Assembly: GCF_002210345.1 (NCBI RefSeq)
Contig: NZ_MWQI01000001.1
Coordinates: forward strand, 992,001 to 1,056,000
Direction: 5' to 3'
Source of the DNA: Fibrobacter sp. UWB4
GTDB lineage: Bacteria; Fibrobacterota; Fibrobacteria; Fibrobacterales; Fibrobacteraceae
DNA length: 64,000 nt
In this document: positions 1 to 64,000 of the stretch, in pieces
Position numbering within the stretch: the first letter of the stretch is position 1
Layout: each line of letters opens with the position of its first letter
Notes under the pieces: model-generated
What the model was told of the DNA's origin: nothing
Database searches by the model: none
What the model saw: only the letters and a program-made list of their open reading frames with translations
Position numbers and translations under genes: made by a program

Positions 1-164
1 TTAAGAGTACCGACGTAGTTGCACCACTTGATCGGGGTTGCCGGGGTGGTGAGCACGTATTCTTTTGCAGCGTCATCAAAGTAGCCATACTTCGGGGCAG
101 CGGCCTTAGCGGTCTTTGCCGGGGCCTTCTTTGCAGCGCTCTTCTTCACTGTTTTTGTAGCCAT
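1..164 (-). CDS. Cellobiose phosphorylase-like (GH94), N-terminal fragment
   Basis: Only the first 54 codons lie in the window; the gene runs off the left edge. The start is ATG at 164-162 behind GGAG. After a Lys/Ala-rich leader of about 25 residues ([20 protein letters not shown]...) the protein reads [13 protein letters not shown], then [13 protein letters not shown]. This is the typical opening of cellobiose or cellodextrin phosphorylases (YGYFDD..KEYVI..P.TP.PW.NY.G). These cytoplasmic enzymes split cellobiose with phosphate into glucose 1-phosphate and glucose, which fits a cellulolytic organism. The basic leader is not usual for the family. The catalytic domain is not visible, so the exact substrate cannot be decided. 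Confidence 0.72.
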
Positions 165-193
165 TGTATCTCCGTTAGAGAGGGGGTTAGTTA

Positions 194-356
194 AATTCGG
201 AAGTAGGAATTCGGAATTAGGAATTTGTAACTCAAAATTCAGAATTATCCTTTAAACTTTTGCGGGGTAAATTTAGAAATAGTAGGAAGTAGGAAGTAAG
301 AAGTAGGAAGCGAAAAGACGAAAAAACTGTCTACTTCCTACCGTCTACTGTCTACT
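194..356. repeat. Low-complexity intergenic repeats (GTAGGAAG / CTTCCTAC type)
   Basis: Between the phosphorylase start and the PadR gene lies repetitive DNA. It holds GGAAGTAGGAATTCGG-type units at 194-248, then AGTAGGAAGTAGGAAG at 281-310, then the complementary type CTACTTCCTACCGTCTACTG at 330-355. The two halves could fold back on each other. Related tracts occur at 55287-55367 and 58044-58077. No coding potential is seen. Confidence 0.7.
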
Positions 357-362
357 AAAAAA

Positions 363-959
363 CTACTCATCAAACTTTTCGAAATCGCGGTTACCGAAAT
401 TGATGTAGAAGTATCCGCCGAGTTTCTTGCTGCGGACCGGGTCGCGCAAAATGCCGATGGCGGCACGCACGTACTTGAGTTCCACAAGGATGTGGTCACG
501 GCTCATGCAGTTGAGGAACGGGCCTTCGGGATAAAGGGTCGGGCGCGGTTCTTCGGCAATCATCTTTTCGAGATTTTCGATTTCCTGAACCAGTCTACGT
601 TCATGCACCTCGAGCGTTCGGATAACTTCCTTGTTGTCGGCACCGTAGAGGAATGCAAAACCAAGCGTACGCGGATCGTCGTTAAAGCCCGTCAAATGCT
701 TGAGGACTTCCTTGCGAAGAACTTCCTTGCCCTTATCGGTGATGTTGAACACCATGCGTTCCGGGCGGTTTCCATCGCGTTCGGAATGACCTACGATGCA
801 TTCGTTCTTTTCGAGCGTAATCAGCCTGTTATAGACTGTAGACGTGCTAATCTTAGCCCAGCGGTCGAGTTCCCTATCACGAATTTCCGTGATGATGTCG
901 TAACCACTGCGCTCATGTTCCAGAATGAGGCCGAGCAATACTAGATCGTAACGGTTCAT
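363..959 (-). CDS. PadR-family transcriptional regulator
   Basis: A 198-residue protein. The N-terminal winged helix (about residues 1-85) has the PadR pattern: LVLLGLILEHERSGYDI, then WAKISTSTVYNRLITLE with the recognition helix, then the wing GNRPERMVFNITDKG. The C-terminal half (about 95-180) is the helical dimerisation part, with HERRLVQEIENLEKMI. PadR proteins are usually ligand-responsive repressors of neighbouring or own genes. A perfect palindrome at 982-998 lies 23 bases upstream of the start codon, in the likely promoter or leader, which suggests autorepression. The divergent neighbour is a hybrid histidine kinase. The ligand is unknown. Confidence 0.88.
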   Translation of the reverse strand: MNRYDLVLLGLILEHERSGYDIITEIRDRELDRWAKISTSTVYNRLITLEKNECIVGHSERDGNRPERMVFNITDKGKEVLRKEVLKHLTGFNDDPRTLGFAFLYGADNKEVIRTLEVHERRLVQEIENLEKMIAEEPRPTLYPEGPFLNCMSRDHILVELKYVRAAIGILRDPVRSKKLGGYFYINFGNRDFEKFDE

Positions 960-981
960 TTAAATTCCTTGATTTTGCTAC

Positions 982-998
982 TATTCCAAGTTGGAATA
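982..998. promoter_or_regulatory. Palindromic operator candidate for the PadR regulator
   Basis: TATTCCAA-G-TTGGAATA is a perfect 8-1-8 inverted repeat in the padR/kinase divergent intergenic region. PadR proteins commonly bind short palindromes in their own promoter. The same 15-base core with a T at the centre recurs at 45678-45692, upstream of alr. Binding is inferred. Confidence 0.55.
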
Positions 999-1192
999 AT
1001 TGACTTAATAGAAAACTACATTTTTTTCAAAAAAAAGATTGTTTATTGCAAAAAAATCAAAAAAAAATTGCATTTCATCGTAAAAAATCCCATTCTAAAG
1101 GCTTTTGGGGCAGCGATCGACATATTTAGTCTATATTTCTAATGAATCATAAATGTTTGATTTAGGAAATTTTCCTTAAATTGGGGAGCAAA

Positions 1193-3769
1193 GTGCAGAG
1201 CTATCAAAAAATAAAAAAGAGGAGAAATCGAATTAAATATTCGGTTATGAGGTTTGCACCCCTTATCCTCGTTATTTATTTGATTATCGAAGCTTTCGCC
1301 ACATTCCAGAAAGAAGACAAAAGCGCAGTCACAGTACGCAACAGGGACTATATCAAGGATATCACCCTTGCTATGGCGTATAAGCTGGATAACATTTTTA
1401 CAAACTCGCTCAAGTCGATAGAATCACTTGCCAGGCTCAGCTCTAATAATCTTGAGAACGGACAGATGAGTTCGGTATTTCTTGCAGAGCTTGAAAAGAT
1501 AGTGCAGTTCGACCACCTACGGTTTACCGATTCAAGCGGTATGGCACAGCTGACTTCGGGAAAACAAGTCTTTGCCGGCAATAAAAAATACTTTACAGAC
1601 GGCATGACGGGCAACAGCGGCATCTATATCGTAATGCCCTCGCAAAAAGAAATCGCAAATATCGTCTTTTATGCGCCAGTCCTGGTCAACGATAAAATTG
1701 CAGGCGTCCTCGCCTCGTCGTTTGACGAAAACACGATCAGGCGATTACTGGATTACAAGGTTTACGGGGCGCATGCGTCTGCGGGAATTGTAAATACCGA
1801 GGGCAAAAGCTTCTTGCCTCTGGAGTCCATGGTCGTCCCGCAAAACGTAACCCAGGGAATCCCGAAAGACAATTTCAAAAATTTTCTAAGCACATCAAAG
1901 TTTGACGAAGAAAATAGGAACAACATAATTAACGCGTACAAGACGCTTACTCCGTCTAGCTACAAGTACGATGGCAATACAGATGAAATCCACGGGTATA
2001 TCGCCCCACTCCACACCGTCCCTCTAAGCGTTTATTCAAACTTCCCTATCGAAGCTGCCAAAAGCCTTTATTCCATGGGCATAAAAGCAGGCCGCACATT
2101 GCAATTCCTGCTCATCTTCATTTTCGTCGGCTACATCGTTTATCTTTTGATCATCCAGTTCTTTATACGGCGTTCTGATTCACGCGAGAACCGCCTAGCA
2201 AGCTACATCGCCAAAGCAGAAAATGCAATTGCCAAAGCCATGATCTACGTTGATGCCGAAAATGGAACATTTGAAGATCTGTCCGTTATGCCGATGCCAT
2301 TCCCAAAGACCGGCAAGCTAGAAAATCTCGAACAAGGTTTCATCAGGTGCAACGACGATTTACAAAATGGAGAAGAATTTAAATCCTTTTTTGAAAACGT
2401 GATCAAAGAACGCAAGGTCCTTGCCCATATACCAAGCGTTGTATTCTGTAGCCCCCAACCCAATGGAACAAAAGAGTTCATCACGATGGTCTATATTCCG
2501 GTCGAGGTAAAATCGGACCTCGTTTACAAAGGCATTATTTTATTCAGAAACATCACTGCAGAAAAATCAAAGGAAATAGAAGCCAACAAGAAACTCACTC
2601 AAGCCCTGGCCGCCGCCCGCGACGCAAGTAAGGCCAAAACGACGTTCCTGTTTAATATGTCTCATGACATCCGCACACCGATGAACGCCGTAACAGGCTT
2701 TACCGCAATGGCCAAGAAACATATAGACGAACCAGAAATGATCAAGAGGTATCTTGAAAAAATCGATGTCGCCAGCCATCAGTTGCTATCGCTTGTAAAC
2801 CAGGTTCTCGAAATGTCGCGTATCGAATCAGGAAAGATCCTCCTCAACAACCAGAAATGCGACCTTGAAAGCATTATAATGGCTTTGTCTACAACTTACG
2901 GTTCACACGCAGAAACAAAGGGGATTACGTTTGTCGCTACCGTTGCAAATATAGAACACCGGTATGTATTCATTGATAGCGACCGCATCAACCAGATTGC
3001 CGCAAACATCATTGGAAATGCAATCAAATACACTAAAGAAGACGGTTCCATCACATGCACACTTAACGAGCATCCTTGTGAACGAGAAGGATATGGCAAC
3101 TATACATTGACCGTAGAAGACTCGGGCATCGGCATAAGTTCAGACTTTTTAAACCATATCTTCGATGAATTCGCCCGTGAAAATTCTACGACAGTAAGCC
3201 ATATTCAGGGAACGGGCCTGGGCATGACTATCGTGAAGAAGCTCACCGATATTATGGGCGGAACGATTTCTATCGAATCGGAAAAAGGCCATGGTACAAA
3301 AATTTCTGTCACCATCCCCATGAAATGGTGTAATGAAGACAAGCCTGTCGTGATTGACCAGAAAAAAGTGGAAACGATCCCGCTTAAGGGCATGAAAGTT
3401 TTGCTTGTCGAAGACAACGAAATGAACCGAGAAATCGCAGAAGAGCTTCTGATGGAAAAAGGGATTATTGTCGATTGCGCAGAGGACGGAGACATTGCCG
3501 TCGAAAAAATCCGCAAGTCAGCCCCTGGCGAGTACGAACTCGTCCTGATGGATGTTCAAATGCCGCGCATGAACGGCTATGAAGCCACAAAACAGATTCG
3601 TTTGCTAAAAGATCCGAAAAAATCACGCATTCCAATCATCGCCATGACGGCAAACGCGTTTGAAGAAGACCGGAAAAATGCGTTTGATGCGGGCATGAAC
3701 GGGCACCTGGCAAAGCCTATCGAAGTACAAAAACTTATCCAAACGCTTACGGAATTCAAACAAAATTGA
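1193..3769 (+). CDS. Membrane-bound hybrid histidine kinase (extracytoplasmic sensor, HisKA, HATPase, receiver)
   Basis: A GTG start at 1193 is preferred: GGGGAG lies 4 bases upstream. An in-frame TTG at 1181 would remove that ribosome site. The protein is 858 residues. A TM helix (about 20-40) and a second (about 302-324) flank a CACHE-like extracytoplasmic sensor (YFTDGMTGNSGIYIVMP, then a NIVFYAPV strand). A PAS-like linker is followed by HisKA (FNMSHDIRTPMNA, phospho-His about 491), HATPase (NIIGNAIKYT, DSGIGIS, GTGLGM) and a C-terminal receiver (VEDNEMNRE, phospho-Asp in LMDVQMP about 786, then AMTANAF and AKP). There is no Hpt domain, so phosphotransfer must use another protein. The signal is unknown. 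It is divergent from padR. Confidence 0.9.
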   Translation: MQSYQKIKKRRNRIKYSVMRFAPLILVIYLIIEAFATFQKEDKSAVTVRNRDYIKDITLAMAYKLDNIFTNSLKSIESLARLSSNNLENGQMSSVFLAELEKIVQFDHLRFTDSSGMAQLTSGKQVFAGNKKYFTDGMTGNSGIYIVMPSQKEIANIVFYAPVLVNDKIAGVLASSFDENTIRRLLDYKVYGAHASAGIVNTEGKSFLPLESMVVPQNVTQGIPKDNFKNFLSTSKFDEENRNNIINAYKTLTPSSYKYDGNTDEIHGYIAPLHTVPLSVYSNFPIEAAKSLYSMGIKAGRTLQFLLIFIFVGYIVYLLIIQFFIRRSDSRENRLASYIAKAENAIAKAMIYVDAENGTFEDLSVMPMPFPKTGKLENLEQGFIRCNDDLQNGEEFKSFFENVIKERKVLAHIPSVVFCSPQPNGTKEFITMVYIPVEVKSDLVYKGIILFRNITAEKSKEIEANKKLTQALAAARDASKAKTTFLFNMSHDIRTPMNAVTGFTAMAKKHIDEPEMIKRYLEKIDVASHQLLSLVNQVLEMSRIESGKILLNNQKCDLESIIMALSTTYGSHAETKGITFVATVANIEHRYVFIDSDRINQIAANIIGNAIKYTKEDGSITCTLNEHPCEREGYGNYTLTVEDSGIGISSDFLNHIFDEFARENSTTVSHIQGTGLGMTIVKKLTDIMGGTISIESEKGHGTKISVTIPMKWCNEDKPVVIDQKKVETIPLKGMKVLLVEDNEMNREIAEELLMEKGIIVDCAEDGDIAVEKIRKSAPGEYELVLMDVQMPRMNGYEATKQIRLLKDPKKSRIPIIAMTANAFEEDRKNAFDAGMNGHLAKPIEVQKLIQTLTEFKQN

Positions 3770-3818
3770 CCAATTTGCAAATATTTTATTATAATAAATA
3801 ACAAACAAGGAGATAAAT

Positions 3819-4496
3819 ATGAAAACCAAATTCTCACGACTCACACTGTCCCTCGTTATTGCAGGTGTTTTTGCGCTTGCAGCAACGACTTTCACAGGAT
3901 GTTCCATGTTAAAGAAGGTTCAGGCCGCAAAGATTCTCATCCAGACAAAGATGGAATACAAGGACCTCACCTTTGATTCTGTCGATGTCTACGAAGACAT
4001 TCTTGATCTTGTGAACAACGGGATGAACGGCTTTTTGCCGAATCCGAAAGCTGTCATGCTGGTCAAGGACTTGTCCCAGAACATCATCAACAAGAATCTG
4101 GGTAACGCAAACTTCGATGTGTACCTGAACGCCAACAACGCCGGCAAGGACACCTTGTGGATCAACAAGCTTCAGATCGAAATTAAGTTCGATACGCTCG
4201 TAACACTTCCGCTCACGCTGAAGGACACCATCAAGCTTGCTCCAGGCGATAACGACCTTCACTTCAACGCGGCCTTCCCGTTGGATGCAAAAATCTTTAA
4301 ATTTAAAGAAGTCCAATACTATGGCATTTCCGGCTTTATCGACGTTTCCCTCACCGAAGGTGGACAACCCGTTACTCAGGACTTCGAAATCAGGAGAGAC
4401 GTAAAGCCTGAAGATGTCGAAAAAATCCAGAACCTCGTCCGCGACAGATTGTTCGATCTTCTCGTGAACAAGTGGCTGGGCTCTATTATTAAATAG
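3819..4496 (+). CDS. Lipoprotein, LEA14-like
   Basis: A 225-residue protein with a lipoprotein signal (hydrophobic stretch LSLVIAGVFALAATTF ending in the lipobox FTGC, Cys about 27), so it is probably membrane anchored. The mature part is rich in beta-strands, with a conserved-looking core (NLGNANFDVYLNANN, then WINKLQIEIKFDTLVTLPL) that resembles LEA14/water-stress domains by pattern; this is a weak assignment. AAGGAG precedes the ATG. It lies 49 bases after the hybrid kinase and 7 bases before the M3 peptidase gene, so the three may be co-transcribed. Function unknown. Confidence 0.7.
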   Translation: MKTKFSRLTLSLVIAGVFALAATTFTGCSMLKKVQAAKILIQTKMEYKDLTFDSVDVYEDILDLVNNGMNGFLPNPKAVMLVKDLSQNIINKNLGNANFDVYLNANNAGKDTLWINKLQIEIKFDTLVTLPLTLKDTIKLAPGDNDLHFNAAFPLDAKIFKFKEVQYYGISGFIDVSLTEGGQPVTQDFEIRRDVKPEDVEKIQNLVRDRLFDLLVNKWLGSIIK

Positions 4497-4503
4497 GAAA
4501 TCT

Positions 4504-6198
4504 ATGTCAAAACGCAACTTTGTTCCGGAAAATTTTAATCCGGATGATGTAAAAGAAACTTCAAAATTATATCGCGCTCTTTTACAGCGTGATATTCCAG
4601 TAAATGTAGACAAGCTCCGTCAATGGATTTTAGACTGGAGCGAACTGGAATCGGTTTTTGGTGAAGTTAGTTCTCGCCGCTACGTCGCTATGACATGTGA
4701 TACACGTGACGAAAAAGCGGCGAAAGCCTATGCTGACTTTGTTGAAAACATTCAGCCATTGATGATCGAATACGACGACAAGCTGAACCGCAAGTTAATG
4801 GCTCATCCGTCCAAGGATGCCCTCAAGGGAGAATTTGGCGAATGGCTTAAAGGCGTTCAAGTTTCGTTAGACTTGTTTTCTCCGGACAATATCCCTCTAG
4901 AAACCGAAGAAAACAAGGCCATTCAAGCTTATCAGAAAATAACTGGTGGCATGAGCGTCGAATTCGATGGCGAAGTCAAGACAATGCAGCAATTGGGCGC
5001 ATACATGGAAAAGACAGACCGTTCTTTACGTGAACGCGCCTGGCGAGCTATGTGGGAACGCCGCCTCCAGGACAAAGATGCGTTAGACCAATCCTACGAC
5101 AAGCTCTTCAGCATTCGCAAACAGATTGCCAAGAACTCACACTGCAAAGATTTCATCGATTACATATTCCTTGCAAAGCACCGCTTTGACTATACTCCCG
5201 CCGACTGCGAAGCTTTCCACGAAAGCATCGAGAAATTTGTTCTGCCGTTGCAGAAGGAAATGTACAAGCGCCGCGCCAAGAAGATGGGGCTCGACCGTTT
5301 ACGCCCATGGGACTTGGATGTTGACCCGCTGAGCAGGCCGCCTCTCAAGCCGTACCAGAGCGGAGACGAGCTGATTGAAAAAGTCGATTCCATTTTCGAA
5401 AGCATTCACGCGCAAGCCGGCAAGTGGGCCCGTGAAATGCAGGCAAAAAAGCTTATCGATCCAGATTCCAGACTGGGCAAGGCCCCGGGCGGATACCAGA
5501 TCGGTTTTGACGAAAGCCGCCTCCCCTTCATTTTCATGAACTCCGCCAATACGGACCGTGACATCTACACGCTGTTGCACGAATCTGGACACTCGTTCCA
5601 TCAGTTTGCACTCGCGAACCAGCCGATATTCGCCTACCGCGATGTTCCCGCTGAATTTGCCGAAGTTGCAAGCATGAGTATGGAACTCATCGGCATGTCG
5701 AATCTGAAACCGTTCTACGGTGACAATCACGAAGCGATTGTCCGCAGCACCGAAGGCGAACTTGCCGACGTGATTTGGCTGTTCCCGTGGGTAGCAAGCA
5801 TCGACAGCTTCCAGCACCGTCTGTACAACTTCCCGACGCATACCGCCGAAGACCGCAGCGATATCTGGAGCGAAATCATGGACCGCTACGATGCCGGTGT
5901 GGATTACAGCGGGCTTGAAGCTGTCCGCCGCAACCTGTGGCAAAAGCAACTTCATTTGTTCGAATGCCCGTTCTATTACATAGAATATGGCATCGCGCAG
6001 ATTGGCGCTTTGCAGGTCTGGGCAAACTTCAAGAAGGATCCGCAGAAGGCCATCGACGACTTGTTCAAGGCCGAAAGCCTGGGCAGCAGCCGTCCGATTC
6101 CAGAACTCTTCGCTACTGCAAACATCAAGTTCGATTTCACGCCTAAAACGCTGGAACCCTTGATGCAAGTGGTCTGGGATGAGCTAAGTAAGTTGTAG
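4504..6198 (+). CDS. pepF: M3-family oligoendopeptidase (PepF-like)
   Basis: A 564-residue cytoplasmic zinc peptidase with no signal peptide. The M3 zinc motif HExxH is seen as LLHESGHSFHQF (about residues 358-369). A downstream glutamate ligand lies in VPAEFAEVASMSMELI, and the substrate-side Tyr/His region is CPFYYIEYGIAQIGALQ. Length and domain order match bacterial oligoendopeptidase F-like enzymes, which cut short peptides imported or released during protein turnover. It starts 7 bases after the lipoprotein gene and is followed by a terminator at 6229-6260. Confidence 0.9.
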   Translation: MSKRNFVPENFNPDDVKETSKLYRALLQRDIPVNVDKLRQWILDWSELESVFGEVSSRRYVAMTCDTRDEKAAKAYADFVENIQPLMIEYDDKLNRKLMAHPSKDALKGEFGEWLKGVQVSLDLFSPDNIPLETEENKAIQAYQKITGGMSVEFDGEVKTMQQLGAYMEKTDRSLRERAWRAMWERRLQDKDALDQSYDKLFSIRKQIAKNSHCKDFIDYIFLAKHRFDYTPADCEAFHESIEKFVLPLQKEMYKRRAKKMGLDRLRPWDLDVDPLSRPPLKPYQSGDELIEKVDSIFESIHAQAGKWAREMQAKKLIDPDSRLGKAPGGYQIGFDESRLPFIFMNSANTDRDIYTLLHESGHSFHQFALANQPIFAYRDVPAEFAEVASMSMELIGMSNLKPFYGDNHEAIVRSTEGELADVIWLFPWVASIDSFQHRLYNFPTHTAEDRSDIWSEIMDRYDAGVDYSGLEAVRRNLWQKQLHLFECPFYYIEYGIAQIGALQVWANFKKDPQKAIDDLFKAESLGSSRPIPELFATANIKFDFTPKTLEPLMQVVWDELSKL

Positions 6199-6228
6199 GG
6201 CGTAAACTCAGCTTCTTCGCCTACGATC

Positions 6229-6260
6229 ATGCCCGCCATAGTGCGGGCATCTCCTTTTTT
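6229..6260 (+). terminator. Rho-independent terminator after the M3 peptidase gene
   Basis: An 8-bp stem ATGCCCGC/GCGGGCAT with loop CATAGT is followed by CTCC and six T. A very similar hairpin follows the PFOR gene (26385-26405), so this is a recurring terminator-like module. Confidence 0.8.
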
Positions 6261-6322
6261 AGCTCTTAATTACATTTTTTTTGATAAATTTAAAAAAAAT
6301 TGAAAAAAATGCGCCGTAGGAC

Positions 6323-6351
6323 TTGACAAACGAAAAAATAAAAGTTATTAT
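6323..6351 (+). promoter_or_regulatory. Sigma-70-type promoter for tRNA-Ser
   Basis: TTGACA (6323-6328), a 17-base spacer, and TATTAT (6346-6351) lie 33 bases before the tRNA. This is the best consensus-like promoter in the window. It may also drive the omega-subunit gene, since no terminator separates tRNA and CDS. Confidence 0.75.
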
Positions 6352-6383
6352 TGGCGCACCTCCTCAATGGAGGTCATCCTAAC

Positions 6384-6468
6384 GGAGGGATGGCCGAGTG
6401 GTTGAAGGCGCACGCTTGGAAAGCGTGTTTACCTTACGGTAACGAGGGTTCGAATCCCTCTCCCTCTT
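6384..6468 (+). tRNA. tRNA-Ser, anticodon GGA
   Basis: Class II tRNA of about 85 bases. The acceptor arm is GGAGGGA paired with TCCCTCT (first pair G-T). The D arm is GCCGAGTGGTTGAAGGC. The anticodon arm is CACGC-TTGGAAA-GCGTG with anticodon GGA at 6418-6420, followed by a long variable arm (CTTACGGTAA region) and T arm GAGGG-TTCGAAT-CCCTC. CCA is not encoded. It reads UCC/UCU serine codons. Confidence 0.95.
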
Positions 6469-6490
6469 CTAAAATTTTTCGAGGTACCTT

Positions 6491-6805
6491 ATGGCTGAGT
6501 CTCAAAGAGTTTATCTTGATGATATCTACGCTAGTGAAGAATGTCAAGGTTCGGTTTTCCGTGCTGTTGTCATGATGGCTCACGAAGCCCGCTTCATTAA
6601 CAATCAGTCCAAGCAAGGTTATATCCAGCTCACGCAGAAGCCGACAACGATCGCTATGAACCGTTTCAAGGAACATAAGCTGACGATGGTTGAAAAAGGC
6701 GTTAACGACGTGACCGCTGATGCAGTAAAGGCTTCCGTTGCAGAAGTTGCTCCGACAGCAGAAGCTGTTGCAGAAGCAAGCGATGCAGCTGCCGATGCAT
6801 TCTAA
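6491..6805 (+). CDS. rpoZ: DNA-directed RNA polymerase omega subunit
   Basis: A 104-residue protein starting 22 bases after the tRNA, with GAGG 7 bases before ATG. Residues about 20-70 fit the omega/Rpb6 fold: VFRAVVMMAHEARFIN (the helix with the A-x-x-AR-x-I/L-N pattern) and KPTTIAMNRFKEHKL (compare KPVTIALxEI..GK in other omegas). The tail from about residue 75 is Ala/Val/Glu-rich and low in complexity. Omega helps assemble RNA polymerase. The overall sequence is divergent, so the call rests on the two conserved stretches and size. A terminator follows. Confidence 0.72.
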   Translation: MAESQRVYLDDIYASEECQGSVFRAVVMMAHEARFINNQSKQGYIQLTQKPTTIAMNRFKEHKLTMVEKGVNDVTADAVKASVAEVAPTAEAVAEASDAAADAF

Positions 6806-6830
6806 TCTCGAAAAATGAGTGCTTAAAAAA

Positions 6831-6853
6831 GACCGCTTCCGAGCGGTCTTTTT
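6831..6853 (+). terminator. Terminator after rpoZ
   Basis: GACCGCT-TCCG-AGCGGTC stem-loop preceded by six A and followed by five T, so it could work in both directions. Confidence 0.85.
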
Positions 6854-6933
6854 GTTATTCTGCATTCAACATACTGATAGGCAATAGCCACGAAGTATTC
6901 AACAACTATAAACTTAACTGGATGGGGCTAAGC

Positions 6934-6995
6934 CCCAACCTCTTTGGCTCGGTTATAGCCATGCGAGCATGGCTGCAACGCTCGCCTTTTAAGGT
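6934..6995 (-). repeat. Structured intergenic element, copy E (minus strand)
   Basis: Read on the minus strand it shows the pieces in order: outer arm CAACCT, AAAAGGCGAG, GTTG arm, AGCCATG-CTCG-CATGGCT hairpin (6955-6972), CGAGCC, outer arm AGGTTG. It belongs to the same family as copies at 10951-11020, 11106-11164, 21089-21186 and 48485-48582. It sits between the convergent genes rpoZ and the metallopeptidase, sense to the latter's 3' side. Small hairpins (GGGGC-TAA-GCCCC at 6922-6934 and GGGAC-TAA-GTCCC at 7002-7014) flank it. Confidence 0.7.
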
Positions 6996-7069
6996 TGCCT
7001 TCGGGACTAAGTCCCTCAGAATGACGAAACACCAGAATAATAAGCATCATCGTCATCCTGACGCCAAAT

Positions 7070-8191
7070 TTAATTGCTTTTCAAGATTTTCGATGTTACA
7101 CCGCGACGGATCTTGCCTGCGGCTCGTCCGAGAGCGTCAAACAATCGCTCTGGCATAGATTCTTCCAAGTTCTTGTTAGGAGTTCTACGCTTGGAAATCG
7201 ATACGGGCTTTTCCGTAGTATCGGTTCGCTGTTCTTCGATTTTCCAGATGAAATCATCAGAGCGCGAAGGCATTGGGTTCTGCACGACATTTTTACCGAC
7301 CGCCTGCAAATAAAGCCCGCTTTTGTAATTCTTAAGAAGCACCGCATTCGGCGTGTTCACTCCAGCATCTTCAAACAGGTACTTTTGATGAGCACCACCA
7401 TTATAACCGTATGTCGAAGCTGTTACGCCTGCCGCGGTCGATTCGTTCGGAATATCGACCACGCGGTTTCCAAGCTGGATACGGTAAGTGACAGGCTTAT
7501 CGCCCATTGAGTAAATCTTGACGAATGTAGCCGTATCAGCACAATCCATGAGTTCCAGCGCATTGCTTGAGGTAATTCCCATGCATTTCTTTGTGTCGCC
7601 GAGAGACTTGATTCTCCCCTGCTTGAAGAATGCTTCCTTGAAAATGTCCTGGTACATCGCGTTCACGATTTTCACATGATTGATAAGGTCCTGTTCGGAA
7701 TGAACTTCGCTACGGTAATTGAGGCCGTACGGCCAAAAATGCTGGCTATCCCCTTTAAGTACGGCATCTTTCCCGTCGATTTCTTTGAGGGTTGCTTGGG
7801 CTTTTTCGCCCTTGAATACGCCGTCTTTGAACATCGCCTTGTATTCGGAAGTCGTGCCCATGCCAAGCGTATGCGCCATCTCGTGCATGGCGGTGCCGAC
7901 AAACATATAATTGCGGTCCTTGCCAAAACGGAGGTCCCCATTACTGCTCGCTTCTGCAGTCGGAACGCCCGTGCTGTAATAAACTTCAATATGCTTGGAG
8001 AGGTCTGAATACTTGTTGTACAGGAAAACCGCCGAATCCATAGCGGCCTCGATAAGCGCATAGGCTTCGCGTTCATCATCGGTCGGATTTGCGGATTTAT
8101 TCAAATGATATTCAATATTGCCGGCAAAAGCGCCAGACACAAGGAAGGAGAAAATTCCGAAAAAAAGCGAGTTTCTTACAAAAATATTCAT
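7070..8191 (-). CDS. Secreted metallopeptidase with a ricin-like C-terminal part
   Basis: A 373-residue exported protein with a signal peptide (FFGIFSFLVSGAFAG, cleavage about 23). A zinc-peptidase helix HEMAHTLGMG lies about residues 103-112; it has HExxH and the following G but no third His at the metzincin position. The second half (about 200-330) contains CMGITSSNALELMDCADTA and later VLLKNYKSGLYLQAVG, a pattern typical of ricin-type beta-trefoil lectin repeats, suggesting carbohydrate binding. The C-terminus is basic and carries LFDALGR, similar to the FDLLGR tag of two other exported proteins here. It probably acts outside the cell on plant or host glycoprotein. Substrate unknown. Confidence 0.65.
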   Translation of the reverse strand: MNIFVRNSLFFGIFSFLVSGAFAGNIEYHLNKSANPTDDEREAYALIEAAMDSAVFLYNKYSDLSKHIEVYYSTGVPTAEASSNGDLRFGKDRNYMFVGTAMHEMAHTLGMGTTSEYKAMFKDGVFKGEKAQATLKEIDGKDAVLKGDSQHFWPYGLNYRSEVHSEQDLINHVKIVNAMYQDIFKEAFFKQGRIKSLGDTKKCMGITSSNALELMDCADTATFVKIYSMGDKPVTYRIQLGNRVVDIPNESTAAGVTASTYGYNGGAHQKYLFEDAGVNTPNAVLLKNYKSGLYLQAVGKNVVQNPMPSRSDDFIWKIEEQRTDTTEKPVSISKRRTPNKNLEESMPERLFDALGRAAGKIRRGVTSKILKSN

Positions 8192-8334
8192 GGAACCTCT
8201 TCCTATACACTAAATTAATCTATACAATTCCATATATAAGAGCAAGTAAAAAAAGTTTTTGAGTGATTTATTATCCTATTTCATAACCGATTATGTAATT
8301 TTGGCGTGGAATATCAAAAACAGGAGAAGCCCCA

Positions 8335-8718
8335 ATGAAGGCTAAAATATTCGCATGTTCTTTAACGCTCGCACTCGCGGCCCTTACCGGCTGCTCGGGA
8401 AGCCAGAGCGGAATCAACCGTTCCCTTGGACAAGCCGATGCAACACGCTCGCTCGTCAACGACAACAAGCTCGATGCAAGCATGACATCGAACTCTTTCT
8501 CCAAGCTTGTTGCAGCCAAGGCCCTGAAGGAAGACGGTAAAATCGAAGAAGCCCAGGCGCTTGCAGAACAGAGCGAACTCGAAATGCGACTCGCCATAGC
8601 CAAATCCGAATACGAAAAGGCTAAAAACGAAGACAAGAAACTCGAAGAATCTCTCCGTGCCGACGAAGAACGCAAGGCACTTTACCAGAGCATTCTCGAT
8701 AAGGAAACCAAGAAGTAA
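8335..8718 (+). CDS. Small lipoprotein, DUF4398-like
   Basis: A 127-residue protein with signal MKAKIFACSLTLALAALTGC (lipobox LTGC, Cys about 20). The mature part is almost wholly helical and charged, with a long coiled-coil-like stretch (ALAEQSELEMRLAIAKSEYE, then KNEDKKLEESLRADEERKAL). Lipoproteins of this kind (DUF4398 type) often precede an OmpA gene, as here with 12 bases between them. A joint role in tethering the outer membrane to peptidoglycan is likely but inferred. Confidence 0.78.
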   Translation: MKAKIFACSLTLALAALTGCSGSQSGINRSLGQADATRSLVNDNKLDASMTSNSFSKLVAAKALKEDGKIEEAQALAEQSELEMRLAIAKSEYEKAKNEDKKLEESLRADEERKALYQSILDKETKK

Positions 8719-8730
8719 GGAGCCGCAAAG

Positions 8731-9615
8731 ATGAAGACGATTAAGATTTTGACTCTCGGCGCCCTCGCCGCCTCCATGAGCTTTGCCGCAGACGCACCTT
8801 CTGTCACCCCTGTAGACCAGTGCAGACTCGCCCTCGACAATGCAAAGACCAATTTGCCGTCCAACGCTTACGCCGCAAAGCTTACGCTTGCCGAAGGCTA
8901 TGGCACACTCAACGCACTCGAAACGATCTATGCTGACGACAAAAATTCCAAGCTGATTCCGACATTCCTGGAAAACTGCCAGAAATATGCCGAAATAGCA
9001 AAGCTCCAGGGCGAAACTCAGGCAATTCAGAACCATATTGCCGAGAACTGGGAAAAGCGCGCCGCCACAAACCGCACCATCGAAGCCATCCAGGAACAGA
9101 TTGGTGAAGCCCGTAGCGGCAAGGTCTCCGACCTCGAAGCCGAAAAGCAGGCGATCAAGGCCCAGAAGGACAAGCTCGAAGCCAGCAAGAACGAAGCTAT
9201 GGACAAGCTAAACGCCCTCCAGTCCCAGATGATCCAGGTGACGAAGGACGCCCGCGGTATCATCCTCTCGATGTCCGACATCTTGTTCGACGTGGGCCGT
9301 GCGACCTTGAAGACCGACCTTATGACAAGCCTTGCAAAGATTGCCGGTATCCTCTCCGTCTACCAGCAGTTTGACGTGTCCATCGAAGGCAACACCGACA
9401 ACACCGGTTCCGAAGAATTCAACATGACGCTTTCTCAGCAGCGTGCCGAGAACGTGATGAACTTCCTCGTGGAACAGGGCATTGCCGAAACCCGCCTCAC
9501 CGCCAAGGGTCTTGGCATGACCATGCCGATTGCGGACAACTCCACCAAGGAAGGTCGCCAGAAGAACCGCCGCGTGGACCTCGTTATCACGGACCGTACG
9601 CAGAAAGTGAAGTAG
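8731..9615 (+). CDS. OmpA-family peptidoglycan-binding protein
   Basis: A 294-residue protein with a signal peptide (ILTLGALAASMSFAADA, cleavage about 20). The middle part (about 85-165) is a coiled coil (SDLEAEKQAIKAQKDKLEAS). The C-terminal OmpA domain (about 178-290) has ILFDVGRATLKTD, then IEGNTDNTGSEEFNMTLSQQ, RAENVMNFLVEQGI and the closing GRQKNRRVDLVI. The Asp and Arg that bind diaminopimelate are present (N-T-D-N-T-G and NRRVDL). It probably spans the periplasm and holds peptidoglycan. Co-transcribed with the upstream lipoprotein; a strong terminator follows. Confidence 0.9.
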   Translation: MKTIKILTLGALAASMSFAADAPSVTPVDQCRLALDNAKTNLPSNAYAAKLTLAEGYGTLNALETIYADDKNSKLIPTFLENCQKYAEIAKLQGETQAIQNHIAENWEKRAATNRTIEAIQEQIGEARSGKVSDLEAEKQAIKAQKDKLEASKNEAMDKLNALQSQMIQVTKDARGIILSMSDILFDVGRATLKTDLMTSLAKIAGILSVYQQFDVSIEGNTDNTGSEEFNMTLSQQRAENVMNFLVEQGIAETRLTAKGLGMTMPIADNSTKEGRQKNRRVDLVITDRTQKVK

Positions 9616-9642
9616 TTCGGTAAACCGAATAAGACAGGAGTC

Positions 9643-9672
9643 ACCCCGGCCCTAGAGCCGGGGTCGCTTTTT
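9643..9672 (+). terminator. Terminator after the ompA-like gene
   Basis: ACCCCGGC-CCTAGA-GCCGGGGT stem followed by CGC and seven T. A smaller hairpin TTCGG-TAAA-CCGAA precedes it directly after the stop codon. Confidence 0.88.
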
Positions 9673-9798
9673 TATACAGGAAAATCATCAACTTTTTGAT
9701 AGAAAAGCCTTTTAATCAAGTCTATTTTTTCTAAATTAACCCACGTAACTTTTAAACCGGCGGCGCAAGTCGCCAATCAAAAACAAGAGGTAAAACAA

Positions 9799-10800
9799 AT
9801 GGCAGTTTCTTACAAGGAACTCGGCTTGGTTAACACCAAGGAAATGTTTGCTAAGGCAGTTAAGGGTGGCTATGCTATCCCGGCTTTCAACTTCAACACC
9901 ATGGAACAGATGCAGGCCATCGTGCAGGCCGCCGTTGAAACCAAGTCTCCGGTGATCATGCAGGTCTCTAAGGGTGCTCGTAACTACGCTAACGGCACCA
10001 TCCTCCGCTACATGGCTCAGGGTGCTGTTGAATACGCCAAGGAACTCGGCTGCGCAAATCCGCAGATCGTGCTCCACCTCGACCACGGTGACTCTTTCGA
10101 ACTCTGCAAGGACTGCATCGACAACGGTTTCTCTTCCGTGATGATCGACGGTTCTGCTCTTCCGTACGAAGACAACATCGCCCTCACCAAGAAGGTTGTT
10201 GAATACGCTCACGCTCACGACGTTACCGTCGAAGCTGAACTCGGTGTTCTCGCTGGTGTTGAAGACGAAGTCCAGGCTGAAGAATCTCACTACACCAAGC
10301 CGGAAGAAGTGATCGACTTCGCAACCCGTACTGGTTGCGACTCCCTCGCTATCTCCATCGGTACTTCTCACGGTGCATACAAGTTCAAGCCGGAACAGTG
10401 CACTCGCGACCCGAAGACTGGCAAGCTCGTTCCGCCTCCTCTGGCATTCGACGTGCTCCACGCTATCGAACAGAAGCTCCCGGGCTTCCCGATCGTGCTC
10501 CACGGTTCTTCTTCTGTCCCGCAGGACGAAGTTGACACGATCAACGCCCATGGCGGTAAGCTCCCGGATGCAGTTGGTATTCCGGAAGAACAGCTCCGCG
10601 AAGCTTCTCGCTCTGCTGTCTGCAAGATCAACATCGACTCTGACAGCCGTCTCGCTATGACTGCCGCTATCCGTAAGTATTTCGACGAACATCCGGAACA
10701 CTTCGACCCGCGCCAGTACCTCAAGCCGGCTCGTGAAAACATGAAGAAGATGTACATGCACAAGATCGTGGATGTGCTCGGCTCCAACGACAAGCTCTAA
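9799..10800 (+). CDS. fba: Fructose-bisphosphate aldolase, class II
   Basis: A 333-residue cytoplasmic zinc enzyme that interconverts fructose 1,6-bisphosphate with dihydroxyacetone phosphate and glyceraldehyde 3-phosphate. Family marks: YAIPAFNFNTMEQ near the N-terminus, the zinc/catalytic stretch IVLHLDHGDSFE (about residues 91-102), SVMIDGSALPYEDN, VEAELGVLAGVEDE, ISIGTSHGAYK and the phosphate-binding VLHGSSSVP. Codon use is strongly biased (CTC, AAG, GAA), as in the PFOR and pfp genes of this window, suggesting high expression. AAGAGG precedes the ATG. Two related terminators follow. Confidence 0.96.
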   Translation: MAVSYKELGLVNTKEMFAKAVKGGYAIPAFNFNTMEQMQAIVQAAVETKSPVIMQVSKGARNYANGTILRYMAQGAVEYAKELGCANPQIVLHLDHGDSFELCKDCIDNGFSSVMIDGSALPYEDNIALTKKVVEYAHAHDVTVEAELGVLAGVEDEVQAEESHYTKPEEVIDFATRTGCDSLAISIGTSHGAYKFKPEQCTRDPKTGKLVPPPLAFDVLHAIEQKLPGFPIVLHGSSSVPQDEVDTINAHGGKLPDAVGIPEEQLREASRSAVCKINIDSDSRLAMTAAIRKYFDEHPEHFDPRQYLKPARENMKKMYMHKIVDVLGSNDKL

Positions 10801-10856
10801 TGAGACCGTTCGCGCCTAGAATCACATAGAAATATGTGAGTGGCGCTCACTCTCGC

Positions 10857-10886
10857 AAAAGCCCTCGGTTAATACCGAGGGCTTTG
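10857..10886 (+). terminator. Terminator after fba
   Basis: GCCCTCGG-TTAATA-CCGAGGGC stem with AAAA before and TTT after. A diverged copy of the same cassette occurs at 11034-11060. Confidence 0.7.
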
Positions 10887-10950
10887 TTGCTCACGGAAGA
10901 CCGCTCGGCTCTATCGCAGATTTAAAATGTGATATCGCCTTGCTCTCGCA

Positions 10951-11020
10951 AAAGCGTGCAAAACGAGCGTCGCGAAATTATGCTTGCATAATTTCATGAC
11001 CGAGTGAAGCCGCGGACGCA
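10951..11020 (+). repeat. Structured intergenic element, copy D
   Basis: ACGAG (10963-10967), arm GTCG, hairpin GAAATTATG-CTTG-CATAATTTC (10974-10995, a 9-bp stem on CTTG), arm TGAC, then CGAGT (11001-11005). The flanking pair of the tandem G-A/A-G is changed in a compensated way relative to other copies (AC..GT instead of GC..GC). It lies 3' of fba. Confidence 0.6.
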
Positions 11021-11033
11021 GAAAGCGTCAATC

Positions 11034-11060
11034 GCGACCGGTTAATATCGGTCGCTTTTT
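11034..11060 (+). terminator. Second terminator-like hairpin downstream of fba
   Basis: GCGACCG, loop GTTAATAT, CGGTCGC, then five T and GCTCACG. The loop and the trailing GCTCACG match the terminator at 10857, so the two look like a diverged duplication. Confidence 0.6.
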
Positions 11061-11105
11061 GCTCACGAGTAAGCGCAAAAGCGCCACTCTAACAAAAGCT
11101 TTAAA

Positions 11106-11164
11106 TTGTTCCAAGGCGAGTGCCGCGCTCAAGCTTGCTTGAGCATTGCCGAGCCACAGAACAA
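11106..11164 (+). repeat. Structured intergenic element, copy C
   Basis: Outer arm TTGTTC (11106-11111), GGCGAGTGCCGC, hairpin GCTCAAG-CTTG-CTTGAGC (11127-11144), ATTGC, CGAGCC, outer arm GAACAA (11159-11164). Both the outer and the central stem differ in sequence from copies A, B and E yet remain fully complementary. It lies between fba and the small lipoprotein gene. Confidence 0.7.
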
Positions 11165-11180
11165 AGCAACGAAGTTGCAA

Positions 11181-11216
11181 AACCGCTAGGCAATCGCCTG
11201 GCGGTTTTAATTTTTT
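11181..11216. terminator. Bidirectional terminator at the end of the small lipoprotein gene
   Basis: AACCGCTAGGC-AATC-GCCTGGCGGTT (one T-G pair) with a T-rich tract on the plus side and four T on the minus side. It closes the minus-strand gene at 11207 and could stop plus-strand readthrough from fba. Confidence 0.75.
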
Positions 11217-11440
11217 GAAGAAACCAAAATTACAATTAATCCAATAACAGATACGGATGCCGCAGCAATCCCAACCTTCGTTATTGTTGAAGCGGCTTCT
11301 GATTTCGCATTTTCTTCAGCAACACAATCTTCATATTGCGTCTTTTCCACAGAAATAGCAGAACAATTTGTCGAAGCACATCCTAACAAGTTGCAGCAAA
11401 GAATTGCAGACAAAAAAGTAAATACAAAAGACTTGAGCAT
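11207..11440 (-). CDS. Small lipoprotein with C-terminal TM helix
   Basis: A 77-residue protein with lipoprotein signal FTFLSAILCCNLLGC (lipobox LLGC, Cys about 21), a short Cys-containing middle (two further Cys in STNCSA and YEDCVAEEN) and a C-terminal hydrophobic helix (VGIAAASVSVIGLIVILV) ending in SSKN. No clear Shine-Dalgarno site is seen before the ATG. It is read away from the following plus-strand exported protein gene. Function unknown; small size makes it less certain. Confidence 0.55.
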   Translation of the reverse strand: MLKSFVFTFLSAILCCNLLGCASTNCSAISVEKTQYEDCVAEENAKSEAASTITKVGIAAASVSVIGLIVILVSSKN

Positions 11441-11493
11441 GGAATGTAATATAAAAACTTTTGTTATATTAAAAGCAAATAAAAAAGGATTTT

Positions 11494-12291
11494 ATGTTTA
11501 TGCTCGGAAAGTGCAATCTTTTATTTTTTATTTCAGCTGTTCTTTTAACTTTGGGTTCCGTCGCCTCGGCAAACAAATGCACTGATGCTATGTTTGGAGC
11601 GAATTCATTAGTCCTTCAGGATAAGGCTCGTATTGATTCTTCTTACTTTAACGAGCGTGGAAACGAATGGACTCACAAATATATTTACAATGAAAATGGG
11701 CGATTAGAACAAATGCTTTTTGATTCAAAAGAAGGTTCAAAAACCGAAGTTCTTTACTTTTATTATGACACAACAGAAACAGCGCTCAAAAATAGAGGCT
11801 CAGAATACATCATATTGAACAGCAATACTCAGGACACTATGTGCATTCGTCTAAAAAATTATTACGATGGGGCGTTCCAAGGGGAACAAATCAGCAAAAG
11901 AACCTCAAATTACGCAAGTTCAGAAACAATAGAATCATCGACACATTGGTTCTCGGAACGAATTCTAAAAAATGATACACTATTTGAAATCGAATACTTT
12001 GATTACAACACAGATTCCGTACGGAAAAATCAAGATCTAATCATTGCCGATTCTACAGACGATTTCAAATGTTTCGAATACAGAGGTGACGACAATACAG
12101 TGAATCCCATAACTTATAAGCCCAATGGAAAAGGCTATTCTATAAGCATTGACGAGGGAACCTACCACAGAGAATTTTTCTTCGTGAATACAGACAAAAC
12201 AACTTCCATCCGCAAAACGGTAAAGCCTGTTAAAATGGCTCCCCAAGCTCGCTACTTCGATCTGCTTGGCCGTTATAAGTTCAGCAAGTAA
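11494..12291 (+). CDS. Exported protein of unknown function with C-terminal FDLLGR tag
   Basis: A 265-residue protein with signal peptide (LLFFISAVLLTLGSVASA). The body is beta-rich, with NERGNEWTHKYIYNENGRLE and LYFYYDTTETA, resembling RHS/YD-like or toast-rack repeats only vaguely. The last residues read KMAPQARYFDLLGRYKFSK, a basic tail with the FDLLGR motif that is shared with the GH43-like protein (YFDLLGNRLK) and loosely with the metallopeptidase (LFDALGR). This suggests a common sorting or attachment signal. The first in-frame ATG (M-F-M) at 11494 follows AAAGGA. Two ATG codons are possible starts. Base composition is more AT-rich than its neighbours. Confidence 0.65.
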   Translation: MFMLGKCNLLFFISAVLLTLGSVASANKCTDAMFGANSLVLQDKARIDSSYFNERGNEWTHKYIYNENGRLEQMLFDSKEGSKTEVLYFYYDTTETALKNRGSEYIILNSNTQDTMCIRLKNYYDGAFQGEQISKRTSNYASSETIESSTHWFSERILKNDTLFEIEYFDYNTDSVRKNQDLIIADSTDDFKCFEYRGDDNTVNPITYKPNGKGYSISIDEGTYHREFFFVNTDKTTSIRKTVKPVKMAPQARYFDLLGRYKFSK

Positions 12292-12295
12292 ATCC

Positions 12296-12445
12296 TGGAT
12301 CCTTCGACTCGTTACACTCGCTCAGGATGACACATCACCACAAATTCATTACACACTCCACATTACACATCTCACACCCCATACCCCAAAGGGCCGCAGG
12401 CCCGACCCCATAGCCCACACCCCACATTTCACACCCCACATCAAC
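12296..12445. repeat. Interspersed GGATCC/CAGGATGAC repeat and CA-rich tract
   Basis: TCCTTCGACTCG...CGCTCAGGATGACAC at 12299-12334 is a member of an interspersed repeat also seen at 31095-31175, 51940-52041 and 62219-62376. It is followed by a low-complexity tract of CACATTACACATCTCACACC-type units up to the next ATG. A short hairpin GGGCCGCAGGCCC lies within it. Confidence 0.6.
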
Positions 12446-12682
12446 ATGCTCTGTCCTCACTGCCACTCCGAATTGAAAGACAACGCAACATTCTGCCCCC
12501 ACTGCGGGAGCGACAAGAACACCGGCTGGAAAGAAGGCGCTGAATATAGCGACCTCGACCTCCCCGACTACGATGAAATTGTCGAAAATGAATTCGGCGA
12601 AAAGAAGAAAAAGTCAAGCCCACTTACGATTGTCGCTGTGGTGATTATCGTGCTTGCGTTTATGGCTGCGATGGTTCTTTAA
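12446..12682 (+). CDS. Zinc-ribbon membrane protein, 78 aa
   Basis: The start is set at the ATG of MLCPHCHSELKDNATFCPHCG; a longer open frame upstream runs through repeat DNA and is unlikely to be translated. Two CPHC knuckles (residues 3-6 and 18-21) form a zinc ribbon. An acidic linker (YSDLDLPDYDEIVENEFGE) and KKKKS follow, then one TM helix ([20 protein letters not shown]) at the extreme C-terminus. Ribbon-plus-TM proteins are common and uncharacterised. Its last 23 bases overlap the convergent end of the hybrid kinase gene. No good Shine-Dalgarno site is visible. Confidence 0.65.
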   Translation: MLCPHCHSELKDNATFCPHCGSDKNTGWKEGAEYSDLDLPDYDEIVENEFGEKKKKSSPLTIVAVVIIVLAFMAAMVL

Positions 12683-15600
12683 GCGTCTCTTCCAAGCTCT
12701 TGAGGGTTTCTTCGGCCGCAGTGAAGTCATAATCGTCAATCTGGTTTCGCAGTTTCTGCAAAAGCGAATCCTGTTCCTGCGAGAACATGATCTTGTCGAG
12801 CGAATCGAGAATTCGCTTGCAAGCTGTAAGCGAACAAGATTCTACAGCCGACTTGAGTTCTTCAACCGCTTGAGTGAGCTTGCCTATGGCTTCAGGGTCC
12901 ACATGCTTGATAACAATGGATGCATTCGACTGCTCGGTGGCGATATTCTGCATGACAATTTTCAAGTCATCAATTAAATCTTCAAGAGCCTCAACAAAGG
13001 CGTTGTATTCGCTGTAATTCTGCTCTTTCTTGAGTAGCGAATTTTCAAGCATCACGCCAAGCGTCTGCACATGATAAGAGCCAATAGTCCCGCAAAGTCC
13101 CTTTATCGTATGGACGATGCGCGTCGCTTCTTCAAAATCTCCACCTTCAAAGAATTTTTTGAGCTTGACAGCCACACCACCGTAATCGCGTACGAAGCCC
13201 TGAATAATCTTGAAGTACAGGTTCTTGTTATCATTGGCGTGGTAAAGCCCCGCTGCGGCATCGAAATTGCGGACTTTCAGGAACATCGCTACAATGCTGT
13301 CGTCAGTACCGGCAGGTTTTGCCTCAGGCTCACTTGTTGTCTGCGCGATTGGCATAGAATCAGCTACAGGCAAGTACTGGGCAAGAACATCATAGAGGAG
13401 CATGGGGTCAATAGGCTTTGCTATGTAAGAATTCATACCTGCATTGATACAGTCGTCGCGGTCCTTCTGGAACGCCCTTGCACTCATAGCGACAATCGGC
13501 ACTTTCTTGAAGTACTCATCAGAACGGCTGCGGATGGCCTTTGTCGCATCAAGACCGTTCATGACCGGCATCTGGATATCCATCAGGACCAAGTCGAACG
13601 CATTTTTCTTGAGCAGGTCAAGTGCAATTTGGCCATTGGCAGCAACCATGGTTGCAAGGCCCACGCTATTCAAAAGCGATACGGTCAGCTCCTGGTTCAT
13701 TTCATTGTCTTCAACGAGGAGAATTTTGGCTTCTTTAAAGAAAATCTTATTCTTCTCCGTCTTAACAGCCTTCTGGTATGTCAGCTTTTCTTCGACAGCC
13801 TCCTGCATGGCACTTAACAAAGAACTTATCTGCAACGGCTTTGCGACGCAGCTGTTGAATCCGATTTCTGTCGCCAGATGGTAATTTTTCTCGTCAAAGT
13901 GAATCGGATGCATCAAGATCTTCGGAATCTTTTTCATGTTAGCCGGAAGGCCCTGCACAAAATCGAATCCATTCATGATCGGCATCTGGTAATCAACTAT
14001 AAAAAGATCATATGGCGTCTCGCCCGCTTCTTCGTGAGCTTGAATCAAGTCCAAGGCTTCATCAACAGAAGCCGCCTCTTCGACGACGCAGCGCAATTTC
14101 GTCAGGTAATGCCTCAGCACATCGCGAAGTCTTTCACAATCATCCACCAACAAGACATTCTTGTTTTTGAATGTCGAAACGGACTTCCACTTGGGTACGG
14201 AAGCTTGCTGTGCAATGGGGAGCGTTATCGAGAAATAGAACTTTGAACCCTTTCCGTATTCGCTTTCAACTTGAAGCTCACCACCCATGAGTTCAACAAG
14301 AGACTTTGAAATGACAAGTCCAAGGCCAGTTCCACCATACTTGCGCGTAATCGAGCCGTCCGCTTGCGTAAAGGCGTTAAACAGATGCTGCAACTGTTCG
14401 CCAGTCATACCGATACCTGTATCGATAACACTGAACGAGAGCTTGACATTGTTCCCTATTACCTGATCCTGCGTTATTCTTAGCGTTATGCTTCCGCTTT
14501 CCGTGAATTTGGTCGCATTGTTGATCAAGTTCGTAAAGATCTGAGAAAGGCGCAAGGGATCGCCCATCAGGATTTCCGGAATTTCCGGATCAACATCGAC
14601 AATCAATTCAATCGGTCGTCCCGCAATTCGAACTTCAGCAAGGGCCGCCACTTCGCCTATCACATCCTGCAACACAAGCTGAGTAATTTCAAGGTCCTGC
14701 TTGTTTGCTTCAATCTTCGAGAAATCCAGAATGTTGTTTATGATCCCAAGTAGCGATGTTGCCGCATGGCTAATTCGTTCAATAAATCCAAGCTGGCGTT
14801 CATCAAGCTTCGTTTCCTGAATCAAATGCGCCATGCCAATAATGGCATTCATCGGAGTTCGAATTTCATGGCTCATGTTTGCGAGGAACTCGCTTTTGGC
14901 TTGCGTCGCATGTTCAGCAATTTCTCGAGCGGCCACAACTTCAGAAATATCAATCATCGAAAGCATGTAACCGACAATTGCATCTTGAACCTTGAGCGTA
15001 CACGCCTCTCCGCGGAACCATATATCGGTATGCGAATCAAGCGTCTGGAGCTTAAACGTATCTTTCCAAACACCCTGTTCATCAAAAGTCTTTTGCAAAG
15101 ATTCAACTATTTTTTCAGGCATGCCGCACTTCGACATGTTCTGAAGCGATTGTCCAATCACATCCTTCCAGTCAACAACAAGGTAATCCGTCAATTGCTT
15201 GGACATGTACTTGACCTTGCAGTTCTTATCAAAGATGACAAGAATCGAATTACCCGCCGAAAGCATGATCGTATCGAGAATCGTGTCTTTCTGGATACCG
15301 CTTGTTTCATCCGAGATCAAGAACAGATAGCGGATGGATCCATCATCTTCGACAAGGAACTGGAATATGACTTTCCACCAGGCGTCTTCGCCAGTACAGC
15401 TCTTGACCGGAATAATAATTTGCCGTTCGCTGGCATGCATTTCACCGCCTTTCGAGACTTTATATACAAACTTCTTGAACTGTTCCGAACGGAAAAATTT
15501 CCAGAGGATTTCGCCACGGACATCGTTGCCGTTATTGAAAAATTCTGCAATGTAGGCACTCGCATGCAAAATATCAAATGTATCATTGGTCAGGACTATT

Positions 15601-16649
15601 CTAAAATTGTCGCTCCCTAAGAGCGTTTCAAACATGGTGCTCGAGCTGACACTTTCATTCAGGTCTTTCTGGATGAAGAACTTGAATAGAAACCGCACAA
15701 TGAGCCATGTGAGAAATATCAGAGCCAATACAACAAGCGCAACGACGAAAATAATGGCGTTCAAGTTTTCCTGGACTTTTGCAACGACCTTGTTTTTCTG
15801 GATGACATGAACAACATAGAACGGCGCGTTCTTTAACGGCCTTACCATAAAAATAAACTTGCGATTTTCTATGCTAGTCTTTTCAAAGAGCGTTACATTC
15901 ACGGAGTCCAGCTTATCAATCTGGATATCGTCCTGAACTAGATGCAGAAGCCCGGCAACCGTATCTGTAACGATATTGTGCAAATTGGTTTCATACGGGA
16001 AATACGTAAACAGGCTATCGTTCTCGGAACTCACAAGCATCGTGATTCCGCCTTCGGAGCGGGCAAACTCGCCCATCAGCTGGCGTACTTTCTGCAAGTC
16101 TATGTCAATGGCAACGGCTCCCATGAACGAGCGATTTTTTTCCCAAAGCGGATACGAATACGTAAGTACTCGCTTTTTTGCGGTCTCATTGATTTCAGGA
16201 CCCGTGATGGCAAGCCCCTTATGCCTGGACGCTTCAAGGTACCAAGTCCTTATGCGGAATTCCTTTTTGCTCTCGTTCAGCTTAAAGTCCCTAGCCGAAA
16301 CATACTTGCCATTTTGCGTTCCATAGTAAATGTCTACAATAAACGAAGACGACTGCAGATGCTTTTTCAGCACCTTCTTGACGTCAGCCTCTTTTGTATG
16401 TTGCAAAATCTTCGGAAGCGGCTTGAACTGCTTTTCCAGTTTAGCGAAGAACAGTTCAAGGTCGATAACAACCTTGTCCTGGAATTTTGATTCGGCAGAA
16501 CTGTACGAAGATGTAATTAATGTAGACTTGATGAAATTCGAAAAAACAATCACCATCACGATGGTAAACACGAGCATCGGTATGGTGTAAACAAGCGAAA
16601 TACGCCAACTGAGGTGGCGTTTCTTTTCATTTATAGGACTTGGTGTCAA
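12660..16649 (-). CDS. Large hybrid histidine kinase (sensor, PAS, HisKA, HATPase, two receivers, Hpt)
   Basis: A 1,329-residue protein. TM helices lie at about 17-40 and 297-325, around a double-CACHE-like sensor domain (about 45-290, [12 protein letters not shown] and [12 protein letters not shown]). PAS-like domains cover about 335-570. HisKA has [15 protein letters not shown] (phospho-His about 594), HATPase has [17 protein letters not shown] and GTGLGL. Receiver 1 ([10 protein letters not shown] in IVDYQMP), receiver 2 ([10 protein letters not shown] in LMDIQMP) and Hpt ([13 protein letters not shown]) follow, so a complete phosphorelay lies in one protein. The start TTG overlaps the TGA of the upstream HD-GYP gene (TTGA), so translation is probably coupled. 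The likely target is that HD-GYP regulator. Confidence 0.9.
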
Positions 16650-17737
16650 TCCTTACATTCCTCGGAAGAAGAAGTGTCTTTGAACTGCTCGTAAATTTCA
16701 GGCAGCTGGTCCGCGATTGCCAAGAACGCATCGACGACATCCGGGTCGAACTGCGTACCACGGCCCTTGATAATTTCTTCAACGGCGACTTCGTGAGGAT
16801 ACGGTTCCTTGTAGGGCCTTTTTGAAACAAGGGCGTCATACACGTCGGCAACCGCCATTATCCTTGCGCCTATAGGAATTTCATCTTTTTTCCTGTGGTT
16901 CGGGTAACCTTCTCCATTCCAGTATTCATGATGGCCAAGAGCCATTTCGGCTGCAATGCGCACCATCGGGCTATCACGCAATTCCTTTGTCGCTTCCTGA
17001 AGAACATCATAGCCCATTTGCGGGTGCTGCATCATGATTTCGCGTTCGTCCTGCGTCAAGGTTCCCGGCTTGCGCAAGATGCGGTCGTGAATACCGACTT
17101 TGCCAATATCGTGAAGCGGAGCCGCCGTGGCCAAATTTTCAATATATTCCGGAGTGATTGTATCCGTAAACTTCGGATTCTTGCGAAGTTCTTCAGCAAG
17201 CCGCTGGACGATAATCTGCGTACGCTTGATGTGCTCGCCCGTCTCTGGGTCGCGGTATTCAGCAAGGGACCCCAGACTCGTGAGCATGACCTTGAGCGTC
17301 TTGCGAAGGTCGGCGGTACGTTCATCAACGAGTTCATGCAGATGGTCTCGCTGAAGCTTTAGCTGGAGCTGATTCTTGATTCGCAGAGTCACAAGAGCCG
17401 GATTGAAGGGCTTTGTAATGTAATCGACCGCACCGAGATCAAGACCAATCTGTTCGCTCTTGCTATCGGCCTTGGCAGTTAAGAAAATGACCGGAATCCC
17501 TTGCAGAATATTCTTTTCGCGCATGATTCTCAATGTTTCATAGCCATCCATTTCAGGCATCATCACATCAAGAAGAATCAGATCTGGCTTAATCCTTTCC
17601 GTGAGTTCAATCGCCTTTTTACCATTAAGAGCAACACAAACTTCATAATCATTCGATAAAATGCCTTCCAAAACATCAATATTCGTCTTGGTGTCATCAA
17701 CAACTAATATTTTCAAACGAGAACGGTCCATATTCAT
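16646..17737 (-). CDS. Response regulator with HD-GYP phosphodiesterase domain
   Basis: A 363-residue protein. An N-terminal receiver (about 8-125) has VVDDTKTN, phospho-Asp in LILLDVMMPEMDGYE, then LTAKAD and TKPF. A short coiled linker leads to the HD-GYP domain (about 155-345): EYRDPETGEHIKRTQ, AAPLHDIGKVGI (HD), HHEYWNGEGYP (HH and the diagnostic GYP) and VADVYDALVSKRPY. HD-GYP proteins hydrolyse cyclic di-GMP (or cGAMP). It is the first gene of a two-gene operon with the hybrid kinase, which overlaps it by 4 bases, so the kinase probably controls it. Confidence 0.93.
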   Translation of the reverse strand: MNMDRSRLKILVVDDTKTNIDVLEGILSNDYEVCVALNGKKAIELTERIKPDLILLDVMMPEMDGYETLRIMREKNILQGIPVIFLTAKADSKSEQIGLDLGAVDYITKPFNPALVTLRIKNQLQLKLQRDHLHELVDERTADLRKTLKVMLTSLGSLAEYRDPETGEHIKRTQIIVQRLAEELRKNPKFTDTITPEYIENLATAAPLHDIGKVGIHDRILRKPGTLTQDEREIMMQHPQMGYDVLQEATKELRDSPMVRIAAEMALGHHEYWNGEGYPNHRKKDEIPIGARIMAVADVYDALVSKRPYKEPYPHEVAVEEIIKGRGTQFDPDVVDAFLAIADQLPEIYEQFKDTSSSEECKD

Positions 17738-17932
17738 AATATACGCTCAGTAATCTATATACAGGAACTCATTTTATTCCATCTAAGTACATAAAATAGA
17801 CTTATTTTTTTGTGGACAATTTTTCAAAACTTTAAACATCCATGCTTTTTTATTTTTTTCACGGCTGAAATTATATTTATTTTGGAAATTGGTCAATAGA
17901 TTTTGGTCACTAGTCCTTGGTAAGGAGTCTTT

Positions 17933-19729
17933 ATGAAGAAGTTTGTTCCGCTGGTAGCCTTGTTCGCGCTTGGCGTTCAGGCGCAAGAAGTCGTCGAAAT
18001 AGCCCCGTTCTGGGCGGCACTTGATGACCTTGAACCAGCAGGCATAAACGACCTTTATAACGATCTGAATCTTCCCGACACCATGAAAAAATATGGCCCG
18101 TTCCCAGTCAAATGGGAAAGTTCCGATACACTTTTCTTGGGCCACGACGGCCGCATCAACGGACGATTTGTAGGCGAAAACCATGAAGTAACGCTCACGG
18201 CAACGCTGTACGACAACGAAAGTACTACAAAACGCGCTGAAAAGCGGTCCTTCAAGGTTTCCATTCACGGCTTTGAACCTTACTCCAACTACCTCTTTGC
18301 GTATTTCCCGGCAAACGACAACGAAAATATCTATTACGCCCTGAGTAATGACGGCTACAACTTTACCCCCATGAACAACGGGAAACGAGTCGTTGCTGCA
18401 GATACGGTCAGTATCAAGAAAGGGCTCCGCGACCCGCACGTCCTGCGCGCACCTGACGGCTGGTTCTACATGGTGAATACCGACATGAAGAGCGCTGAAG
18501 GCTGGGCTAGTAATCGCGGCATGGTGCTGATGAAGTCCCGCGACCTCATCAACTGGAAGCACAGCACGGTGCATTTCCCGGACAAGTACAAGGGCAAGAA
18601 CTTTGCCAACGTGACCCGCGTGTGGGCCCCGGAAACCATCTGGGACGCCAATTACGTGAACAAGGACGGGAGCAAAGGTAGGCCGCTCGTTTATTATTCG
18701 CTGTTGACCGACGACGGCACCATCCCCTACGACAAGGTGTATTTTAATTACGCCAATGAAGACTTTACCGACCTCGAAGGCGACCCGACCCATTTCTTTG
18801 ACCGTGGCAAATCGACCATTGACATGGACATCGTCTACAATCCTGTAGATAAGCTTTATCATGCATTTTACAAAAACGAGGGCGATGGCGGCATCTGCAA
18901 GGTGCAAGCGCAGACTTTAACCTCGGAAAACGGCACTAAAGCCCCGACCTGGTACAAGCGTAGCGGCGCGTTGCAACAGACGACCGAAGCCGTCGAAGGT
19001 GCCGGCGTGTTCAAGCTCATCAACCAGAATTCCTGGGTGCTCATGTACGACTGCTACATGAACGGACATTACCAGTTCACAAGCAGCTCCGACCTCGAGA
19101 ATTTCAAGTTCGTGCAAGACACCAAGACGAGCGGCGCTTTCACGCCCCGCCACGGCACGATTCTCCCGATTACCGCTCAAGAAACGGCGGCGCTCATGAA
19201 GGTCTTCCCCACGCCAGATTTCGAACCGAAGGTGATTGAAATTCCGGATTCCATCGGCGTCTGCGACGGCAAGAAAGTCGTAGGTCCGTGCAGCCCGACA
19301 AAGATTATCCCGTACGTGAAAGTTGGCGATGACGGCTGGAAAGAAACAACCGACTTGAAAGTCGCCAAGGGCGCTACAGTGCAGCTTGGCCCGCACCCGT
19401 GGGATGGCAAAATTTGGAGCTGGGAAGGTCCAGACGGCTTCAAGTCCTCAGCTCGTGAAAACACTCTCAAGAATCTGGACGGCTCCAAGAGCGGCTATTA
19501 CACTGTGACATACACAAACGAAACTGGCTGCAAGAGCGTCAAGAAAATCAGGATTGTCGTAGATGACCCGGACAAGCCGTATGTAGAACAACCTCCGGTA
19601 AGCATTGGTAACCGCGGAATGCGCGAAAACCGCAAGGATTCACGCTTAAACCACAACCCCGTCTATTTCGACTTGCTCGGCAACAGGCTCAAAAGCAAAC
19701 CGAAGAACGGAATGTTTGTAGTAAGGTAG
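17933..19729 (+). CDS. GH43-like secreted glycosidase with C-terminal sorting tag
   Basis: A 598-residue protein with signal peptide (VPLVALFALGVQAQ). After an Ig-like N-terminal part, a five-bladed-propeller glycosidase pattern runs from about 115 to 420: GLRDPHVLRAPDG (Asp about 167, base-type position), VWAPETIWD, IDMDIVYNP and VEGAGVFK (Glu about 354, where GH43 carries its acid). An Ig-like domain (about 465-560, IWSWEGPDGFKSS) follows. The end YFDLLGNRLKSKPKNGMFVV is like the FDLLGR tail of other exported proteins here. GH43 enzymes act on arabinan, xylan or galactan side chains; exact substrate unknown. AAGGAG precedes the ATG. Confidence 0.8.
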   Translation: MKKFVPLVALFALGVQAQEVVEIAPFWAALDDLEPAGINDLYNDLNLPDTMKKYGPFPVKWESSDTLFLGHDGRINGRFVGENHEVTLTATLYDNESTTKRAEKRSFKVSIHGFEPYSNYLFAYFPANDNENIYYALSNDGYNFTPMNNGKRVVAADTVSIKKGLRDPHVLRAPDGWFYMVNTDMKSAEGWASNRGMVLMKSRDLINWKHSTVHFPDKYKGKNFANVTRVWAPETIWDANYVNKDGSKGRPLVYYSLLTDDGTIPYDKVYFNYANEDFTDLEGDPTHFFDRGKSTIDMDIVYNPVDKLYHAFYKNEGDGGICKVQAQTLTSENGTKAPTWYKRSGALQQTTEAVEGAGVFKLINQNSWVLMYDCYMNGHYQFTSSSDLENFKFVQDTKTSGAFTPRHGTILPITAQETAALMKVFPTPDFEPKVIEIPDSIGVCDGKKVVGPCSPTKIIPYVKVGDDGWKETTDLKVAKGATVQLGPHPWDGKIWSWEGPDGFKSSARENTLKNLDGSKSGYYTVTYTNETGCKSVKKIRIVVDDPDKPYVEQPPVSIGNRGMRENRKDSRLNHNPVYFDLLGNRLKSKPKNGMFVVR

Positions 19730-19730
19730 T

Positions 19731-19808
19731 TGTTAGTCATTAGTTACTAGTCATTAGTTAAAGTATCGCGGCAGAGCCGCCTAACTGAAACCAATGACCA
19801 TTGACTAA
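19731..19808. repeat. TAGTTACTAGTCATTAG-type intergenic repeat
   Basis: Low-complexity units GTTAGTCATTAGTTACTAGT followed by a hairpin GCGGC-AGA-GCCGC and CCAATGACCATTGACTAA. Same type as 20402-20521 and 54095-54239. Confidence 0.65.
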
Positions 19809-20401
19809 ATGCTGATGACCTTTCTATTAAGCTTTACAAAAGCGTTGACCGGATCGGCGTAATTCCAGACGCCACCGAGCGAAGCGACTCCGGCAGGCGA
19901 TAGCTTCTTGAAATCGTCAATCGTATCCGTATCGACGCCTCCCCATAAAATGAGGGAGGCTTTTGCGTTTATGCTTAAAGAAGATCCAAGCGTTTCAACA
20001 GGTTCAATCGCCGAAAGCGGCCGCATAATCGGGCCGACGAGAGCGCCCGCCACCCATTCCGGGAGCTTTTCGGCTTCTTCCGCATTTTTGCAAAGAGCAA
20101 CGCAGTTGATGCGTTTCCAGCTTTCAGGGACCTCGCCCATGAAACTTTGCGCATCGCAGACGCAACCGCGAACATCAAGCTCTTCGGCCATGTCTGGCGT
20201 TCCACGCACCCAGATGCGGTCGCGCAATTCAATCGGGAGGCCAAGTAGCCAGCGGTCGTAATCGTTGAACGTTGCGCGAGCATTGCCTCCTCGCCCGCGC
20301 TTGTCCAAAATCAAACGGGTTAAACCACGGCGAAACATTTCTTCGATATCGTCATGTTCTGCAGCAAAATCATCAGGACAAGTAAAAAGCCAAAGTCGCA
20401 T
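19805..20401 (-). CDS. Thiamine phosphate synthase/TenI-like protein
   Basis: A 198-residue protein with a TIM-barrel ThiE/TenI pattern: GLTRLILDKRG (first strand and substrate loop), RIWVRGTPDMAEELDVRGC, a GALVGPIMRPLS segment at the place of the family's G-P-I-F, and the phosphate loop ILWGGVDTDTIDDFKKL with GVASLGGVWNYADP. The last part resembles the Bacteroidetes-type ThiE ending (A-V-L-G-x-x-W). It may couple the thiazole and pyrimidine moieties or act as a TenI-type aromatase. No other thiamine genes are near, so the reaction is uncertain. Confidence 0.6.
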   Translation of the reverse strand: MRLWLFTCPDDFAAEHDDIEEMFRRGLTRLILDKRGRGGNARATFNDYDRWLLGLPIELRDRIWVRGTPDMAEELDVRGCVCDAQSFMGEVPESWKRINCVALCKNAEEAEKLPEWVAGALVGPIMRPLSAIEPVETLGSSLSINAKASLILWGGVDTDTIDDFKKLSPAGVASLGGVWNYADPVNAFVKLNRKVISI

Positions 20402-20521
20402 AATACAGTTACTAGTTAATTGTTAGTAGTTACTAGAGATGCATTGCAGTATTTTACAAGTTAGTAATTATTAGTAAATAAGACTTAGTTATCAGAGATT
20501 TTCTAGTAACTAGTAACTTCA
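20402..20521. repeat. TAGTTACTAGT-type intergenic repeat
   Basis: Repeated ACTAGTTAATTGTTAGTAG and TAGTAACTAGTAACTTC units in about 120 bases between the ThiE-like and FISUMP genes. No coding potential. Confidence 0.65.
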
Positions 20522-20538
20522 AACTCTTAACTGGCATA

Positions 20539-21021
20539 TTAACGAGATTTCACACATCTGACGGAGAGGGCAAATTCTTCGTAAGCTTCATCGTACGATA
20601 CGCTGGAACGGCCTTTTTCGAGCATCACGGTGCGGGCGTAATTTGCACGGACCTCATCGGTTGTCCAAAAGTAGGCAAATTCGTCAAAATAACTAGAATA
20701 CCCCATAAAATAATAGCCACCTTGAATATCCGTAATAAAACCACGCGAAATCAAGGAGTCCGCAGCATGCTCAAAACCGCCCACAGCATAAATCAAGCTA
20801 TCAAAATCATCTCGTTCCCATACAACCCGATAATTCAGATTTTCCGCCATCCAAACTCGGCCACCAATTTCAACGGTCTTGTAGGTCTGCAAGTCGCGAG
20901 CGTCAACGAGAATATTCGAGCGAGAAGTATCGCCTGCCTCAGCACCCGCCAAAGAATCCGAACACGCGCATAGCGCGATTGCTAAAAAGACTGAAACGAA
21001 TGCCCCTAAAAAATCTCTCAT
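20539..21021 (-). CDS. Short FISUMP-domain lipoprotein
   Basis: A 160-residue protein with signal FLGAFVSVFLAIALCAC (lipobox LCAC, Cys about 20). Residues about 40-75 carry the Fibrobacter major paralogous domain opening: LVDARDLQTYKTVEIGGRVW then MAENLNY. The usual middle signature CPEGWHLPS is absent. Only the end survives (FAYFWTTDEV, LSVRCVKSR), so this is a shortened or degenerate FISUMP domain. The long N-terminal module of its relatives at 32.3-35.5 kb is also missing. Surface-exposed function unknown. Confidence 0.78.
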   Translation of the reverse strand: MRDFLGAFVSVFLAIALCACSDSLAGAEAGDTSRSNILVDARDLQTYKTVEIGGRVWMAENLNYRVVWERDDFDSLIYAVGGFEHAADSLISRGFITDIQGGYYFMGYSSYFDEFAYFWTTDEVRANYARTVMLEKGRSSVSYDEAYEEFALSVRCVKSR

Positions 21022-21088
21022 ACTAATAAAAAAGATAACTAATTACATTAAACTAATACACTAATCCAAAAATCTCGTAACAAGAAAT

Positions 21089-21186
21089 AGCGTCGGCCAC
21101 AATCTTAAAAGGCGAATGCCGCGACCATACTTGTATGGTCTTGGTTGAGCCATAAGGTTGGCGCTTGCGCCAGGATGGGTTTAAGT
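21089..21186 (+). repeat. Structured intergenic element, copy A
   Basis: A 98-base unit almost identical to 48485-48582. Pieces in order: GCGTCGGCCA, outer arm CAATCTTA, AAAGGCGAA, GCCG arm, hairpin GACCATA-CTTG-TATGGTC, TGGT arm, TGAGCC, outer arm TAAGGTTG, hairpin GCGC-TT-GCGC, GGATGGGTTTAAG. Compared with copy B the closing pair next to the tandem G-A/A-G has changed from G-C to A-T on both sides. It lies upstream of a TATATT box and the C39-like gene. Confidence 0.8.
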
Positions 21187-21272
21187 ACACCTGCCCTACA
21201 AAATTTTTCTATATTTACGCGCGGATTGACGATTTGATGAACAAACCGCCACGGTTAATAACGAGGCACTCG

Positions 21273-21968
21273 ATGGATTTGAAAATACTCCCTCAGCCAG
21301 ACGATGTTACGTGCGGACCGACTAGCCTACACGCTGTTTACTCCTATCTTGGCTATAACATTCCCCTTAAAAAGCTCATTTCCGAAATTGAATTTCTGGA
21401 AGAAGGCGGTACGCTAGGCGTTTTCCTTGGCATCGACGCCCTCAAGCGCGGATTCAAGGCGACCATTTATTCTTACAATTTAAAGATTTTTGATCCGACA
21501 TGGAGCAAGCTCAAGATGCCCGAACTGCGCGAAAAGCTGGTTCAGCTCCACAAGGCAAAACACGCCCCCAAGCTCAAAAAAGCTATTGACGCCTACATCC
21601 GATTCATCGACCTTGGTGGAACAGTCGCAACCGCAGACCTCCGCGCAAGCATGTTCGAAAGCTATTTCAAACGAGGCATTCCGGTGCTTTGCGGCCTCAG
21701 CGCCACCTATCTTTATCGTTCCCCTCGCGAATACACAAACGAAAAAGACCTGTCCGTCTTTGACGACATCCACGGCGAGCCGATGGGGCATTTCGTAGTG
21801 CTTTACGGACTCGATGAAAAGAAGCAGTTCTTGGTAGCAGACCCGGATTGTACGAACCCGATGGCAAGCGGACCTTATTATAAAGTCGACAAGTTCCGCC
21901 TGATCCACAGCATTTTGCTGGGGGTCATGACGTACGATGGAAACATTCTTGTTGTGGAGAAAAAGTAA
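21273..21968 (+). CDS. C39-like cysteine peptidase
   Basis: The start is set at ATG 21273 (MDLKILPQPDDVTCGPTS), 6 bases after CGAGG. Earlier in-frame starts at 21165 (inside the repeat) and 21237 lack a ribosome site. The protein is 231 residues. The papain-like C39 pattern is clear: Cys in DDVTCGPTSLHAVYSYLGY, His in GEPMGHFVVLYG, Asp in FLVADPD. There is no signal peptide or ABC transporter part, so it is a free cytoplasmic peptidase or transferase. It overlaps the next gene by one base (TAATG), so the two probably act together. Confidence 0.75.
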   Translation: MDLKILPQPDDVTCGPTSLHAVYSYLGYNIPLKKLISEIEFLEEGGTLGVFLGIDALKRGFKATIYSYNLKIFDPTWSKLKMPELREKLVQLHKAKHAPKLKKAIDAYIRFIDLGGTVATADLRASMFESYFKRGIPVLCGLSATYLYRSPREYTNEKDLSVFDDIHGEPMGHFVVLYGLDEKKQFLVADPDCTNPMASGPYYKVDKFRLIHSILLGVMTYDGNILVVEKK

Positions 21969-22660
21969 TGAAAGCTCCGGCACTGATGATTACCTGCGAA
22001 CATGCGAGCAACGCTGTGCCGGATTTTGTCCTGCGCGCTCTCCGCGATTCAAAGATTCCCGATGACGTTCTCGCCTCCCACCGCGCTTATGACATTGGCG
22101 CGTACAAAGTATTTTCAAATCTTGTAAAACGTTTAAAGCCGGACTTCCATTGCTCTAGCCGATTCTCGAGACTGGCTGTCGATATGAACCGCAGTGCGAC
22201 CAACAAGACATTCTTTTCTGAATTTACTGTTGGACTACCAAACACAGTGAAATCGCGCATGCTAAGCCTTTGGCAAAAATATCGCGATAAAATTGAAAGC
22301 TTTGTTGCAGGCGTAATACCACCGAACGTGCGCAAAAACGAGAAAAAAGCACCTAAGGACGCGCCTGAAGTTCCGCTCAAGGTCATCCACCTCGGGATTC
22401 ACAGCTTTACGCCTATATTAAATGGTGTCGAGCGCGATGCCGATGTCGGGATTCTCTATGACCCGAGCCGCCCTGCCGAAGTGAAAATTGCACAAACGCT
22501 CATCCAGAACATCCACGAACGCGCCCCGTGGCTTAAAATCCGCAAGAATTACCCCTACCTCGGCAAGTCCGACGGCCTCACCACCACGCTTCGTCAAAAA
22601 TTCGGCCCAAGTTACGCCGGACTCGAAATAGAGATTAACCAAAAGCTGCTTAATTTTTAA
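21968..22660 (+). CDS. N-formylglutamate amidohydrolase-like protein
   Basis: A 230-residue protein whose ATG shares a base with the stop codon of the C39-like gene. Family marks: ITCEHASNAVPDF at the N-terminus, HRAYDIGAYKV, SRFSRLAVDMNRSA (Arg/Asn pair), HLGIHSFTP and the late GLEIEINQKLL. FGase-family proteins are zinc amidohydrolases related to N-formylglutamate deformylases; many act on other small peptides or acyl amino acids. There are no histidine-degradation genes nearby, so a classical Hut role is doubtful. The tight coupling to a C39-like peptidase suggests a peptide substrate made or cut by that partner. Confidence 0.75.
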   Translation: MKAPALMITCEHASNAVPDFVLRALRDSKIPDDVLASHRAYDIGAYKVFSNLVKRLKPDFHCSSRFSRLAVDMNRSATNKTFFSEFTVGLPNTVKSRMLSLWQKYRDKIESFVAGVIPPNVRKNEKKAPKDAPEVPLKVIHLGIHSFTPILNGVERDADVGILYDPSRPAEVKIAQTLIQNIHERAPWLKIRKNYPYLGKSDGLTTTLRQKFGPSYAGLEIEINQKLLNF

Positions 22661-22732
22661 ACTTTTTTCAAAAATTGGTTGTCCGTTTTGGGTAATCTTA
22701 TTTAATTTTAAGCTTGGATTTTTGCCCTTCTT

Positions 22733-22747
22733 GCGTGTGCCACACGC
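22733..22747. promoter_or_regulatory. Perfect palindrome upstream of the PFOR gene
   Basis: GCGTGTG-C-CACACGC, 56 bases before the ATG of the oxidoreductase. The loop is too short for a 7-bp RNA hairpin, so an operator-type DNA site is possible. TATTTAA just upstream (about 22699) could be a -10 region. Confidence 0.35.
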
Positions 22748-22802
22748 CGAAGGTGTATATGATCAGATTTTTTTGAAAAAACCTAAAAAATGGAGATAGT
22801 CC

Positions 22803-25800
22803 ATGGCAAAAAAGATGATTGCGGTTGATGGTAACGAAGCAACCGCTAACGTCGCCCACAAGTTGAGCGAAGTTATTGCAATTTACCCCATTACCCCGTC
22901 CAGCCCGATGGCCGAACATTCCGACAACTGGAGTGCTAAGGGCCAGAAGAACATCTGGGGCCAGGTTCCTCGCGTATTTGAAATGCAGTCCGAAGGTGGT
23001 GCCGCTGGTACCGTCCACGGTGCTTTGCAGACTGGTGCCTTGACCACGACGTTCACGGCTTCCCAGGGTCTCCTCTTGATGATCCCGAACATGTACAAGA
23101 TTGCTGGCGAACTGACCCCCGCAGTCTTCCACGTTACTGCACGTGCTCTTGCCATGCAGGGCCTTTCCATTTTCGGTGACCACTCCGACGTTATGGCTTG
23201 CCGCCAGACCGGTTTTGCAATGCTCGCCTCCTCTTGCGTTCAGGAATGCCAGGACCTCGCTCTCGTGGCCCACGCTTCCACGCTCGAAAGCCGCGTTCCG
23301 TTTATGCACTTCTTTGACGGCTTCCGCACTTCTCACGAAGTCATGAAGATCGAAGCTCTCGAAGAAAACGTCATCCGTGACGTCATCGACGACAAGTACG
23401 TCAAGGCTTGCCGTGCACGCGCTATGACTCCGGACCGTCCGACCATGCGCGGTACTGCCCAGAACCCGGACGTTTACTTCCAGGGTCGTGAAACCGTGAA
23501 CCCGTTCTATGCAAAGGTTCCGGAAATTGTCCAGAAGTACATGGACAAGGTTGCAAGCTACACTGGCCGTCAGTACCACATTGTGGACTACGTCGGTGCT
23601 GCCGATGCAGAACGCGTCATCATTTCCATGGGTTCTTCTACTTGCACCATCGGTGATACCGTCAAGTACTTGAACGGGAAGGGCGAAAAGGTCGGTCTCG
23701 TCAACATCCGCCTCTACCGTCCGTTCCCGATGGAAGCTGTCGTTGCCGCTCTCCCGAAGACTGTCAAGAAGATTGCAGTCCTCGACCGCGTGAAGGAACC
23801 GGGTTCCGCAGGCGAACCGCTCTTCCAGGACGCCCTCACTGCTATTTCCGAAGCTGTGATGGCCGGCAAGATGGCTATGCCGAAGATGATCGGCGGCCGC
23901 TACGGTCTTTCTTCCAAGGAATTCACGCCGGCTATGGTCAAGGCCATCTTCGACGAACTTTCCAAGGCTGAACCGAAGTCCCGCTTCACCGTCGGTATCA
24001 ACGACGACGTTTGCAACACCTCCCTCACGATCGACCCGAACTTCAAGCTCGAAAGCGATTTCTTCCAGGCTATGTTCTTCGGTCTCGGCTCTGACGGTAC
24101 CGTCGGTGCAAACAAGAACTCCATCAAGATTATCGGTAACGAAACCGACAACTACGCTCAGGGTTACTTCGTCTACGACTCCAAGAAGTCCGGCTCCATG
24201 ACGACCTCTCACCTCCGCTTTGGTAAGAGCATCATTGACGCCCCGTACCTCATTGGCGAAAACGAAGCTGACTTTGTCGCTTGCCACCATACTCCGCACC
24301 TCGAATCTGTCGACATGCTCAAGTATGCCAAGGACGGCGCAACGTTCCTCGTGAACACTCCGCACTCCGCTGACACCGTTTGGGATACCTTCCCGCGTCC
24401 GGTTCAGGAAGCCATCATCAAGAAGCACCTCAAGGTGTTCGTCATCGACGCTTACGCCGTCGCTGCAAAGACCGGCATGGGCCGTCGCATCAACACTGTG
24501 ATGCAGACCTGCTTCTTCTCCAAGCTCGGTAACGTTCTCGATGCAGAAACCGCTATCAAGTACATCAAGAAGTACGCCGAAAAGACCTACGCCAAGAAGG
24601 GTATGGAAGTCGTCCAGAAGAACTGGGACGCTATCGATGCTTCTCTTGCCAACCTCTTCGAAGTCAAGGTTCCGTCTGCTGTCACCAGCACGAAGGAATT
24701 CCGCGCTCCGATCCACGGCGACGCTCCGAAGTTCGTGAACGAAGTCACTGCCGAAATCATCAAGGGCAACGGCGAACAGCTCCCAGTCTCCAAGATGCCT
24801 GTCGACGGTGTGTTCCCGACCGGTACCACCAAGTACGAAAAGCGCGACCTCGCCCTCAACATCCCGTCCTGGAATCCGGACGCTTGCGTACAGTGCGGCA
24901 AGTGCGCTATGGTCTGCCCGCACGCAGCTATCCGTATGAAGGTTGTCGACGAATCCGCTGTTGCTAACGCTCCGGCTGGCTTCAAGTTCACGGCAGCCAA
25001 GGGCTTCAAGCTCGAAGGTTCTGCAAAGCCGGTGTTCGCAATCTCTGTTTCCAGCTACGACTGTACGGGTTGCGGCGTTTGTACTCAGGCTTGCATTGGC
25101 AAGGACAAGACCGACGCTACCAAGAAGGCTATCAACATGGTTCCGCAGGAACCGATCAAGGAACAGGAAGGCAAGTGCTTCGACTTCTTCGTTGACCTCC
25201 CGGAATTTGACCGCACCAAGGTTAACAAGAACCTCGTCAAGCAGGCCATGCTCCTCGAACCGTTGTTCGAATTCTCCGGCTCTTGCGCAGGCTGCGGCGA
25301 AACGGCTTACGTACGTCTCGTTTCTCAACTCTTCGGTGACCGCATGGTCGTCGCAAACGCAACGGGTTGCTCTTCCATTTACGGTGGTAACCTCCCGACT
25401 ACACCGTGGGCCAAGAACAAAGAAGGCCGCGGTCCGGCTTGGGCAAACAGCTTGTTCGAAGACAACGCTGAATTCGGTCTCGGCATGCGCCTCGCTATCA
25501 CGAAGCATGCCAAGCAGGCTTTGAGCCTCCTCGACGAAGTTGCAGACAAGCTCCCGGCTGATCTCGTTGAAGCCCTCAAGACCCAGACGCAGAACGACGA
25601 AGCTGGCATTCAGGCCCAGCGCGCTAACGTCGCCAAGCTCAAGGAAGCTCTTAAGGATGCAAGCGACGACAAGGCTGTAAGCCTCCGCGATGAATTCGCT
25701 GACTACCTCGTCAAGAAGTCCGTGTGGATCATGGGCGGTGACGGTTGGGCATACGATATCGGTTACGGTGGTCTTGACCACGTGATGGCCACGGGTGAAA

Positions 25801-26366
25801 ACGTGAACATCCTCGTTCTCGATACCGAAGTGTACTCCAACACGGGTGGACAGGCTTCCAAGTCCACGAACCGTGGCGCCGTCGCCCTCTTCGCTGCCGC
25901 TGGTAAGCGCGCTGGCAAGAAGGACCTCGGCCTTATCGCCATGAGCTACAAGAACGTTTACGTCGGCCGTATCGCCATCGGCGCAAACGATGCTCAGGCC
26001 CTCAAGGTGCTCCAGGAAGCAGAAGCTCACAATGGTCCGTCCTTGATCATTGCTTACTGCCCGTGCATCAACCACGGTTTCGACCTCAACAACCAGCTTC
26101 AACACCAGAAGATGGCTGTCGATTCCGGTTACTGGACGCTCCTCCGCTACAACCCGGCCCTCGCTGCCGAAGGAAAGGCTCCGCTTATCCTCGACTCCAA
26201 GAAGCCGACTATTCCGGTTGCAGAATACATCTACACTGAAAACCGCTTCAAGGCCCTCACCCGCACCAATCCGGAAGTCGCTAAGGCACTCGCCGACGAC
26301 CTCCAGAAGGAAGTGGATGCACGCTTCGCTTACTACGAAGCCATGAGCCAGAACACGGCCGTGTAA
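22803..26366 (+). CDS. nifJ: Pyruvate:ferredoxin (flavodoxin) oxidoreductase
   Basis: A 1,187-residue single-chain enzyme that converts pyruvate and CoA to acetyl-CoA, CO2 and reduced ferredoxin, the main pyruvate route of an anaerobe. Domains in order: domain I (EVIAIYPITPSSPMAEHSDN), domain II with YRPFPMEAVV, domain III, the 4Fe-4S pair CVQCGKCAMVCPH (about 694) and CTGCGVCTQAC (about 753), then the TPP domain with GSCAGCGETAYVR, NATGCSSIYGGN, GGDGWAYDIGYGG and TEVYSNTGGQASKS. Length matches full NifJ/Por. Strong codon bias suggests high expression. GGAG precedes ATG. Two hairpins follow. Confidence 0.97.
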   Translation: MAKKMIAVDGNEATANVAHKLSEVIAIYPITPSSPMAEHSDNWSAKGQKNIWGQVPRVFEMQSEGGAAGTVHGALQTGALTTTFTASQGLLLMIPNMYKIAGELTPAVFHVTARALAMQGLSIFGDHSDVMACRQTGFAMLASSCVQECQDLALVAHASTLESRVPFMHFFDGFRTSHEVMKIEALEENVIRDVIDDKYVKACRARAMTPDRPTMRGTAQNPDVYFQGRETVNPFYAKVPEIVQKYMDKVASYTGRQYHIVDYVGAADAERVIISMGSSTCTIGDTVKYLNGKGEKVGLVNIRLYRPFPMEAVVAALPKTVKKIAVLDRVKEPGSAGEPLFQDALTAISEAVMAGKMAMPKMIGGRYGLSSKEFTPAMVKAIFDELSKAEPKSRFTVGINDDVCNTSLTIDPNFKLESDFFQAMFFGLGSDGTVGANKNSIKIIGNETDNYAQGYFVYDSKKSGSMTTSHLRFGKSIIDAPYLIGENEADFVACHHTPHLESVDMLKYAKDGATFLVNTPHSADTVWDTFPRPVQEAIIKKHLKVFVIDAYAVAAKTGMGRRINTVMQTCFFSKLGNVLDAETAIKYIKKYAEKTYAKKGMEVVQKNWDAIDASLANLFEVKVPSAVTSTKEFRAPIHGDAPKFVNEVTAEIIKGNGEQLPVSKMPVDGVFPTGTTKYEKRDLALNIPSWNPDACVQCGKCAMVCPHAAIRMKVVDESAVANAPAGFKFTAAKGFKLEGSAKPVFAISVSSYDCTGCGVCTQACIGKDKTDATKKAINMVPQEPIKEQEGKCFDFFVDLPEFDRTKVNKNLVKQAMLLEPLFEFSGSCAGCGETAYVRLVSQLFGDRMVVANATGCSSIYGGNLPTTPWAKNKEGRGPAWANSLFEDNAEFGLGMRLAITKHAKQALSLLDEVADKLPADLVEALKTQTQNDEAGIQAQRANVAKLKEALKDASDDKAVSLRDEFADYLVKKSVWIMGGDGWAYDIGYGGLDHVMATGENVNILVLDTEVYSNTGGQASKSTNRGAVALFAAAGKRAGKKDLGLIAMSYKNVYVGRIAIGANDAQALKVLQEAEAHNGPSLIIAYCPCINHGFDLNNQLQHQKMAVDSGYWTLLRYNPALAAEGKAPLILDSKKPTIPVAEYIYTENRFKALTRTNPEVAKALADDLQKEVDARFAYYEAMSQNTAV

Positions 26367-26384
26367 TTGTAGACAAGTAATGTC

Positions 26385-26453
26385 ATGCCCGACATGATCG
26401 GGCATCTCCCTTTACGAAAAGGCTCTCGTTCGAAAGAACGGGGCCTTTTTTTT
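26385..26453 (+). terminator. Two terminator hairpins after PFOR
   Basis: First ATGCCCGA-CATGA-TCGGGCAT (26385-26405) followed by CTCCCTTT. Second a stem closing on CGTTC-GAAA-GAACG with outer AAAGG/CCTTT and eight T at 26446-26453. The second is the stronger intrinsic terminator. Confidence 0.8.
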
Positions 26454-26559
26454 AGAAGCGGGCATCCACTGCCAAGCGAAGGAGGCTACTCTTGCCGCTC
26501 GTTTTTTATACCGAAAAAATAGAGTTTCCATAACGCAAAACAATTATATATTATCGCTA

Positions 26560-27636
26560 ATGACTTTCAAGAAAAAGAAACCTATGACTATAACCTTAGC
26601 GATTCTCTGCGTTTTAGGCATTATCGTCTTATTGTTCATCAATCAAGCTAGTTTTGGCAAGCTCCCGCAGGGCACTCGCCTAGAGCGAATCAAGCAGTCG
26701 CCGAATTACAATGGCAAGCAGTTCTTGAACGAGATCAAGACCACGATGATGACGAGCGAAAACGGTACGCTCTCCGTCTACAAAGAATACCTTTTTGGCG
26801 ACAAGTCCTTGACCACACCCGACACGGCAATCTCTGCAATTAAAACTGATTTGAAATCACTCCCCCGCGACAAAGACTGGATTGTATGGTTTGGGCACTC
26901 CTCGTACCTTTTGAATCTATCCGGAAAAACGATTCTAGTGGATCCCGTATTTCGTAAAGCCTCCCCCGTGAGTTTCGTGAACAAGATGTTCAAGGGCACG
27001 GACATTTACAAGCCAAATGATATGCCCGATATCGATTACCTTGTCATCAGCCACGATCACTGGGATCATCTAGATTACGAAACCGTCAAGGAACTGGAGC
27101 CACGTGTTAAAAAGGTTGTCATTGGACTTGGCGTTGGCGAGCATTTTGAATATTGGGGCTATCCTGTAGAGAAACTCGTGGAACTCGACTGGTGGGATGT
27201 ATCGGAACAAAGCAACGGATTTCGCATCACAGCAACTCCGGCAAGGCATTTCTCTGGACGTAGCCTGTTTATGAACAAGACATTGTGGGCGTCTTACATT
27301 TTTGAATCGCCAAAACGCACTATCTGGATTGGCGGAGACACAGGCTATGGACCGCATTTTGCAAAAATCGGGCAAAAATTTCCAGGCATCGATCTCGCGA
27401 TTCTCGAAAATGGACAGTACGACAAGAACTGGGCCGATATCCACACATTGCCGGAACAGTTGAGCAAGGAAATGGTAGAACTCGGAGCATCGCGCTACAT
27501 GACTGTCCATCATTCCAAGCTTTGCCTGAGCAATCATCCGTACTTTGAACCGCTCGAAAATGCAAAAAAGGCCGCCCAGGAATCAGGCAAGCCTGTACTG
27601 ATGCCGAAAATCGGCGAAGTCGTTTACCTAGATTAA
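26560..27636 (+). CDS. MBL-fold hydrolase, NAPE-PLD/RomA-like, membrane anchored
   Basis: A 358-residue protein. Basic N-terminus then one TM helix (MTITLAILCVLGIIVLLFI, from an alternative ATG at 26584). The metallo-beta-lactamase fold shows WFGHSSYLLNLSGKTILVDP, the metal site SHDHWDHLD (about residues 166-174), ATPARHFSGR, WIGGDTGYGPHF and a late His in MTVHHSKLC. The spacing and the GHSS motif match the UlaG/NAPE-PLD-like branch, which hydrolyses phosphodiesters or lactones. Substrate unknown. It ends convergent with the PrsW-like gene, sharing a hairpin. Confidence 0.85.
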   Translation: MTFKKKKPMTITLAILCVLGIIVLLFINQASFGKLPQGTRLERIKQSPNYNGKQFLNEIKTTMMTSENGTLSVYKEYLFGDKSLTTPDTAISAIKTDLKSLPRDKDWIVWFGHSSYLLNLSGKTILVDPVFRKASPVSFVNKMFKGTDIYKPNDMPDIDYLVISHDHWDHLDYETVKELEPRVKKVVIGLGVGEHFEYWGYPVEKLVELDWWDVSEQSNGFRITATPARHFSGRSLFMNKTLWASYIFESPKRTIWIGGDTGYGPHFAKIGQKFPGIDLAILENGQYDKNWADIHTLPEQLSKEMVELGASRYMTVHHSKLCLSNHPYFEPLENAKKAAQESGKPVLMPKIGEVVYLD

Positions 27637-27660
27637 AAGCTAAGAAGCCGCCTTTTAATC
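27631..27660. terminator. Shared hairpin containing two convergent stop codons
   Basis: GATTAAAAG (27631-27639) and CTTTTAATC (27652-27660) form a 9-bp stem around a 12-base loop. The TAA of the MBL gene is in one arm and that of the PrsW-like gene in the other. It may serve as a weak bidirectional terminator. Confidence 0.45.
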
Positions 27661-28284
27661 ATATCCTTCAGTCCTTCTATTTACCAGGTACAATAAAATT
27701 GCACATATCATCGGCATTGAAAAACCAATAAAGGATGATATCCCAGATTGAGAGACCAGTAAATTGTAAAGGCCGTGAACAGTCACGGACATTGACAGGA
27801 CGCCCGCAATTCCGGCTAAAGAACATACTTTGTACGTTTTCAGAAGCTGTATTCCCTTAGCGAGAGCCACCAATGTCACAATATGCATGACTCCAACCGC
27901 AAATCCGCGAATCAACACGAACGTAAGCTGCGGAGTGCCCGCCGAGATGATAAAGCAGCAGTTTTCAAAAGTCGCAAAGCCAGCACCGATACCAACAGCG
28001 AACAACTGTATTTCTTCATTCGACGCTTCAAACACATAAATACAGAACAGAATCGACAAAAGCTTCATGACTTCCTCCACAATTGGAGACAAGAAAATGG
28101 AAGTATCTTCGGAACTGAAGCCAGATGCAACTTCTAAAAAACCCGAGATATACGCCGAAAAAATGCAGACAATCATACCAGTAAGAATGCACACCAGCAA
28201 ACGCCGAGCGTTCCCCTTTGTGAATAGCAGGGAAATTGCTAACGGTACAGCAATGCATATCAATATGTTTTCAGCATATATCAT
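27655..28284 (-). CDS. PrsW-type intramembrane protease
   Basis: A 209-residue protein with about seven TM helices. The PrsW/CPBP-like glutamic protease marks are present: SPIVEEVMKLL (EExxK, about residues 67-77), GAGFATFENCCF (F-x-x-x-E-N, about 99-110), GVMHIVTLVALAKG and a last VHGLYNLL. PrsW in Bacillus cuts the anti-sigma factor RsiW to release an ECF sigma factor. Here it is the third gene of an operon led by an ECF-type sigma factor, and its ATG lies 14 bases inside the end of the preceding membrane-protein gene. Its substrate would be a membrane-bound regulator, most likely that neighbour. GGAG lies about 12 bases upstream. Confidence 0.8.
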   Translation of the reverse strand: MIYAENILICIAVPLAISLLFTKGNARRLLVCILTGMIVCIFSAYISGFLEVASGFSSEDTSIFLSPIVEEVMKLLSILFCIYVFEASNEEIQLFAVGIGAGFATFENCCFIISAGTPQLTFVLIRGFAVGVMHIVTLVALAKGIQLLKTYKVCSLAGIAGVLSMSVTVHGLYNLLVSQSGISSFIGFSMPMICAILLYLVNRRTEGYD

Positions 28285-29047
28285 CAGATAAAAGCTCCTT
28301 TTTCATCGATATATACATCATTGGCAAAGCAATCGTACTTGCAAAGAAGGCTATGTAATAGTAGAAACTTACGCTAGAGAACATTACCAAATTCGTCCAC
28401 AGGAAAAATGCCGATGACACAAAAAAATCCTTCAGCCGAACGCTCCTGACACCAAGCCACACAATCATTCCAAACATAAAGACATGACACAAAAAAACAA
28501 CGAGAGACTGTGAAAATCCGTCGATAAACCTTATGGCGACATGCATTATCAGAACAAAAACACTCATCATCATTGCAAGCCACATTTCTCTTTGAGATAA
28601 AGCTTGTCGAGTTTTGAGGCCTCGAATTATGAGCCAAAGAAAATAAATATACGGTATTCCAAAGAAAATATCCTGAAACCATTCCCCGGACCATACAATC
28701 CATAATGCAATATTTGCACCGATAAATAAAAAAGCAAACGCAATCTCCCCCGCATATTTTCTCTTGTCAGTCAAAATTGATTCCAGCGCAGCAGACAGAA
28801 GGAGAACCATGGCGCACTCGGCAATTTCATTCGACGCAATTGGCATGCGGATATCAGGCTTCAAAAAATCGTAAGCCAGCCAATACACATCGCTTAGAAA
28901 AAAACTGGACATTGACAAGATAAAGAAAAAGGGAAGAAAAAAATTCTTTTCCCTTTTTATCAATTTGTTTGTTTTTGCAATTACAACAACCAAGACAACA
29001 GCTTGAATTATGGTCGCTAAAATACCAAGCCTCGTCAATTCGCTCAT
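28271..29047 (-). CDS. Polytopic membrane protein, candidate sensor or anti-sigma partner
   Basis: A 258-residue, very hydrophobic protein with about eight or nine TM helices (LGILATIIQAVVLVVVIA, FFLPFFFILSMSSFFL, ECAMVLLLSAALESIL, AFAFLFIGANIALWIVW and others) and short loops. No catalytic motif, zinc-binding anti-sigma (ZAS) motif or soluble domain is seen. It overlaps the sigma-factor gene by 4 bases (ATGA) and the PrsW-like gene by 14 bases, so all three are translationally coupled; AAAGGA precedes the ATG. By position it is the natural membrane partner of the sigma factor. I do not recognise the family. The gene is AT-rich compared with neighbours, which suggests horizontal transfer. Confidence 0.7.
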   Translation of the reverse strand: MSELTRLGILATIIQAVVLVVVIAKTNKLIKREKNFFLPFFFILSMSSFFLSDVYWLAYDFLKPDIRMPIASNEIAECAMVLLLSAALESILTDKRKYAGEIAFAFLFIGANIALWIVWSGEWFQDIFFGIPYIYFLWLIIRGLKTRQALSQREMWLAMMMSVFVLIMHVAIRFIDGFSQSLVVFLCHVFMFGMIVWLGVRSVRLKDFFVSSAFFLWTNLVMFSSVSFYYYIAFFASTIALPMMYISMKKELLSDDIC

Positions 29048-29604
29048 TTTGCAGTCCTTTCGTATGCAATACGCAGAGATTCTTTACCTCTAGCCAAGAT
29101 ATTGTATGTTTGCTTTATATTCTTCTTAATTATCCTGCTAATTTGTTCAGGTTTCATATTTTCAAAAAACAGAAGAAATAAAGCCTGCCTATAGCAGGGA
29201 TCAATAGACTTCATTGCACGATAAAGATGCGTATTTCGCTCATTTTTCAACAGCTCCGCAACCGGCTGATGACATTCATCCGCTTCTAGATTGTTCAGGA
29301 ACTCTTTGTCTGGTGAAATGAATATAAATTTTCGCTTTCTTAAACAGAGCAAGGCCTGGTTTTTGGCAATCGTATAAAGCCAAGTTTTAAAAGAAGCATT
29401 AGCTTTTTCTTTGTAGCAAGCCGTTCCTGACACCAAGACAGCAAAAGTATCCATCATCAGCTCTTCAGCTTCGTCTATATTTTGAACAAATCCATAAATA
29501 AACAAGATTAGCCCGTCTCTATATTTATTAAAAAGAGCTTCAAGCGCCTTCGAATCATTATTCGTCAAAAAACTAGTGTACAGCAGTCCGTCAATATCGG
29601 GCAT
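29044..29604 (-). CDS. ECF-type RNA polymerase sigma factor
   Basis: A 186-residue protein. The start is set at ATG 29604 (MPDIDGLLYTSFL), preceded by GGGAGA at 8 bases; a TTG at 29622 and an ATG at 29619 in frame lie inside or before this site. Region 2 (about 15-85): ALEALFNKYRDGLILFIYGF, NIDEAEELMMDTF, FKTWLYTIAKNQAL. Region 4 (about 125-180): LYRAMKSIDPCYRQALFLLF, EQISRIIKKNIKQTYNILAR. These match sigma-70 family ECF proteins. It heads an operon with a polytopic membrane protein and a PrsW-like protease. No classical anti-sigma gene is present. Confidence 0.85.
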   Translation of the reverse strand: MPDIDGLLYTSFLTNNDSKALEALFNKYRDGLILFIYGFVQNIDEAEELMMDTFAVLVSGTACYKEKANASFKTWLYTIAKNQALLCLRKRKFIFISPDKEFLNNLEADECHQPVAELLKNERNTHLYRAMKSIDPCYRQALFLLFFENMKPEQISRIIKKNIKQTYNILARGKESLRIAYERTAK

Positions 29605-30058
29605 GAGCCCATCTCCCATCAAGATAACTCAACCACAATCTAATTAAACCAAATTTTTTCAGTTTATACAAAAGACGTCATTTCATTAGCTTATCCATGT
29701 TTGCTTAAAAACATACTATAAATTTAACACAAAGTCAAGAGTGGCAAGTCCTTTTTTCGAACAATTTGTCCTTTATTTCTTCTTTGCCCAAAACAAAGCA
29801 AACTAACTTTTACAATATTTTATAGAGTAAAAACACGCATACGAGCATTTAATAGAAGAAAAGATCAAAATGGCCCCAAAAAAGCCATGAAAGTCTTTTT
29901 TTTATTAATTACACCTCAAAATTAATCGCTCAGGAACTTTTTCCTGAGCGTCTTTTTTTGTACATATTTCAAAGCATATTTTTTACAAAAAAGCAATGAG
30001 TAAAAATCTACATTTAGGTAATTAATTATAAAAAGAGTGTAAAGGCAAGGAGGACAAA
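29605..30058. promoter_or_regulatory. AT-rich divergent intergenic region with a strong orphan terminator
   Basis: No gene is seen in these 450 bases between the sigma operon and the two-TM protein. It contains a strong plus-strand terminator at 29927-29959. A six-codon open frame starts at 29870 (ATG, encoding MAPKKP, TGA at 29888). Upstream of the sigma gene the minus strand reads GTATAAAC, a possible -10. The terminator implies a short transcript ending about 100 bases before the 30059 gene. Confidence 0.4.
29927..29959 (+). terminator. Strong intrinsic terminator without an upstream gene
   Basis: CGCTCAGGAA-CTTT-TTCCTGAGCG, a perfect 10-bp stem, followed by C and eight T. No CDS precedes it on the plus strand, so it marks either a small RNA or a leader/attenuator for the gene at 30059. 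Confidence 0.8.
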
Positions 30059-30385
30059 ATGAAATATACAAGAGACGAGGCCCTGAAAGAAATCAGACGA
30101 CGAGCAAAGGTCATTAGGCAAAAACGCGATAGAAAAATGGCGAGCCTCTTTGCAACGACAGCCTGCATTTCCCTTATAGCCCTTTTGGCGGTAATTGGGA
30201 AATTTGCCGGTTCAGAAGTTTCGGGCATCCCAGGCGCTTATGGATCATTCATCCTCTCGGCCAGTACAGGCGGGTATGTGCTGGCGGGCATTTTAGGATT
30301 CGTTCTTGGCGTTTCTGTAACTCTTTTTATCAAATACCTGAAGAAAAAAAACAAAGACAACCTAGAACAACGTTCCGGAAACTAG
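30059..30385 (+). CDS. Small two-TM membrane protein
   Basis: A 108-residue protein. Basic helical N-terminus (RDEALKEIRRRAKVIRQKRD), first TM helix (ATTACISLIALLAVIGKFA, about 31-50), a Gly/Ser-rich external loop (SGIPGAYGSFILSASTGG) and second TM helix (YVLAGILGFVLGVSVTLFIK), ending in a Lys-rich tail. AAGGAGG precedes the ATG. It is divergent from the sigma/membrane protein/PrsW operon and may belong to the same module, but this is only by position. Function unknown. Confidence 0.7.
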   Translation: MKYTRDEALKEIRRRAKVIRQKRDRKMASLFATTACISLIALLAVIGKFAGSEVSGIPGAYGSFILSASTGGYVLAGILGFVLGVSVTLFIKYLKKKNKDNLEQRSGN

Positions 30386-30396
30386 GCCTTTTTCCG

Positions 30397-31071
30397 CTAC
30401 ACCCCGCGCATGTCGGGGTCCCACACGATCTTGTGCAGCTGCACTTGGAATCGGGCGTTGTTTTGCGTCATCACCTTGCTTGCAACCATCCAGTTGACAA
30501 TTTCTTCGTTGGTGAGTTCACCCCATACCGGCGAAATAAAGATGTGGGGCATATTATCTTGAGATGTTAACGAGAGTCGCGCAACAACTCCTTCCGCTTC
30601 CAGCAAGTCCTCTGCTTTACCCACCACGAACTTGAGCACATCGTTTTCGCTAAGCGAGACGATGTTTTCCATTTTCATCCGGGCAGACATGCCGCTGCTT
30701 TTGCACTTCCAGTCCATCGTGTAAAACAGCCCAGGCAGTCGCCATTTGCAAGGAACAGTTCCGTTAGTCTCGATGTTGACTCCATAGCCCGCATCACTGA
30801 ATGCGGTAAGCAGCTCGCCCACGCTTTCGTGATTCAGCGGTTCGCCGCCCGTGAGCGTGACGCACTTGACGCCGGATTCCGTGCGATACGCTTCAACCGC
30901 CGCGAGAACCTCCCCCACGCTCATCAGCTTAAAGTCAGGACCTTCGACTGCATACATCGAATCACAATAGCTACAGCGCAAGTTGCAACCGTGCAGACGC
31001 ACGAACACCGCAGCCTGCCCCATGCGAATCCCTTCGCCCTCGATACTCTTAAATATTTCACAAACTTTCAT
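30397..31071 (-). CDS. queE: 7-carboxy-7-deazaguanine synthase
   Basis: A 224-residue radical-SAM enzyme that makes 7-carboxy-7-deazaguanine from 6-carboxytetrahydropterin on the way to queuosine. The opening IFKSIEGEG and the cluster motif GCNLRCSYCDSMYA (Cys at about 29, 33 and 36, CX3CX2C) are diagnostic, with VTLTGGEPL for SAM binding and NIETNGTVP. It is the last gene of queC-queD-queE, separated from queD by 147 bases that contain an interspersed repeat, so it may be expressed less or from its own promoter. Confidence 0.94.
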   Translation of the reverse strand: MKVCEIFKSIEGEGIRMGQAAVFVRLHGCNLRCSYCDSMYAVEGPDFKLMSVGEVLAAVEAYRTESGVKCVTLTGGEPLNHESVGELLTAFSDAGYGVNIETNGTVPCKWRLPGLFYTMDWKCKSSGMSARMKMENIVSLSENDVLKFVVGKAEDLLEAEGVVARLSLTSQDNMPHIFISPVWGELTNEEIVNWMVASKVMTQNNARFQVQLHKIVWDPDMRGV

Positions 31072-31218
31072 ATAAACTCAAAAAGTCTCTCGTCAATTGC
31101 GTCATTCTGACGCCGTAGGCGGAAGAATCCAGTTATTTTTTAACTTCACTGGATCCTTCGCTATGCTCAGGATGACTAATTGCGGGATTATTGTTTAACA
31201 AGGCTTTAGATTCACCCG
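31072..31218. repeat. Interspersed repeat inside the que operon
   Basis: GTCATTCTGACGCCGTAGG, AAGAATCCAG and then CACTGGATCCTTCGC, CTCAGGATGAC: two complementary halves that can fold back. Same family as 12296-12334, 51940-52041 and 62219-62376. Confidence 0.65.
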
Positions 31219-31548
31219 CTAAACTTCGTACTCGACGGTATTGCCTTCACTCTCCTGGACCTGCACCTTGTAGCAATGCGGAATCTGTTCACAAATCCAG
31301 CGGGCCATGTTTTCCGCCGTCGGATTAAAGTCCACCACATCGTTCAGGAACTTGTGATCAAGCTGACCTTTCACGATATCCTTGATGCGCGAAAAATCGA
31401 CCACCATTCCGTTCTCGTCGAGCGTTTCGGACTGGCAGAACACCGTGATAATCCAGTTGTGGCCATGTAGGCCGCGGCACTTGCTTTCGTACGGGAGCGA
31501 GAGCTTGTGAGCCCCAGAAATTTCAATACGCTTGATAACTCTGTACAT
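31219..31548 (-). CDS. queD: 6-carboxytetrahydropterin synthase
   Basis: Start ATG at 31548 (MYRVIKRIEISGAHKL), one base after the queC stop codon. The open frame extends further upstream inside queC, but homology begins here. 109 residues. Zinc ligands are in SGAHKL and GLHGHNW (the HGH pair), the catalytic Cys in SKCRGLHGH, with MVVDFSRIKDIVKGQLDH and a final ESEGNTVEYEV, all typical of QueD. It converts dihydroneopterin triphosphate to 6-carboxytetrahydropterin. Acts between GTP cyclohydrolase and QueE. Confidence 0.94.
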   Translation of the reverse strand: MYRVIKRIEISGAHKLSLPYESKCRGLHGHNWIITVFCQSETLDENGMVVDFSRIKDIVKGQLDHKFLNDVVDFNPTAENMARWICEQIPHCYKVQVQESEGNTVEYEV

Positions 31549-31549
31549 A

Positions 31550-32203
31550 TTACGCCTCGTATTCCGTCGTGTCGTTGATGCCTGCTTCGGCGAGAGCTGC
31601 CTTGCGTTCCAGGCAGGTTGCGCACTTACCGCAATGGATTTTGCCGCCCTTGTAGCAGGACCAAGTTTCGCTGTAATCCAAGCCAAGCGATTTTCCTTTG
31701 CGGGCGATATCCGCTTTGGAAATGTTCGTGTACGGGGCATCAATCGTGATGTTCGCGTATGTACCCGCCGAAATCGCCGCCGACATGTTCTTCACGAATT
31801 CTTCACGGCAGTCCGGGTAAATCGCATGGTCGCCAAAGTGGTTTGCCATCATCACGCGCTTGAGATCACGGCTTTCGGCAAGCCCAGCCGCCACAGAAAG
31901 CATAATGCCATTGCGGAACGGCACCACCGTCGATTTCATATTCTCGTCGGCGTAAGTCCCTTCCGGAATAGCATCCGCTCCCGAAAGCAGCGACGACGTA
32001 AAATAGTCGTGCATGAACTTAAGCGGGATCGTAATGTGCGGAATCCCTAGCTTTTCGCAATGCATACGCGCAAAAGGAATTTCCTTGTCGTTATGGTTGC
32101 TGCCGTAATCAAACGAGACCGCAAGCGCAATATCTGCGGCGCGGTCGTAAAGCAAGGTCACACTGTCCATTCCACCGGACAAGACCAGCAATGCGTCTTT
32201 CAT
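31550..32203 (-). CDS. queC: 7-cyano-7-deazaguanine (preQ0) synthase
   Basis: A 217-residue ATP-dependent enzyme. The PP-loop LSGGMDSVTLLYD (residues 8-20) and the zinc-binding end CYKGGKIHCGKCATCLERK are both intact, with PFRNGIMLSVAAG and HAIYPDCREEFV in between. It turns 7-carboxy-7-deazaguanine plus ammonia into preQ0. First gene of the que operon. Its start codon lies 5 bases after AGGAG, which is itself the tail of a candidate preQ1-I riboswitch. Confidence 0.95.
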   Translation of the reverse strand: MKDALLVLSGGMDSVTLLYDRAADIALAVSFDYGSNHNDKEIPFARMHCEKLGIPHITIPLKFMHDYFTSSLLSGADAIPEGTYADENMKSTVVPFRNGIMLSVAAGLAESRDLKRVMMANHFGDHAIYPDCREEFVKNMSAAISAGTYANITIDAPYTNISKADIARKGKSLGLDYSETWSCYKGGKIHCGKCATCLERKAALAEAGINDTTEYEA

Positions 32204-32208
32204 AAAAT

Positions 32209-32250
32209 CTCCTAGTTTTGTTTAAAGTCAGGATGGGTCTCGAACTGACT
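32209..32250 (-). promoter_or_regulatory. Candidate preQ1-I riboswitch before queC
   Basis: On the minus strand: stem AGTCAG, loop TTCGAGACCCATC, stem CTGACT, then the A-rich tail TTAAACAAAACTAGGAG. The stem-loop plus tail order and the tail AAACAAAACTAGG closely resemble the preQ1 class I aptamer of Thermoanaerobacter (TTAACAAAACAAGG). The tail ends in the AGGAG ribosome site of queC, so control at translation is expected. The pseudoknot pairing itself could not be confirmed by eye. Confidence 0.65.
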
Positions 32251-32280
32251 ATCGCAAAAATAGAAATTTTATGAAAAAAA

Positions 32281-33870
32281 TCAATCTTTCACACAGCGAA
32301 CATAGAAGAATGAAGAGAGTGCCCAACCTGTATCCCAGGCAGAAGCGTTTTGAGAATTAAGTCCCAATATTGACGGGATATTTCTACTTGAAGAAGTCCA
32401 ATACTTATCACAGCCTTCACCCGAAAAACCACCCGTAAGATAATAACATCCTCCACTATGATTGTTAAATCCAGAATCATCTATATTGAAACCGCTCGCT
32501 TTTACGGGGTATACCTCATCAGTTTCCGACTCTTCAACAACTCCGCCTAAAGAGACAAGCAGTTGCATCCATTCGCTTTCCGACGGCAAATGCCACCCTT
32601 CAGGGCAAACACCACGCAATGATTCTCGAACTTTGCACGCCTCAGCATTTCCCCTACCGCAACCAATTCCGCCATCGCCAAAAAGGCCCGCAGAATCCAC
32701 CGCAGCAGCTAGGGAATACAACCGTCCATATTCATCGCATTTTTGAGGATCTTTGTTATAGCACATGGAGAAAGTCTGGAGTGTATGGTAATCGTAATTC
32801 AGATTTTCAGCCATCCAGACTTGATCGCCAATTTGAACAGTCTTATATGTTTGACCATCCCTTGCATCAGTCATGGTTCCAAAAATGCCTTTATAATTGC
32901 CGGAGTTTTTTTCTATAGATTCCCAATGTCCATTTTCACAAACAAACTTTTCACCGTTTCTGATACTCAGCGGGTTCACATTTGCAGTTGTATCGCCATC
33001 ATTTGTAGCAGAGCATGTTCCAAGGCCATAATTATCCGTCCAGAAATAGTCCACAAACTTTTCGAAGTCTGGTAAAGAATCAGAAATTTTCCATGAAAGG
33101 ATATTGGCCCTGATATCGTCAAACAATCTGCGTTGAGAAACTTCGCAAGCCCAGTCCGCAATAACGGTTCTTGTCGCCGAATCATTCCAGGAACCACCTT
33201 CGGCAAGCTCCATACTGAACTTGCCAACGCGTTCCGTGAGGCCAGCAACATCGACATCGCCTTGCATTAGGGCGCTTATCGCAAGGAGCTTCGCATTTTC
33301 ATCTCCCGACTTGAAAATATCCAGGTCTTCAAATGATTTGCTGGCATCATTCATGGCCATAGCCGCAAGGACTTCATTCGCGGCCTGGGTTTTAGCTTCT
33401 TTAAAAGATTTTCCTTGGGAGACAAGCAACTTGACCCTTTCAAACTCAAGGTGTGTCAACAAATTAACATTGACTTTTTCACGATGGCTCAAATCCGTAA
33501 AAGCGTTCAAGGTCAAAGGCCCGGAAGATCTTTTTCCTGTAATTTCGTTACGGTAGTAGCCTTTAACCTGAATCATCGCATATGGAGATGAAAAGCCTTG
33601 ACCCGAGATGATAAAATCGCCTTCATCGCTTCGAATTGTCGACTTGAATATTTTACCAGTTTGCTCCAAGGTCAGGCTGTCCAGTTCCATAATATTCACT
33701 GTAGAACCTGTTACAAAAGGCCCCTTTTGAGACACCCCGGAAATATTCCAACTTCCGGCTGGTGTTTTTTCATGAGATGTAGAACCTTTTTCACCAGAAG
33801 CGCCTGTAATGTCATCTGAACAAGCAGCCAACAGCAAAAATGGTAAAAGCATAAGGGATTTCATATTCAT
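32281..33870 (-). CDS. FISUMP lipoprotein (paralogue 1)
   Basis: A 529-residue protein with lipoprotein signal MKSLMLLPFLLLAAC. Residues about 45-310 form an N-terminal module (VSQKGPFVTGSTVNIMELD, GYYRNEITGK, NVNLLTHLEFERVKLLVSQG) shared with the next gene. The C-terminal FISUMP domain (about 330-529) has YKTVQIGDQVWMAENLNYDY, YGRLYSLAAAVDSAG, GVCPEGWHLPSESEWMQL and a closing FYVRCVKD. Such proteins are abundant in Fibrobacter and probably lie on the cell surface; role unknown. GGAGAG precedes the ATG. Third gene of the operon with a TIGR02147-like regulator. Confidence 0.88.
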   Translation of the reverse strand: MNMKSLMLLPFLLLAACSDDITGASGEKGSTSHEKTPAGSWNISGVSQKGPFVTGSTVNIMELDSLTLEQTGKIFKSTIRSDEGDFIISGQGFSSPYAMIQVKGYYRNEITGKRSSGPLTLNAFTDLSHREKVNVNLLTHLEFERVKLLVSQGKSFKEAKTQAANEVLAAMAMNDASKSFEDLDIFKSGDENAKLLAISALMQGDVDVAGLTERVGKFSMELAEGGSWNDSATRTVIADWACEVSQRRLFDDIRANILSWKISDSLPDFEKFVDYFWTDNYGLGTCSATNDGDTTANVNPLSIRNGEKFVCENGHWESIEKNSGNYKGIFGTMTDARDGQTYKTVQIGDQVWMAENLNYDYHTLQTFSMCYNKDPQKCDEYGRLYSLAAAVDSAGLFGDGGIGCGRGNAEACKVRESLRGVCPEGWHLPSESEWMQLLVSLGGVVEESETDEVYPVKASGFNIDDSGFNNHSGGCYYLTGGFSGEGCDKYWTSSSRNIPSILGLNSQNASAWDTGWALSSFFYVRCVKD

Positions 33871-33891
33871 TTAAAAACTCTCCACTTTTTA

Positions 33892-35454
33892 TCAATTCGA
33901 TTTCTGGTCTTTTATACAACGAACATTTCTGCCAATAAACCAAGCATTTGACTCACCAGGCCAAAAAGAAAGAACTTGTTCATTGTTCACATCCAAATAA
34001 ACTACGTGATCAAACTGTGATCCTGCATATTTCCTTTTAGACGATGTCCAAAAACCAACAGATTGACTTGTCATATTGAACCCATAGTCATCGGTACCCA
34101 AATCATTAGCCGATCTTAATGTTCTTGAGGCTGTAACATTTCCACCCGCAGTCGCTATCAGAATCGTCCATTCATCTTCCGACGGCAAATGCCACCCTTC
34201 AGGGCAAACCCCTCGAGAAGATTCTTTTAAATCACAGAGCGAACTCGAGAGACCACAACCAATACCGCCATCACCAAACAACCCAGCGGAATCCATAGCC
34301 GCCGCAAAAGAATAAATGCGCCCATAATTTTCGCAATATTGCGGCAGATCGCCAAGGCAAGCCGTCAAGGGTTCATTTGTCGGATAACTGTATTTCAGAT
34401 TCTCGGCCATCCAGACCTGATCGCCAATTTGAACCGTTTTATAGATTCGACCATCTCTTGCGTCAACCAGAGTTCCAAAATCGCCTTTATAAAGGCTCTT
34501 CTTTCTATGGGAATATTCCCAGCGTTCATTGTTACAGATAAAGATATCACCAAACCGAGAACTCTTATCATTCATATTAACAGCGGTATCGCCGGCGTTT
34601 GAATTCGTGCATTCTCCCAAGCCATAGTTATCATACCAGAACATGTCAACGTACTTTTCAAAATTCGGCAATGTATCAGAAATGCCCCACGCAAGAACAT
34701 TCTTCCTAATATTCTTGAAAGTACTATCCTCGGATGCTCTTGAGGCCCAGTCCGCAATAGCGGTCCTCGTTATAGAATCATTCCATGAGCCATTTGTTTC
34801 CAAATCTAAGCTAAACTTGCCCATGCGTTCCGTAAGGCCAGCGACATCGACATCGCTTTGCATCAAGACGCTTACGGCTAGAAGCATTCCATTTTCATCG
34901 CCCAATTCAAAGATGTTCATGTCTTCGAATTTTTTGCTAGACTCGTTCATCGCCATCGTGACAATGATTTCTCGTTCTGCCTGGTCCTTTGCCTTTTTCA
35001 CAGAGTACCCTTGCGAAACAAGATTCTTTACGCGATCAAATTCCAGATGCGTCAACAAGTTGACATTGACATTTTCCCGATGACTAAGATCCGTAATGGC
35101 ATTCAAGACCAGGGAACCTGAGGACACCTGACCGGTAATTTCATTGCGGTAGTAGCCATCCACCTCAAGCATGGCATACTGCGAAACAAGTCCTGATCCC
35201 GAAATAGCGAAATCACCCTTATCGCTTCGGATACTGGACTTGAAGATTTTTCCAGTCTGAGTCAATGTCGAGCCATCCAGCTCCAGCACATTCACTGTAG
35301 AACCTGTTACAAAAGGTCCCTTCTGGGAGACGCCCGCAACTTGCCATCTTTCAAGAGGCGTGATTCCGACATCTTCACTCGCACCGCTTGCAACCTTGTC
35401 CGAACATGCGGCAAGGCACAAAGCGGCAAATACAACAATAGGTTTCAAACTCAT
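33892..35454 (-). CDS. FISUMP lipoprotein (paralogue 2)
   Basis: The start is set at ATG 35454 (MSLKPIVVFAALCLAAC), 9 bases after GAGGAG and one base after the stop of the regulator gene; the frame upstream belongs to that gene's end. 520 residues. Layout is the same as paralogue 1: lipobox LAAC, shared module (VSQKGPFVTGSTVNVLELDG), then FISUMP with IYKTVQIGDQVWMAENLKYS, GVCPEGWHLPSEDEW, FWTSSKRKY and NVRCIKD. The two proteins look like products of a tandem duplication with differing C-terminal surfaces. Probably exposed on the cell surface; ligand unknown. Confidence 0.88.
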   Translation of the reverse strand: MSLKPIVVFAALCLAACSDKVASGASEDVGITPLERWQVAGVSQKGPFVTGSTVNVLELDGSTLTQTGKIFKSSIRSDKGDFAISGSGLVSQYAMLEVDGYYRNEITGQVSSGSLVLNAITDLSHRENVNVNLLTHLEFDRVKNLVSQGYSVKKAKDQAEREIIVTMAMNESSKKFEDMNIFELGDENGMLLAVSVLMQSDVDVAGLTERMGKFSLDLETNGSWNDSITRTAIADWASRASEDSTFKNIRKNVLAWGISDTLPNFEKYVDMFWYDNYGLGECTNSNAGDTAVNMNDKSSRFGDIFICNNERWEYSHRKKSLYKGDFGTLVDARDGRIYKTVQIGDQVWMAENLKYSYPTNEPLTACLGDLPQYCENYGRIYSFAAAMDSAGLFGDGGIGCGLSSSLCDLKESSRGVCPEGWHLPSEDEWTILIATAGGNVTASRTLRSANDLGTDDYGFNMTSQSVGFWTSSKRKYAGSQFDHVVYLDVNNEQVLSFWPGESNAWFIGRNVRCIKDQKSN

Positions 35455-35455
35455 T

Positions 35456-36283
35456 TTAGCGTTCTCCTCGAACATTCTCAGTGAGAGGGAAAAATTGAAG
35501 ATTTAAACGGTAAACTTGTTCTGTATCGCCATCTTCAGATACGATATTCAAAATCTGCTTTCTAAATTCAGCCAGAGCTTTCACAATCCGTTCATAACCA
35601 TTGCGGGTTATGCCCATTGTAATCCCTGACATGCTTCTTTCCGAAGGCGACAAGCTAACCGCATCCAGCGCAAGCTCGCCCATTTGCCGCTGTAAATTCC
35701 TTGCAGCAACAGGAATCACGTCAACACAGCCAATGGAAATCGTCTTGTCCGTTTGATGGTAGACGTCTTTATCGTCTTTCTTTAGAAAGCCTTCATTTTC
35801 CAAAAAAGCAAGCGTATCCCCAACGTCATTAGCTGAGATCAAAGGCTTACAGACTTTGGCCATTTCAAAAGGCTTTGCTCCAGGCATGGCCGGAGCCAAT
35901 TCACGGATCAGCGAATTTTTCCAAGATTTAAAAAAGACATATTCATTGGCGCCAAGTGTCCTGACTCTTCGTTTTTTAGCCAATGCACACATTTCTTCAT
36001 AAGCTTTCATCTTGTCGTCATCCGTTTTTGCTGACGCATAGACAACCATGGCGTTAAAATATGCCGCATCAAAACCAGCCAAGCTCATCGCAGAAGCAAC
36101 TGACGCTGCAGCCGAAACGCTGAGATTCTTTTTCCCTTCACAAACGTACTTGAGAAAAATCGCAGAGGAAAACCCAGAAGATTTCGCGAATTCACGCCAC
36201 GAAAAAACAGACGCCTGCTTTTTTTCATTGTAAAAATCTAAAATGACTTTGCGATAATCAACGTATTCTGTTATTGGCTTCAT
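35456..36283 (-). CDS. TIGR02147-family regulator of Fibrobacter type
   Basis: A 275-residue protein with the family opening YVDYRKVILDFYNEKKQ, then FSWREFAKSSGFSSAIFLKY (HTH-like, about 22-50) and GKKNLSVSAAASVASAM. The middle (about 115-205) holds SWKNSLIREL and a winged-helix-like FLENEGFLKKDDKDVYHQTD. The C-terminal part ends in QVYRLNLQFFPLT. TIGR02147 proteins (Fibrobacter expanded family, DUF4423-related) are thought to be DNA-binding regulators. It heads a three-gene operon with two FISUMP lipoproteins; only one base separates its TAA from the next ATG. Confidence 0.85.
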   Translation of the reverse strand: MKPITEYVDYRKVILDFYNEKKQASVFSWREFAKSSGFSSAIFLKYVCEGKKNLSVSAAASVASAMSLAGFDAAYFNAMVVYASAKTDDDKMKAYEEMCALAKKRRVRTLGANEYVFFKSWKNSLIRELAPAMPGAKPFEMAKVCKPLISANDVGDTLAFLENEGFLKKDDKDVYHQTDKTISIGCVDVIPVAARNLQRQMGELALDAVSLSPSERSMSGITMGITRNGYERIVKALAEFRKQILNIVSEDGDTEQVYRLNLQFFPLTENVRGER

Positions 36284-36426
36284 ACTTATAAAATACCAAA
36301 TTGAGGTTTTATCGCCAATATTTCAGAATACAAAAAATTCGGTTTTTTATTTAAAAATAAGCATTTTTTATCATTTTATCCGTTTTATAAAAAATTCTCA
36401 GAACACATGCGTATCCTGAGAATACA

Positions 36427-36459
36427 GAAACTGCGGGTAAAAAACATCCGCAGAGTTTT
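36427..36459. terminator. Hairpin after the flavoprotein gene
   Basis: CTGCGG and CCGCAG pair around an A-rich loop, with AAA/TTT continuing the stem. A second long-loop hairpin ATTCTCAG/CTGAGAAT lies at 36394-36423. Either could end the minus-strand flavoprotein transcript; T tracts are weak. Confidence 0.4.
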
Positions 36460-36465
36460 AATTTA

Positions 36466-37047
36466 TTAACGAATAAAATTGGTGTAGACTTTCTGCTTGG
36501 CATCGGGTTGCGTGACGCCCGCCTGCTTGCCCGCATCAATGCTCTTGAGGAGCCAAGCCATGTTGCGGCCCAGTTCCTTCATAATCTGTACCCCTTCTTC
36601 GTCCTTCAATACGTCTTCTGGATTCGAGCCATGGACCATGTTCCAGTAGCGCGAAGTCACGAGCGGCTGCTGCGCGTAAGTCGGGTACTTATTGAGCACA
36701 TCGAGAGTTGCGGTCGTCCCCGCACGACGTGCAGAAACCACGTTTGCCGCCGGCTTGAACAGCAGATTTGCCTCAGCAACACCGTAGAGGCGGTCGAGGA
36801 ACATCAGCATTTCGCCACTCGGAGAGGCGTAATAAACCGGAGAACCGTAAACAACGCCGTCCGCCGTTTCCAAGAGTTCCTTGGCTTCGTGGACAACTTC
36901 GTTCACCTCGCCCTTGAGCACTCGCCCACCGACAAACACGATTTTCGTTTCGATTCCAGCGGCCTTGAGCTGGTTTGCGACGATGTTCAGAGCCGTATAG
37001 GTACAGCCATTTTCGCGACGGCTGCCGTTAAACAAGATGACCTTCAT
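36466..37047 (-). CDS. Flavodoxin-family FMN reductase
   Basis: A 193-residue flavodoxin-fold protein. The FMN phosphate loop GSRRENGCTYTAL (about 8-20), the GSPVYYASPSGEMLMFLDRL stretch around the flavin (about 69-88) and ARRAGTTATLDVLNKY are typical of NADPH-dependent FMN reductases and iron-sulfur flavoproteins, although the 4Fe-4S cysteine spacing of the latter is not seen. Role probably redox balance under anaerobic growth. GGAGG lies 8 bases before the ATG. Confidence 0.82.
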   Translation of the reverse strand: MKVILFNGSRRENGCTYTALNIVANQLKAAGIETKIVFVGGRVLKGEVNEVVHEAKELLETADGVVYGSPVYYASPSGEMLMFLDRLYGVAEANLLFKPAANVVSARRAGTTATLDVLNKYPTYAQQPLVTSRYWNMVHGSNPEDVLKDEEGVQIMKELGRNMAWLLKSIDAGKQAGVTQPDAKQKVYTNFIR

Positions 37048-37088
37048 TTTTTACACCTCCGTTGATGTGTACCTAAAATATAGTCACG

Positions 37089-37628
37089 CTAGAGAGTCGC
37101 TTCAAATTCCGCAAGGAATTTACGCCCCTGTTCCCATTCGCCGAGATCGGAATCCGAATTGATATGACCAAGCGCGCCAGCATTAAATAGCTTTACGCCC
37201 CAGGCGTTGGCAAAAAATTCAGAACGCTCCATCGAGACAAACGGGTCGTTTTCGCTCGCCACGACACACGCCGGGATCGGCAATTTATCAAGCGGCATCG
37301 GCGCAAAGCTTCCAATAAGTTCTACGTTATCCACATCACTCGGCGAAACGAGGAAAGCCCCCTTGATGTACGGCGGAACGCCACCTTGCGATTTCGCCTT
37401 CAAAAGCCAGTTGACCGTTGTACAGACCCCCAGGCTGTGCGCCACAAGAACCGTATCCGATTTCAACTGCCGGATGCACTTGTCCAAAGTATCGACCCAG
37501 TCCGCTTTCACAGGACGGTCCCAACAGCGCTGGATGACTCGTGTCGCATTCGGCAAGCTCTTTTCCCAGAAGCTCTGCCAGTGTTTTGGTCCGGAATTAT
37601 TCAATCCGGGAACAATCAAGTAATTCAT
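37089..37628 (-). CDS. RBBP9/YdeN-type alpha/beta hydrolase
   Basis: A 179-residue serine hydrolase. The opening YLIVPGLNNSGPKHWQSFWE is diagnostic of the RBBP9/YdeN family. Catalytic triad: Ser in VLVAHSLGVCT (about 65), Asp in ASENDPFVSMERS and His in GALGHINSDSDLGEW. Length and motifs match the family (DUF452/PF06821). Substrates in bacteria are not known. Monocistronic by position. Confidence 0.88.
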   Translation of the reverse strand: MNYLIVPGLNNSGPKHWQSFWEKSLPNATRVIQRCWDRPVKADWVDTLDKCIRQLKSDTVLVAHSLGVCTTVNWLLKAKSQGGVPPYIKGAFLVSPSDVDNVELIGSFAPMPLDKLPIPACVVASENDPFVSMERSEFFANAWGVKLFNAGALGHINSDSDLGEWEQGRKFLAEFEATL

Positions 37629-37865
37629 TATCGCCTCTTTTTCCTACCAAAATAGTATAAAAATTAAGCTACTATTCCGTTTGAAAATGAATTTATGGCA
37701 ATTTAAGACCAAATTCGAATTTATCCTGCAAAAAGCCGTAGCACAATCGATACAGTTATTTTTCTAAGTACACTCTATTTTATTGGTTATTCAAGTCCGC
37801 TAACTTATCTTTATATTTGGTTAAATGGGATTCTGTTTTGTACAGAAACTTCATGGAGATAAAAT

Positions 37866-38942
37866 ATGAATATCAAGAAAACAGCAGTCAAGAGCGCTCT
37901 CGTTGTAGCAGCGCTTACCGCAGCAGTCAGCGCAAAAGACTACAGCGGTGCTGAACTCTATACGAACGAAACATGGATGTACGGCAAGTTCGAAGCCCGT
38001 ATGCAGATGGCTGCAGGCTCGGGGACGGTTAGTTCCATGTTCCTTTACCACAACGATTCCTACCTCGGCGGAAACGAGCCCTGGGTCGAAGTGGATATCG
38101 AAATTTTAGGTAAGAATCCCAGCAGCTTCCAATCCAACATCATCACCGGCTTCGGTCCTGGCGATGGCCAGCCCGACCGCAAGGTAACTAGCGAAAAGCA
38201 TCACGCCATCAACCCGGCCTCCAACCAGTCATTCCACACTTACGGCATGGAATGGACTCCTGATTACGTAGCATGGATCTTGGACGGAAAAGTTGTCCGC
38301 AAGACCGTCAAGGGCCAGGGCGACAACAACCAGGTTCAGGACCTCGGCAAAAAGCCGCAGGGTCTCCGTTTCAACCTGTGGTCCCATGAAGATGCAGGCT
38401 GGGTCGGTGCATGGAACGACAACATCCTTCCGGTTTACCAGTTCATCAACTGGGTGAAAGTTTATGAATACAAGCCGGGCCAAGGCGACAACGGAAGCGA
38501 TTTCAAGCTCCTCTGGACCGACAATTTCGACACATTCGACAACAACCGTTGGAGCAAGGGTGACTGGACATTTGATGGCAACCGCGTTGATATCAGTCCA
38601 AGCAACATCTTCACAAAGGACGGCATGGCAATCATAGCGCTCACCAAGAAGGGCCAGGAAGGCTTTAACGGTCAGGTTCCAAAAGACACCGAATCCGCAC
38701 CGGCCTCTTCCAGCAGCACTCCGGTATCGTCTTCAAGCAGTGTGCCGGCAAGTTCCTCTAGCGCAGTAGCATCATCTAGCAGCCAGTTTGTCCCGCCCAG
38801 TTCTTCCAGCGAAACAAATGCAATTCATGGAATCCGCACCACGCCAACAATTACAAAGGAACGCCGTGGACTAGTGAACGCCAAGGGCGCAAAGGTCAAC
38901 CCCAATGGTCACAAGCGCTACCGCGTGAACTTTGAATACTAA
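37866..38942 (+). CDS. Circularly permuted GH16 1,3-1,4-beta-glucanase (lichenase)
   Basis: A 358-residue secreted enzyme (signal MNIKKTAVKSALVVAALTAAVSA). The catalytic WVEVDIEILGK lies at about residues 73-83 (Glu 75, Asp 77, Glu 79), ahead of the beta-strand LWTDNFDTFDNNRWSKGDW and DGNRVDISPSNIF that open the fold in ordinary GH16 lichenases; this order is the circular permutation known from F. succinogenes. A Ser-rich linker with PxSSSS units (about 278-315) and a basic C-terminal tail (NAKGAKVNPNGHKRYRVNFE) follow. It cuts mixed-linkage cereal glucans outside the cell. Compared from memory with the S85 enzyme it is similar but clearly different. Confidence 0.95.
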   Translation: MNIKKTAVKSALVVAALTAAVSAKDYSGAELYTNETWMYGKFEARMQMAAGSGTVSSMFLYHNDSYLGGNEPWVEVDIEILGKNPSSFQSNIITGFGPGDGQPDRKVTSEKHHAINPASNQSFHTYGMEWTPDYVAWILDGKVVRKTVKGQGDNNQVQDLGKKPQGLRFNLWSHEDAGWVGAWNDNILPVYQFINWVKVYEYKPGQGDNGSDFKLLWTDNFDTFDNNRWSKGDWTFDGNRVDISPSNIFTKDGMAIIALTKKGQEGFNGQVPKDTESAPASSSSTPVSSSSSVPASSSSAVASSSSQFVPPSSSSETNAIHGIRTTPTITKERRGLVNAKGAKVNPNGHKRYRVNFEY

Positions 38943-38982
38943 TCGTGGCGGATTCGCTTTATAATTCTCTTTACTGTAAATG

Positions 38983-39010
38983 CCATGTGGTTTACGCCAC
39001 ATGGTTTTTT
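38983..39010 (+). terminator. Terminator after the lichenase gene
   Basis: CCATGTGG-TTTACG-CCACATGG followed by six T. Confidence 0.9.
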
Positions 39011-39051
39011 GCTGAATCCATAAAATTTAGGGGATATTCGCCATTTTTTTT

Positions 39052-39073
39052 TTTTGACATAAAATTGTCAAAA
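39052..39073. promoter_or_regulatory. Inverted repeat upstream of ssb
   Basis: TTTTGACA, six bases, TGTCAAAA: an 8-6-8 perfect inverted repeat next to a run of 12 T. Its left arm contains TTGACA, a -35-like sequence, so a protein bound here would compete with polymerase. It starts 76 bases upstream of the ATG. Confidence 0.45.
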
Positions 39074-39127
39074 TTCTTTTTGTATTTTTGATTTCGAAAT
39101 TTCAAAAAATTAAAATAGGATAATTAT

Positions 39128-39607
39128 ATGGCTTATTTGAATAAGGTTATGCTCATCGGTAATATCGGCAAGGACCCGGAAGTTCGCGTTAATCCCAATG
39201 GTGGTCGCAAGCGTGTTTCGTTCTCCCTCGCCACTTCTCGTCGCTATCGTGACAACAACGGCGAACAGAAGGAACAGACCGACTGGCACAACATCATTGG
39301 CTGGGGCAAAATCGCAGATATCGTTGAACAGCTTGGCATTCGCAAAGGCATGAGCCTCTATGTAGAAGGATCCCTCACCAACCGCAGCTGGACAGACCAG
39401 ACCAGCGGTCAGAAGCGCTATGTTACCGAAATCAACATGGACACGTTCCAGCTCCTCACTCCGCGCGGCCAGGGTGGTGCTCCGGCAGCAGGCGGCTTCA
39501 GCCAGGCCAACAGCTACCAGTCCAACAGCTTCAACGGCATGCAGCAGAATAGCGCTCCGGCCTATGACGCAGGCATGGCAGAAGAAGACGTCGATCTTCC
39601 GTTCTAA
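39128..39607 (+). CDS. ssb: Single-stranded DNA-binding protein
   Basis: A 159-residue OB-fold protein. NKVMLIGNIGKDPEVRVNPN (strand 1), RVSFSLATSRRYRD, EQTDWHNIIGWGKIADIVEQ, KGMSLYVEGSLTNRSWTDQ and YVTEINMDTFQLL make up the DNA-binding domain (1-108). A Gly/Gln/Asn-rich linker leads to the acidic tip EEDVDLPF that recruits replication and repair proteins. Length and layout are typical. The region before it contains a palindrome. Confidence 0.97.
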   Translation: MAYLNKVMLIGNIGKDPEVRVNPNGGRKRVSFSLATSRRYRDNNGEQKEQTDWHNIIGWGKIADIVEQLGIRKGMSLYVEGSLTNRSWTDQTSGQKRYVTEINMDTFQLLTPRGQGGAPAAGGFSQANSYQSNSFNGMQQNSAPAYDAGMAEEDVDLPF

Positions 39608-39622
39608 CTCAAAACTTTGTGA

Positions 39623-40579
39623 ATGAATCAGGGAATTGCAGAAATAACGCTCATCTATGCGCTGCCACTTGGAATATCGTTTGTAACGCTATTCGCAACG
39701 GCAACGACTCCTGGGCGTAACACGAAAGTCATCGGAGCGATCCTTTCGACTCTCACGATTGTAATAGACTGTCTATTCTATTTCGTAAAGAATACTATCA
39801 TCGTCCAGAATGTCGAGGGTGGTATTTTACTGTCGTTCTTTTTGCTTTTTCTTTTCAGCATTCATTGTCTTGTGCAAAGTGAAGAATGGTCCACAAAGGC
39901 ATCGTTCCTTTTCCTCTCTTTATGTATGCTGACCGGCAGTATCGGAACGGCTTGCTTTGAACGCCCGACTCTGGTCCTCACGTCTTCTTATTCCCCTACA
40001 GAACTAGTCACGTACAACAAAAAATACGAAGACTACATTTCGTCTTTTGACAACGCAAACAGCGAAGCAAAAAATCAGGGACCGCAAAAAACTGTTTCTC
40101 AGAACAGTACAGAATCTGTAGACGCTGGTATCGAAGATGTTGAACTAGCTCCTGAAGTGATGGATCGTCTTGACACGTATTCAAACAAAGCAGAATCCGT
40201 GATCGACAAGATGTTCGAAATCATGCATTCCATTGATTCATTTGAAGCAATGGAACCAAGCGCAGGCGAAATGGAACGCGAAAAAAGAAGCCAGCAGGCA
40301 CTCGCCATCAACAACAAGGCCACATCGCTGAACCGCAAGACCATCGGCATTTTCCATCCAATGGAAGCGCGAGAAGCCCATTCGGAACTGGTCCAAGCAT
40401 CGGAAACAATCCGTAGCGCGTCACACACGCTGTATTCTTATTGCCTTCTGGAAGATCCAGCCGAAGCAATGAAGAAATACACACAAGCTCGCGATCTGAT
40501 AGTCATTGCAAAAAGACATATCGACAAGTTTAACAAAATCATTCAAAATTTAAAAACGAACAATCAACCTCAACAATAA
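39623..40579 (+). CDS. Membrane protein of unknown function with cytoplasmic or periplasmic coil
   Basis: A 318-residue protein. About four TM helices in the first 115 residues (LIYALPLGISFVTLFATA, VIGAILSTLTIVIDCLFYF, ILLSFFLLFLFSIHCLV, ASFLFLSLCMLTGSIGTA), then a long soluble helical part (about 135-318) with Glu/Ser/Lys-rich coils (VIDKMFEIMHSIDSF, MEREKRSQQALAINNKATSL). It lies 15 bases after ssb and 20 before asd, so it may be co-transcribed. I do not recognise the family. Confidence 0.7.
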   Translation: MNQGIAEITLIYALPLGISFVTLFATATTPGRNTKVIGAILSTLTIVIDCLFYFVKNTIIVQNVEGGILLSFFLLFLFSIHCLVQSEEWSTKASFLFLSLCMLTGSIGTACFERPTLVLTSSYSPTELVTYNKKYEDYISSFDNANSEAKNQGPQKTVSQNSTESVDAGIEDVELAPEVMDRLDTYSNKAESVIDKMFEIMHSIDSFEAMEPSAGEMEREKRSQQALAINNKATSLNRKTIGIFHPMEAREAHSELVQASETIRSASHTLYSYCLLEDPAEAMKKYTQARDLIVIAKRHIDKFNKIIQNLKTNNQPQQ

Positions 40580-40599
40580 GAAAAACAAAGGTTAAATCT

Positions 40600-41589
40600 A
40601 TGATTCGTAACGTAGCGATCATGGGCGCCACGGGCGCAGTAGGTCAGGAACTCCTCAAGATTCTTGAACAACGTAACTTTCCGCTTCAGAACTTGAAGCT
40701 TCTCGCTTCCGAACGCAGCGTCGGTCGCGAATATGAATTCAAGGGCGAAAAGCTCAAAGTCGAACTGACTTGCAAGGACGCATTCAAGAACGTAGACCTC
40801 GTGCTCTCCTCTGCAGGCGCAAGCGTTTCCAAGGAATTCGCTCCTATCGCTGTTGACGCAGGTGCCGTCGTCGTCGACAACACGAGCTTCTTCCGCATGG
40901 ATCCGAACGTCCCGCTCGTTGTCCCGGAAGTGAACCCGGAAGACATCAAGCTCCACAAGGGCATCATCGCTAACCCGAACTGCACGACCATCATGATGGT
41001 TGTCGCTCTCAAGCCGATCAACGACTTGAGCAAGATCAAGACCATTCACGTTTCCTCTTACCAGAGCGCAAGCGGTGCCGGTGCAACGGGCATGGCCGAA
41101 CTCAAGCAGCAGTACCAGGAAATCGTTGAAGGCAAGCCGGTCACCGTGAAGAAGTTCGCACACCAGCTCGCATACAACCTCATTCCGCACATCGACGTGT
41201 TCACCGACAACGGCTACACGAAGGAAGAAATGAAGATGTTCAACGAAACGCAGAAGATCATGCACAGCGACGTCCGCTGCGCTGCTACCTGCGTCCGCGT
41301 TTCTGCACTCCGCTGCCATTCCGAAGCCATCAGCTTCGAAACTGAACGCGCACTTTCTGTTGAAGAAGTCCGCAACGCCATCAAGAACGGCGAAGGCCTC
41401 CAGCTCTGTGACGATCCGGCAAACAACGTCTACCCGATGCCGCTCAACCTCATGGGCACTGACGACATCTACGTTGGCCGTATCCGCAAGGACCTCGCAT
41501 GCGACAACGGCATGAACATCTGGATTGTTGGTGACCAGATCCGCAAGGGTGCTGCTCTCAACGCCGTCCAGATTGCAGAACGCCTCTAA
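40600..41589 (+). CDS. asd: Aspartate-semialdehyde dehydrogenase
   Basis: A 329-residue NADPH enzyme of the lysine/threonine/methionine and diaminopimelate pathway. The nucleotide motif VAIMGATGAVGQELLKILEQ (N-terminus), SSAGASVSKEFAP, DNTSFFRMDPNVPLVVPEVN and the active-site Cys in NPNCTTIMMV (about 128) are intact, as are YQSASGAGATGMAEL and the late VRVSALRCHSEAIS. Typical length. Biased codon use. It may share a transcript with ssb and the membrane protein. Confidence 0.96.
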   Translation: MIRNVAIMGATGAVGQELLKILEQRNFPLQNLKLLASERSVGREYEFKGEKLKVELTCKDAFKNVDLVLSSAGASVSKEFAPIAVDAGAVVVDNTSFFRMDPNVPLVVPEVNPEDIKLHKGIIANPNCTTIMMVVALKPINDLSKIKTIHVSSYQSASGAGATGMAELKQQYQEIVEGKPVTVKKFAHQLAYNLIPHIDVFTDNGYTKEEMKMFNETQKIMHSDVRCAATCVRVSALRCHSEAISFETERALSVEEVRNAIKNGEGLQLCDDPANNVYPMPLNLMGTDDIYVGRIRKDLACDNGMNIWIVGDQIRKGAALNAVQIAERL

Positions 41590-41595
41590 TCGAGA

Positions 41596-41662
41596 ATCGC
41601 GGGCAATCCCCGCGATGACAAATTTTCATTGTCAAGCCCGGTTCCGACCGGGCTTCTCCTTT
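41596..41662 (+). terminator. Two hairpins after asd
   Basis: ATCGCGGG-CAATC-CCCGCGAT (41596-41616) and AAGCCCGG-TTCCGA-CCGGGCTT (41634-41655), the latter followed by CTCCTTT. The form resembles the modules after the M3 peptidase and PFOR genes. Confidence 0.7.
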
Positions 41663-41671
41663 AAAAAAAAG

Positions 41672-41696
41672 CAAAAAAGCCTCCCTTCCGGGAGGC
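41672..41696 (-). terminator. Terminator of the outer-membrane barrel gene
   Basis: On the minus strand GCCTCCC-GGAA-GGGAGGC followed by six T. It faces the asd terminators. Confidence 0.85.
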
Positions 41697-41723
41697 ATTA
41701 TTTGTTGCAAACAAACGTTGCTA

Positions 41724-42968
41724 TTAGAAGCGGATCATCGCGCTGAAATCGACGAACGTGCCATCTTCTGTAAAGAAGTTGCCGATACCCGTAAAGAGCT
41801 TTTCGCCAATGCCAAATTCAGCAGCAAGGAAATCCTTGTACTGATAGCGGAAACCGATAGAGGCATTCACAGTATTCATGTTATAGCCCAACACAGACAA
41901 ATCATTTGGTTCCTTTTCATTATAATAGCGGAAAGCAACCCAGTCATAACCAACTTCGCCATAGAACATGAAATTCTTCGATTCACCTACAAAAACTTCA
42001 CCAAGCATGCTCGGCTGAATGATCGAAACAAGGGAGAACGCATCCTTAGGCTCATCATAATGCCTGTAGGAGAATATAGCCGCAGCTCCGAAAAGGACTC
42101 TTGCATTTTCATTTTCAAGCACAGCAAGACCACCGCGAATATACGGATCAATTCCCCAGAAAGAATCTAAGCCATCATTATCTTTATCAACTTCATCATC
42201 CACTTTCGTTTCGCTGTTGAAGCTTATAAACCTAGCACCAAGAACCCAGGTGAAGTTCTTTGCAGTCGGAGCGTTTGTCAAGCTGAGATTCAAGGTGAGG
42301 CTGTCAAAACGATCTTTTGTCTCTGAAGAACCCTTTGCAGACGGTTCTTCATGAATTTTCTGCTTATGGGTAACCCAATCAGCGCTAGCAGCCACATTCA
42401 TGCCCAAGAAACTTTTTGCAATCGCAGCACCCCAGTCGTCACCGCCATAGGTTGTATCGCGTTCAACAGCATCGTTTTCAAACCAGGAAGATCCAAGACC
42501 TGCTCTGAAATAGAAGCCAAATCCAGGAGCAGCATAACCGAGAGTGAGGCGACCGACTTCTTTTTGGGAGTCATCATCTAGAGCATGAGTAGCCCTAGAA
42601 ATATCGAAAGCCGTAAAGAACGAGCCAAGGGAGAGAATTCCGAGTTTGTTCGTCGGCTCAATGTAGAAGAACTTGCGGTTCGCGAACAAGTTCGGGTAAG
42701 AAAGCAAAAGGTCCGTATTGTTAGCGGCCGCCATATTGCTGTTTCTATTATAGGACTTGCCGTGTAATATTCTATTGAAAGAAGACTTTTTGGAATCCTT
42801 TGGAATTTCCGGAGCGACAAACGGAACCGGGGCCGTCAAATCTTCAGAAGCGGCAGCCTGTTCTTCCTGCTTCTGTAATTCTTGTTCACTCATGGATTGA
42901 GAAGTGCCCTGTGCAAAAGCAACACCGAAGCAAGCAAGAGCGATACCAAACATCTTTTTAAAGTTCAT
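41724..42968 (-). CDS. Outer-membrane beta-barrel protein
   Basis: The start is set at ATG 42968 (MNFKKMFGIALACFGVAFA), behind AAGGA; a longer frame to 42986 has no ribosome site. 414 residues. Signal peptide cleaved about residue 20. A Gln/Glu-rich stretch (SMSEQELQKQEEQAAA) precedes a barrel (about 95-414) of alternating strands ending each two with aromatic residues (VGRLTLGYAAPGFGFYFRAG, FMFYGEVGYDWVAFRYYN, ASIGFRYQYKDFLAAEFGI). It ends in Phe (VDFSAMIRF), the BAM signal. A KDNDG stretch may bind calcium in a loop. Function unknown, perhaps a porin. Confidence 0.8.
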   Translation of the reverse strand: MNFKKMFGIALACFGVAFAQGTSQSMSEQELQKQEEQAAASEDLTAPVPFVAPEIPKDSKKSSFNRILHGKSYNRNSNMAAANNTDLLLSYPNLFANRKFFYIEPTNKLGILSLGSFFTAFDISRATHALDDDSQKEVGRLTLGYAAPGFGFYFRAGLGSSWFENDAVERDTTYGGDDWGAAIAKSFLGMNVAASADWVTHKQKIHEEPSAKGSSETKDRFDSLTLNLSLTNAPTAKNFTWVLGARFISFNSETKVDDEVDKDNDGLDSFWGIDPYIRGGLAVLENENARVLFGAAAIFSYRHYDEPKDAFSLVSIIQPSMLGEVFVGESKNFMFYGEVGYDWVAFRYYNEKEPNDLSVLGYNMNTVNASIGFRYQYKDFLAAEFGIGEKLFTGIGNFFTEDGTFVDFSAMIRF

Positions 42969-43016
42969 ACAGCTTCCTTGTAGCAAAAAGGTTTGAATTG
43001 TGTGAGAAAAATATAA

Positions 43017-44132
43017 TTAAACAAGATTCTCAGGATTCAAGCACTTAAGCTCATCGACCACAAAAAGTCCGTCCTTGCGGATGAGCTTGTCATCGAACCA
43101 GATTTCACCGCCGCCGTATTCCGGACGCATGATCAGAACCAGGTCCCAGTGGATTGCAGACTTGTTCCCGTTCGGGGCATCTTCGTAGCACATGCCCGGC
43201 GTAAAGTGGATGGAACCCGCAATTTTTTCATCGAACAGAATGTCGCACATCGGAGAAAGCACAAACGGATTGAAGCCAATCGCAAACTCGCCCACGTAGC
43301 GAGCGCCTTCGTCCGTATCGAAAATTGCATTCAGGCTCTTGTTGTCGCCAGTTTCGCAAGTCGCTTCGACAATCTTCCCCTGCTTAAAGACGAGGCGGAT
43401 ATTGCTGAACTGCTTGCCTTCGTAAAGCGTCGGCGTGTTGTAATGGATAACGCCTTCGATACTCCCCTGCACCGGCGCCGTATAAACTTCGCCATCGGGA
43501 ATGTTCATGTTGCCGCAGCACGGCACCGCCGGAATGTCCTTGATGCTGAACGTGATGTCCGTGTCCTGTGCCACGAGACGCACCTTATTCGTCTTGTTCA
43601 TGAGATCGACCAACGCCTGGGCGGCGCGCTGCATCTTCGGGTAATCGGCAAGGCAAGCCTTGAAGTAGAAGTCTTCGAATGCTTCCGTGCTCATCTTTGC
43701 GCCCTGGGCCATGGACGGATTCGGCCAGCGGAGCACGCACCAGCGCGTGTTGTTCACGCGGTAATTGAGCACGTCCTGCGTGATGGTCCTGTAGGCAAGC
43801 ATCTTCTTGTCGTCGATGTCGCAGTTTTCCATCGCATTGTTCATCGCGCGGATAGAGAGGTATGCCTGCATCTGCTTCATCTCGTTCATCGCAAGGTCCG
43901 CAGAAAGCTTCATCTGTTCTTCGGAAGCGCTACGGATAACCTCGCGACGCACGCGGCTATTGTAATTGTGTACAAATGCGTTACCACCAACTTTGGCAAC
44001 AGCCTTGATGAGTTCTGTCGAGAGTTCGTCCGGCGTGTCGGTCGTTTCGATTAAAATGTTTTCGCCCGCCTTGAGAGCAATGGCGTTGTTGATCAAATTT
44101 TCTGCAAGTTGCGTAATGCGAGGATCTTTCAT
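43017..44132 (-). CDS. M29-family aminopeptidase
   Basis: The start is set at ATG 44132 (MKDPRITQLAENLINNAI). 371 residues, no signal peptide. The family pattern is visible: LKAGENILIETTD, then LVDLMNKTNKVRLVAQDTDITFSIKD, IPDGEVYTAPVQGSIEGVIHYN (metal Glu), GKIVEATCETGDNKSL, GARYVGEFAIGFNP and the late AIHWDLVLIMRPEYGG (metal His/Asp). M29 enzymes (AmpS/AmpT type) remove N-terminal residues from cytoplasmic peptides. Monocistronic by position. Confidence 0.88.
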   Translation of the reverse strand: MKDPRITQLAENLINNAIALKAGENILIETTDTPDELSTELIKAVAKVGGNAFVHNYNSRVRREVIRSASEEQMKLSADLAMNEMKQMQAYLSIRAMNNAMENCDIDDKKMLAYRTITQDVLNYRVNNTRWCVLRWPNPSMAQGAKMSTEAFEDFYFKACLADYPKMQRAAQALVDLMNKTNKVRLVAQDTDITFSIKDIPAVPCCGNMNIPDGEVYTAPVQGSIEGVIHYNTPTLYEGKQFSNIRLVFKQGKIVEATCETGDNKSLNAIFDTDEGARYVGEFAIGFNPFVLSPMCDILFDEKIAGSIHFTPGMCYEDAPNGNKSAIHWDLVLIMRPEYGGGEIWFDDKLIRKDGLFVVDELKCLNPENLV

Positions 44133-44233
44133 TCTTTTACCCCATAAATTAAAATCACCGAAAGTCGGCGACAAAATCGCCGACTTAAATTTAAAAATCT
44201 ATCAGTCTTTATTCTACTCCAATTCTCATTCCA

Positions 44234-45175
44234 TTACTCCGTAAAGGTAAACGGAATCGTCACTGTCGTATTTCCCGACTTGATTTTATTGAAAGTCCAC
44301 TTGCTGACAGCAGACTTGACGGCATTATCGAATTCAGTGAATCCAGTCGTCGAATTAGCCACAGCAATGCTTATGATCTCGCCTCCCGGCGCAATCGTGA
44401 ACTTCAATGTGACCTTGCCCTGGAACCCCGGCTTTTTCTTCAAATGCGTATTGTAAATGTGACGGAGTCCAGGTGTACGCTGCTTGACGACCTTCATGAT
44501 TTCAGAAGCCGAACGGGATGCACCTGTAGACCCCATATCGATTTCATTCATCTTGGGAATCGGCATATTTTTCATTTTTGCCTGAGTCTTGATAGTGCCA
44601 GCAGGACCGCCAAGCAAGCCGCTAAGCATGTCGCCAATTCCACCCCCGGAGCCTGTAATGCTACCTGGGTTGAAACCAACATCTGCTTTACCACGACGTC
44701 TTTCGGCAAGGCTTGTCTTACCGGTCACCTGTAAGCCATTCAGAACTTTAAGCGTTTTCTCGATATCTTTCGCAAACGTCTTGTTCGCAAGGTCGTATGC
44801 TTGCGCCGACGCCGTATTTGTCATGGCTGTAAGCCTTTCGAGAACACCACGGTTAATAGGCGCTCTAGGATCACCATTTCCTTTAGGCTTACCTCCACCA
44901 CCCGGCCTTCTACGCGTGATTTCTTCCTGTACTTTAGGTTTCTTAGGAGGATCAGGCTTTTTCTCTATTGGATCCATTTTGACAGAAACCCCTATTTGAT
45001 CTTTTTCCGGTGGATCAAACATGACCTCATCGATAATGCTTTCATACGTAGACGCCCAGAAACCAAGCGCCAACGCGACAATCAGCGATGCGCCGGAAAT
45101 GCGCACCATCTTCTTGTCAGAATCAGGCATCAGAGACGCGATGAACGCATCTTGTGTTTGTTTTGTCGTTTTCAT
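44234..45175 (-). CDS. TonB-like protein with AgmX/PglI-type C-terminal domain
   Basis: The start is set at ATG 45175 (MKTTKQTQDAFIA), behind GGGAGGA; the frame runs further up to 45232. 313 residues. One TM helix (ISGASLIVALALGFWAST, about 25-43), a Pro/Lys-rich spacer (KKPDPPKKPKVQEE), a Gly-rich linker, and a C-terminal domain (about 220-313): IMKVVKQRTPGLRHIYNTHL, GKVTLKFTIAPGGEIISIAV, FDNAVKSAVSKWTFN, TVTIPFTF. This is the AgmX/PglI or TonB-type partner-binding fold. It likely spans the periplasm. No ExbB/ExbD genes are in this window. Confidence 0.82.
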   Translation of the reverse strand: MKTTKQTQDAFIASLMPDSDKKMVRISGASLIVALALGFWASTYESIIDEVMFDPPEKDQIGVSVKMDPIEKKPDPPKKPKVQEEITRRRPGGGGKPKGNGDPRAPINRGVLERLTAMTNTASAQAYDLANKTFAKDIEKTLKVLNGLQVTGKTSLAERRRGKADVGFNPGSITGSGGGIGDMLSGLLGGPAGTIKTQAKMKNMPIPKMNEIDMGSTGASRSASEIMKVVKQRTPGLRHIYNTHLKKKPGFQGKVTLKFTIAPGGEIISIAVANSTTGFTEFDNAVKSAVSKWTFNKIKSGNTTVTIPFTFTE

Positions 45176-45819
45176 GATTTTATCCTCCCTTTTGCAGGAA
45201 ATTGGATGTTTTTGTTTTTTAGGTATCAGCAAACCAACTACTCCGTGAGCGGAGCATCAATTTGCCGAATGGCAACACTTCGGAATAAGGCTTCCCGAAC
45301 AAGCCTTTATTGCGAAGTTCCACGCGATACAGTCACACGAATCTACTTCGTAATTTCTTACGAATCCAAACTCGAATGTTCAAAAATCGTTTAAGTAATT
45401 TCAGAAAAATTAATTACAAAATAATTTTATTTACTTTGTATAACCTCTTACTTTTTATTCATTTATTTGAAAGTAAGTTGTAATCCACATCCTTACCACA
45501 CCCATAAAGTACCAATAAAAAAAACGCAAAAACCACAACAAAACAGTAAAGAAAATTTCATACGGAACATTGTAAACTTAGATAAGATAAGGCTTTGCCC
45601 GTAGTTATTGGGTTCGCTCGCATTTTTCGATTTTTTCTCAGCCCAAGATTTTTACAAAACTTAGCCCAGCGTAATTTATTCCAATTTGGAATTAATAGCG
45701 TTCCAAGAAGCAACTATTAACATGTAACCGTATGGATTCTCGCTTAGCGAAGACTATCGACCAAATTTTCATCCATCTACGCCCAGGTCCAACGCGTATT
45801 CTAAAAACTTGACTATATT
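45176..45819. promoter_or_regulatory. Long divergent intergenic region between the TonB-like gene and alr
   Basis: No gene is seen in these 640 bases. Features: a long imperfect hairpin at 45275-45319 (arms centred on AAGGCTT and AAGCCTT) in the minus-strand leader of the TonB-like gene; a small hairpin CTCCG-TGAG-CGGAG at 45241-45254; AT-rich DNA from 45390 to 45560; and the palindrome at 45678-45692. The stretch before alr ends in ACTTGACTATATT with no clear ribosome site. Confidence 0.45.
45674..45696. promoter_or_regulatory. ATTCCAA-T-TTGGAAT palindrome upstream of alr
   Basis: A 7-1-7 inverted repeat (45678-45692) with three more complementary pairs outside one mismatch. It shares the ATTCCAA-N-TTGGAAT core with the site before padR (983-997), so the same regulator may bind both. 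It lies about 130 bases upstream of alr. Confidence 0.5.
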
Positions 45820-47052
45820 ATGACTATCATGAAACTTTTAGCTACTCCTCCTGACTTAAATAAGATTGCTCGCCCGAACTGGATTGAAATCAACCTAGAC
45901 GCCCTCTGCAACAACATTCAATTTATCAGAAGCCAGATTCCGGCTTCCACGAAGATTTTGCTCCCCGTCAAGGCCGACTCTTACGGCCACGGAAGCCTCG
46001 CCTGTTCATTCGCCGCCAAGGCTGGCGGTGCCGACTACCTCGGCGTCGCCCACATCAGCGAAGGCATGCTGCTTCGCCAGTACGGCATGGACTTGCCGAT
46101 TCTCGTGCTCGGCCCCTGCACACCATCTGACTTCGCCTACTTTGTCGAATACCAGCTGACCGCAGCCATAACGGACCTCCGCACCGCAGTTGCTTTTGAC
46201 CAGTTCCTCGGTGAGACTGGCACAGAATGCAAGGCTCACCTCGCCATCGATACTGGCATGAACCGCTACGGTTTTGACGCCGAGGACTTCAACAACATCC
46301 GTGCAGCCCTCACCCTCAAGCATCTCAAGTTCGAAGGCATGTTCACGCATCTCGCTACAGCCGACATGCCGGGCAACCCGAAAACTGAAATCCAGATTCA
46401 GCGCTTTACGCGACTCGTCGATGTGCTTGACGCAGACGGACTCCGCCCGCCTATCTGCCATTGCTCCAGTTCTGCAGGAACGCTCACGCACCCCGAAAGC
46501 CACTTCGACATGGTGCGCCCAGGTCTCACGCTTTACGGCTACAACTGCATGGGCGCCGTCCCAAGCACTTTGCCGATCAAGCCGGTCATGAAAATCAAGT
46601 CCACCATCCGCCACGTGCACGACGTGAAGCCCGGCGAAACCGTCAGCTACGGCGGTTACTGGGCCGCCCAGCAGCTCACGCGCATTGCAACCATCGCTAT
46701 CGGTTACGGCGACGGTTACCTCCGCGGCGAATACAACAAGGGCTTTGTCTTCATTCGCGGACAGCTCTGCCCGATTCTCGGACGCGTCTGCATGGATGCA
46801 ACCATGGTCGATGTAAGCCACATTCCGGACGTGCAAGTTGGCGAAACCGTTGACGTCGTGAACGGCGAACTCGACTTCCGCATTTCGATGGAAAGCGTAG
46901 CCGAAGAACACCACACGATTCCGTACGAAATCACTAGCCGCGTGGCTCGCCGTCTGTACCGCAAGTACTACTGGAAGAACCGCCTCGTGCGCTGGGACTA
47001 CCTCAAGGAAGAATTCGGCGTCAAGGATTTCAAGGAATATCCATTGCGCTAG
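45820..47052 (+). CDS. alr: Alanine racemase
   Basis: A 410-residue PLP enzyme that supplies D-alanine for peptidoglycan. The PLP lysine is in LLPVKADSYGHG (about residue 50), with NWIEINLDALCNNIQFIRSQ, HLAIDTGMNRYGFD, GMFTHLATAD, HCSSSAGTL, DMVRPGLTLYG, TVSYGGYW and the C-terminal-domain MDATMVDVSHIPDVQVGETV. Start codon 45820 or ATG 45829 (MKLLATPP); neither has a good Shine-Dalgarno site. It is followed 17 bases on by ogt. Confidence 0.95.
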   Translation: MTIMKLLATPPDLNKIARPNWIEINLDALCNNIQFIRSQIPASTKILLPVKADSYGHGSLACSFAAKAGGADYLGVAHISEGMLLRQYGMDLPILVLGPCTPSDFAYFVEYQLTAAITDLRTAVAFDQFLGETGTECKAHLAIDTGMNRYGFDAEDFNNIRAALTLKHLKFEGMFTHLATADMPGNPKTEIQIQRFTRLVDVLDADGLRPPICHCSSSAGTLTHPESHFDMVRPGLTLYGYNCMGAVPSTLPIKPVMKIKSTIRHVHDVKPGETVSYGGYWAAQQLTRIATIAIGYGDGYLRGEYNKGFVFIRGQLCPILGRVCMDATMVDVSHIPDVQVGETVDVVNGELDFRISMESVAEEHHTIPYEITSRVARRLYRKYYWKNRLVRWDYLKEEFGVKDFKEYPLR

Positions 47053-47069
47053 GAGAAGTACCACATGGT

Positions 47070-47630
47070 ATGAAGTTTGATGACCCGAAATTCACAAAGA
47101 TAAGCCACCGGAATGTCTGGGGCGAATGGACCTTTATCTTCGAAGGATCAAAACTTTGTGGCCTAAAATTTCGGGAAACTTCAGACGAAGTAAAAGCGAC
47201 TCCGAGCAATGTACAGGCTTGCGCCTATGCAAGCCCCGACATGGAAACGGAATTGAACAATCGTGTTCGCAACGCCTACCGCAAGGCGGTGAACGAACTT
47301 AATTTGTACCTCGCAGGCAAGATCTGCGAGTTTTCTATTCCCATAAAAATCTACGGCACCGACTTCCAGAAAAAAACTCTCGAAGTCACACGTCAAATTC
47401 CATACGGTAAAACTTGTACGTACAAACAAATTGCCAAAATAATTGGCCACCCACAAGCAGTCCGTGCCGTCGGGAATGTTCTGCATAGGAATCCGATTCA
47501 AGTCGTCATCCCCTGCCATCGCGTAATTGACAGCCGCGGTCGCCTGAGCGGCTATGCACTTGGCGTCGGATTAAAAAGAAGGCTCCTCTGCATGGAGGGA
47601 GCCATTCCGAATGAATTAATACTGGAATAA
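47070..47630 (+). CDS. ogt: Methylated-DNA-protein-cysteine methyltransferase
   Basis: A 186-residue DNA repair protein that takes methyl groups from O6-methylguanine onto its own Cys. The active site PCHRVIDSRG (about residues 149-158), the helix TYKQIAKIIGHPQAVRAVGN, RNPIQVVI and LSGYALGVGLKRRLL are typical. The N-terminal part (about 1-75) is the usual variable domain. It begins shortly after alr and is likely co-transcribed. Confidence 0.94.
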   Translation: MKFDDPKFTKISHRNVWGEWTFIFEGSKLCGLKFRETSDEVKATPSNVQACAYASPDMETELNNRVRNAYRKAVNELNLYLAGKICEFSIPIKIYGTDFQKKTLEVTRQIPYGKTCTYKQIAKIIGHPQAVRAVGNVLHRNPIQVVIPCHRVIDSRGRLSGYALGVGLKRRLLCMEGAIPNELILE

Positions 47631-47672
47631 CAAACAATATTCAAAAATGCGAATGGTTGATTTAAAATGAAC

Positions 47673-47712
47673 CAAAAAAAAACAGGCGACCCCCAAAGTA
47701 GGAAGGCCGCCT
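47673..47712 (-). terminator. Terminator of the Rossmann-like protein gene
   Basis: On the minus strand AGGCGGCC pairs with GGTCGCCT (one G-T) around a loop that includes TTCCTACTTT, followed by G and nine T. Confidence 0.65.
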
Positions 47713-47719
47713 AATATCT

Positions 47720-47835
47720 TTGGACTTTCACTTCGGTCAAGTCCCAAATGCTAGGCTCAGAAATGATCCCGCAAGCGGTCCCGCTTCATTCGCCTTACGC
47801 ATTTGTCGTCTATAGTCTTTAGTCTCTCGTCTAAA
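47720..47835. repeat. Intergenic repeats (CAAGTCCCAAA and TCGTCTATAGTC types)
   Basis: GGTCAAGTCCCAAATGCTAG at about 47738 and TTTGTCGTCTATAGTC...TCTCGTCTAA up to 47835. Similar tracts are at 50701-50798. Non-coding. Confidence 0.5.
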
Positions 47836-48249
47836 CTATGCGCACTGCAGTGCACCGAGCATGTCATAGACTTGAGCTTCGACACTCAGGAGTTCCATGT
47901 CGTAATTCGGTGCCCATTCAAGAATTGGCACATTTTTATTTTGAGCATATTCGCGAAAAAGACTTGCATCGCGAACAGAGTGACTCAGAAGAACCGGGCA
48001 GGCGTTGTTATGAATGTTCAAGCCCTCAATGAGCTTGTCGGATGTGCAACCATAAGACAAATTGAACACGAAGTCGGCATTGGCACAAGCTTCGTCGATG
48101 ATATCTTTGTCGGATTCTGCATCACAGGCAAAGATCTCCCCAATTTCAATGTTACCGATAGCGTTAAAAACACCATCCTTGATATCCTTGAGCATGGACA
48201 AGAGACCATGGCCCAAAATCGTATCGGCTCCCCAGATTAAAACATTCAT
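47836..48249 (-). CDS. Small Rossmann-like protein, NAD-epimerase fragment type
   Basis: The start is set at ATG 48249 (MNVLIWGADTILGHGLLSML), behind AAGGTGAG. 137 residues. It begins with a nucleotide-binding-like strand and Gly loop (WGADTILGHG), then GNIEIGEIFACDAESD and ANADFVFNLSYGC at the place where NAD-dependent epimerases have strand 4. It stops before the catalytic part (no YxxxK), so it is a short version or remnant of an epimerase fold. Function unknown. A terminator follows. Confidence 0.6.
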   Translation of the reverse strand: MNVLIWGADTILGHGLLSMLKDIKDGVFNAIGNIEIGEIFACDAESDKDIIDEACANADFVFNLSYGCTSDKLIEGLNIHNNACPVLLSHSVRDASLFREYAQNKNVPILEWAPNYDMELLSVEAQVYDMLGALQCA

Positions 48250-48707
48250 ACACTCACCTTCTTTTTTACGAATCAAGCAATGTTCGCCGCGAAGCGTTCA
48301 TTACTTTTTTCTTACGCGTCGCATATATAGAAAAATTTACTCTATTTTGGAATAAAAAGTTAAAAAAATCATACAAAAATTTGACTTTTATCACATTTTG
48401 TAAATAAATAAAGCCCTGATTTTATACTTAACTAGCGAGGCTTAATATACAAATGTATACAAAGCTTATCGTTGTGAGAATAAAAGCGTCGGCCACAACC
48501 TTAAAAGGCGAGTGCCGCGACCATACTTGTATGGTCATGGTCGAGCCGTAAGGTTGGCGCTTGCGCCAGGATGGGTTTAAGTTTTTCCGAGCTGGGGGCC
48601 CGCCCGCATGACGTACTTTTGGTTCTTGAAAAGAATAATTACTATATTTACGCCGGAATTTTAACCAAAAACCCGCCTTTTTGCGGGATTAACAAAAGGA
48701 ATAAACA
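48250..48707. promoter_or_regulatory. Divergent intergenic region before pfp
   Basis: No gene is seen in these 458 bases. The region holds structured element copy B (48485-48582), an AT-rich stretch at 48340-48480, and a promoter-like TTGGTT-N18-TATATT (about 48620-48649). A leader hairpin CCCGC/GCGGG (48672-48687) lies just before the AAAAGGA ribosome site of pfp. Confidence 0.45.
48485..48582 (+). repeat. Structured intergenic element, copy B
   Basis: 98 bases, nearly identical to copy A (21089-21186). The outer arms CAACCTTA/TAAGGTTG are perfectly paired here, followed inward by GGCGAG/CGAGCC, GCCG/TGGT and the hairpin GACCATA-CTTG-TATGGTC. It ends with GCGC-TT-GCGC and GGATGGGTTTAAG. It sits upstream of the pfp promoter. 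Confidence 0.8.
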
Positions 48708-50372
48708 ATGTCCGAAAATCTCTCTGTACTGACCAAGGCCCGTCAGGCCTATCAGCCGAAGCTCCCGGTCTCCCTCAAGAATGGAGCCCTGAGCGTGAAG
48801 ATTAACAAGGGTGCAGCTACCGAATCCGTTAGCGACCAGGCCAAGATCAAGGAACTCTTCCCGAACACCTACGGTCTTCCGGTTGTTCAGTTCGAAGCAG
48901 CCGAAGCCAAGGCTGGCAAGGCTCTCCGCATGGGCGTGGTTCTCTCTGGTGGCCAGGCTCCGGGTGGACATAACGTTATCGCCGGTATCTACGACGGCAT
49001 CAAGTCCGTTTCCAAGGATTCCGTCCTTTTCGGTTTCCTCGGCGGCCCCTCCGGTCTCGAAAACGGCAAGTACATTGAAATTGACGACGCCAAGATGGAC
49101 GCCTACCGCAACGCTGGTGGCTTCGACATGATCCAGTCTGGCCGTACCAAGCTCGAAACTGAAGAACAGTTCAACAAGTGCATTGCTGTTGCCAACAAGC
49201 TCGACCTCGACGCTATCGTTATCATCGGTGGTGACGACTCCAACACGAACGCAGCTGTTCTCGGTGAATACTTCCAGTCCAAGGGCGTCAAGACCTGCGT
49301 TTGCGGTTGCCCGAAGACCATCGACGGTGACTTGAAGAACGAATTCATCGAAACCTCTTTCGGTTTCGACACCGCTGTGAAGACCTACTCTGAACTCATC
49401 GGCAACATCATGCGCGATGCTAACTCCGCTCAGAAGTACTGGCACTTCATCAAGCTCATGGGCCGCTCTGCTTCCCATATCGCTCTCGAAGCTGCTCTCC
49501 AGACCCACCCGAACATCTGCCTTATCTCTGAAGAAGTCAAGGCAAAGCAGATGAAGCTCAAGGACGTGATCAAGCAGGTTGCTGACGTTGTTTACGCTCG
49601 TGCAGCACAGGGCAAGAACTTCGGTGTCGCCCTCATTCCGGAAGGCCTCCTCGAATTCATCCCGGACGTTGGCGTCCTTATCTCTGAACTTTCTGAAGCC
49701 CTCGCCCACCACGAAGCCGAAGTCGAAGGTCTCGACACGGCTGCCAAGGTCGAAAAGCTCTGCGCATGGGTCAGCGCTGAATCCGCTGAAGTCCTCAAGA
49801 GCCTCCCGGCCGGCATCCAGGCCCAGCTCATGCTCGAACGCGACAGCCATGGCAACGTTCAGGTTTCCCTCATCGAAACTGAAAAGCTCATCATTGAAAT
49901 GGTCAAGAAGGAACTCAAGAACCGTGGTGACTTCAAGGGCAAGTTCTCTGCTCTCAACCACTTCTTCGGTTACGAAGGCCGTTGCGCAGCTCCGTCCAAC
50001 TTCGACGCTGACTACTGCTACAGCCTCGGCTTTGCAGCCTCTGTTCTCGCCCTCAACGGCATGAACGGCTACATGAGCTCTGTCCGCAACGTCACCAAGG
50101 GTATCGAAAACTGGGTCGCTGGCGGCCTTCCGATCACCATGATGATGAACATCGAACGCCGTCACGGTGCCGACAAGCCGGTTATCCGCAAGGCTCTCGT
50201 TGAACTCGATGGCCCGATGAGCGCTCCGTTTAAGTACTTCGCCGCTCGCCGCGACGAATGGGCTAAGACTGAATCCTACACCTACCCGGGTCCGATCCAG
50301 TACTGGGGTCCGAGCGAAGTTTGCGACATCACGAACTTCACGATCAAGCTCGAACGCGGTGCAATGAAGTAA
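48708..50372 (+). CDS. pfp: Pyrophosphate-dependent 6-phosphofructokinase
   Basis: A 554-residue enzyme of the long (beta-type) PFP class. VVLSGGQAPGGHNVIAGIYD binds phosphate donor. IIGGDDSNTNAAVL (about residues 172-185) has Asp after GGD where ATP enzymes have Gly, and CPKTIDGDLKN (about 199-209) has the Lys of PPi-specific enzymes, so PPi dependence is well supported. GRSASHIALEAAL and the late GYEGRCAAPSNFD are also typical. It reversibly makes fructose 1,6-bisphosphate. Heavy codon bias points to high expression. Terminator at 50404. Confidence 0.96.
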   Translation: MSENLSVLTKARQAYQPKLPVSLKNGALSVKINKGAATESVSDQAKIKELFPNTYGLPVVQFEAAEAKAGKALRMGVVLSGGQAPGGHNVIAGIYDGIKSVSKDSVLFGFLGGPSGLENGKYIEIDDAKMDAYRNAGGFDMIQSGRTKLETEEQFNKCIAVANKLDLDAIVIIGGDDSNTNAAVLGEYFQSKGVKTCVCGCPKTIDGDLKNEFIETSFGFDTAVKTYSELIGNIMRDANSAQKYWHFIKLMGRSASHIALEAALQTHPNICLISEEVKAKQMKLKDVIKQVADVVYARAAQGKNFGVALIPEGLLEFIPDVGVLISELSEALAHHEAEVEGLDTAAKVEKLCAWVSAESAEVLKSLPAGIQAQLMLERDSHGNVQVSLIETEKLIIEMVKKELKNRGDFKGKFSALNHFFGYEGRCAAPSNFDADYCYSLGFAASVLALNGMNGYMSSVRNVTKGIENWVAGGLPITMMMNIERRHGADKPVIRKALVELDGPMSAPFKYFAARRDEWAKTESYTYPGPIQYWGPSEVCDITNFTIKLERGAMK

Positions 50373-50403
50373 TTTTTACTTCAAAACAGCATTAAAAAAT
50401 AAG

Positions 50404-50433
50404 ATGCTCCTGGCTTCCACCGGGAGCATTTTT
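50404..50433 (+). terminator. Terminator after pfp
   Basis: ATGCTCCTGG-CTTCCA-CCGGGAGCAT (one T-G pair, 10-bp stem) followed by five T. Confidence 0.88.
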
Positions 50434-50476
50434 ATTGTATATTAAAAAAATCACAATCAACAAAAGGTGTCAAAAA

Positions 50477-50647
50477 ATGGCTTGTGCAAATTGCAAACTC
50501 CGCGCTCAATACGACAAAAACCCCAAGTCGCTGATTGGACGCATTTGGCGATTCCATATAAACTTTTGCCCAGGCTGGAAAAGCTATATCAAGAGCCTTT
50601 CCGAAGAAGAGCGCATCGCTGTCAAGGAAAAGTACAACTTAAAATAA
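50477..50647 (+). CDS. Small CxxC protein, 56 aa
   Basis: Start ATG 50477 (MACANCKLRAQYDKNPKSL), 7 bases after AAGGTG; the open frame before it is AT-rich leader. 56 residues. It has one CxxC (Cys 3 and 6), a further Cys in FCPGWKSYI, and many basic and aromatic residues (RIWRFHINFCPGWK). Short proteins of this kind are conserved but uncharacterised. A terminator hairpin follows. Confidence 0.65.
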   Translation: MACANCKLRAQYDKNPKSLIGRIWRFHINFCPGWKSYIKSLSEEERIAVKEKYNLK

Positions 50648-50655
50648 AAGAAAAA

Positions 50656-50679
50656 TGGCGGGCAATGCCCGCCACTTTT
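50656..50679 (+). terminator. Terminator after the CxxC protein gene
   Basis: TGGCGGG-CAATG-CCCGCCA followed by CTTTTA; preceded by A run. Confidence 0.7.
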
Positions 50680-50700
50680 AACTTTAAAGGATCCTTCTCT

Positions 50701-50798
50701 TCGCTCAAGTCCCAAACGTTAACTTCGATTATGTCAAAAAACATTGGACATTCTCTCGTCTTTCGTCTATAGCGAGCCTTGCGAGCGTTCTTTCGTCT
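50701..50798. repeat. Intergenic repeats downstream of prfB
   Basis: TTCGCTCAAGTCCCAAACG and CTCTCGTCTTTCGTCTATAG, related to the tract at 47720-47835. No gene. Confidence 0.5.
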
Positions 50799-50800
50799 AA

Positions 50801-51911
50801 TTACTGCTTATTCGCTTCGCTTGTGCTTAGCAAGTAAGCGTCGATGAACGGCTTGATCTTTCCGTCAAGTACGCCTGCGGTATCAGACGTTTCAACGCCT
50901 GTGCGGAGGTCCTTCACAAGCTGGTACGGCTGCAACACGTAGCTGCGGATCTGGCTACCCCATTCGACCTTCTTCTTCTCGGCCATGCGGGCATCGCGCT
51001 TCGCTTCTTCTTCCAAACGGTAGTGTTCTGCAACCATGGTCTTGAGCATCTTGTAGCAGGTTTCGCGGTTCTGGATCTGGCTGCGTTCCGTCTGGCAGCT
51101 CGCCATGATGCCTGTCGGCAAGTGGGTCATACGCACTGCGGAATCCGTCTTGTTGATGTACTGGCCGCCGGCACCGCTACTGCGGTACGTGTCCACGCGC
51201 ACTTCGGACATGTCAAGATCAAATTCCACGTCTTCGTGTTCGGGGTACAGATAAACGGCGGTAAAGCTTGTATGGCGGCGGGCGTTCGCATCGAATGGGC
51301 TGATTCGCACCAAACGATGAACACCAATTTCAGAACGGAGTAATCCGTAAGCGTTTTCGCAAGTGACTTCAATCGTTGCACTCTTGAGGCCAGCGTCTTC
51401 GGCTTCCTGGAAGTCCACCACCTTGAAGTCCATCTTTTCGCGTTCAAAGAAGTGCGTGTACATGCGGAAAAGCATAAGCGCCCAATCCTGGGACTCCGTG
51501 CCACCTGCACCCGGATGGATAGACATGAGGCATGCACAGGCATCGTCCGGGCCGTTCAGCATCTTCTTGAATTCCATCGCTTCGACTCTGGACTTGAGGT
51601 CTGCAATGTCGGATTCGAGCGTCGCCGTGAGATCGGCAGATTCCTCGTCCTTGCTCATTTCGTAAAGCTCGGCAAGGTCGTCGCACGTCTGGGAAACTTC
51701 TTTCCAGGAATCAATAAGACCCTTGAGGTTCCCAATCTTTTTCATCATCGCCTGCGCCTTTTCCTGATCGTTCCACAGGTTCGGGTCGCCAGAATCCTTT
51801 TCAAGGACGTAGAGTTCTTCGGTCTTTGCCTCTAAGTCAAAGATACCCCCAGAGTTTATCGATGCGGCTGCGCAACTCGATAAGCCCGGTGTGAGTAGTG
51901 TTGAATGCCAT
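50801..51911 (-). CDS. prfB: Peptide chain release factor 2 with programmed +1 frameshift
   Basis: Translation starts at ATG 51911 behind GAGG and runs 24 codons (MAFNTTHTGLIELRSRIDKL, then WGYL) to an in-frame TGA at 51839-51837. The site GGGGG-TAT-CTT-TGA-C (Shine-Dalgarno-like run plus slippery CTT and poor-context TGA) is the classical RF2 frameshift signal. After a +1 shift the frame continues LDLEAKTEELYVLEKDSGDP into the main domain. RF2 marks there: SPF anticodon-like tripeptide in RISPFDANA, and GAGGQYINKTDSAVR with the catalytic GGQ. About 369 residues in total. It ends translation at UGA and UAA. The signal gives autoregulation by RF2 level. Confidence 0.95.
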
Positions 51912-51939
51912 ATAAACCTCTATATATCAGCTAATTAAA

Positions 51940-52041
51940 AAAGAAGTGTCATCCTGAGTGCAGAACCGTAGGTCCGAAATCGAAGGATCCAAAAGATCCC
52001 TGGATTCTTCGACTTCGCTACGCTTCGCTCAGAATGACACG
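51940..52041. repeat. Interspersed inverted repeat upstream of prfB
   Basis: GTGTCATCCTGAGTGCAGAA, GAAGGATCC and the complementary GGATTCTTCGACTTCG, CGCTCAGAATGACAC: two arms forming a long hairpin. Same family as 12296, 31095 and 62219. Confidence 0.7.
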
Positions 52042-52059
52042 TACAAACAATTCGTGCTA

Positions 52060-53067
52060 TTACTTAGCAGCGCCGATTGCCTGAGGCGGTTCGTACTTCT
52101 TGTCGAGGTACTGGACCTTGTAAGTCTTGCCAAGTTCGTCGAGGTAAGCCTTGAGCTTAGCCTGGCGTTCCTGTTCGCGCTGTACACGCAAGATGTAGTC
52201 GATCTGGTGCTTGTAGCTATCAAACTTGCCGTCATTCTTTTCGGTAAGCATGAAGATAGACACGCCGTCATTTTCCGTAATGACTTCAGAGATTTCACCG
52301 ACCTTGATCTTGCCAACAGCCTTGGCAAAAGCAGCACTCTTGGACTTGGCGAGGAACTTGTTCATGATACCGCCAGTCTTCTTGGCTTCCTTATCGTCGC
52401 TATACATAGCGGCGAGCTGAGCAAACGTAGCCTTCTTGGAACGAACCTGGGCTGCAAGACCCTTTAACATGTCCTTGGCATCGCTGATTTCCTGAGCGCT
52501 CTTACCCTTGGTAGAGATGAAGATGCGAGCACCGCTAATGGTATCGTTGATTGCAACCTTGGACTGATTGAGCTGCCAGAAAGCCTTGAGATCTTCTTCG
52601 GTCGGATCCTTCGGATACGGAACCTTCTTTTCGAGAATCTGTTCGCTCTTGAGCTGATCTTCAATCTTGGACTTGAACTGAGCCATCGTCGTGTTGGACT
52701 TCTTGAGTTCCTTCTGGAAGGCTTCTTCGCTCGGGAACTGCTTCTTGAAGAGGTTGGTCAAGCTATCGACCTTACCGGCAGACACCTTGATCCCCATCTT
52801 CTTAGCTTCGAGCTTGATGAGTTCCTGACCCACAAGATTATCTACAACTGCATAGCGAAGTTGAGTCATCATTTCGTCAGTCAACTTCTGGCCCGGAGCT
52901 TGCTGTTGGCCAAGCATCGTTGCAAGGCTGTCGATCTTACCAGCAGAAATACCCGTCTTTTCGACGCGGATGACGTCGAGACTTTTCGAATTCATCAACT
53001 GAGCAGAGGCAATGCCAGCCGTCAAAAGAACAGCGGCTGCACCACGAGAAATGAGTTTAAGAGACAT
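52060..53067 (-). CDS. Periplasmic parvulin-type peptidyl-prolyl isomerase (SurA-like)
   Basis: A 335-residue protein with signal peptide (SRGAAAVLLTAGIASAQ). The N-terminal helical SurA-like part (about 25-165) contains VVDNLVGQELIKLEAKKMGI and KKQFPSEEAFQKELKKSN. A parvulin-like domain (about 175-285) has GARIFISTKGKSAQEI, FAQLAAMYSDDKEAKKTGGI, FAKAVGKIKVGEISEVI and DGVSIFML. These are typical of SurA/PrsA chaperones for outer-membrane proteins; fits a genome with many barrels. Monocistronic. Confidence 0.85.
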   Translation of the reverse strand: MSLKLISRGAAAVLLTAGIASAQLMNSKSLDVIRVEKTGISAGKIDSLATMLGQQQAPGQKLTDEMMTQLRYAVVDNLVGQELIKLEAKKMGIKVSAGKVDSLTNLFKKQFPSEEAFQKELKKSNTTMAQFKSKIEDQLKSEQILEKKVPYPKDPTEEDLKAFWQLNQSKVAINDTISGARIFISTKGKSAQEISDAKDMLKGLAAQVRSKKATFAQLAAMYSDDKEAKKTGGIMNKFLAKSKSAAFAKAVGKIKVGEISEVITENDGVSIFMLTEKNDGKFDSYKHQIDYILRVQREQERQAKLKAYLDELGKTYKVQYLDKKYEPPQAIGAAK

Positions 53068-53227
53068 TATTTATCCTTTTATTAAAAAATCAAGGGTTAT
53101 AAAAATTCAAGGGTTAATATAGAAAACTTACAACAAGCAAAAGCTCCCCCTATGTGATTTTACGCAAACAAAACAATGTTCTTACAAAAAATTGAAGTTA
53201 TCACTCGTTTTTGCTAAATTATTGCAC

Positions 53228-54094
53228 ATGAACAAGATTAAAGTATACACGTTGCAAGGCAAATGGACCGGGGATTTCGATTCCAATAACAAGTGGTACA
53301 AGGACGAAGCGCTCAAGCTCAAGGGCAAAAACATCGATTTGCTCGTCCTCCCCGAACTTTTCCACACTCCGTACTTTCCGTTCGAAGAAAACGCTGACTT
53401 TTTCGACTTGGCGATTGAAAAGGATCACCCGATTGTCGCCGAATGGCAAGCAATTGCAAAGGAACTGAACGCCGTTGTCGTGTTTCCGTTCTTCGAAAAG
53501 CGCGCCCGTGGTATTTACCACAACTCGGCTTTCGTATTTGAACGCGACGGAAGCATCGCAGGGCTTTACCGCAAGAGCCACATTCCCGATGATCCCGCCT
53601 TCTACGAAAAGTATTACTTTATTCCAGGTGACACCGGCTTTGAGCCGATCAAGACTAGCGCAGGGACGCTCGGTGTGCTTATTTGCTGGGACCAGTGGTT
53701 CCCCGAAGCAGCCCGCATCATGAGCCTCAAGGGTGCCGACGTGCTCATCTACCCGACTGCTATTGGCTGGATGGATTCTGAACCCAAGGAAATTTACCCG
53801 CGACAGCAGGATAGCTGGATGACGGTCATGCGCGGACACGCGATTGCTAACCGCACATTCGTGATTGCAGCAAACCGCTCGGGCGTCGAAGGACACCTCA
53901 CGTTCTGGGGCACAAGCTTTGTTGCCGCACCGGACGGATACATCTTGCAAAAGTGCGATCCTGAATTCTTAGGTGCAAGCTATGTCGAACTCGACCTTGC
54001 CGAAACCGAAGAAAATCGCCGCTGGTGGCCGCATTTCCGCGACAGACGCGTGGACTTGTACAAGGACATTTTGAAGATTTGGGCAGAGAAGTAG
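53228..54094 (+). CDS. aguB: N-carbamoylputrescine amidase
   Basis: Start ATG 53228 (MNKIKVYTLQGKWTGDF); an in-frame ATG at 53192 gives a non-family extension. There is no clear Shine-Dalgarno site. 288 residues of the nitrilase superfamily. Catalytic Glu in LVLPELFHTPYFP, Lys in GLYRKSHIPDDPAFYEKYYF and Cys in GVLICWDQWFPEAARIM (about residue 155) are intact. YPTAIGWMDSEPKEI and WWPHFRDRRVDLY match AguB. It splits N-carbamoylputrescine to putrescine, CO2 and ammonia. Its pathway partner aguA is next, 154 bases on. Confidence 0.92.
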   Translation: MNKIKVYTLQGKWTGDFDSNNKWYKDEALKLKGKNIDLLVLPELFHTPYFPFEENADFFDLAIEKDHPIVAEWQAIAKELNAVVVFPFFEKRARGIYHNSAFVFERDGSIAGLYRKSHIPDDPAFYEKYYFIPGDTGFEPIKTSAGTLGVLICWDQWFPEAARIMSLKGADVLIYPTAIGWMDSEPKEIYPRQQDSWMTVMRGHAIANRTFVIAANRSGVEGHLTFWGTSFVAAPDGYILQKCDPEFLGASYVELDLAETEENRRWWPHFRDRRVDLYKDILKIWAEK

Positions 54095-54239
54095 TTACTA
54101 AGCGCCTACGGCGCAGTTACTAGTTAATAGTTACTAGATATTGCTATATAATCACTTCTTGCAACTCAGAACTATAAACTAAAAAATAGTTGCAAAGCAA
54201 CCTAGTAACTAGTAACTTAGAACTAGAAACTAGACCTTT
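54095..54239. repeat. TAGTTACTAGT-type repeat between aguB and aguA
   Basis: Units GTAGTTACTA, GCGCC-TAC-GGCGC hairpin (54102-54114), ACTAGTTAATAGTTACTAGA and CTAGTAACTAGTAACTTAG. Non-coding; same family as 19731 and 20402. Confidence 0.65.
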
Positions 54240-54248
54240 ATCTATCAC

Positions 54249-55286
54249 ATGGAATTTTTTATGACAACAAAAAAATCTGTACGTTATCCGGCGGAATGGG
54301 AAAAGCAGAGTGCCACGTGGCTTGCTTTCCCGCACAACAAGACGAACTGGTATGGTGAACGCGGCATCAACATCCGCAAGTTCTATGTAGAACTTATCCG
54401 TAACATCACGGAATTCCAGCCGGTGAATCTGTTGCTTCCCGCCAAGAACTTCTTGACCGACGAAGAAAAAGCGGCACTCGTAAACCGCCCGTTCCCGGTG
54501 AACTTTATTGTCATCAAGACAAACGACATCTGGATTCGCGACTACGGTCCGTTCTTTATGAAGAAGGGCGACAAGAAAGTCGTCACGGAAACGCAGTTTA
54601 ACGCCTGGGGCGCCAAGTTCCCGCCATGGGGACTCGACAACGCCATTCCGCAGAAGATTGCCGAAAAGCAAGGACTCCCGCTCAACGAAAGCGTTCCGTT
54701 CATTTTTGAAGGCGGCGCTATCGAAGTCAACGGCGACGGTCTCGGCATCACGACTGAAGATTGCCTCGTTGGTAAGAACCGCAATGACGAGAAGGATTTG
54801 AAGAAAGTCGTGAAGGCCCTCTGCAAGGCTTTCGGCCTCAAGGAAATGCTCGTGCTCCCGCACGGATTGCATGGAGACCACACGGACGGCCATATCGATA
54901 ACGTTGCTCGCTTTGTCGAAAAAGACAGAGTCGTCATGTGCATGACGGACAACAAGCGCTCCCCCAACTACGCGATATTGACCGAAGCCAAGCAGTTCAT
55001 CGAAAGCTGGCTCAAGGAACATTACGAAACCGCCAAGGTCGATACGCTCCCGCTCCCGCCGCAACGTGTGCTCGATGACGGACAAATTCTCCCGGCATCG
55101 TACATGAACTACATCTACGTGAACGGAGGCCTCATCTTCCCGAAATACAAGTGTCCAAACGATGCGAAAGCCAAGAAGTATTTCGAGAGCGTGTACCCAG
55201 ATCGCAAAGTGATTGGCATTGATTGCCGCACCGTGATCGAAGAAGGTGGCAGCCTCCACTGCATGAGCAAGCACGAAAGTGAATAA
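54249..55286 (+). CDS. aguA: Agmatine deiminase
   Basis: A 345-residue enzyme (ATG 54249 or 54261, MTTKKSVRYPAEWEKQ) of the guanidino-group-modifying family. RYPAEWEKQSATWLAFPHNK at the N-terminus, TNDIWIRDYGPFFM, FEGGAIEVNGDG, GLHGDHTDGHIDNVARF (catalytic His) and the C-terminal nucleophile Cys in EGGSLHCMSKH (about 339) are all present. It turns agmatine into N-carbamoylputrescine, the AguB substrate, giving a complete two-step route to putrescine. Confidence 0.95.
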   Translation: MEFFMTTKKSVRYPAEWEKQSATWLAFPHNKTNWYGERGINIRKFYVELIRNITEFQPVNLLLPAKNFLTDEEKAALVNRPFPVNFIVIKTNDIWIRDYGPFFMKKGDKKVVTETQFNAWGAKFPPWGLDNAIPQKIAEKQGLPLNESVPFIFEGGAIEVNGDGLGITTEDCLVGKNRNDEKDLKKVVKALCKAFGLKEMLVLPHGLHGDHTDGHIDNVARFVEKDRVVMCMTDNKRSPNYAILTEAKQFIESWLKEHYETAKVDTLPLPPQRVLDDGQILPASYMNYIYVNGGLIFPKYKCPNDAKAKKYFESVYPDRKVIGIDCRTVIEEGGSLHCMSKHESE

Positions 55287-55367
55287 AGTAGGAAGTTAGA
55301 AGTAGACAGTTAGAAGGGAATGCAAAAAAAATTCTTCCTACTTCCTACTACTGTCTACCGCCTACTT
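55287..55367. repeat. GTAGGAAG/CTTCCTAC repeat after aguA
   Basis: AGTAGGAAGTTAGAAGTAGA, then CTTCCTACTTCCTACTACTG and TCTACCGCCTAC. The two halves are partly complementary, like 281-356. Confidence 0.65.
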
Positions 55368-55405
55368 TTCTTGTTTTCGTGACGTGTTTTTGCTAGTTTA
55401 TTTAT

Positions 55406-56710
55406 ATGCTCTTTTCTTTTGACGCACGAATATATTTTGTACGCACGTTGCCAGTTATTCTCTTTATGTCTTGCTTAGGATTTGCAGAAACAACTGAGAA
55501 TGACGTTTGCGATTTTGACGATTCCCTCGCCGTCCTGTTAACCAGAAGCGTCCAATCTCATACCAGCCATAGCGAAGTTCTCGATTACATCCTGCAAAAC
55601 AGTCTCTCCGTAAACCATGTAGAGTGCAAGGACGAATACAAAGTCCAAGCCATTTCGGCAAAAGTGAAGGGCCTGTTCAACACAAGCAAAACAGCCAAGA
55701 ATGTTAAAGTAGACGATATCGTCTACACAAAATACGAGCATTTTTCAGGCAAAGAAGAGGACGGCAAAACTCTTTCTGACGAAGACAATGCGGCGTTCAA
55801 CATCGTCTTGGATTGCATCATCGCCAAATACGACAAGCATTTCGCAAACGTCAAGCGCAACATGCTCACGGTGGCCCTTAGCAGGAAAAATTCCGTTTAC
55901 GGATTCGATTCCAAACTAGACGCGTTGCTCGACGAACTGCAAATATCCAGAATATCGATGATTGAAGGTATATCAAAATCCGCACTCCGATGGCAATGCG
56001 AACGCTCGTGGGCCAGATTATGGATTCAAGATGATGTTCCCTCTTTAAAAAAGTACAACGAGAACAACTATGAATGGCTACAAACAACTTCTCGGAATTT
56101 CATAAAACAATACCCGGAAAGTCCATATACGCCCGTTTTACAAGCCCTAATTAACGACTCGTTAATGCAGTCTCTTGTAAACAACGAAGAAAAACTCGAC
56201 ATCCAGCTTTATGAAGAAGACAATAGGCATCTAGCATTCGGGCTTGGATTTTTAATCGGGAAACCGTTGTTGGGAGCAGGTCTAGAAGCTGAAAAAACAA
56301 CATTTTCTGCCGGTATAGCACAAGGTCGATTGCAGATTATGCGTTTCGTAGCGCAAGTGCAATGCGACATGTATTTCAACAGTAAAGCGTCAGCCGTCGG
56401 GCTAAACGGGCTTTTTGGATACAACCTCGAATTTGGCGATTACGGATTGGATTTGCTAACAGGAATCGGCATACAACAGTTTTTGGAAGATAAAGATTCC
56501 ACCGTTTACAAAGCCTATTCATTCGGTTTGCAGGGCTACAAGAGAATCTTTTTTACGGGATTAGGTGCAATCACTCCCCAGATTCAATGGACTTTGAAAA
56601 CATTCAAATACAAATCTCCCGAAACAAGCCGCAGGAGACGAGTCTATATCAACCAGTTCTATATAGGCGCAATCCTTGATTTCGTCATACCATTTTCTGA
56701 AATACATTAA
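55406..56710 (+). CDS. Exported protein of unknown function, tandem paralogue 1
   Basis: A 434-residue protein with signal-like N-terminus (FVRTLPVILFMSCLGFAE). The first 250 residues are helical and contain paired motifs shared with the next gene: VCDFDDSLAVLL, then SDEDNAAFNIVLDCIIAKYD, a helix with RWQCERSWARLWIQDD, and a FIKQYPESPYTPVL stretch like a TPR end. The last 170 residues are beta-rich (LAFGLGFLIGKPLLGAG, GRLQIMRFVAQVQCDMYF, FGYNLEFGDYGLDLLTGIGI), suggesting a membrane barrel or barrel-like fold. I do not recognise the family. It is followed 15 bases later by its paralogue. Confidence 0.72.
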   Translation: MLFSFDARIYFVRTLPVILFMSCLGFAETTENDVCDFDDSLAVLLTRSVQSHTSHSEVLDYILQNSLSVNHVECKDEYKVQAISAKVKGLFNTSKTAKNVKVDDIVYTKYEHFSGKEEDGKTLSDEDNAAFNIVLDCIIAKYDKHFANVKRNMLTVALSRKNSVYGFDSKLDALLDELQISRISMIEGISKSALRWQCERSWARLWIQDDVPSLKKYNENNYEWLQTTSRNFIKQYPESPYTPVLQALINDSLMQSLVNNEEKLDIQLYEEDNRHLAFGLGFLIGKPLLGAGLEAEKTTFSAGIAQGRLQIMRFVAQVQCDMYFNSKASAVGLNGLFGYNLEFGDYGLDLLTGIGIQQFLEDKDSTVYKAYSFGLQGYKRIFFTGLGAITPQIQWTLKTFKYKSPETSRRRRVYINQFYIGAILDFVIPFSEIH

Positions 56711-56725
56711 TAGAGAATTAAGAAT

Positions 56726-58024
56726 ATGCACCGATTGAGTTTCATTTTTCTCCTGATTTTATCGACTTGCAGCCTGATTTGCCATGCCGAAGAAATTGAC
56801 GCCTGTGAATTTGACCAATACGTCCTTGGAATGCTTAATGAAAATGCCGTTTCGGACAATTCCTCAAGGCATCTAGAATTGCTGGATTTCATCGCCGAAC
56901 ATGGACACAAGACGAATGCAGAAATCTGCGCCGATAAAGGACAACGCGAGAAACTGATCCGAATCGCCTATACACTTTATGACGAAAAAAAAGGCGACAA
57001 CGAATTTAAAAACGTTTATCCAAAATACGCTTTTTTCGCAGGTCAAGAAGAAGAAGGCAGAATCGCGACAAACGAAGACAATACGATGTACAACCTGCTT
57101 TTGGACTACATGATCGCAAAATACGACAACCAGTACGCTTTTCAGAAAAAAGAAATGCTGAAAAAAAATCCAGACGGTTCAAAGATTCTCGCATCCAGTA
57201 TCGCCCAGAAACTCTTTACTGCCGAAAGGCTCATGAATATTGCTACCAGTTTGGCCAAAAGCACGTCCGAACTGGCTTTGGACCTGTCTACATCTTGGGC
57301 GGAGCTATGGTTCCAGGACGAAAGCCCGCTAGGACACCACGAAAAATTTGATTACGACTACTCATGGATATTGAACACTCGCGACAAGTTCTTGCAAAAA
57401 TACCCCAACAGCCGTTACAAGACTGCCATTATGGCAATCATGGACGACAACATTTCTAACCAATTTACTCAATACGACAGGAACGACAGCTACTTCAGTT
57501 TCGGCTTTGGATTTTCTTTAGGGAAATCCTTAAAAAGTTCCTCGTTAAAGAAAGTAGGTGAAACCTTTACAGCAGGGTTTCCTGAAGGACGTTTGCAAAT
57601 TCACAATTTTGTTATCCAATTCCAGAATGACCTTTTCGTTGCTAAAAAGGCGTCTCCCAGTTTTGACTTGTTCTTGGGATACTCTTTTGATTTCTACAAA
57701 TTCAGAGCCGATGTCATGGGCGGCATTGGATTAACATCGTTCAGCTTTGATAATGATACGACAAACAACATGTCGTTCTTTGGAAGCGCTCAGATAGTCA
57801 AAAAGCTCCCTGTGGGCGACATACTCTATCTTTCTCCCAAATTTCAATGGATTGTAAAGGGAGTCCGTTTTGACGATCCGTTTTCCAACCGCAAACGCTG
57901 GGGCTTAATCAATCATTTTCTATTCGGACTAATTTTCGAAGCCCAAATGCCGTTGTCAAAGTTGAACACCAAGGACAGCGGCAAAAATCACGACCTCATC
58001 CGAAGAACAAGCATCCGAATATAG
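56726..58024 (+). CDS. Exported protein of unknown function, tandem paralogue 2
   Basis: A 432-residue protein with signal peptide (FIFLLILSTCSLICHAE). It has the same layout as its neighbour: ACEFDQYVLGML, TNEDNTMYNLLLDYMIAKYD, LSTSWAELWFQDESP, FLQKYPNSRYKTAIMAIMDD, then a beta-rich C-terminal half (YFSFGFGFSLGKSL, GRLQIHNFVIQFQNDLFV, LFLGYSFDFYKFRADVMGGI). Both have a Cys-x-Phe-Asp near the mature N-terminus and a second conserved Cys (ECKD/EICADK). The paralogues probably arose by tandem duplication and may work as a pair in the outer membrane. Function unknown. Confidence 0.72.
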   Translation: MHRLSFIFLLILSTCSLICHAEEIDACEFDQYVLGMLNENAVSDNSSRHLELLDFIAEHGHKTNAEICADKGQREKLIRIAYTLYDEKKGDNEFKNVYPKYAFFAGQEEEGRIATNEDNTMYNLLLDYMIAKYDNQYAFQKKEMLKKNPDGSKILASSIAQKLFTAERLMNIATSLAKSTSELALDLSTSWAELWFQDESPLGHHEKFDYDYSWILNTRDKFLQKYPNSRYKTAIMAIMDDNISNQFTQYDRNDSYFSFGFGFSLGKSLKSSSLKKVGETFTAGFPEGRLQIHNFVIQFQNDLFVAKKASPSFDLFLGYSFDFYKFRADVMGGIGLTSFSFDNDTTNNMSFFGSAQIVKKLPVGDILYLSPKFQWIVKGVRFDDPFSNRKRWGLINHFLFGLIFEAQMPLSKLNTKDSGKNHDLIRRTSIRI

Positions 58025-58043
58025 AAGAAAGCGCTACTAAAAA

Positions 58044-58077
58044 ATTCTTCCTACTTCCTACCGCCTACCGTCTACTA
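58044..58077. repeat. CTTCCTAC/CCGTCTAC repeat
   Basis: ATTCTTCCTACTTCCTACCG then CCTACCGTCTACTATTC, overlapping the end of the RNase HI gene, whose last codons therefore come from the repeat. Same type as 281-356 and 55287-55367. Confidence 0.6.
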
Positions 58078-58655
58078 TTCTTCGCCTTCGCGATTGCTTC
58101 TTTTGCTAATTTATCTACAAGTTCATTCCACTTGACGCCAGTATGGGCGGCGACCTTTTCGAACTGCACTCGGTTGAGATAAGGTTTTGCAGCCGCCACA
58201 TACATCTTCGCGATGTTGCTCTTGGCCTGCCATTCGCCCTTTGCCCAACGCGCAATGCCTTCGTAGTCATGGCAGATGACGCCCTTCATATCGTGCGCGT
58301 CTAGCCATTTCATCGCCTGGAACGAAGCCATCACTTCCCCATCGATATTGCGGCTTTCAGCATCGAATGCCGTAATTCCCGAGCCACGGGCAAGTTCCTT
58401 GTCGTCTTCAGTTACAACAAACGCCCAGCCGGCAGGGCCAAATCCCGGCGAAAACGAACCATCGACAAAAACACGGATCCCATCGGGCGCAGGAGCCTCC
58501 ATTCCGTCGAGCCAAGCCTCCGCTTCTTCGCGGGAACCGAAGGATTTGAACAAAACACCTTTAACCCCATGCGTGAGCTTAAGGCATTCATCCCACGTGG
58601 TTACAATTTTCTTTTCATTTTCGCTTTTTACGGCATAGAACTTCTGTTTAGGCAT
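58065..58655 (-). CDS. rnhA: Ribonuclease HI with N-terminal RNA/DNA-hybrid-binding domain
   Basis: A 196-residue protein. The N-terminal domain (1-55) has KFYAVKSENEKKIVTTWDEC, VKGVLFKSFGSREEAEAWL, the pattern of the caulimovirus-type hybrid-binding domain. The RNase H domain (about 60-190) has the four acidic residues: Asp in IRVFVDGSFS, Glu in NIDGEVMASFQAM, Asp in ICHDYEGIARW and the final Asp in KWNELVDKLAKEA, with the His in VAAHTGVKWN. It removes RNA from RNA-DNA hybrids. Its final Asn-Ser-Arg-Arg codons lie in a repeat. Confidence 0.92.
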   Translation of the reverse strand: MPKQKFYAVKSENEKKIVTTWDECLKLTHGVKGVLFKSFGSREEAEAWLDGMEAPAPDGIRVFVDGSFSPGFGPAGWAFVVTEDDKELARGSGITAFDAESRNIDGEVMASFQAMKWLDAHDMKGVICHDYEGIARWAKGEWQAKSNIAKMYVAAAKPYLNRVQFEKVAAHTGVKWNELVDKLAKEAIAKAKNSRR

Positions 58656-58700
58656 GGCGCAAATTTATATATTTTTGTCGAATTTAAATTAGGAGTTCAA

Positions 58701-59267
58701 TTGTTTTCTTCACGGTACTTCGCCGATAGCAAGAAATATTTTGCCATGCGCTTACTTTGCAAGCCATTACTGTATCGATGGTTTGCGTATAAGGCGCGGA
58801 AAACAAGGAGTTCCAAGACATTTTCATTCCCCAAATGCCTGCAAGACCATGAAAAGACTGTGTTCTTCATGCCAGAAGAGAAGGAAATCGCAAAGATTAT
58901 CCTGAACGAACTTCCCGAAGAAAGCCTAAAAAAAATCCTGTTCATCGCACATGGCGATCTAGAGATTCTTTTTTCAAAGAAATCAGCTCAAGTATCTTAC
59001 TACACAGACAAGGGATGCAGATACGGCGAAACGAATTTTGAAAAACTTGAATACCAAGTCAAAACATACGCCCCAGTCGCTTGCGTCTATCCAGGCCCTT
59101 ACAAGCCACAATTTTTATACCTAGCCCTGATCAGCGGCGCTACTTGTCGAGTCGGTTTTGAATGCGTCAAGGAGTACCCATTCTTAAACGTGAGTCTCCA
59201 CCAGCTTAAAACGATTTCGCCAGCCAAGATGATCGCTCGCTATTTTATAAAGGGTAAAAAAGGCTAG
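58701..59267 (+). CDS. Uncharacterised protein, weak GT9-like pattern
   Basis: The start is set at TTG 58701, because AGGAG lies 5 bases upstream; the open frame further up overlaps rnhA on the other strand and has no ribosome site. ATG 58746 is an alternative. 188 residues. Basic N-terminus, FFMPEEKEIAKIILNELPEE, then ILFIAHGDLEILF, VACVYPGPYKPQFLYLALIS and GATCRVGFECVKEYPFLNVS. The last part resembles the middle of ADP-heptose/glycosyltransferase family 9 proteins (G-x-x-x-R-V-G-F, LN), but key catalytic parts are missing. It is followed 2 bases later by the PHP gene. Confidence 0.55.
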   Translation: MFSSRYFADSKKYFAMRLLCKPLLYRWFAYKARKTRSSKTFSFPKCLQDHEKTVFFMPEEKEIAKIILNELPEESLKKILFIAHGDLEILFSKKSAQVSYYTDKGCRYGETNFEKLEYQVKTYAPVACVYPGPYKPQFLYLALISGATCRVGFECVKEYPFLNVSLHQLKTISPAKMIARYFIKGKKG

Positions 59268-59269
59268 CC

Positions 59270-60142
59270 ATGCAAAAGATGTTTTCGACAATCATCACTG
59301 AAAATGGCGGCTATGCAGACTTGCACATGCACACCAAGCTTTCCGATGGCACTCTATCCGTTGATGAGTTGCTCATGCTCTGCAAGCGCAAGGGACTTCG
59401 TTGCATATCCATCACGGACCACGACAATCTCGATAGCTACAAGCTCGCCGAAGAACCGGCCAAGGAAATCGGTCTCGAAATCATCCCGGGAATTGAAATT
59501 TCAGCCGTTTGGCAAGGCAAGGACATCCATATTCTCGGATACTTCTGTGACCCGACGAACCTCGCCTTGAACATGGAACTCGAAGATTTCGCAAAGCAGC
59601 GCATCGCCCGCGTCAAGGCGATCATCAAGAAGCTGAACGCGCTCGGCATCGGCATCACGTTCGAAAAAGTGCATTCATACTGCAAGGGTAAAATCATCGG
59701 TCGCCCGCATATCGCGATGTCGCTCGTCGATGAAGAATACATTTCGAACTTTTCCGAAGCGTTTACGAAATACCTCGGGGATGGCTGTATCGCCTTTGTA
59801 GAAAAGAAGGGCCTTAACCCGCAAGAAACAATCCGCTTGATAGAAAATGCAGGCGGCATCGCCGTCCTTGCGCACCCATACAAGTCCGGCCTCAGCGACC
59901 AGTTCATCGAAAACATGGTGGAATGGGGCATACAGGGCATGGAAGTCTACAGCCCGGCACAAAAGGGTGCTGTTGGCCGCAAGTACAAGGAAATGGCGCA
60001 AAAGTTCGGACTTGTGGGAACAGGCGGTTCCGACTTTCACACCGAAAGTGGAACCTACCCCCCTGGTTGCATGAAAATGCCATACACTGTTGTCCAGGCA
60101 CTCCGAGAAAGGCGCGAAAAATCTCGTGCAGAATGGTTCTAA
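59270..60142 (+). CDS. PHP-domain phosphoesterase (RNase AM/YciV-type)
   Basis: A 290-residue protein. The PHP metal motifs are intact: ADLHMHTKLSDG (about residues 16-27), ISITDHDNLDSY, IIPGIEISA, HILGYFCD, GRPHIAMSLV, AVLAHPYK and GTGGSDFHTE. The layout matches nucleoside 3',5'-bisphosphate phosphatase and 5'-3' RNA exonuclease (YciV/RnmA) proteins. Its stop codon shares the A of the next gene's ATG (TAATG). Together with the GT9-like gene before it, it forms a compact run of three genes. Confidence 0.87.
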   Translation: MQKMFSTIITENGGYADLHMHTKLSDGTLSVDELLMLCKRKGLRCISITDHDNLDSYKLAEEPAKEIGLEIIPGIEISAVWQGKDIHILGYFCDPTNLALNMELEDFAKQRIARVKAIIKKLNALGIGITFEKVHSYCKGKIIGRPHIAMSLVDEEYISNFSEAFTKYLGDGCIAFVEKKGLNPQETIRLIENAGGIAVLAHPYKSGLSDQFIENMVEWGIQGMEVYSPAQKGAVGRKYKEMAQKFGLVGTGGSDFHTESGTYPPGCMKMPYTVVQALRERREKSRAEWF

Positions 60143-62199
60143 TGAATCGTGGAATTCTTCTAATTGCTGTTTTGTCTACGCTTGTCTCAAGCGTTTTTGC
60201 TGACGTTATTCACGCTAAGCAGAGCAAGCTCCCCGCTCCGCAAGACTCCGTTTTTGAAACGCCGAACTCCCCAGACCCAGCTCCGCGAGAAACCGACGCT
60301 GGACGTTGGGTCATTCCGCTGCGCGAAGTCATGCAGCGCACGTACGACGTCTCGGGTCAAAAGTCCGAATGGGTGCTAGGCACATCCATCCTCGGAAGTC
60401 CAGAACTCCCCGCCAAAGCTCTCGGCATCGGGAGTCTCAGCAAGCGTTACCCGAGCAAGCTTGCCGGCATTTACACCACGCGTTTAAGCTTCGACGCATC
60501 CACTCTCGCTCTCAATGGCGAAAACGGCATTCTCTTTGAAGAACGACACGGCATCCCGGTCGACACGCCCATTACAGACGTGAACTGGGAACGTGGAGCA
60601 TTTGAAGGCAACGCTTTGCGACTCGAATTTCGCCGTCTCATTACGGACTCCGTGACGCTGGACCTCGGTGTGGCAAGCCATTCCGACTTGCTCTCCAAGC
60701 CGTATGAATACCAACCCGTAACGCATTCGCCTTTCTTCGCCCTGGGCCGCGACTCCACAGAAATTCCATTTGGCGGTCGCAATATCGCCATGAACAGCAT
60801 GCACATCCAGCCAATACTCACATGGCGATTCGGCTACGGCAAGGCGTTCTTTAAGATAAACTATTTAAGTATTGATAACGCAGACAACACCTCCCACAAA
60901 GTTCTGCTGGATACGCTCGACCCGACAGTTCGCGATTTCCAGACCGATCCATACAAAATCAAAATCGAGACGCGCACGTATGGCGGTGGAGTCGAATTCT
61001 ATCCTGCAAAAGACTTGACGCTTGGTACAGAACTACATTATGGCAATCACGAAATGGATTTGCGCAAGTTATCGAAAATACGGAAAGGCGTCGATACCGT
61101 TTTCAACGAATTAAAACGCCCTGTAGTGACTTACAGCTATTACGATACAACAAAAGACCGTAACCACGAAACCATTCTTGGGAATTTTGAAGCACGTTAC
61201 AACATGTTGCTGAATCCAAGGCTGCGCTTTGAATACGAATTTTTAAATACCGAAGAATCAGGCCACGATAACGAAACGCATAAATACTATCAGGACAGGG
61301 AAATCGGCTACGCCGAGGTTTCCGATACGCTTTTCGGGAAGGCTTTATTCCGCATACAGGCAGGAATGCAGCGCAACAGTTCTGTCCTGGATTCTGTCGA
61401 ATTTGCGCCAGCTTTTTCTCTCGATGGTACATACCTCCTCCCCTATCACCTGATGGCAACGGCATCGTACCGCCACGACAACAAGTTTCCCGACGTCAAC
61501 CAACTCAAGCTTGTTGAAACCGGTCGAGTCGCATTCCCTAACGAGAACCTCAAACACGAAGTTCGCGACCGCGCGACAGCCAATCTCGTATGGCAAAAAC
61601 GCGATGTCTTTTACGGTCTTGGCCTGCGCTATGAACATGCCAACAACCTGATCAAGCCCAAATGGGCTGTAAATCGCGGCATTGATACGACATACACCTA
61701 CGACGAACTGTACGATACGACCTACGCAAACGTGGTTGACTCCATTCCATCGGCTTTCCGCTATGAGAACTTTGACCACGCCCATACGCTCGACTGGATC
61801 ATGCAAGTCGGGTTCCGTCTCGCCAACTGGAAATTTTACCTGGAACGCGGTCAAAGAATCACGAGAACAAAGCTAATAGACACCCCATCGCTCTACTACA
61901 AAGGCAGCATCCACTGGCAAAACAGATTTGTCAAAGACAGGCTTGGTGTAAGCGTCCGTGTTGATTTTCAGTGGTTTAATGATCGCTACGACTGCACGAT
62001 CAACAAGAATGGTGAACCTGAACTATTCAGGCTAAAGCATTATCTTGCTATGGATTTCGAAGCCCGCATGCAGATTCTTACATTTGAACTCTACAACCGC
62101 ATCGAGAATTTCAACCACAGCATTTACATGCCGGAATCAGGATACACCCCCGAAGGGTTGCGCTTTGCCTACGGCATCGTCTGGACATTCGGGAACTAA
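60142..62199 (+). CDS. Outer-membrane beta-barrel protein (TonB-receptor-like barrel, no plug)
   Basis: Start ATG 60142 (MNRGILLIAVLSTLVSSVFA), overlapping the PHP stop by one base; a longer upstream frame runs inside the PHP gene. 685 residues. Signal peptide to about residue 20, a Pro-rich stretch (KLPAPQDSVFETPNSPDPAP), then barrel strands throughout (LRLEFRRLITDSVTLDLGVA, FRYENFDHAHTLDWIMQVGF, WKFYLERGQRITRTKL) ending in FAYGIVWTFGN, the aromatic C-terminal strand. There is no TonB box or plug (the YRPG-like motifs are not seen). Substrate unknown; co-transcribed with the PHP gene. Confidence 0.75.
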   Translation: MNRGILLIAVLSTLVSSVFADVIHAKQSKLPAPQDSVFETPNSPDPAPRETDAGRWVIPLREVMQRTYDVSGQKSEWVLGTSILGSPELPAKALGIGSLSKRYPSKLAGIYTTRLSFDASTLALNGENGILFEERHGIPVDTPITDVNWERGAFEGNALRLEFRRLITDSVTLDLGVASHSDLLSKPYEYQPVTHSPFFALGRDSTEIPFGGRNIAMNSMHIQPILTWRFGYGKAFFKINYLSIDNADNTSHKVLLDTLDPTVRDFQTDPYKIKIETRTYGGGVEFYPAKDLTLGTELHYGNHEMDLRKLSKIRKGVDTVFNELKRPVVTYSYYDTTKDRNHETILGNFEARYNMLLNPRLRFEYEFLNTEESGHDNETHKYYQDREIGYAEVSDTLFGKALFRIQAGMQRNSSVLDSVEFAPAFSLDGTYLLPYHLMATASYRHDNKFPDVNQLKLVETGRVAFPNENLKHEVRDRATANLVWQKRDVFYGLGLRYEHANNLIKPKWAVNRGIDTTYTYDELYDTTYANVVDSIPSAFRYENFDHAHTLDWIMQVGFRLANWKFYLERGQRITRTKLIDTPSLYYKGSIHWQNRFVKDRLGVSVRVDFQWFNDRYDCTINKNGEPELFRLKHYLAMDFEARMQILTFELYNRIENFNHSIYMPESGYTPEGLRFAYGIVWTFGN

Positions 62200-62218
62200 T
62201 CCGCACGTCACTGGACGC

Positions 62219-62376
62219 CAACACACTCGTCATCCTGAACGAATGTGAAGGATCCAGTCAAATCGAGCCTATGCAACTCAAGAAATGATTGGATTCTTCA
62301 TTCCAAACGTATATACTAGAAATAATGGTTTCTATCGGCACTCAGTGCCTCCAGAATGACAGGTCGCTCAGAATGA
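62219..62376. repeat. Interspersed repeat with GTCATCCTGAAC / CAGAATGACG
   Basis: CGTCATCCTGAACGAATGTG, GAAGGATCCAGTC, ATTGGATTCTTCATTCC and then CTCCAGAATGACAGG and CGCTCAGAATGACG. It carries members of the same family as 31095 and 51940 in both orientations. Confidence 0.6.
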
Positions 62377-62386
62377 CGTTAAAAAA

Positions 62387-63388
62387 CTAAACAGCCTGGA
62401 TTCCGAGCAGCACAAGATACGCAACATACAAGCTCAAAAAGAGAGCACCGCCGATTCTTCCAAAACCGCTCACCCGCTTGCCATTCTTTTTCTTGACTGG
62501 AATGCAAATCAAGAAAAGCAAAAGCGTCAGTGCCGACATGATCGGCACATCACGGTTCATCACTGCTGGATCGGCAGCCTTGATCGGAGCAATGACAGAT
62601 GCAAGCCCGACCACGACAAGCGTGTTAAAAATATTGGAACCAATTATGTTACCGACAGCGAGGTCATTCTCGCCACGGCGAGCCGCCGCAATAGAACTTG
62701 CAAGTTCCGGAAGCGATGTCCCGACAGCAACAATCGTAAGGCCAATCAGCAAGTCACTAACACCAAGCGCATGCGCCATATAAACAGCGCCCCACACCAG
62801 CATACGCGAACTTACAATCAAAAGAACGAGTCCCACAAGCAAACTCAAAACAGCCTTGCCAATGGACACGCCTTCAGCAGGAATTTCTTCAACTTCAGAA
62901 ATATCGGAAGCTCCGCCAGACTTTCGACGCTTGCGCTTTGCCTTCAATTCACTTAAAATATTAAAGCCCATAATTGCCACAAAAGCAACGAGCAACACGG
63001 CTCCATCTATTAAAGAAACATTCCCGTCCACAAGCAACAGGACGGTCAACGCCGTCATGGCAATCAGAACGGGAATATCCCGCGACATAGCCTGCTTTTG
63101 GACGACAACAGGAGCAATAAGCGCCGTCACGCCAAGAATAAGCGCGATGTTTGCAATGTTTGAACCATAAGCATTGCCCAAGGCAAGCTGCGGTGTATCG
63201 TTCATTGCAGACAAAATGGAAACAACCATTTCAGGAGCGGAAGTTCCAAATCCCACGATCACCATCCCGATAAGGAAGGTGCTCATACCAAAAAATCGGG
63301 CTACGCCGACAGCCCCATCTACAAAACGGTCTGCACTCCAGACCAGGAGAAAAAGGCCAACGACGATAGCCACAATTGAAAGAATCAT
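62387..63388 (-). CDS. Sodium/calcium exchanger family protein (YrbG-like)
   Basis: A 333-residue, ten-TM-type antiporter. The two alpha-repeats carry the ion-binding signatures: GFGTSAPEMVVSIL with GNAYGSNIANIALILGV (about residues 47-90), and VAVGTSLPELASSI with GNIIGSNIFNTLVVVGLAS (about 222-262). A charged loop between halves (KRKRRKSGGASDISEVEEIP) is usual. It would move Ca2+ out in exchange for Na+ or H+. The gene after it (63395) is 7 bases away, so they may be co-transcribed. Confidence 0.92.
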   Translation of the reverse strand: MILSIVAIVVGLFLLVWSADRFVDGAVGVARFFGMSTFLIGMVIVGFGTSAPEMVVSILSAMNDTPQLALGNAYGSNIANIALILGVTALIAPVVVQKQAMSRDIPVLIAMTALTVLLLVDGNVSLIDGAVLLVAFVAIMGFNILSELKAKRKRRKSGGASDISEVEEIPAEGVSIGKAVLSLLVGLVLLIVSSRMLVWGAVYMAHALGVSDLLIGLTIVAVGTSLPELASSIAAARRGENDLAVGNIIGSNIFNTLVVVGLASVIAPIKAADPAVMNRDVPIMSALTLLLFLICIPVKKKNGKRVSGFGRIGGALFLSLYVAYLVLLGIQAV

Positions 63389-63394
63389 GTTATA

Positions 63395-64000
63395 CTAGAA
63401 AGCGTAGAAGGAAGCACCGATGGAGAACGATTTATAGGACAGATTGTTGATTGCCCATTCGTTATAGTCATCATACTGATTGGTAAGGCCCCAATTGAAT
63501 CGGGCATCGAAACCAACATAACGGTTCGCACGGATGCCAAAGCCAAGAACAATCGACCAGTCCACAATCTGACGGCAGTCATTATCCATCATGTCATCCT
63601 TGCGATTGATTTTGTTGTTCTTCGGATCTCTCGAATACTTAAACTTAAACTTGTCCGCAACAGCAAAAGAAGGCTGGACACCCACATCAAAGAACAGATT
63701 TGACGTAGCACTCTTCAAAGAAAGAAGCATCGGAACAGCAATGCGATACTGACTGAAGGAGAATCGATATTCGCCAAAAGTTTCCTTATATGTTTCATTG
63801 AATGAATTGCTCACCTTGTCGTGTTCGAAGAGGACGCCTGTTTTGAACGCCATGTTGTATTCGTCCAACGGGACAAGTGCAAACGCGCCGACATTCCAAG
63901 CCAAGCCGGAATAACGGTCATAATCATAGCGGCCATTATCGCCCGAGAGGAATCCGGCTCCAATAAACGCCTGGACGCCAAACGTAAATTTCAACGGATG
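63395..64000 (-). CDS. Outer-membrane beta-barrel protein, 5' end outside the window
   Basis: The reading frame continues to the right edge (HPLKFTFGVQAFIGAG), so the start codon is not visible; the TTG at 63994 is not convincing. The visible 201 residues show barrel strands (VGAFALVPLDEYNMAFKTGV, FSQYRIAVPMLLSLKS, NLFFDVGVQPSFAVAD, WSIVLGFGIRANRYVGFDAR) and end in SFSIGASFYAF, a BAM-type C-terminus. This matches PorT/OMP_b-brl type small barrels. It precedes the exchanger gene in the same direction. Confidence 0.78.
   Translation of the reverse strand, partial: HPLKFTFGVQAFIGAGFLSGDNGRYDYDRYSGLAWNVGAFALVPLDEYNMAFKTGVLFEHDKVSNSFNETYKETFGEYRFSFSQYRIAVPMLLSLKSATSNLFFDVGVQPSFAVADKFKFKYSRDPKNNKINRKDDMMDNDCRQIVDWSIVLGFGIRANRYVGFDARFNWGLTNQYDDYNEWAINNLSYKSFSIGASFYAF

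Follow-up and report, generated by a model that had tools for sequence, protein, structure and literature searches.

An ECF sigma factor cassette with a PrsW-type protease, a polytopic membrane protein and a small candidate anti-sigma protein in Fibrobacter and Clostridia

In the SigW–RsiW–PrsW–RasP system of Bacillus subtilis, an ECF sigma factor is combined with an intramembrane protease of the PrsW family, and PrsW is responsible for cutting RsiW at site 1 (PMC3498285). A different arrangement is represented by CarQ–CarR and SigF–NrsF (DUF1109), in which, according to the portions of the reports consulted, an ECF sigma factor is accompanied by an adjacent and coupled polytopic membrane protein. 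The same portions describe CarR as a six-helix anti-sigma factor (PMC8156234) and NrsF as another with six helices, the exposed parts of which amount to no more than an N-terminus of 25 residues and short linkers (PMC3511200). The locus described here comes from Fibrobacter sp. UWB4 (assembly of 3.58 Mb in 18 contigs) and has elements of both arrangements. Its features are listed below in the coordinates of the window, which is the whole stretch of 64,000 nucleotides that was analysed.

29044-29604, minus strand: SIG, an ECF-type sigma-70 factor of 186 aa (Pfam and NCBIfam matches; start taken from relatives; kept in 23 loci)
28271-29047, minus strand: MEM, 258 aa, nine predicted TM helices, no known family (ORF, alignment and helix prediction)
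27655-28284, minus strand: PrsW-type glutamic intramembrane protease, 209 aa (PF13367; alignment of 22 homologues)
30059-30385, plus strand: F3, a two-TM protein of 108 aa with a basic cytoplasmic N-terminal helix (conserved neighbour, co-occurrence and alignments)
29997-30025, plus strand: P2, promoter element of sigma type, TGAGTAAAAATCTACATTTAGGTAATTAA, 33 bases upstream of F3 (pattern and matrix searches)
29825-29852, plus strand: P1, a second copy of the promoter element, GAGTAAAAACACGCATACGAGCATTTAA, followed by the terminator without an intervening gene (pattern search)
29927-29960, plus strand: terminator-like hairpin with a T run, 3' of P1

The three minus-strand genes overlap as the initial annotation had described, by 4 nt between SIG and MEM and by 14 nt between MEM and PrsW in the checked ORF list, and the cassette is indeed AT-rich, with a GC content of 35–39% compared with about 47%. 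The assignment of the first gene to the ECF sigma factors was also confirmed. SIG matches Pfam Sigma70_r2 above the cut-off (E 1.6e-9) and the NCBIfam sigma70-ECF superfamily model with 64.9 bits (cut-off 42.9), while the region 4 match is below its cut-off (17.4 versus 25.7 bits). The start was taken as ATG, as an upstream TTG at 29622 has no backing from relatives.

The third protein belongs to the PrsW protease family, matching PF13367 with 51.4 bits (cut-off 23.5), and the EExxK and FxxxEN motifs on which the original assignment was based are intact and are kept, together with the TM5 histidine and HGLYN (HxxxN), across the 22 aligned homologues. It is not an equivalog of the Bacillus enzyme, since it reaches only 32.9 of the 225 bits required by NF033739, and in contrast to that enzyme it is encoded within the sigma operon. 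The PrsW motif has been given as HxxxD (PMC4602095), whereas the protein here has HxxxN. The module differs further from SigW–RsiW in lacking a zinc anti-sigma factor of the RsiW type, none of MEM, PrsW and F3 matching such a domain, and in having the additional MEM and the two-helix F3.

SIG and PrsW genes adjoin MEM in all 23 MEM loci found, 11 of them in Fibrobacter and 12 in Clostridia, mainly Lachnospiraceae. SIG–MEM–PrsW is a conserved unit. The proposal of a coupled cassette is borne out by this neighbourhood search, in which MEM was not seen to occur mostly apart from sigma or PrsW genes. MEM relatives are present in ten further genomes of the same genus, in two Clostridia contigs and in nine further genomes of the family Lachnospiraceae (397 sampled). 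The search that gave the ten genomes also gave three weak matches in other genera, which have the appearance of chance. When 391 genomes were sampled across the class Clostridia as a whole, the centre genome was the single match, and searches of viral contigs with MEM and PrsW returned none. A farther Lachnospiraceae clade (L119–L137) has an identical gene order with a shorter MEM of about 205–230 aa, which profile comparison indicates to be homologous (hhalign probability 98.5%, E 1.6e-15). Bacteria of the gut and the rumen from two different phyla share the module. No description of a SIG–MEM–PrsW–F3 module was found in the literature searched; the main ECF reclassification lay outside that search, and an existing ECF group number is possible.

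In midpoint-rooted trees of both SIG and PrsW, the Fibrobacter sequences form one clade (support 100) within mostly Lachnospiraceae sequences, beside L066 in the PrsW tree and beside L066 and L067 in the SIG tree, and the main splits agree between the two. The earlier suggestion that the cassette may have been acquired is therefore likely to be correct. The trees would fit a single transfer, for which we infer the direction from Clostridia into the genus. We note that one Lachnospiraceae genome (L064:5634-11859) carries two adjacent cassettes, of which one is split by an inversion, and that at L123:8800-11353 the sigma gene is preceded by four tandem ORFs of about 100–180 aa. Three of these ORFs are clear paralogues (MLITKDVLKNLKLKxGKISEKRCQEINAMKIENP).

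The initial annotation held that no anti-sigma gene of the single-pass kind is present. This is not supported, because the small protein F3 tracks the cassette perfectly. Divergent to the cassette in all 11 loci of the genus, F3 occurs in 11 of 101 relatives, a set identical to that of MEM, and in none without the cassette, and it is present in 22 of the 22 MEM loci with sequenced flanks. An apparent absence beside one cassette (G005) was a gene-calling artefact. The protein has a basic N-terminus of 27 residues followed by two helices, and the short loop that joins the helices contains the conserved stretch YGxxxLxxxxGGY; its structure model shows two long helices but is poor (pLDDT 66, pTM 0.33). 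In the Clostridia F3 comes after PrsW. Often there is a second copy, which overlaps the stop of SIG and precedes MEM. This second copy sits where an anti-sigma gene would, and the overlap is a coupling typical of sigma/anti-sigma pairs. In L021, L026 and L066 it consists of a peptide of 35–38 residues made of the second helix, and one of the L064 sigma copies carries a similar F3 remnant. The sigma-coupled copy is thus cut to about the second helix in four loci, which means that this copy can sometimes do without the N-terminus.

Three broken arrangements part the same two halves of the module. In G457, SIG, two F3 genes and a surface protein gene are on one contig and MEM–PrsW is on another; in L064 one SIG with its F3 remnant lies opposite to its MEM–PrsW–F3; and in L075 SIG and a truncated F3 occur without MEM or PrsW. 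These arrangements may indicate SIG–F3 and MEM–PrsW as the working pairs, which is suggestive only, as the examples are few and come from draft genomes. Because it is small, membrane-anchored, always present and often coupled to SIG, F3 appears to be a better candidate than MEM for the anti-sigma factor and PrsW substrate. By analogy with SigW–RsiW–PrsW, the protease would be expected to cut a membrane-anchored sigma inhibitor.

In our view the chances are about even that the module is a membrane signalling system built around the ECF sigma factor. F3 would use its short cytoplasmic N-terminus to hold SIG inactive at the membrane, and PrsW would perform the site-1 step by cutting F3 in or near the first helix or in the loop. 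MEM, almost all of which lies in the membrane, would sense a membrane or envelope signal and gate PrsW, and the freed SIG would transcribe F3, as negative feedback, and the surface protein genes where these are present. Counting against this role of F3 are the shortness of its cytoplasmic N-terminus (about 27 residues), its basic character and the lack of a match to any anti-sigma family; in a comparison with known families including anti-sigma domains, F3 gave no match above cut-off. The truncated sigma-coupled copies in four loci also weigh against the model, as does the failure to recover the promoter element described below in the farther Lachnospiraceae clade.

MEM had been put forward as the anchor, the sensor or the anti-sigma factor itself. 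It may be a sensor or anchor, but the anti-sigma role is less favoured and stands as a rival. According to that rival, MEM would bind the sigma factor through its cytoplasmic loops, PrsW would inactivate MEM, and F3 would be a sigma-controlled target instead of an inhibitor. The position of MEM directly 3' of SIG and overlapping it in the window is consistent with this, as is the existence of six-helix anti-sigma factors in the accounts of NrsF and CarR cited above. However, the predicted cytoplasmic loops of MEM are short (7–12 residues), it matches no anti-sigma family and the broken loci keep it with PrsW and not with SIG. It is also the fastest diverging of the three cassette proteins, with a mean column identity of 46% across the alignment compared with 51% for SIG and 61% for PrsW. 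We consider this explanation doubtful. MEM also differs from CarR and NrsF, as far as these are described in the portions consulted, in having nine predicted helices where they have six and in lacking a DUF1109 match, and those portions mention no PrsW or F3 alongside either protein.

That MEM is a polytopic protein of no recognised family, as had been claimed, was upheld by searches against Pfam, NCBIfam, PHROGs and the PDB sequences, none of which gave a significant match; none of 13 MEM relatives matched Pfam, DUF1109 included. The structure model (pLDDT 76) was built from three sequences. A GPCR- or rhodopsin-like fold was considered and rejected, the PDB fold matches being insignificant (E 0.25 or worse, TM 0.18–0.41).

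Loci of the genus share the element (T)GAGTAA-N13/14-GNNNTTAA upstream of F3, in 10 of 11 cases at the expected place and in L026 farther upstream. The window contains two copies where 0.04 would be expected. A stricter pattern, TGAGTAAN{13,14}GYNATTAA, was found in 10 of 10 other cassette-bearing members of the genus and in none of five cassette-free members, compared with two matches in 17 genomes for the reversed-pattern control. Of the 21 sites of the stricter pattern, 19 are on contigs that carry the cassette, where they precede F3, a secreted-protein gene (F4/F5) or SIG. With the Clostridia held out, a matrix built from the genus loci alone finds the element at equal spacing before F3 in eight of 11 loci of the nearer Clostridia clade (p ≤ 0.015) and in two more at p 0.07–0.075; the element of L059 is just outside the scanned stretch, yet visible there. 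The matrix did not recover the element in the farther Lachnospiraceae clade, as would be expected if the sigma factor of that clade differs in specificity. Nor was the element found before the sigma-coupled F3 copies, only one of 20 of which reaches p = 0.05.

Genome-wide, the loose pattern gave seven matches in the source genome and eight in the control, which is background outside the locus, so that in this genome SIG may have no targets other than F3 and a short RNA. An RNA of about 100 nt could be made from P1, ending at the hairpin (29927-29960). The segment 29825-29960 may encode a small RNA under sigma control, or it may be what is left of a gene that was lost. Rfam matches around P1 were all far below gathering scores, and in L026 the equivalent place holds two small ORFs.

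The promoter before F3 and the conserved loop between its helices invite a further comparison. Signalling of the agr type involves a small membrane protein, a membrane protease and a polytopic protein in one locus, together with a histidine kinase pair. The present module has the first three components, with the sigma factor replacing the histidine kinase pair, and shows no evidence of an exported peptide. F3 could accordingly be a signal precursor, a PrsW-cut fragment of which would be sensed by MEM while SIG amplified F3 in an autoinducing circuit; the short loop YGxxxLxxxxGGY, the sigma-type promoter driving F3 and the receptor-like nature of MEM, which has no soluble domain, would all suit such a circuit. 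We regard it as quite improbable, because the conserved cytoplasmic N-terminus of F3 would be superfluous in a pure signal, a link from MEM to SIG is not known and F3 also occurs within the sigma operon.

In the preferred model, in which F3 is the inhibitor, further putative targets of SIG are genes behind F3. In the Clostridia these encode mostly large secreted proteins of about 500–2500 aa and of unrelated make-up, with LysM/DUF6273, VWA/FctA pilin-like or FG-GAP domains, Listeria–Bacteroides repeats with MBG and Big_2, or no recognised domain. Several members of the genus have secreted proteins of 140 aa and 1050 aa after F3, the latter of which is missing from the source genome, and in G101 a distant promoter site precedes a surface protein of 1823 aa. 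It is tempting, from the frequent position of surface protein genes directly after F3, to see a module for the export or anchoring of large surface proteins, in which PrsW would act in a sortase-like manner with F3 and MEM as partners and SIG would only set expression. The surface proteins have no common C-terminal sorting signal, however, and in the window no surface protein gene follows F3, and we find this explanation very improbable. As a tentative proposal, to which we give somewhat less than even weight, the locus would be a new kind of sigma switch, used by gut and rumen bacteria to control large surface proteins and made of two separable pairs, MEM–PrsW and SIG with the minimal two-helix anti-sigma factor F3. 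A constant PrsW with one polytopic partner, a defined promoter and a minimal candidate anti-sigma factor make the module testable in a small reconstituted system, and it provides a handle on the control of large uncharacterised surface proteins in Lachnospiraceae and Fibrobacter-like rumen bacteria.

Some further observations concern the surroundings of these loci. Small proteins near a promoter element at L026:11680-12027 and L075:2744-3298 both begin with GGW and contain the motif QVVAG/QVVNG; a cystatin-like identity based on this motif was rejected for want of Pfam support. A metallo-beta-lactamase-fold protein adjoins the cassette in the window (26560-27636, plus strand), and a similar one lies beside the partial second cassette of a member of the same genus (L075:3374-4465). 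An ORF of 1235 aa at 22698-26405 (minus strand) is antisense to a pyruvate:ferredoxin oxidoreductase-like gene at 22803-26366 and is most likely a shadow ORF. Finally, 32281-35475 (minus strand) encodes two neighbouring paralogous lipoproteins of about 527 aa each with identical domain order, which we take to be of the Fibrobacter 'FISUMP' kind.
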